Source: a virus. From it: DNA of 26,392 nucleotides. The DNA lies in the IMG/VR virus record IMGVR_UViG_3300028569_001254, positions 1 to 26,392 of that record; one strand, 5' to 3'. Below the pieces are notes generated by a model that was not told the origin of the DNA, did not search any database, and worked only from the letters and a program-made list of their open reading frames with translations. Shown here one piece after another: positions 1-26,392 of this stretch; the first letter of the stretch is position 1; each line of letters starts with the position of its first letter. A program made the position numbers and the translations under genes.

Positions 1-127
1 TTAAAGGTAAAAATTTATTGTTTGCAAATTCTATAGTAGCATATGTTGCACTATTTTTATTATATGTAGTATAAACAGAGTTCCAATTTGCACTCGTATC
101 TTTTACCGAAGTATAAACCGAATCCCA
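1..127. repeat. 127-bp exact direct repeat, left copy (other copy at 427-553)
   Basis: Bases 1-127 are identical to 427-553, an offset of 426 bp (142 codons, in frame). The repeat spans the end of one 14-mer block and the start of the LPLSGG shaft module. The left copy meets the window edge, so the true repeat may be longer. It indicates a 142-residue super-repeat made of a shaft module plus 14-mers. Confidence 0.9.
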
Positions 128-1306
128 ATTAGAACTTAATGTGTTAACACTGGTATATACCGAATCCCAATTTGCAGAATTTGTTCTAACTAATGTAGTA
201 GCAACCGTATCTCCTGCGACTATACCAGTTAAATTTGAGCCATTTCCATATAAAAACCCAGTACAAGAAATATTTCCCACTACTGTTAATTTTTCGTTTG
301 GTGTTTCTGTATTAATTCCAACATTTTCATCATCTACATATAATACTGCTAAATCGAAATTTGGATTTCCGTAACCGATTTGTAATATATTATCAACTGT
401 TAAATCACCAGTAATAATACCACCACTTAAAGGTAAAAATTTATTGTTTGCAAATTCTATAGTAGCATATGTTGCACTATTTTTATTATATGTAGTATAA
501 ACAGAGTTCCAATTTGCACTCGTATCTTTTACCGAAGTATAAACCGAATCCCATTTACCACTGGTGTCTTTGACACTGGTATAAACAGAATTCCAGTTAG
601 AACTTACTGAATTAACGCTACTATAAACCGAATCCCAATTTGCAGAAGTATCTTTTACTGAAGTATATACCGAATCCCAATTTGCAGAAGTATCTTTTAC
701 TGAAGTATATACCGAATCCCAATTTGAACTTACTGAATTAACGCTACTATATACTGAATCCCAATTTGCAGAAGTATTTAAAACTGAAGTGTATACAGAA
801 TTCCAATTTGAACTTACTGGATTAACGCTACTATATACCGAATTCCAATTTGCACTCGTATCTTTTACCGAAGTATATACAGAATCCCAGTTTGCACTTG
901 TATCTTTTACCGAAGTGTATACGGTATTCCAATTTGAACTTACTGAATTAACGCTACTATATACTGAATCCCAATTTGCAGAAGTATTTAAAACTGAAGT
1001 GTATACAGAATTCCAATTTGAACTTACTGGATTAACGCTACTATATACCGAATTCCAATTAGCACTTATTGGATTAATCGAAGTATAAACGGAATTCCAT
1101 TCAGCAGAAGTATTTAATACAGAAGTGTATACCGAATTCCAATTAGCACTTAACCCTTTATTGTTATTAAAAACCGATGTGAGATCTGGGTGTTTTACAT
1201 AGTCAAGTAATATTTTTCGGGTTATTCCATCTTGTACTATAGGTATTACGTCAGATTTAACGTTTACTATATTGGTTTCTGGTAATTGTGAAATTCTAAC
1301 GCCCAT
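1..1306 (-). CDS. Tail-fibre protein with 14-residue repeats, 3' end off the left edge
   Basis: Read on the minus strand from ATG at 1306-1304, this frame is open to the window edge, so the C-terminus is missing (434 codons are visible). It starts MGVRISQLPETN and then DVIPIVQDGITRK, the short N-terminal motif (ISQL...IP...G.T.K) common to phage tail fibres and also seen in the collar protein at 19285. After about residue 50 come 16 tandem 14-residue repeats with consensus SANW(D/N)SVYTSVxxT (nt 479-1150). Next is a module with LPLSGGxITGDLTV, NVGINTETPNEKLTVVGNIS and LYGNGSNLTGI, typical of phage fibre shafts, then three more 14-mers (53-178) and a restart of the same module at the edge. The role is inferred as a trimeric long fibre or appendage shaft. 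The gene lies 5 bp downstream of the 146-residue gene, so the two are probably co-transcribed. Family assignment is firm; the exact fibre type is unknown. Confidence 0.85.
   Translation of the reverse strand, partial: MGVRISQLPETNIVNVKSDVIPIVQDGITRKILLDYVKHPDLTSVFNNNKGLSANWNSVYTSVLNTSAEWNSVYTSINPISANWNSVYSSVNPVSSNWNSVYTSVLNTSANWDSVYSSVNSVSSNWNTVYTSVKDTSANWDSVYTSVKDTSANWNSVYSSVNPVSSNWNSVYTSVLNTSANWDSVYSSVNSVSSNWDSVYTSVKDTSANWDSVYTSVKDTSANWDSVYSSVNSVSSNWNSVYTSVKDTSGKWDSVYTSVKDTSANWNSVYTTYNKNSATYATIEFANNKFLPLSGGIITGDLTVDNILQIGYGNPNFDLAVLYVDDENVGINTETPNEKLTVVGNISCTGFLYGNGSNLTGIVAGDTVATTLVRTNSANWDSVYTSVNTLSSNWDSVYTSVKDTSANWNSVYTTYNKNSATYATIEFANNKFLPL
479..1150 (-). repeat. 16 tandem 42-bp (14-residue) fibre repeats
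   Basis: In-frame 42-bp units encode SANWDSVYTSVKDT-like 14-mers with invariant W, VY and a Ser-rich junction. There are higher-order duplications: about 130 bp at 721-850 is identical to 931-1060, exactly five units (210 bp) away. Three further units lie at 53-178. The unit is twice seven residues, compatible with a coiled-coil or other regular trimeric shaft, although the fold is not established from sequence. Confidence 0.9.
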
Positions 1307-1311
1307 ATGTA

Positions 1312-1752
1312 TTATTTGTTGTTATAAAATACCTTTTCTACCAATTTATCTATTTTTTGATGTAAATTATCATCAGATTTTTCTACGTTTCTTAAAGAAT
1401 TCATTATTATTTCATGTCTTAATTTAGAATCTTCGGCTGTTGTTCTAAACGATGCAATCATTTCTTTAATAGTTTCGTTTTGTTGTTGTATTTGATCTAG
1501 TTGTTTTGTTATTAATATTTTTATATTATCACTATAAACACTTAGTATTCTTTCTATGTAAACAGTATCTTCTTCAGGTTTTGGTACTTTTTTCCACAAT
1601 CTATCACCTAAGTTAACCAGTAAATGAAAAAATCCTAATATCCCTCCTAGTAATCCTGATATTATTAGTATATCTGATAAATTTAATCCTACGTTATTAG
1701 TTTTTTCTATTAATTCTATGGATTGCGCAAACAAGGGATAAAAAATATTCAT
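1312..1752 (-). CDS. Small single-span membrane protein with C-terminal coiled coil
   Basis: This 146-residue protein is unrecognised. Residues about 24-47 (LSDILIISGLLGGILGFFHL and following) form one hydrophobic segment, preceded by a short N-terminus with its own hydrophobic start (MNIFYPLFAQSI). The segment is followed by basic residues (RLWKKVPK). From about residue 65 the chain is charged and helical with regular I/L spacing (KILITKQLDQIQQQNETIKEM), consistent with a coiled coil to the C-terminus. It is the first gene of a minus-strand pair; the fibre gene begins 5 bp after its TAA. A one-span protein beside fibre genes could be a holin-like or membrane-anchored lysis factor (T4 t also sits beside its tail-fibre genes), but no diagnostic motif supports that. 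There is no convincing ribosome-binding site; the nearest GGT-type purine run is about 20 nt upstream. Confidence 0.7.
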   Translation of the reverse strand: MNIFYPLFAQSIELIEKTNNVGLNLSDILIISGLLGGILGFFHLLVNLGDRLWKKVPKPEEDTVYIERILSVYSDNIKILITKQLDQIQQQNETIKEMIASFRTTAEDSKLRHEIIMNSLRNVEKSDDNLHQKIDKLVEKVFYNNK

Positions 1753-1853
1753 ATGTGATATAGATATACTTACCTTTTGTTAATATTATTATTTTAATAA
1801 TTTAAAATAATTAAAATATAACCGATTGGCTAATTATTTATATACCAGAGGAA
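1753..1853. promoter_or_regulatory. Divergent intergenic region between minus and plus operons
   Basis: These 101 bp separate divergently transcribed genes and must hold start signals for both if they are not reached by read-through. The region is almost pure A/T. TATTTATA at 1835-1842 is the reverse complement of TATAAATA, the T4-type late promoter core, and on the minus strand would lie about 82 nt upstream of the 146-residue gene. TAATTATTTATATA at 1831-1844 recurs exactly just before the collar gene (19270-19283). AGAGGAA immediately before ATG 1854 is the only purine-rich Shine-Dalgarno-like run near a start here, but its spacing is very short. The assignment rests on position and motif only. 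Confidence 0.4.
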
Positions 1854-3272
1854 ATGAGAATTTTAAAAAATTATACATATATTAAAAATAATATAACTGG
1901 TATTTTTCCTATTAATGTAGATATTCCTTTGTTGTGTAATTTTTCATTTTTTAATGATTTGTTATATAATAGTAGCATTGTCAATGACACACCAACAACG
2001 TCAACAACATATACAAATTTAACATATATAAATACACCTCAATCTTTTTTAAATTTAGATGAATCTTGTAATTGTGAAAATTTAATATCTATATACGATG
2101 ATTGTGTTTTTAGCGGTGGTAGCGCATTGATATATTTTGATGATATAAGATATCCTACTCCTACCCCTACTCCTACTAATACAAGAACACCGACCCCGAC
2201 TCCAACATCTACACCTACACCTACCCCTAGTCCTACACCAACCTTAACACCAACCCCAACGTCTACTCCTACTAATACTCCTACTAATACAGCTATTCCT
2301 ACTAATACACCTAGCCCCACTCCAACTAATACTCCAACCAGAACACCAACACTTGTTCCAACCGTAACACCTAGTCCTACTCCTACAAATACTCCAACCA
2401 ATACTCCAACCAATACTCCAACCAATACTCCAACCAATACTCCAACCATAACACCTACACCTACACCTGATGCATTTGATTATACTATAATAATATCATC
2501 AAATGTTAATAATTATGATAATGTTATTACAACATTAACACAAAATGGGTGGAATGGTACTAAAAAAGTTAATTTGAAAATAATAGTTAATTCTGGTGTT
2601 ACTGTAGGATCGACTTCAACATCAATACCAGCATTAAAAATTCCAGCATTGCCAGTTTCAAGTTCTGTATGGTTAACGAATAATGGAAATATTTACGGCT
2701 GTGGTGGTGCTGGTGGTGTAGGCGGAACTAATTCTTTCGGTGCTGCTGGTGGTGATGGTGGTATAGCCATATCTTATTCTAATGTAACTCATATTTGGAA
2801 TTATGGAAATATAAAAGGTGGTGGTGGTGGCGGTGGTGGTGGCGGCGGAAGCGTTTCTACATCTACACAATGTAATTGTGCAAATGCTCCTATTACTTAT
2901 AATTGGTCCTGTGGTGGTTCGGGTACAGGTACATGTGTTTGCGGTGATCATATTAATTGTGGAAAAGACTGTGAACCTAGAGGAAAATCTAATTTCTGCG
3001 GTAGACAATATACAGTTTCTACTAATAAAGTAGGAGGAAACGGTGGAAATGGTCAAGGATCTTCGGGTGTTGCTCAATCTGGACAAGCCGGAACAAGTGG
3101 TAAAAGTGGAGGTTCAGGAGGATCTTTAGGTTCAAATGGATCTGCTGGTACGAATTTCAGTACAACTGAATACGGTGGAATCGGTGGTTTAGCTGGATAT
3201 TATATAATGACACCGAACGGATCATTTAGATTTATGGAGGTTATTGGTATAGTTGGCGGTAGAGAAGGATAA
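1854..3272 (+). CDS. Thr-Pro-linked glycine-rich adhesin with Gp38-like tip
   Basis: This 472-residue protein has three parts. Residues 1-100 are a non-repetitive, presumably virion-attaching domain. Residues about 101-204 are a Thr-Pro linker (TPTPTNT type, with five exact 12-bp NTPT units at 2388-2447). The rest is a beta/glycine-rich tip. The tip contains [17 protein letters not shown] and [14 protein letters not shown], the NxGxIxGxGG pattern of receptor-binding tips such as T-even Gp38, where polyglycine-II helices display variable loops. Between glycine blocks sits an eight-Cys insertion (residues about 339-383: CNC, CVC, NCGKDC, FCG). The C-terminus ([18 protein letters not shown]) resembles the usual short closing strand of such tips. 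The role is inferred as host-receptor recognition. It is the first gene of the plus-strand cluster. Confidence 0.75.
2388..2447 (+). repeat. Five exact 12-bp repeats in the Thr-Pro linker
   Basis: Five perfect in-frame copies of AATACTCCAACC (Asn-Thr-Pro-Thr) lie inside the longer Thr-Pro linker of the 472-residue adhesin. Perfect identity at third codon positions suggests recent slippage or recombination. Confidence 0.9.
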
Positions 3273-3290
3273 CTAAAAAAATATATTTTT

Positions 3291-3298
3291 AATAAATA
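3291..3298 (+). promoter_or_regulatory. AATAAATA, possible late-type promoter core
   Basis: The octamer matches NATAAATA, the late-promoter core described for T4-like phages, and ends 9 nt before ATG 3308 in a 35-bp intergenic gap. Similar octamers precede the starts at 8562 and 15483. In such AT-rich DNA a chance match is plausible, and the short distance would make the transcript nearly leaderless. Confidence 0.3.
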
Positions 3299-3307
3299 AT
3301 TAAACTG

Positions 3308-6300
3308 ATGAATTTAAATACAAATAATCCTTACACATACAAAGATTGGGTATCTCTACAGTCTATTGATATATCACAAAATTCTTATGGTAATTATAAA
3401 ACGTATTTAAAATCATGGTATAATAACAGAAACAGTTTTTATACACAAACCGCAAAAACATTAAAAGAAAATTATATAAAACTTTTAAAGGATTTGTTGT
3501 ATTTATTTTCTGATGAAGAAAAAAATAAATTTTTAAAAGATATAGAGTTTAATAATGTTGAAGATATTATATATAATATACCATATTTTGTAAAAAAAAT
3601 AAAAGAAATATCAAGAGTTTTATTAAGCAAAAGAGAAAGTATAAAAAATTCAAAGACTAAATATAATTCGATTGGTTCTAATATAGGATTGGAAAATATT
3701 TTATATGAATTTATATTAAAAAACTTAACAAAAAAAGAAAATAATATAACACAAATACCCACATTAGAAATACAAAAATATTTACCCAATCTTTTAGATG
3801 TTAAAGATAATTTTTATATAGAAATAGAAGAATTGCACGATCCTAATAATTATTATGATTCTGATCCATCTTTAACTATATCTGAATATGAAGATATAGT
3901 CAATATATTAGCAGACAAATCATTCGAAACATTGAATGAAAATGAATTATATAATATATTATCAACTCGTTTTTTTGAAAGAGTTTCGTCCGATCAATTG
4001 TCTAAAAAATATTTAGAATATTCCGAAATAGATATTTTAAGTGGTACAAATATAGCGAATTATTCAGCCGAGTTAACCAAAAAATATTTAGGAGATACTG
4101 TTTATAGTTTAACCGCTATAAGACTTAAAGAAGTAAACACACCCGATTTTAAATTTTCTTTAAATATACAAGATGGTAACAATTGGTTTTATTGGCCTAG
4201 TGGTAATAAATCATTTAGATTAGATGGGTTTTCTAATTTTTATGAACCGATAATATTAAACAACTCTTACTTTTTATATTCCGGTGCAACAGCAGGAACA
4301 ATATACACAAATTCAGATCTATTTTTTGCTGAAAAAAATGGAGAAGTTCAAGGTGCTTGGTTACAGGGTACAAAAATAAACGAAATAAACACCAATATGT
4401 CTATAAAAGTATTGGCGGGTGAAAATAAAGAATTTATATATCCTTTTTGTGGATTTGAACTTTCTGAAAGAGGTAATAATTTTAAAAATTATAATTTAAC
4501 AGATGAATATCTAAAAAACTTTTATTTTTTAGATAAATTAAAACAAAAAGAAATTTTAGAATCTTATTATAATTCCGTTCTTCCTGATATATCGATAGAA
4601 AGTATATATATCAATAATACCACTCTTGTAAAATCAAATGCTTATGCTCAAACTTTATCCGATAGTGCTGATGTTATCATAAAACAACCAAGTTATTTAA
4701 GCAATCAAAATAGTCATTCTGATAAAAGTGATGGTAATACCGATGCAGCATTTTTATATAAAATGCATAAAACTGATTTGCCTATATTAGACGAATTAAC
4801 ATATATATATTGGCCTTATATTACATATGAGCCGAATGACAATTTGCCTATTACTATTTTAAGCGATGCATGTATACCCATATCGTTAAAAGAGTTATCG
4901 GTTAATAATTTTATAGGTTCTGTTGCTGGATTAACATTTGATACATCGGATATAATATATAAATTAAATACGAGAACCGGAGAACCAATAGAAGCTGCTT
5001 TTTTGAAAAGTAGCTCAACCGATAATCTTAATCAATTTTATAACAATATACAGATATATGACAGCACCGCAACAAAATGTACAAAATATAATAGTGGTCC
5101 TATACAATCATCGTTAGCATTTAAAGCCAATGCTGGTGAAAAAATATCTTTTATATGGGGTGATGTTGATACGTATGCTGATGATGTTTTTAAATTTTAT
5201 GAACACTCTGATTCTTGTCCGTTTAAAAATATTTCGAGCGATCTGTATCCTGATCAAGATTTTGTTAATAATGAACCTATAAACAAAAGATCAAATTGGA
5301 CAAAATGTACTTGCAAATCGGTTTTATTTTCTCCGATTGGTCATTCTGGTGAAAAGGTATATGACTATAACGGTATGGCGGATTTACTATATCACGATGT
5401 CGAGGGTATAGGTAAAAATTTTACTTTTGATAATTGGACTGATACCAGAGGGTTTACTGTAGAAGAAAGTCCACAATTTTCATTTTATAAATTAACAGAT
5501 TCTTCTAAAAGTGTAGGTTGGGGTAATGGGTATTGGAAAACCGGATCTGGTGATAAAATGGTATTAAAAACCGGAAGAAGATACACTTATTGGAGAACAT
5601 CTTTACGTATAGATATTGATGGTGCTATATCGCCTTATTATGTTATAAAATATAATTATAAAGATATAAAAGGATACCATAGTGACGGTATTTGTAGTAC
5701 CGATGTCAAAGCAGATGTTGTAATATTGTTGGATATTTCTAGAAGTCAAAGTAATGCATTTGAAGAAAATAAAAAAGTAATATCAATTTTTTATAAAAAA
5801 TTATTAGAAGACCCAGCATTAGATTATAAAGTATCTGTTATAGCATTTGCAAAAGATTCTTATGTTGTTAGCTATCTAACCAAAAACTACGGTGAAATTG
5901 ATATAAGTTTAAATAGACTAGAAATACCTAAAGGTTATCCTAATTTTGTTACTAATTTACACGATGGGTTATCGATGGCTAAATACATATTAAACGAAAC
6001 TCAGGTATATAATCCTAATGTCACCAAATATACCACAGATTTAAAAAATTTATGTCGAGATGTAAAAAAAGAAATTATAATGGGTTCTAGTTCAGCTATA
6101 TATTCTATCAATGACCCTAGATCTGATGCTAAAAAGAAATTGATAATATTCAGCGATGGTGATGTTACAACTTTAAAAGATATAAACGGTACTATATATG
6201 ATTCTAGTTCTATTAAAACTTATATTAAATCTGAGTTTAAGGATATAGATATACAAGCAATTGATGTTGGAGAATTTTCAAATTCTAATACTTTACTAGA

Positions 6301-7879
6301 AGATATAGTGTCACCAAAAAAGCAAAATTATTTCAATTTAAAAAAATATTTGGTTAATGGTGATGGTGATATCAATTCCTTTGTTGAATATCTGATACAA
6401 AGAACTATTAATGATGTATGCGGTCCTATTACACCTAGATGGAAAAAGGCTATTAAAAATAATCTAGGAACTTGGGTAGAGTCATCTCAGGAATCCGATA
6501 TGGTGATCCGACCTGGTGATTATTTAGCTTACGTACATAGACCTTCTATTATTTATACATCTGGTAGTGGTGATTTTGAGATACCTTCATTAGCATTTAC
6601 TATAAATGCTAAAATGAACGGGTGGGATTACGAATCCAATTCTTTTTCACCCATAGCAATAGGTGAAAAATTTGGTGCTAAACCTTTTTGGGCAAAGGTT
6701 TATACTGATATTGATGATAGTAATGATTTTAATAAAGAAACATCAATGTTTTCTGGACATTTAAGATTTAAAAATGGATATGTTCCTATAACTCAACCCG
6801 AAATGTCTAGTCTTATTTTAGAATATGGAAATTTTTTAACATATAAAAGAAAAAAATCTTTTTATATGAGATGGAATCAGCCTTTATATTATACACAAAA
6901 CGAACAAATAAATAAATGGAAAAAATTAGAATTTAAAAAAATACCATCAAATTTAAATGAAATGTTAAAAAATAACAGCATTGAAAAATATGCTGTTGCT
7001 ACTGATATTGATAGTGATATTACACTAGAAAGTTATACATCATTTTTACCGACAAAATATAATTACTATGCTAGAAAGGCATTTATATACAACGAAGATT
7101 TAAATTACGTTGATAGGGACTTGAATTCATTTGTTACCTATAATACAGGTATATATATAAAGCCCGAAAACCCTTATTCGAATTTATTGAATATAACATT
7201 TCCGACTGTTGCTATTACACAGGTTCCGAAAAATCTTACAACAAAAAAACAAACAGGATTGTATTTATTACCTGATAGATTGGGATCTTCTTTTTATCTA
7301 GGTAAAGGTTATACCTCAGAAATAACAAACACTAAAATTGATTTAATCGACTCTTTAAGCGCAGAAAGAATATTTTACGATTTAAACAAATATAGTGGAA
7401 GATATAGAGGGTTTTCTAAAAAAGATCAATTTACAATAGCATCGGTAAAAGAAATAAATAATCATTGGATATCTGATTTTGAGTATAATTCTGATAGATC
7501 CGGTATGATTAAAAACCCTTACCGATATCAAAAATTTGTACCTTATCACAGCGACTACGAACTTAAAAGAAAACAGTATTATGGTATATCTAGACAAGAT
7601 GATGACATGGAATTATGGTTTCCGGTAGAACCTATAAACTGGAAAGATCCAAATATAAAACAAAACTTTAAAAAACAAATTTCACTAGAAAAGTTTTTAA
7701 TGAAGTTTAAAAGTTTATTATCTAATTGTGGCGTTTTGTGTGATTGGAAAACCGATATATACGGTAACGAATTTGGTGTATTCAAATCACATAATCCTGA
7801 CATTTTAACCGAAGGTTATTCTATATTGTTTACACAGTTTTACGATGCTCTTGAAATAGATCGATTGGATGATATGTAA
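3308..7879 (+). CDS. Giant structural protein with a VWA domain (complete MIDAS)
   Basis: This 1523-residue protein has a helical, Lys-rich N-terminus (about 1-190) and a long beta-rich central region. A von Willebrand factor A domain spans about 800-1030: VVILLDISRSQS supplies the metal-binding DxSxS (D809, S811, S813), T882 in FVTNLHDG and D950 in FSDGD complete the MIDAS site, and the order and spacing fit the family. A further 490 unrecognised residues follow, rich in Tyr and Trp. VWA domains bind protein ligands through a divalent cation; here the partner could be a virion protein or a host surface molecule. Its size and position ahead of LamG, SLxxxNxNF and collar genes suggest a baseplate wedge or tail-tip component, possibly in the position of T4 gp7, but I cannot show homology. 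AATAAATA lies 9 nt before the ATG, and there is no Shine-Dalgarno sequence. Confidence 0.75.
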   Translation: MNLNTNNPYTYKDWVSLQSIDISQNSYGNYKTYLKSWYNNRNSFYTQTAKTLKENYIKLLKDLLYLFSDEEKNKFLKDIEFNNVEDIIYNIPYFVKKIKEISRVLLSKRESIKNSKTKYNSIGSNIGLENILYEFILKNLTKKENNITQIPTLEIQKYLPNLLDVKDNFYIEIEELHDPNNYYDSDPSLTISEYEDIVNILADKSFETLNENELYNILSTRFFERVSSDQLSKKYLEYSEIDILSGTNIANYSAELTKKYLGDTVYSLTAIRLKEVNTPDFKFSLNIQDGNNWFYWPSGNKSFRLDGFSNFYEPIILNNSYFLYSGATAGTIYTNSDLFFAEKNGEVQGAWLQGTKINEINTNMSIKVLAGENKEFIYPFCGFELSERGNNFKNYNLTDEYLKNFYFLDKLKQKEILESYYNSVLPDISIESIYINNTTLVKSNAYAQTLSDSADVIIKQPSYLSNQNSHSDKSDGNTDAAFLYKMHKTDLPILDELTYIYWPYITYEPNDNLPITILSDACIPISLKELSVNNFIGSVAGLTFDTSDIIYKLNTRTGEPIEAAFLKSSSTDNLNQFYNNIQIYDSTATKCTKYNSGPIQSSLAFKANAGEKISFIWGDVDTYADDVFKFYEHSDSCPFKNISSDLYPDQDFVNNEPINKRSNWTKCTCKSVLFSPIGHSGEKVYDYNGMADLLYHDVEGIGKNFTFDNWTDTRGFTVEESPQFSFYKLTDSSKSVGWGNGYWKTGSGDKMVLKTGRRYTYWRTSLRIDIDGAISPYYVIKYNYKDIKGYHSDGICSTDVKADVVILLDISRSQSNAFEENKKVISIFYKKLLEDPALDYKVSVIAFAKDSYVVSYLTKNYGEIDISLNRLEIPKGYPNFVTNLHDGLSMAKYILNETQVYNPNVTKYTTDLKNLCRDVKKEIIMGSSSAIYSINDPRSDAKKKLIIFSDGDVTTLKDINGTIYDSSSIKTYIKSEFKDIDIQAIDVGEFSNSNTLLEDIVSPKKQNYFNLKKYLVNGDGDINSFVEYLIQRTINDVCGPITPRWKKAIKNNLGTWVESSQESDMVIRPGDYLAYVHRPSIIYTSGSGDFEIPSLAFTINAKMNGWDYESNSFSPIAIGEKFGAKPFWAKVYTDIDDSNDFNKETSMFSGHLRFKNGYVPITQPEMSSLILEYGNFLTYKRKKSFYMRWNQPLYYTQNEQINKWKKLEFKKIPSNLNEMLKNNSIEKYAVATDIDSDITLESYTSFLPTKYNYYARKAFIYNEDLNYVDRDLNSFVTYNTGIYIKPENPYSNLLNITFPTVAITQVPKNLTTKKQTGLYLLPDRLGSSFYLGKGYTSEITNTKIDLIDSLSAERIFYDLNKYSGRYRGFSKKDQFTIASVKEINNHWISDFEYNSDRSGMIKNPYRYQKFVPYHSDYELKRKQYYGISRQDDDMELWFPVEPINWKDPNIKQNFKKQISLEKFLMKFKSLLSNCGVLCDWKTDIYGNEFGVFKSHNPDILTEGYSILFTQFYDALEIDRLDDM

Positions 7880-7887
7880 AATAAAAT

Positions 7888-8553
7888 ATGTTAACTATAT
7901 ACGAAAAACAAAATAATATCGGTGAACCGTGGTTTAAGACTGCTGCTGGTAAGAAATATTATATATCTGTAGCTTTAAGTAGTATATATGAAAAATATTT
8001 TTTTATAAACGAAACATTTTCAACACAATTTTTAAATAATAGTTTTAAAAAATTAGATATAATAGAAGATAATATAATAGCAGAATCTGAGAATGGTTTT
8101 TTTATAGAAAAATATGAGATTGTAAACGATCTACCATCCCCGTTAAACTATCAGAACAATTTTATATCTTTATCTAGTAATAACAGAATAACATATTGGT
8201 ACGATGAAATTGATAGAGACATAAAAACATTTCACGTACAAATATCTTCTTATAATAATTACATTAATCAATTTTATTTAACATTTAAACTATATAATGT
8301 TGACAGTGGTGAATATTATAGAAAAAATTCATTTGCATTTTCTTTATCAGGATATCCTATAACATCTATCGATTGTTTTAAATCGTGCTACAATATTGAT
8401 ACCAATACATATAATATAACATTTTTATTTAATGAATATAATTTATACACATCTAATCTAAAATTCAATAAAAACTGGAATATTGATAATGTTTTTTTAA
8501 TAACACCTATTGATAATTTTATTTTTTTAGACGATTTTCAGAAATTTGAATAA
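7888..8553 (+). CDS. Unrecognised 221-residue structural-cluster protein
   Basis: No family is recognised. The protein is rich in Tyr, Phe, Asn and Ile with alternating strand-like segments (IKTFHVQISSY, FYLTFKLYNVD, YNITFLFNEYNLY), so a mostly beta fold is likely. There is no signal peptide, membrane span or repeat. Two Cys occur close together (DCFKSC). It begins 8 bp after the VWA gene and ends 8 bp before the LamG gene, so it is co-transcribed and probably part of the same virion substructure. The start at ATG 7888 is supported by the short gap, and no ribosome-binding site is visible. An adapter between the two giant neighbours is a guess. Confidence 0.65.
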   Translation: MLTIYEKQNNIGEPWFKTAAGKKYYISVALSSIYEKYFFINETFSTQFLNNSFKKLDIIEDNIIAESENGFFIEKYEIVNDLPSPLNYQNNFISLSSNNRITYWYDEIDRDIKTFHVQISSYNNYINQFYLTFKLYNVDSGEYYRKNSFAFSLSGYPITSIDCFKSCYNIDTNTYNITFLFNEYNLYTSNLKFNKNWNIDNVFLITPIDNFIFLDDFQKFE

Positions 8554-8556
8554 ATA
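8549..8556 (+). promoter_or_regulatory. AATAAATA before the LamG gene
   Basis: The octamer overlaps the stop codon of the upstream gene and ends 5 nt before the GTG start. It is the same NATAAATA pattern as at 3291 and 15468. It may be a late promoter core or simply AU-rich translation-initiation context. Confidence 0.25.
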
Positions 8557-8561
8557 TTTAA

Positions 8562-11500
8562 GTGACTCAGTTTACAATATTAAATTCATTTTCAAGTATA
8601 AATCAATATGATTTTGAATTTCAACCTATATCAGAAGGTTATAATTTAAAAAAAGAAAAAATAAAATTTGATAATGGGTTAAGTTTTTATTTATATAATG
8701 CTTTAAGAAAACCTAAAGATGTATCATTTAATAATAAAACTGGGTTTTTTTTAACAGATTTATATACAAATTCTGATATTTTTGAATATAAAGAACCAGA
8801 AGAAACAGTTTTAACCGAAATCGAAAGTCCTTTGATAAATATGGATGGATTTTTATTTAAAAATCAATTAAGTAGTTTATATATATCAAATACCAACATA
8901 GCTAATAGGTTAGATAATTTAAAATTTATTTTTAAAGATGATTATGTTAAAATTTTAAACATATATGATAATTGTTTAACTTATGATCAGAATTTAACAC
9001 AATTAAAATTTAATTATAATATTGTCAATTCAGACTTACAAAAATTTGATTACATTTTAAGTGATGATAATATTATTTTATTTATATACAATACTAACAA
9101 ATCAAAATATATAGACGCTTCGACATCGCCCATATCTATAAAAAATTATGAATATAATTCGTCTTTTTTTGGTAAAAAAAATTATTATTTTGGGTTTTAT
9201 TCTTATAATAAATCAAAATCATTATTAAAGACAAATCCAGAATTTACGGTTAGATATGATAACAATCCAATCGAGAATGAACCTAACCAATTAAAATATA
9301 TAGAAGATGAAGATTCCAGTTTATATAAACAAAATTATCTTTTAATGTTTCCTTACGAGTTTCAAAAAAATTTAAAATATCCTTTTTATTTCCATGCTTT
9401 AAAAAATTATCAAACGCCTGAGTATGAATATAGTAACGGCTACAATGGTTACGATAACAATTGGATTCGTAGAAAATATGAAAAAATATTCACCGGAACA
9501 AATCAAGACGGTGGTTATGAGAACGTTTATTTGGATTATACATCAAAAACAAAAATTTTTAAGTTTGAGCCTGATACTGATACTAAATTTTTCTATCCTA
9601 TTTTTGGTGATAAGTTACATATACAAGATTCCGGCTTAATAGAAGATGGTTCTATTGCTGGAAAAATACCATTCGAATCTGATAAAGTATTTTTAAACAA
9701 AATAGATTATTCTGAACATATTCCCATAACGGATGCATTGCCGCCAAAAAGCTTCACGAAGTATGATGGGACATGGGCATGTGCTTGGCTAAGTGGTAAC
9801 GATAATAACGAAAAACAATGGGTTGATCGTTATTATAATGCAGCATATTATACATACGATAAAGCTTTAACATCATATCGAACTTATTACGAAAAATATG
9901 ACCCTACCAAGGAATATGTATGGGATGAACCGTCGAAATTGTATTTTGAACCCGGTGTTAGATATTCATACCATCGTATAGGAGAAGAAACTTTAAAAAC
10001 GTATATCAACTCTTATATAACAAATGAAAATTTTAATGGTAATACTTTATTACTACATGTCGATAAATGGGATTCTAATAATTTACAAGATAATTCGGAA
10101 TATAAACATAATGGAACCTTGTTTGATAATAAAGAAGATAATTTAAAGGGAAGTTATTTAAATCTAGATGGTGAAAATCATGTTGTTTTTCCAGCAACAG
10201 AAACATTATTAAATACAGAACAATTTACAGTAAATTTATGGATAAATGTGAAAGATTGGTCAAAAATTGAAGGTAAACAAATTTTTGGTAATTTTTATGA
10301 TAGTGGTTATGGTTTATTGAACGGTTCGTCCTTAACTGCTCCTATATTTACAATATCAGAAAATACAAGTGCTTTAGCTATAACAGCAAATTATAAAATT
10401 AATATTGTAAACACAACACCTTTAAATGTTTTAAAAAATAGAGAGAATAAAATAATACAAAGACTTTCAAATTTTGATTGTTGGATTTTTGATACTAATA
10501 ATATAGTAGCAACTAGATATGATATAGAAGGTAAAATTTTAACAACAACAAATTCTGAACTATTAAAACAATATTTGGATATAATAACACAGGTTGAAAT
10601 CGATGAATATGAAAATTTATATTTATTTGATAAAAATACTAAAAACGTTGTTATTTTAAATCCTAACGGTGAATTTTTAAACTATCAACATTTAAATTCA
10701 CAAGGATTTCAAATAAACTCTGATAGTCAAATAGTATTAAGTGATAGTGATATATCAGCAATAGATAATAATAATGTGTTATGGGAAGCTCTTGGTAGCA
10801 ATTTATACAAAAATAAAAAAATATACGGGACTATAGGATCAATAAATCAATTAAGTTTCGATAGTCTTAATAATCTATGGATATTACACGATCAAGATAA
10901 AATAACAAAACTAAACACTGATAAAGATTTATTTGAATTTACATCTAGGTTAGGTATAAGAACAAACTTAAGTGAAGATAATTGTTTAGTTTCTTTCATT
11001 AAAGAAAATAAAACAGTTAGAACTATAGATTTTTTAAGAATACCTAAAAATTCTTTGGGTGATGTTCATGATGTGGCTATAATCGTTGATGTGTTAGAAA
11101 ACCAATGTTATATAATGAGTCAATCTGGAAAACTTTTAAATAAAATACCCTTAATAGCTTTTACCGAAAATTTAAATTTTAAATTTTATGCAGAAGGCGA
11201 TTTTACAGGATATCAATATTTAAGAAAGTTTGAAAATTCTGGTAGTTATTTTAGTTGGAAATTTAAAATAGCAGAATCTAATGGATCGAATAGTAGACTA
11301 TACAATTTAAAATATTCAACTGAAAATTTGTATAAAGGTTGGCATCAATTTACTTTTGTTTTTGATTCTATCGATGGTTATGCAAAAAGTTTAATAGATG
11401 GTATATTAATAGATACGGTTAATTTCGAAAAAGAAAAATATAGCATGTATTTTAATTATAAATCAAATTTATTAATAGGAGCCGCTACGATAAAAAATAA

Positions 11501-11867
11501 AATATTAAATGATGTTTTAAATTTGAAAGAATCGTATAAATTTATAGGCGAAATTTCAAATTTAAGTATATATTCAAAGGCATTAAGTGATAGTCAAACT
11601 AGAAATTTATATAACATAAACAGTCTATCCGATAAAATAAAAAATTTAAACTGGAATGTTTCAATAGGAGAACGAAATTACATAGAAAAAATAACACATT
11701 GGTTTAAAATGCGGATAACAGGATCAAAGTCTAAATATTTTAATATAAAAATACACAATTTAAATTTAACAGAAGAGCAAAAGGTTTTATTCGAAACAAC
11801 ATTGAAAAACGTTATAACTAAAATAAGTCCTTCTTATACAAATTTAAATAAAATAGATTGGTTATAA
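8562..11867 (+). CDS. LamG-like lectin protein interrupted by a propeller-like insert
   Basis: This is a 1101-residue protein with a GTG start at 8562: an in-frame TAA lies immediately before it and no ATG follows for about 90 codons. Residues 1-500 are unrecognised, rich in Tyr and Asn. A concanavalin/LamG-type fold starts near 550 (EQFTVNLWINVKDW, KQIFGNFY) and resumes near 925-1025 (GWHQFTFVFDS, GYAKSLIDGILI, LLIGAA, GEISNLSIYSKALSDSQ), the canonical second half. Between the halves, about residues 610-900, lie short repeated strand units (NLYLFDKNTK, NLWILHDQDKITKLNTD, VVILNPNGE) resembling an NHL- or other beta-propeller. The C-terminus (LKNVITKISPSYTNLNKIDW) recalls the closing segment of some phage baseplate proteins. 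LamG folds bind glycans or proteins, so host binding or virion contact is inferred. The next gene starts 1 bp after the stop. Confidence 0.75.
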   Translation: MTQFTILNSFSSINQYDFEFQPISEGYNLKKEKIKFDNGLSFYLYNALRKPKDVSFNNKTGFFLTDLYTNSDIFEYKEPEETVLTEIESPLINMDGFLFKNQLSSLYISNTNIANRLDNLKFIFKDDYVKILNIYDNCLTYDQNLTQLKFNYNIVNSDLQKFDYILSDDNIILFIYNTNKSKYIDASTSPISIKNYEYNSSFFGKKNYYFGFYSYNKSKSLLKTNPEFTVRYDNNPIENEPNQLKYIEDEDSSLYKQNYLLMFPYEFQKNLKYPFYFHALKNYQTPEYEYSNGYNGYDNNWIRRKYEKIFTGTNQDGGYENVYLDYTSKTKIFKFEPDTDTKFFYPIFGDKLHIQDSGLIEDGSIAGKIPFESDKVFLNKIDYSEHIPITDALPPKSFTKYDGTWACAWLSGNDNNEKQWVDRYYNAAYYTYDKALTSYRTYYEKYDPTKEYVWDEPSKLYFEPGVRYSYHRIGEETLKTYINSYITNENFNGNTLLLHVDKWDSNNLQDNSEYKHNGTLFDNKEDNLKGSYLNLDGENHVVFPATETLLNTEQFTVNLWINVKDWSKIEGKQIFGNFYDSGYGLLNGSSLTAPIFTISENTSALAITANYKINIVNTTPLNVLKNRENKIIQRLSNFDCWIFDTNNIVATRYDIEGKILTTTNSELLKQYLDIITQVEIDEYENLYLFDKNTKNVVILNPNGEFLNYQHLNSQGFQINSDSQIVLSDSDISAIDNNNVLWEALGSNLYKNKKIYGTIGSINQLSFDSLNNLWILHDQDKITKLNTDKDLFEFTSRLGIRTNLSEDNCLVSFIKENKTVRTIDFLRIPKNSLGDVHDVAIIVDVLENQCYIMSQSGKLLNKIPLIAFTENLNFKFYAEGDFTGYQYLRKFENSGSYFSWKFKIAESNGSNSRLYNLKYSTENLYKGWHQFTFVFDSIDGYAKSLIDGILIDTVNFEKEKYSMYFNYKSNLLIGAATIKNKILNDVLNLKESYKFIGEISNLSIYSKALSDSQTRNLYNINSLSDKIKNLNWNVSIGERNYIEKITHWFKMRITGSKSKYFNIKIHNLNLTEEQKVLFETTLKNVITKISPSYTNLNKIDWL

Positions 11868-11868
11868 A

Positions 11869-13752
11869 ATGGATATTGAAAAAATAAATAAAACGTGTTC
11901 TAATATTTTCTTAATAGATGAACGTATATGTTTAGACGATTCGTTGTTTATTATTAATACGAATTTTTCTAATATATCTTCACAGATAACAAATCTTAAT
12001 AATTTTTATAATGTATTTGAAAGTTTTTATACACTATTTGAAACTCATAGTTCCAAGTATTTTAACACTCTGAGTTATTTAAACCAATTTAGTGCTAAAT
12101 GGGATAATGCATTTGAACATATTATGAAACATAAAGATGCTTGGAATGCATCACCAATATTTTTATTATATCCAAATTTAGTGGAATTTAATGATTGGTA
12201 TTCGTATAATGAATCTGTTATAGATAATATTATACACTGGTTAGAATTATATTTTCCACCCACAGAATACGCTGAAAATCAATCAATAAAAATATCTGTA
12301 AATTTAATAAAAGATGAAATCTTTAATTATAATTTTAAAAAATCATATGATGAAAAATGTACCGTTTATAACAGTAATTCAAAAACGTGCGAAAAATGTA
12401 ATAATGGTGTAACTAAAGCATGTTGTATTTCCAATGATACTTGTTTATCTAAAATTAAAAATGAGTATGTTAGTACGTTAATAAATAATCATAATACCAA
12501 AAACACTGTTAAAAGTAATGAGTTTGATTTAAATTTCTTAAACACAAATTTTAATATTGAATACGGTGCTATATTAAAAAAAGATTTTGTTATTAAAGGT
12601 GAAGGTAAAATAGGAGATATTGATGTAGAAAGTATTACATTAAATTCTGATTTAAAAATAGACGTTAATATAGATAGAATTAAAAAAATTCTATATTTTA
12701 ACTATGACATAAATTCTGATTCAGCTAGAACAATAACAGAAAATATATCAATCAAAAAAGAAATATCACCGATAAGAACTAGCCCATATATTATAGGTTA
12801 TGAGGAAGATATTAATATTAACGAAAAAACATTAAACATATATAATAGTACACCTGTATCTTTTGGTAATATGCCATCTGGTAAATATAGATTAAAATAT
12901 ATGAGAGGTGCTATGAGTCATTTTGATAGTGGTGATATATGGTGCGCTGTTCCTGTTTTTAGAATAAATAAAGGTGCTTCTTATATAGAAACAACCCAGT
13001 TGAATTATGCTGACGATATAACCGCTGTAGATAATGCTAAAAATTTTTACGGTGTTAATAAACCTTGGTTTATGGAATTTGATCATACTGGTGGAGGTGT
13101 TAGTATACAATTATTTGATAGTGTTTACGCTGACAACAGAGCTTTAAATGACGATGCTCCTACTTTTAAATTGGTACGTATGAATCCTATTTATAATAAT
13201 ACAGGTCCGAATGATGGTACATACGAATTAATTACTTTAACAAATCCTTTTAATGGTCCGGCTGAGTTTACATATACAGGAACTATAGATAATAAACTAT
13301 ATTTAAATGATGTATCTGTTACTGATTTTTCGGCAGCAGAGACGTATGTTGAAAAAAAAGCACCATCGGTCATACCTGTTAACGGTACAGTTAAATTATC
13401 AATATATACAAGTCAGGAAAATAATATAACAGCTGATTATGCAGAACTTCAAGGTGTTGGAAAATGGTATAGTATTAATCCTATATCAACTGAAATAGGA
13501 TTTGAAGGAAATATAGAATGGTATGCTAAATGCACACCAGAAGTTGATCCTATTAATATTAATGGTTGCGATGCTTGTAAAAATTGTGATGTTTTAGCCG
13601 ATACTAAAGGTGTTTCGGTTGAATGTGGAAAGTTATCGGGTGATAAAACCTTAAATATTAATTATAATAAGGGTATGGCTGATCGTTCTATATATAGGAC
13701 ATTATATGTATCTTTCTTAAATAAGAATAATAAATGGATATTTACTATATAA
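11869..13752 (+). CDS. SLxxxNxNF-family virion protein with Cys-rich segments and a shared beta domain
   Basis: The protein has 627 residues. The N-terminus contains DSLFIINTNFSNISSQITNL, matching the starts of the next two genes (SLxxxNxNF) and the broader phage pattern of fibre and baseplate attachment domains (xxINxNFxxL). A later SAKWDNAF/WNASPIFLLYP segment also has counterparts in the next gene. Residues about 164-192 form a Cys cluster (CEKC, CC, C), and a second lies at about 566-587 (CDACKNC). Residues about 332-436 form a beta domain (PSGKYRLKYMRGAM, PWFMEFDHTGGGVSIQLFDS, DNRA) that recurs in the 1258-residue adhesin. The C-terminus YVSFLNKNNKWIFTI resembles the end of the 255-residue neighbour. 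It is tightly coupled to both flanking genes (1-bp gaps). It is probably a baseplate-attached appendage protein; the exact role is unknown. Confidence 0.65.
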   Translation: MDIEKINKTCSNIFLIDERICLDDSLFIINTNFSNISSQITNLNNFYNVFESFYTLFETHSSKYFNTLSYLNQFSAKWDNAFEHIMKHKDAWNASPIFLLYPNLVEFNDWYSYNESVIDNIIHWLELYFPPTEYAENQSIKISVNLIKDEIFNYNFKKSYDEKCTVYNSNSKTCEKCNNGVTKACCISNDTCLSKIKNEYVSTLINNHNTKNTVKSNEFDLNFLNTNFNIEYGAILKKDFVIKGEGKIGDIDVESITLNSDLKIDVNIDRIKKILYFNYDINSDSARTITENISIKKEISPIRTSPYIIGYEEDININEKTLNIYNSTPVSFGNMPSGKYRLKYMRGAMSHFDSGDIWCAVPVFRINKGASYIETTQLNYADDITAVDNAKNFYGVNKPWFMEFDHTGGGVSIQLFDSVYADNRALNDDAPTFKLVRMNPIYNNTGPNDGTYELITLTNPFNGPAEFTYTGTIDNKLYLNDVSVTDFSAAETYVEKKAPSVIPVNGTVKLSIYTSQENNITADYAELQGVGKWYSINPISTEIGFEGNIEWYAKCTPEVDPININGCDACKNCDVLADTKGVSVECGKLSGDKTLNINYNKGMADRSIYRTLYVSFLNKNNKWIFTI

Positions 13753-13753
13753 T

Positions 13754-14521
13754 ATGGAACTTTTAAATATAAAAAATTTTGAAAATATTGGAGATTCTTT
13801 ATCATCAATAAATATAAATTTTGATGTAATTGATTCTAGTCTACAAAAATTAAATATTAATACTGATAAATTTTTAATTCCTTATATTAATTTTTTTAAA
13901 CAAAATGAAAAAAAATTAACAAGTTTGATTGATATTCTTTACGATAAAAAACCTAATTGGGATATTATATCATCTTATGTTACTACAAATAGTGCTAAAT
14001 GGATAAAACCTATAGTTTTTATAGATTCTAATATATATAGATTTCCTGAATCTAATTTAAAAGCAACTACTGATTTCGTAATAGAAACATTTAGATCTAT
14101 ATATCCAGTATTTACAGATTCTAGTAATGAACCAAATTATATAGAAAATCAAAAAGCTGTTATATATTATTACGTAAACCATATACATAAAAAAACTATT
14201 ATGGAAGATATGACGAATTCAAATTTTGCTAATTGTGTATCGCAAGGAACTAAGACTGCTATATTAACCTGCCAAGATAAAGTAAATTTCGATAAAACTT
14301 ATTGTAATGGGAAAGAATTAACATGTTTAGGTTGTGGCGGTACACCGTGTCAACAATCGGTTTCGGTTACGTGTGTATATCCTGAAACAAAAACAACAAC
14401 AACTAATAGATATATACAAGCTATAATCAGAAGTAATTTTGAAGATATAGCCGAAAAAGAAATAAAAACAATTTTTTTAAAAATTAAAGATTGTAATTGG
14501 GTCATAGAAAGAATTTTATAA
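13754..14521 (+). CDS. SLxxxNxNF-family protein, short Cys-rich paralogue
   Basis: This 255-residue protein carries [21 protein letters not shown] at its N-terminus, the attachment-like motif shared with the genes on both sides. W-containing stretches ([17 protein letters not shown]) align with WD/W..SPIFLLYP of the upstream protein. Residues about 160-208 hold seven Cys ([29 protein letters not shown]), a compact knot-like segment. The C-terminus ends in [16 protein letters not shown], resembling the 627-residue protein end. It has no Thr-Pro linker or glycine-rich tip, so it may be the attachment half of the adhesin architecture used elsewhere in the window. Its TAA overlaps the next ATG by one base (TAATG), implying translational coupling. 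Confidence 0.65.
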
Positions 14522-15444
14522 TGATATATAACCATAAAATATATGAAGATGATGCTGTTGGTAATTCTTTAGGAAAATTGAATTATAACTTTTTAAATAC
14601 TGATATACAAACTTGTAATTTAATGTCAAAATTTTTTGAAGGTGATGGTTCTATATTTACAAATTTTTTAAAATTTTCTTCAAAATTTATAACTATATTA
14701 GATTTTATAAAAACTTTTGATGATTCTAATGTATATCAACAATCGTATACAGCCACTACAATTTTAAGTTCATATTGGGATAAAACAGAAATCACAGTGC
14801 AATATCCGATAAATTTTTTATCGGATAATCATAATAATATTAAAGATTTTTACCTAAAAACCTCGGATAACAACAGTTTAATAGAAACCGCTAAAAATTA
14901 CTTAAATAAAAATTTTTCATTATCAAATTTTAAAGAAGGTGATGTTGTTAATGTGCAATTTTTATTGTATAATTCTACATCCGACTTTTTAGATATTGCT
15001 TGGAGATCTGATGGAAACCCCGATCCTAATATAACACCTACACCTACACCCACACCAACTAATACACCTACACCTACACCAACAAATACACCTACACCCA
15101 CACCAACTAATACACCTACATCTACACCAACAAATACACCAACACCAACTAATACACCAACCGTTACACCAACAGGAACACCGACACCAACAAATGCTCC
15201 TACCTTTACTCCTACACCATCTCCAACACCGACAGGAACACCAACTAATACACCAACTAATACACCTACATCAACACCAACCAGAACACCAACCAGAACA
15301 CCAACTAATACACCTACATCAACATCAACACCAACACCTACACCAACACCTGATATTTCAGCCTTAGCTATGGAAGAGGATATAAATGATGAAATATTAG
15401 CTATCGATGAAACCGATCCAGATGATGATTATATATTACTATAA
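14521..15444 (+). CDS. SLxxxNxNF attachment domain plus Thr-Pro linker, acidic C-terminus, no tip
   Basis: I place the start at ATG 14521 (307 residues), sharing one base with the upstream TAA; an upstream in-frame TTG at 14497 would only add residues inside the neighbour. Residues about 14-30 ([17 protein letters not shown]) carry the family motif, and residues about 126-160 ([24 protein letters not shown]) complete a globular domain. From about residue 170 to 277 the chain is a Thr-Pro linker (TPTPTNT, with TGT, TRT and TST variants). It then ends in an acidic tail ([16 protein letters not shown]) instead of a glycine-rich tip. The next gene, 38 bp on, starts directly with a glycine-rich tip and lacks an attachment domain, so the two look like halves of one adhesin. 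Confidence 0.7.
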
Positions 15445-15467
15445 TGTATTGTAAATAATAAAAAAAA

Positions 15468-15475
15468 TATAAATA
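15468..15475 (+). promoter_or_regulatory. TATAAATA, candidate late promoter
   Basis: This is an exact match to the T4 late-promoter core, placed in the 38-bp gap between the 307- and 1258-residue genes and ending 7 nt before ATG 15483. If used, transcription would start very near the start codon. It is the best of three NATAAATA octamers placed just ahead of plus-strand starts in this window. Confidence 0.4.
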
Positions 15476-15482
15476 TTTCAAC

Positions 15483-18400
15483 ATGGCAATACAAAAAATA
15501 GAATTTAAAACAGTGGGAACAACAAATTGGACAGTTCCTTCTAATGTAAATTCTGTTGATGTTATTGTCGTCGGTGGTGGTGGTGGTGCTGCTGGGAGGC
15601 AAGGTGGTGGTGGTGGGGGTGGTGGTATAAGCTATCAAAAAAATTATACTGTTACATCTGGACAAATAATACCTATTATTGTAGGTAATGGTGGTAATGC
15701 TGGATTAGCAAGTGGTGCTGATGGTAATAATGGTGAATTAAGTAAATTTGGAACTTTGATAGCAAATGGTGGTGGCGGTGGAAAATTAATTGGAACTGGT
15801 GGGTTAGCCGGAACCGGAAATTATAAAAACGGTGGTGTCGGTGGCGATGCTCTAAAATCTGGTGGTGCTGGATATGCTCTAACTGGTTTATTAACCGATC
15901 TATCCTTAGTATGTTCTGGCGGTGGAGGAGGAAATACCGCAATTGGGGGTTCTGGTGGGGGTGGTAACGGAGGTGGTGTTCCTCCATCAGCAGGTTTATT
16001 AGGTCTAACTATAGACGGCGGTGGTGGTTCTAATAATACAGGTGGCGGCGGCGGTGCTGGTAATGGTAGTTTTAAAGCTGCTGTATATGGTCCGTCTACA
16101 GAAAATTATGATTGTTCGGAAAATGTAGCTAAAACTTGTTATAAAGAAGAAACCGGAGAATGTTATGGGGATTGTTGGGGTACAACATTTGCTTGCGGTG
16201 GAGGAAAATTATGTTGCGGTGGTAAAACCCCAAATAATTGTCCTTCTGGTTCTAATATAACAACACAAAACGATGGGACTTTTGTACATTCGGCGGGGAG
16301 GAGCGAATGTAAATGTCAAAAAAAGAAATGGATTAAATCTACAGCATACGATTGTTCTTATAAAGTATCAAAAACCTGTACAAGAAATATTACACCGATA
16401 ATAACATCTGCGGCTGTTACGGTAAATGCAAGTTCCGGTAACGGTGGTTCTGGTATTGTTGTTATAGTTTATAGCGATACTGTTCCTTCTACTCCTACAC
16501 CTACTCCTACAATAAATACCTTAGCTTGTTATAAAGGAAAATATTACGGTGATATTATGATAAAAGCTAGTGGGGGATTTAGTGGATTTTCCAATATACC
16601 AGCCGGAAATTATATTTTAGAATATAAAAAAGGAGCTTGGAGTGCTTGGAGTTATAGTGATAGATGGAATACTGGAGGAGGTATAGTCCATTCAGGAAAT
16701 GTAAAAAACCCAGACGCAAAATATAATTTATCTGGTAGTGGATGGATAGGTTATGCACAAGCAATTGCTACAACCAAAAACTGGGAAAATACCGGAAACC
16801 CGTATTTTTTAACATTTAAACATTTAGGAGGCGAATTAAACGTTATTAATTATGATAGTCCTAATGTTTGGAGTGATAATAGATCATCATCAGAGGGAAA
16901 TCCTTTATATGGTTTGTATGAATATATTTGTCCATCCGCACCTACACCTACACCTACACCTACTATAACTCCAACACCAACTCCGACTAGGACTGCTACA
17001 CCTACACCCACTATTTTCATTAGACCTACTATAACACCAACACCAATCCCGACTATAACCCCCACGCCTACATTAACTCCTACATTATTACTATTAGCAC
17101 TCACACCCACACCCACACCTACAGCAACTCTTGCTTTAAGACCTACATCAACGCCTCTACCTACCCTTACACCCACACCTATTCCCATAAATTTACCATC
17201 TAGTGTAATATGGCCCATTATGGAACAATGGACATCACACTTTGTTAAAAAAGATATGTTTATATCTAAAAGTTGTTTTTTTAAATTTCAAAAAATAAAC
17301 AATAATTGGGTTTTAAAAAATACTATATGTGGAGAACCTTTTAATTATATTCCGCCTGTTTTACCTGTTACTCCTACACCTACACCTACTCCTACTCCTA
17401 CACCTACTCCTACACCTACACCTACACCTACACCAACCCGAACACCTACTCCTACACCAACCAGAACACCTACTCCTACACCAACCAGAACACCTACTCC
17501 TACACCAACCAGAACACCTACTCTTACACCAACCAGAACACCTACTCCTACACCAACCAGAACACCTACTCTTACACCAACCAGAACACCTACTCCTACA
17601 CCAACCAGAACACCTACTCATACTCCTACTCCTACTAATACCAATGACCCAACTTTCACACCTACACCAACACCAACTCCTAAAAGTCTTACTATTAATA
17701 TAGAAGGATTTGATGTGGGTGTTAGTATATTTGTTAGTCCTTTTGAAAGTATACCTGTACAAAATGGACAGGTTATCATTCCTACTTTTCTTGATAGATT
17801 TGAAAGAGCAATGATTGGTGCTATAATACCCGCAGATGGATATACTTATAGCTCTTTTGGTTTTGATAACGGTTCAAATTTTAATCAAAAAAACGTTGGA
17901 GCCTATATGTATGTTACTATGTCAAGTAATCAAACAGTAACTATTAAATATACACCACCACCAACTCCTACACCAACCCCTACTCCTACACCACCACCAA
18001 CTCCTACACCAACCCCTACTTCTACACCAACCCCTACTTCTACACCAACCCCTACTTCTACACCAACCCCTACTTCTACACCAACCCCTACTTCTACACC
18101 AACCCCTACTTCTACACCAACCCCTACTTCTACACCACCACCAATAGAACGTATAGTAGATATTATTTCTACGGATATACGTGAATGGGTTGTTCCTAGC
18201 AATGTTACCAAATTAGATGTTACGGTGATCGGTGGCGGCGGTGGAGGATCTGGTCAAATTGGCGGAGGTGGCGGCGGTGGCGGTATAAGTTATCAATCAA
18301 ATTATGCTGTTACAGCTGGTCAAAAAATATCAGTAAAGGTTGGAAACGGTGGGTCTAGTGGATATGTTCAAAATGGTGCTGATGGTGAGGCTAGTAGCTT

Positions 18401-19259
18401 TGATACATTAGTAGCTGCTGGTGGTAAAGGTGGTATTTTAAACGGTGCTGGTGGGACGGGTGGTTCTGGTAACTATGGTAATGGTGCTAATGGCGGTGCT
18501 AAAGACGCTAATGGTGGTAGTGGTGTTCAGCCTCCATTATTTGCAGCATCAGAATTAAAATCTGCTGGAGGAGGCGGTAAAAATGGAAACGGTGGAAACG
18601 GCGGCGGTGGATCTGGTGCTAAAACCGAAAATTCCAATGGTAGTAGTGGTGTAGCAAATACCGGAAGCGGTGGTGGATCTGCATGGGCTGGAACTTATAA
18701 TATGTCTACAACTACAACGGTAAACGCAGGATGTTATAAAAAATCTACTACTGAACAATATATTCTTGGATGGTCTTGTAAATTTTGTAAAGAATGTCCA
18801 TCTGGTAAAGACTTGTGTGGTAGTGGTATAAACTGCTCTAGAGGTGTTTATACTAATTATCCACGTTACTCTAATTGTGGTGCTAGTGCTGGTAGTTATC
18901 AAGCATGGACTTATCCAGATTTTATAAATGCATTAGACGACAAGTTTGGGTATCAATGGAAATCAAAAGGAGCGGTTGATACTAGCGCGTCGTCTTCATG
19001 GAATGAAAGAGAGTTTGATACATTGACCAAGGGTATGGCATATGGTTATGATTTTGGTAATCAATGTGTGGCGTGTGGTTATACTTGTGAAGATCAAAAA
19101 GTGTTAGTATGGGGAAGATATAGAGTGAAATGGGTTGCTGATGGGTGTCAAAAAGATGTTGTAACATACACAACTCACATAGGAACCAATGCTACCAATA
19201 ACGGAAAAATTGGTGGATCGGGTGGATCGGGTATGATAAGAATTAGATATTATAGTTAA
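15483..19259 (+). CDS. Giant multi-domain adhesin: two glycine-rich tips and four Thr-Pro linkers
   Basis: Domains of the 1258-residue protein in order are: glycine-rich tip 1 (1-335; [20 protein letters not shown] to [12 protein letters not shown]); linker 1 (334-345); a beta domain shared with the 627-residue protein (350-478; [38 protein letters not shown]); linker 2 (486-570); a small domain (575-625; [16 protein letters not shown]); linker 3 (630-735; seven 24-bp PTPTPTRT-type units); a beta domain (737-820; [16 protein letters not shown]); linker 4 (823-887; seven 18-bp units); and glycine-rich tip 2 (888-1258; [20 protein letters not shown] to [12 protein letters not shown]). Each tip carries a long Cys-rich insertion (12 Cys at about 210-299; 11 Cys at about 1083-1221). 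Such glycine-rich domains are receptor-binding modules in phage fibres. It is probably a host adhesin, although unusually it starts directly with a tip. Confidence 0.8.
17442..17609 (+). repeat. Seven 24-bp repeats in Thr-Pro linker 3
   Basis: Seven in-frame 24-bp units (ACACCTACTCCTACACCAAC plus CAGA) encode TPTPTPTR. Units at 17514 and 17562 differ by one base (Pro to Leu), which itself recurs in an alternating pattern, so blocks of two units were duplicated. Confidence 0.9.
18006..18131 (+). repeat. Seven exact 18-bp repeats in Thr-Pro linker 4
   Basis: Seven perfect copies of ACACCAACCCCTACTTCT encode TPTPTS, flanked by matching CCACCACCA segments. All third positions are identical, so expansion is recent or maintained by recombination. 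Length change in whole units would keep the reading frame. Confidence 0.92.
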
Positions 19260-19269
19260 GATTTTTAGA

Positions 19270-19283
19270 TAATTATTTATATA
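19270..19283 (+). promoter_or_regulatory. TAATTATTTATATA before the collar gene (also at 1831-1844)
   Basis: This 14-bp sequence is identical to one in the divergent region, 9 nt before ATG 1854. Here it ends one base before ATG 19285. It contains TATTTATA, the reverse complement of the late-promoter core. It could be a start-associated signal or simple A/T composition. Confidence 0.25.
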
Positions 19284-19284
19284 T

Positions 19285-19863
19285 ATGGCAAATAAAAAAA
19301 TTTCACAATTAGATGATGCTGGTTCTATTTCAACTTCAGATGAAATACCTTTGGCTCGGTCAGGAAGAACATATAAGGCTAAAATAGGTCTTTCGATTGT
19401 TCCGGCTGGTTGTGTTATGGCTTTTGCTGGAGCTACTATACCCGAAGGCTGGTTAAAGTGCAATGGTGATGGTATTCCGAATGCATCAGGAACCGTTCAA
19501 GGTAAAACTGCTAATTTTAGTGTTTTATTTTCTATAATCGGAGCCAATTTACCAGATTTAAGAGGTTATTTTGTTAGAGGACTCGATGATGGTAGAAATA
19601 TAGATGCGGGTAGACCGTTAAGAACAAGTCAGGATGATGGTTTGCTAGGTCATGTTCATGTGTATAATGATAAATTTAGAGCTTATACTACATACGGTGG
19701 GACACATGGTAATGTGAGTAATACTATGATAATAACAGGAGATGATTCTCAAAATAAAACTACAAATGGTCCCGCTGTATTTGTTAATGGTGCAGCAACA
19801 GAAATCGGAACATCCGAAACACGTCCAAAAAATGTTGCTTTACATTATATAATCAAATATTAA
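19285..19863 (+). CDS. Phage tail-collar domain protein (short tail fibre type)
   Basis: This 192-residue protein starts KKISQLDDAG, DEIPLARSGRTYK, the ISQL-type N-terminal motif shared with the left-edge fibre. Residues about 38-125 are the phage tail-collar fold: VPAGCVMAFAG, PEGWLKCNGD, LPDLRGYFVRGLDDGR, then DDGLLGHVHVY. H123 and H125 form the HxH that binds metal at the trimer axis in T4 gp12. The C-terminus (RPKNVALHYIIKY) is the usual closing strand of collar proteins. With only about 190 residues it lacks the long shaft of T4 gp12 and is closer to minimal collar proteins. The role is inferred as a short tail fibre or receptor-binding appendage. The gene starts 25 bp after the giant adhesin and is followed within 10 bp by the next gene. 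Confidence 0.9.
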   Translation: MANKKISQLDDAGSISTSDEIPLARSGRTYKAKIGLSIVPAGCVMAFAGATIPEGWLKCNGDGIPNASGTVQGKTANFSVLFSIIGANLPDLRGYFVRGLDDGRNIDAGRPLRTSQDDGLLGHVHVYNDKFRAYTTYGGTHGNVSNTMIITGDDSQNKTTNGPAVFVNGAATEIGTSETRPKNVALHYIIKY

Positions 19864-19872
19864 ATATATTTG

Positions 19873-20298
19873 ATGTTTGTACTTTTTAATAATCAAAAAG
19901 AATTTATAGGATATTCCGATCAATTACCCCCAACGATTCAATATTATCGTAATATAGGTGAAAATTTTGATATAAATAAAAATTTTTGGGATGGTGATTA
20001 TGATAATGGTTCTTTAAAAAAAATAGAAACTCAAAAAATAAATGAATTTGAATTAGAATTCGATTTTGTTAATAAGGTAAAAGCTCTTTACAATACGGAG
20101 ATAAGTCATTTATTATGTATTAAACAATTAGGAAAGATATCAGAATATATAAATTTATTTGATTCAGAATTTAAAGAAATGTGGTTAGAATTACAACCAT
20201 TATTCAAAAAATATGATAATATTGTTGAAAATCTTAAAAATGTTGATAAGTTAGAAAAGAAAGAAGAAACATATGAGAAATTTAAAAACATACTTTAA
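19873..20298 (+). CDS. Small protein after the collar gene, possible assembly factor
   Basis: I place the start at ATG 19873 (141 residues) rather than the TTG one codon upstream. The N-terminal third looks beta (MFVLFNNQKEFIGYSD) and includes FWDGDYDNGSL, a short Trp/Asp/Gly motif reminiscent of small proteins encoded behind tail-fibre genes. The remainder is helical and Lys/Glu-rich (LQPLFKKYDNIVENLKNVDK). A chaperone or assembly role for the collar or fibres is suggested only by position. It overlaps the next gene by 26 bp. Confidence 0.6.
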   Translation: MFVLFNNQKEFIGYSDQLPPTIQYYRNIGENFDINKNFWDGDYDNGSLKKIETQKINEFELEFDFVNKVKALYNTEISHLLCIKQLGKISEYINLFDSEFKEMWLELQPLFKKYDNIVENLKNVDKLEKKEETYEKFKNIL

Positions 20299-20782
20299 CC
20301 ATAAAAAAGAATTTCGTTATTTTTCAAAAATTAGATATGCTCAAGGTGTTGGTGATGTTATTGCTGCTATATTACATTCCAAAGTAGTAGGACCGATAAC
20401 ATATTTAGTTACTGGTTTGTTAGAGCCTTGTGGTACATGCCAAAACCGTAGAACCGCTTTAAATTTAATATTACCGATTCCTATTTGGAAATTATTTTTT
20501 AAAACAGAAGATATATATAACGATCAATTGAATAAAGATTTTAAAAAAATACAAGGTGATATTGGTCTTAAAACTCCCGACAAACCTTTAGAAGATATAG
20601 AAAAAACAATAGAAGAAATAAAAAATTCGTATGATGTTGATACTGAAAAATCCAATAATTCCGATGATAAACCGTTAGATAATACTATAGAAGATTTTTA
20701 TAAAGATTATTTTTTAATTTCAGAAAATAGAACAGACTATGAAAATGTTTTAATAGTTAATAGAATTTACAAAAAATTATAA
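20273..20782 (+). CDS. Unknown protein with GVGD...CGTCxNRR...LN motif
   Basis: This 169-residue protein carries GVGDVIAAIL, then EPCGTCQNRR and ALNLILPIP (residues about 24-72). This resembles a short motif seen in many uncharacterised phage proteins of the form GLGDxxA...CGCxxR..LN; I recognise the pattern but no function. The segment between (VVGPITYLVTGLL) is hydrophobic and could be a membrane or amphipathic helix. The C-terminal half is acidic and helical. The start at ATG 20273 lies 26 bp inside the previous gene, and the stop overlaps the next ATG by one base (TAATG), so translational coupling is likely. Confidence 0.6.
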   Translation: MRNLKTYFNHKKEFRYFSKIRYAQGVGDVIAAILHSKVVGPITYLVTGLLEPCGTCQNRRTALNLILPIPIWKLFFKTEDIYNDQLNKDFKKIQGDIGLKTPDKPLEDIEKTIEEIKNSYDVDTEKSNNSDDKPLDNTIEDFYKDYFLISENRTDYENVLIVNRIYKKL

Positions 20783-21237
20783 TGCAAACTCTAGAAATAA
20801 CATATATAGCAGCTAAAGTAGAAACTAACGGATCTTTCGTTTTTTGTCAAAAATTAAATGATTTTTTATCAGATTTAAAACTTTGTCATTTTTTTACAAC
20901 CAATATAAATCTACATAGAATATTTGGAGATTTATATGAAAATTTATCAGATATTTTTGATAAATTTGGAGAAGAAATTATTGGATTAACAAAAAATAAT
21001 TGTAATAATTTTTTAACCAAAGAATTTTTAGATAACTTTTGTCAAAATAGAATAATCGAAACTTCTGATGATTATAAAAACACCTATTTTAGTATTACAG
21101 ATGGGTTAACTAATCTTTTAAACACGCAAGAACTAAAAACATTTATAGATAGTCAACAAAAATCGGGTTTGAATAATACTCTAGAAGAGATTTATTCATC
21201 TATCAATAAAGCCAATTATTTAATCGGTCTTTGTTAA
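20782..21237 (+). CDS. Unrecognised helical 151-residue protein ending the plus cluster
   Basis: No family is recognised. The sequence is mainly helical (LNDFLSDLKLCHFF, YENLSDIFDKFGEEI, FIDSQQKSGLNNTLEE) with five Cys spread along it, and no signal peptide or clear membrane span. ATG 20782 overlaps the upstream stop by one base. It is the last gene of the plus-strand cluster and converges on the minus-strand adhesin 30 bp away. A small structural or assembly role is only inferred from the company it keeps. Confidence 0.6.
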   Translation: MQTLEITYIAAKVETNGSFVFCQKLNDFLSDLKLCHFFTTNINLHRIFGDLYENLSDIFDKFGEEIIGLTKNNCNNFLTKEFLDNFCQNRIIETSDDYKNTYFSITDGLTNLLNTQELKTFIDSQQKSGLNNTLEEIYSSINKANYLIGLC

Positions 21238-21270
21238 TAATTTTATATTAGGGTTTTAATACTATAATTA
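21238..21270. terminator. Weak AT-only hairpin between convergent genes
   Basis: TAATT/AATTA and TATTA/TAATA can pair around a GGGTTT loop with an internal mismatch. It sits exactly where both operons end and overlaps the stop of the minus-strand gene. It lacks G-C pairs, so termination strength is doubtful. Confidence 0.2.
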
Positions 21271-22842
21271 ATTAGAAGGTGTATCATAATAAATAGCAAC
21301 CGCCCCTCCACCTCCTAATGATCGTTGTAAGAAGAATGATATTTCTGCTATTCCAGATCCTCCACCGCCTCCACCGCTACCACCACCCCCACCGTATAAA
21401 CCACCAGAACCTAGAGTTGTTGATGTAGAGAAAATACCATCTCCTCCATTCGAACCACCTTTACCGACGGTTGATCGTGAGCTAAAAGTACCAGCAATTC
21501 CACCTAAACCGTTATTTTGATTAAATGGTGATATCCCTGTACCACCACCAGATGCACCAATAAAAGTTTCGTCGTTCCATCCGACGATTATTTGATTAAA
21601 CCCTCCACCACCGCCGCCACCGCCGCCGTAAATACTCGATTGTCCATTTGACCCGTTATTACCACCATTACCACCATTACCTGTGTAACCGCCTGCTCCA
21701 CCGCCACCGCCACCAAAATATGTGTGTACACCGTTACCTCCATTGCCTCCATTGCCTCCAGCATCTCCTACGAACCCGCCGCCTACTCCACCATTTCCAT
21801 GTTGATCCCCTGACTGTCCGTTGTAACCAGCCAATAATGTAATATTGTTAAACCAACTCGTTTCATTTATTCCGCCTACATATAAATTGTATGTTTGATT
21901 TGGTGTTACTTGTAAATTGTATTTTATTCCTAAACCGCCGCCGCCTCCTCCGCCAGCTCCATTCAAAAGACCTGATCCCCCTCCACCGATTGCAACAGCA
22001 GTAACAGATGTAACATAAGATGGACATGTCCATGTATAATTTCCAGAGATCGTGAATATATTAGTATATGTAGGAGTTGATGTAGGAGTATTGGTAGGAG
22101 TGCCTGTAGGAGTGCCTGTAGGAGTGCCTGTAGGAGTATAGGTAGGAGTATTGGTAGGAGTATTGGTAGGGGTACGAGTAGGTGTTCCTGTAGGAGTAGG
22201 TGTTCCTGTAGGAGTAGGTGTTCCTGTAGGAGTAGGTGTAAGCGTAGGTGTTCTTGTTGGTGTACCTGTTGGTGTAACAGTAGGAGTGTTTGTAGGAGTT
22301 CCTGTAGGTGTTGGCGTAGGGGTAGGGGTAAGTTTTGAATTGAAATCAACTAACATAGGTATTAGATGGTTTTGTTTTTGTGATTCAAAAATAAAAATCA
22401 TTCTATTATCTAATCCAAACATCCTAGTTCCTATTAACTTAAAATCTTTAATAGGTGTATCGTCAGAATTAAAAACAGGAAGTCTTAAATTTAAATTAAA
22501 ATTAAGACTTTGGGGTAATTCTATGCCTATTCTATAAAAATCTATCGAAACATTGTATATTTTGTTTAATTCGTCTTCAAAATAATAATGATTATCCGCT
22601 ATATAATTCCTTGGATCACCGGGTTCGTCCTGATACGGCAATGCTGTTAAATTTTCAAAATATGTATAATTTTTTAATAATTGTGTTTTTTGATTACCGT
22701 CACCAAAATTATAAACAATTTTCCATATTTTTTTGGTTGGTATATAACCTGATGTTGAAAAATATAATGTCACAGGTGATACTAAATTTATAGTTTCACC
22801 GTATGTAGCATTATTTATATCTATTAATTTTTCATTAATCAT
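21268..22842 (-). CDS. PKD-like domain, Thr-Pro linker and glycine-rich tip adhesin
   Basis: This 524-residue protein has three parts. Residues 1-170 resemble an Ig-like PKD domain: [15 protein letters not shown], then [13 protein letters not shown] with the hallmark FGDG, then [19 protein letters not shown], like the closing Y..xG.Y.V strand. Residues about 171-256 are a Thr-Pro-Gly linker (TPTGTPT). From about 260 a glycine-rich tip begins with the same entry as in the 1258-residue adhesin ([20 protein letters not shown]) and ends [14 protein letters not shown]. Unlike the other tips it has no large Cys-rich insertion. The role is inferred as a host-binding adhesin with its own attachment domain. 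It follows the right-edge fibre by 11 bp, with an A-rich leader before its ATG and no Shine-Dalgarno sequence. Confidence 0.75.
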
Positions 22843-22853
22843 TTTTTTTAATT

Positions 22854-25800
22854 TTATCCAAGATTTGGTATACTAGATTCCCAACCATCAGAATATAATC
22901 CCCATTTTATAAACGCTTGATCTGGTAATGATACAGCTTTATCATTTCTTACATTAAACGAGGGAAAAACGTTATATGTTGATCCTAACGCATGAGATAT
23001 TTCATTTTCACCATTTATACTAAAAAATACAGTATTATCAGTAAATCTGATCGAAACTTTACAATAACCTATTCCTGTCGATACCGTAGACGGATATACT
23101 GTGATATTTGATTCTGCGTTTACTCCGGTTATAAAAAATTCATATTTACCATCAGATCTTCCATCAGCACCAGCACATACAAAAATCGGATAATCTGCGG
23201 CTTGAGTTTCCCATACTGGGTATCCTCCTGCCTGAGTTTGCCATACTGGGTATCCTCCTGCCTGAGTTTGCCATACTGGGTATCCTCCTGCCTGAGTTTG
23301 CCATACTGGGTATCCTCCTGCTTCGCACATCCATGTGGTTGCTCCTGATGTTATAAAGGTTCCTATTACGGTAGGCCAAACTGGTTCTGCTCCTGCTAAT
23401 CCTCCAGTTGTACATCTATATCTAAATCCTCCAGCTGTAACAACCGTAGGTCTAACCGTAGCTCCCGTTGTATACGAAGAAGATGGAACAAAAACAGAAA
23501 TACTTGTATCGGCTACCAATTGACCTATTGTAGTGGGCCATGTTGGTTGTGTACCATTTGAGGTGGTTGTTCCGGTAACTTGATTGACGTATTTATAGCC
23601 GCCTGTTGTAACAACCGTTGGTCTAACGGTAGAACCAGATGAATATGATGTCGATCCAACCCAAACAGAAATACTTGTATCGGCTACCAATTGACCTATT
23701 GTAGTGGGCCATGTTGGTTGTACGGTGTGTGAGGTGGTTGTTCCGGTAACTTGATTGACGTATTTATAGCCGCCTGTTGTAACAACCGTTGGTCTAACCG
23801 TATTATTTATAGCATACGATGTCGATCCAACCCAAACAGAAATACTTGTATCGGCTACCAATTGACCTATTGTAGTGGGCCATGTTGGTTGTGTACCATT
23901 TGAGGTGGTTGTTCCGGTAACTCTGTTTATATATTTATAAGCATTAATTACTGTGGGTTTAACATAAAAGTTATTTATATATGATGTGGAAGATACCCAA
24001 GTGGCAGGCATAGATGTTACAGTAGTTCCTAATACTGTTGGCCACGTTGGTTCTGGGTATGTTGTGTATGTAGCTCCTGCTGTTGTTGTAATATATTTAA
24101 ATCCATTTTCAGATATAGGTCTTATACCGTTTCCTATTAAATATGATGTAGGCGTGGACCATGATGCATTAGATCTTGGTATAAATCTAACACCGAAAGA
24201 TCTAGGTGCTGTAATTTTATCAAAAATAATCGTTGACCCGCTACCATCATGACCATACTGTAATGACCATGCTGTATCATTTGTAACTTGTTTTACCAAT
24301 CCAGCAGTTCTAGTAATAGTATTATTATGTGTTAATAAACCTAGCCCCGAAAATGATGGTGGATTAGATAGATATAAACTTCCTACGATTAACGATGGTG
24401 TTATTGTGCTTTGAGGTGTTCTCATCCACACCGATCCCGCCATTGGTAAGTTTGATGTAGTAATAGAATTTTCAATACCTGCACCTGTTCCTGTAATATT
24501 CCATCCTAATTGTCCTATATTTCCTGATGTAGTACCACCCGTTCCGAATTCTTCTCTTAATGAAACGTAATTAAAATCTAAAGGATCGAACCATTTATTA
24601 TTAATTTTTCCGGTTGTACTAATATTTCCAACAATAGTTAGTGTTTCATTTGGATTAGTAGTTCCAATACCAACATTTCCGCTATTGTTTATAGTGATTC
24701 TTGTATTCGTTTGAAGATTATTAGAATAGTTCGCAATTTTAAATTTATTGGAGTCACTCGCATCTTGACCAAATGACCAACCTGTTGAACCTTCTCTATC
24801 AGTAGAATACATCATCTGAATATTTTGATCTGTTGATATATGTATTCTAGGAAAGGATGCATGTCTTACGTGCAGTTTAGCTGTTGGGTTATTTGTGTTT
24901 ATTCCTATATCACCTGATTGGGTTATTCGTAATTTTTCGGTTCCATTTGTAGATATTACTATGGTATCATCAGATGGTGAAAATATACCTGTATTGGTAT
25001 CGGTTTGAAATCTTAGTGCTGGTTCTGTTACAGATCCCTTATTAATATTTATTCTGTCCAGATAAACTTGTTGTGTTGTACTAATTCCACCATAAACTGT
25101 TAATTGTTCGGGAAAATTCTCTAGTGTTGTTTGTGTATTTGTTCCAATTCCTACCCTGCCATCGGTTCCTATAACCAATCTATTATTTACAGTACTTGTT
25201 CCAAAGTTGTTTTGTCTAAATATTAATGCTTCATTTCCATTATCAATTGTTTCAAATATTAATCTGCTGTTAGAATCGCTTATATGTTCAAAAAATATTT
25301 TTCCGCTATCATTTACTCCGGTATTATATCCGAATTGAATAAAGTTAGAATTGTTTAATATTATATTACCATTTGTACTAATATTTCCATTTACTGTTAA
25401 TGCTTCTTGTGGATTTGTTGTTAAAATACCTATTTGACCTGTAGATTTTATTGTAAGAGCCTCAGTGGTATTATTATATCCAGTTTGAAAGTGAAATGCA
25501 TTATTTAATGTGGAGTTATGAAATATATTTTTAAAATATGTATCACCTTGGATATTATTATATTCTATATAAAACCCTTCAGCGGTTATACCAGTACTAC
25601 CCGCCAATCTTAACATTGGGTTATAAGCATCATTTGCTGCTTGTATTCGAATTTCTGCTGTTGATTGGTTTTCAACTATATGAATATTTGCTTCTGGTGC
25701 ATATATACCCATTCCTATTTTCCCATCATTAGCAAAAACAATATCATCGCCATCACTGTCAATAAAATGGGCGATTGGTTGAATTCCTTCTTGTGTTACT

Positions 25801-26392
25801 GATAGTGCTGGCCCCGTACCTTTATTTATAATATTAACCGCGCTTGATATTTCCACATAAGTATCAAGTCTTGTAATTGTTCCCAGCGTAGAAAGGTTTC
25901 CGGTAATTGTAACATTTCCGTCAAATGTACTATTACCTATCAAATCAAATGCCATTGACGGCTCATTCTTATTCACACCCACTTTTCCATGTAAAATATT
26001 TTTTCCGAATGCTGTCGATAGTGGTGTATTTAAGCTATATGATTCTATACCTATAACGGTTCCATTAGCCGAGATAGCTCTAGTAGGCGAAACAACTTCT
26101 AGACCTATATTTCTTCCATAGGAAGAAATAGCAATGTTATTAGAAAACACTTCTGCTCCTAAAAAGTTACCATTAGCCGAGATAGCTCTAGTAGGCGAAA
26201 CAACTTCTAGACCTATATTTCTTCCATAGGAAGAAATAGCAATGTTATTAGAAAACACTTCTGCTCCTATCATTCTGCCGAATGCACTCATAGCAATGTT
26301 ATTAGAATATATTTCAGCACCTAAAAAGTTACCATTAGCCGAGATAGCTCTAGTAGGCGAAACAACTTCTAGACCTATATTTCTTCCATAGG
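22854..26392 (-). CDS. Long tail fibre with GIGTTNP shaft and lectin-like repeats, 5' end off the right edge
   Basis: The frame is open to the right edge; ATG at 26291 is internal to a repeat, so the N-terminus is missing (1178 residues visible). In translation order it has: 18-residue repeats ([18 protein letters not shown] type); about 460 residues of fibre-shaft modules ([50 protein letters not shown]); a beta-sandwich start ([16 protein letters not shown]); about five 57-residue repeats with SY...VRPTV...YKY...QPTWPTTIG; three to four [10 protein letters not shown] 10-mers; and a C-terminal region ([32 protein letters not shown]) that looks like the second half of the beta-sandwich. The 57-mers resemble carbohydrate-binding (CBM5/12-like) repeats of phage fibres. 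The role is inferred as a long fibre with glycan-binding distal part. The adhesin gene follows 11 bp downstream. Confidence 0.85.
23211..23320 (-). repeat. Tandem 30-bp repeats encoding [10 protein letters not shown]
   Basis: Three perfect 30-bp units plus a partial fourth encode a 10-residue Trp/Tyr repeat, with degenerate units on either side (CEAGGYPVW and [10 protein letters not shown]). Array boundaries are sharp. Confidence 0.93.
23400..24180 (-). repeat. Tandem 171-bp repeats (57-residue CBM-like modules)
   Basis: Three central units are nearly identical at exact 171-bp spacing; the GGCTACCA landmark occurs at 23511, 23682 and 23853. More diverged units lie on either side. Each encodes [46 protein letters not shown]. 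Aromatic and Pro-Thr-Trp positions match carbohydrate-binding-like repeats common in phage fibres. Confidence 0.88.
26025..26392 (-). repeat. Tandem 54-bp (18-residue) fibre repeats at the right edge
   Basis: About seven 18-residue units of pattern A(I/M)SxxGxxIGxEVxSxNx; two unit types alternate, giving a 108-bp higher-order repeat. The segments starting at 26062 and 26170 are near-exact copies, and a third begins at 26332. The regular Gly and Ile/Val spacing suggests a beta-helical trimeric shaft. The array continues past the window edge. Confidence 0.88.

Follow-up and report, generated by a model that had tools for sequence, protein, structure and literature searches.

Organization of the tail-fibre-like protein

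The window, that is, the whole stretch of DNA analysed, comprises the entire IMG/VR virus record IMGVR_UViG_3300028569_001254 (26,392 bases). An ORF on its minus strand (22854-26390), open at the right edge, encodes protein P0001 of 1178 amino acids, in which residues are counted from that edge. Residues 1-608 (24567-26390) form a tail-fibre-like shaft, whose start lies beyond the right edge and which was recognized by its matches to PHROG tail fiber families (phrog_9942, E 1.9e-21; phrog_18345, E 3e-14). The C-terminal end of the protein is a predicted concanavalin-like sandwich split in two. Its first half, with the motif TTSGxIGxLGW, covers residues 609-742 (24165-24566), and its second half (residues 1073-1178; 22857-23174) runs to the C terminus, with the stop codon at 22854-22856. 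Between the halves, at a turn between two sandwich strands, lies an insert of ∼330 residues (743-1072; 23175-24164), all of these parts being encoded on the minus strand.

The insert consists of two kinds of repeat. Five modules, delimited by repeat alignment, together occupy residues 744-1019. Module 1 (54 amino acids; 24000-24161) is CBM5/12-like and matches the module profile with 78 bits, a score on its own profile, which was made from these same repeats. Modules 2 (55 amino acids; 23835-23999), 3 (57 amino acids; 23664-23834), and 5 (53 amino acids; 23334-23492) were likewise found by both repeat alignment and module profile, module 5 having F in place of W at its start; module 4 (57 amino acids; 23493-23663), placed by repeat alignment, is 89% identical in DNA to module 3. 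The modules are followed on the same strand by five 10-residue units of the form W-x-x-x-A-G-G-Y-P-V (residues 1020-1069; 23184-23333), three of the five identical, which are encoded by a tandem repeat of 30 bases with 98% matches.

An earlier note, made from the DNA letters, had read positions 22857-24590 as a β-sandwich interrupted by five 57-residue repeats and a set of 10-mers. The motifs that it quoted are all present (GNIGQLGW at residue 623, FGVRFIP at 732, YCKVSIR at 1109, and KWGLYSDGW at 1162), as are the 10-mers between the flanks, in five W-to-W units. Its count of five repeats is correct, but their length is not uniform (54, 55, 57, 57, and 53 residues, each from W or F to the next), and a start at 24590 takes in a few linker residues, since the sandwich begins at about residue 609 (24566).

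An uninterrupted family of C-terminal sandwich domains

Viral contigs were searched for DNA encoding the N-terminal motif TTSGxIGxLGW and looser forms of it, genome contigs were searched once, and a profile built from 16 uninterrupted domains was run across all loci (L004-L041). A complete, module-free domain was found in 18 viral contigs and one genome contig (L039). It is always C-terminal in its ORF, with 202-233 residues from the domain start to the end of the ORF. The near-copies L028 and L030 were entered as two within the 18, to which L006 and L015-L020, being contigs already counted, added nothing; outside the 18 are six loci with no family match (L012, L022, L026, L032, L037, and L040), three with short, chance-like matches (L021, L027, and L041), two cut at a contig end (L009 and L036), and one broken across several frames (L038). 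L014, which was outside the training set, scored 159 bits on the family profile. Of the complete domains that the motif brought to light in viral contigs, a single one, on the contig of L002, is interrupted. Uninterrupted relatives are, by these counts, common.

When seven whole members were scanned, two (L004 and L011; 59.1 and 54.5 bits) reached the 27-bit cut-off of PF22237, SO2946-like_C, and one of these two also exceeded the cut-off of Laminin_G_3. On one viral contig (L007, 6108-8299), an uninterrupted sandwich is present in each of three adjacent ORFs, a local gene expansion.

For structure prediction, AlphaFold2 was run on 18 whole relatives with L031 as the first row, giving a model with a pLDDT of 87.9 and a pTM of 0.86. 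Its best solved matches were Shewanella SO2946 (Foldseek E 1e-8), with 200 residues aligned at Z 17.2, and bacterial lichenases (Z 17.1-18.1), followed by ERGIC-53 and legume lectins at Z about 16. As modelled, the uninterrupted family is a concanavalin-like fold, the same as that of the SO2946-like C-terminal domain (PF22237; PDB 2a5z); the window sandwich is assigned this fold by homology to the modelled whole relatives. Unlike the SO2946-like domain, the window flanks carry an insert, and they are too diverged for the Pfam model.

The break falls at residue 119 of the L031 model in the window protein and also in two relatives described below, L002 and L080. The model strands around it comprise residues 114-120 and 126-133, so the break lies at the end of the first strand, before the second. 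This turn varies in length among whole members in the alignment, which would make it a natural insert site.

The two flanks as parts of one domain

Because the motif search selects on the first half alone, the second half provides a free test of membership in the family. The first half scored 31 bits against the profile of the 16 uninterrupted domains, at model positions 5-64, and 30.8 bits by itself. For the second half, a profile with rows from the window, L002, and L080 gave a profile–profile score of 30.6 on family columns 135-194 of 224. None of 400 column shuffles reached this value (mean 11.9, S.D. 2.3, maximum 21.3), and the reversed profile scored 12.5. With two rows, the true second half scored 24.4, against 10.5-13.1 for fifteen insert segments treated in the same way. 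The two-row hhalign score fell from 24.4 to 10.1 with one extra flag and rose to 30.6 when L080 was added.

Joining the flanks gave a second line of evidence. The joined window flanks scored 43.7 bits on the family profile, a value reached by none of 798 tails from the same protein and none of 1000 shuffled tails. For L002, the joined flanks scored 32.5 bits, above all 1062 control tails (maximum 32.2) and reached by 1 of 1000 shuffles. Joining brought no gain for L080 on the plain profile, where 998 of 1000 shuffled tails equalled or exceeded the true one. Whole members scored 81-189 bits in leave-one-out comparisons, against the 43.7 and 32.5 bits of the window and L002, which by these scores are distant members of the sandwich family. 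A joined profile of the three nested members (window, L002, and L080) matched the family with 97.8% probability.

Direct searches with the window sequence gave no comparable signal. Neither window half reached any Pfam cut-off, and PF22237 (27 bits) gave no match to either. Among 50,697 phage records, the 588-amino acid query had no match at E 1e-5, nor did either half at E up to 1; a sequence search of the PDB gave no match for the window stretch or for the whole-domain profile. By the profile comparisons, the flanks are confirmed at the sequence level, beyond chance, as one sandwich interrupted once, after about residue 742. The nested architecture proposed in the earlier note is borne out by whole-domain relatives, by halves that map to them in order, by a single break turn, and by a one-module form (L080), all seen in sequence comparisons.

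The same note had named a LamG gene in the window as a further nested sandwich, which is at best weakly supported. In that gene (8562-11867), Laminin_G_3 (PF13385) matches one piece at residues about 536-610 with E 0.0058 and another at residues about 889-1012 with E 5.4e-5, each below the curated cut-off when scored singly, and the ∼300-residue gap between the two pieces gave no convincing Pfam match.

Identity of the modules

An alignment of 64 modules gave the consensus W-x-A-x-T-A-Y-x-x-G … N-G-x-x-Y … E-P-T-W-P-T-T-x-G-x-T-V-x-D-G-x-V-T-W. CBM_5_12 was matched by 24 of the 64 at E up to 0.1 (best E 8.9e-6), and among solved structures chitinase A1 came first, through its chitin-binding domain, with an E value of 0.054 that is not significant by itself. 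A PHROG that bears the name "head decoration" (phrog_20658) was matched by 59 of the 64. The window protein itself had no match to CBM_5_12 (PF02839; cut-off 26.2 bits) at E up to 1, and relatives listed individually scored 16.8, 18.8, and 17.5 bits, all below that cut-off. The family nearest to the window modules was GbpA_2 (PF18416), at 21.1 bits at best against a cut-off of 26.6.

With CBM5/12 (PF02839; chitinase A1, 1ed7) the modules share the order W...TAY..G..V...NG..Y.C...T over the first 36 profile positions; they differ from it in a longer C-terminal part, EPTWPTTxGxTVxDGxVTW. The modules are best described as CBM5/12-like and not as members of the family. The label "carbohydrate-binding-like" used in the earlier note can be kept in the sense of a resemblance to CBM5/12, with the window protein lying below every curated Pfam cut-off.

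The window protein scored 16.5 bits at best against the decapeptide repeat region PF25296 (cut-off 45). Among phage records, the 10-mers matched Natrialba phage PhiCh1 (E 0.01-0.02), but on the other strand from its tail fibre gene, and the match was discarded as chance.

Nested relatives and evolution of the array

An orthologue of the window protein was found on a 62,125-base IMG/VR contig (L002), with 70% identity over the region and the same order of parts, which argues against an origin of the architecture in the faulty assembly of a single contig. It has five modules and four 10-residue units, where the window has five. A scan for the module repeat yielded 174 confirmed relatives. Among the best 80 of these 174, which were examined, L080 and L081 combine the sandwich motif with one module (residues 429-479) between the halves. 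Their ORFs are identical, are located on two contigs, and lack the 10-residue units; the second half is 39-40% identical to those of the window and L002. Comparison of these sequences with the whole members shows an apparent series of zero, one, and five modules per sandwich.

Modules 1 and 5 are closest to their counterparts in L002 (68 and 66% DNA identity, respectively), other pairs involving them being 47-58% identical. For modules 2–4, DNA identity is 76-89% within the window and 75-82% within L002, but 66-75% between the two phages. The internal 10-residue units have identical DNA within each phage; between the window and L002 they differ at six codons, and all six differences are synonymous. 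These patterns fit internal units that are repeatedly homogenized or expanded anew while their peptide is preserved.

A candidate receptor arm at the fibre tip

The reading that we favour, with a probability of about 70%, is that the protein ends in a tail-fibre-like adhesin tip, in which an SO2946-like sandwich carries, at one turn, a string of CBM5/12-like modules that serves as a glycan-binding receptor arm. As the lectin-shaped tip is opened at one loop by five chitin-binding-like modules, this phage of bacteria probably carries an extendable sticky arm for host capture. Small CBM5/12-like modules appear, by comparison with uninterrupted and one-module relatives, to have entered the turn between neighbouring strands of the sandwich. 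The string appears to have lengthened by in-frame tandem duplication, and the 10-residue unit that joins the last module to the sandwich to have expanded separately. Since both ends of the insert adjoin at the turn, the sandwich should still fold as one domain, from which the modules would project as a side arm. They may bind a host-surface polysaccharide, weakly as single modules and strongly together through avidity, and so bring the fibre tip or the remaining tail to its receptor, as in evolved Dit, with adsorption as the benefit. Sugar binding by the modules is inferred from their CBM5/12-like sequence.

This arrangement resembles that of evolved Dit proteins (evoDit) in siphophages of Gram-positive bacteria, for which carbohydrate-binding modules are reported to be located in loops of the galectin domain (PMC7291167), with flanks that align to the full classical protein and one or two modules per insert, varying between phages (PMC7291167, PMC10688798). 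The inserts are reported to carry carbohydrate-binding domains and, when moved into phages with classical Dit, to have restored adsorption to and infection of EPS-bearing lactococci (PMC10688798). In the window protein, too, the insertion is internal, and its flanks align to a full uninterrupted protein. Here, in contrast to evoDit, the modules are hosted by an SO2946-like concanavalin sandwich that ends a tail-fibre-like protein, the inserts are five ∼55-residue CBM5/12-like modules rather than BppA-like CBMs, and a 10-residue array is present in addition. No Dit family was among the Pfam and PHROG matches of the window protein at E up to 1; its matches were tail fiber families. The BACON repeats of crAss-like phages are likewise a tail-associated tandem array, grown by duplication, of domains named for carbohydrate binding, but the domain is a different one, and the abstract of that account describes no insertion within a host sandwich (PMC6949934). 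A literature search with little coverage of subscription journals found no SO2946-like or tail-fibre concanavalin domain reported to contain carbohydrate-binding modules. Insertion of modules into a phage tail protein is known from evoDit; what is new is the different host domain. The evolved-Dit principle would be extended to a fibre-tip domain, with visible steps from none through one to five modules, and a sandwich split around CBM5/12-like repeats may serve as an aid in reading long phage fibre tips labelled "unknown."

The main rival accepts the nested architecture but gives the modules the role of a spacer or surface decoration, like virion Ig-like domains, which would provide length, shielding, or weak nonspecific sticking. 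Module relatives are spread across the virion, in capsid, Hc3, and hub proteins, whose main task is other than host recognition, and such a role would also agree with the "head decoration" name of the PHROG that 59 of 64 modules match and with a number of 10-residue units that differs between two orthologues. We nevertheless consider it unlikely, given the CBM5/12-like sequence in 24 of 64 modules and the position of the modules here, within a lectin-fold domain that terminates a fibre.

Far less probable is an arrangement in series, with a sandwich-like N-terminal piece, the repeats, and an unrelated C-terminal domain following one another. The negative joining test of L080 would agree with it, and direct AlphaFold2 modelling of the window stretch (residues 591-1178, 588 residues) from a two-row alignment was uninformative, with a mean pLDDT of 31.6; but it is the second half of the whole family that the C-terminal half matches, at a score no shuffle attained, whole members end where this half ends, and the break is identical in three proteins. 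Because tandem repeats are prone to misassembly, copy numbers in these metagenome contigs may be off, but that the architecture itself is an assembly artefact or chimera is scarcely credible when a separate contig at 70% identity (L002) has the same order of parts and L080 and L081 have the one-module form in common.

Modules in other virion proteins and further features of the window

The favoured reading concerns the fibre tip; the same module was also found in other virion proteins. In L045 (1348-2421) and L056 (1340-2419), it interrupts the major capsid protein; in an alignment to the counterparts from phages PaMx28, Rowa, and Effie, which lack it, the module accounts for the extra stretch in the two. 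In L068 (1954-3645), a match to head closure Hc3 encloses the module; in L110 (2386-3537), two baseplate hub domains flank it; and in L045 (2632-3414) and L049 (2629-3333), it occurs in further ORFs whose likeness to the SU10 adaptor is weak and stays below the cut-off. Module insertion is, from these cases, not confined to the fibre tip studied here, and its presence in a major capsid protein suggests that virion proteins exchange this one plug-in more widely.

A broader proposal, which we put forward only tentatively and regard as more doubtful than not, is that the module is a general virion plug-in with which unrelated phages coat their particles with putative glycan-binding patches. The fibre-tip copy would be an adjustable arm, changed by in-frame gain and loss of 171- and 30-base units, which stay alike within any one phage. 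If so, the module would have been taken up into loops of several kinds of virion protein (major capsid, head closure, adaptor, hub, and fibre tip), and arm length and avidity would vary in this lineage through the 171-base and 30-base units.

Further features were noted elsewhere in the window. At 2-1306, a fibre-like protein open at the left edge has 14-residue repeats of the type SANWDSVYTSVKDT (42-base units). Proteins with long TPTPT or TPTNTPT linkers are encoded at 1854-3272, 14497-15444, 15483-19259, and 21268-22842; in some, the linkers are joined to glycine-rich domains, and PF21722 was matched on 15483-19259 (E 6e-21). A von Willebrand factor A domain (PF13519, E 6.4e-7) is present in a 1523-amino acid protein at 3308-7879, within a phage structural region. 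The fibre itself has, close to where its known part begins (26043-26390), 18-residue repeats encoded by 54-base units, of which a 108-base double unit is repeated at 100%; L002 has a longer array of units similar to these.
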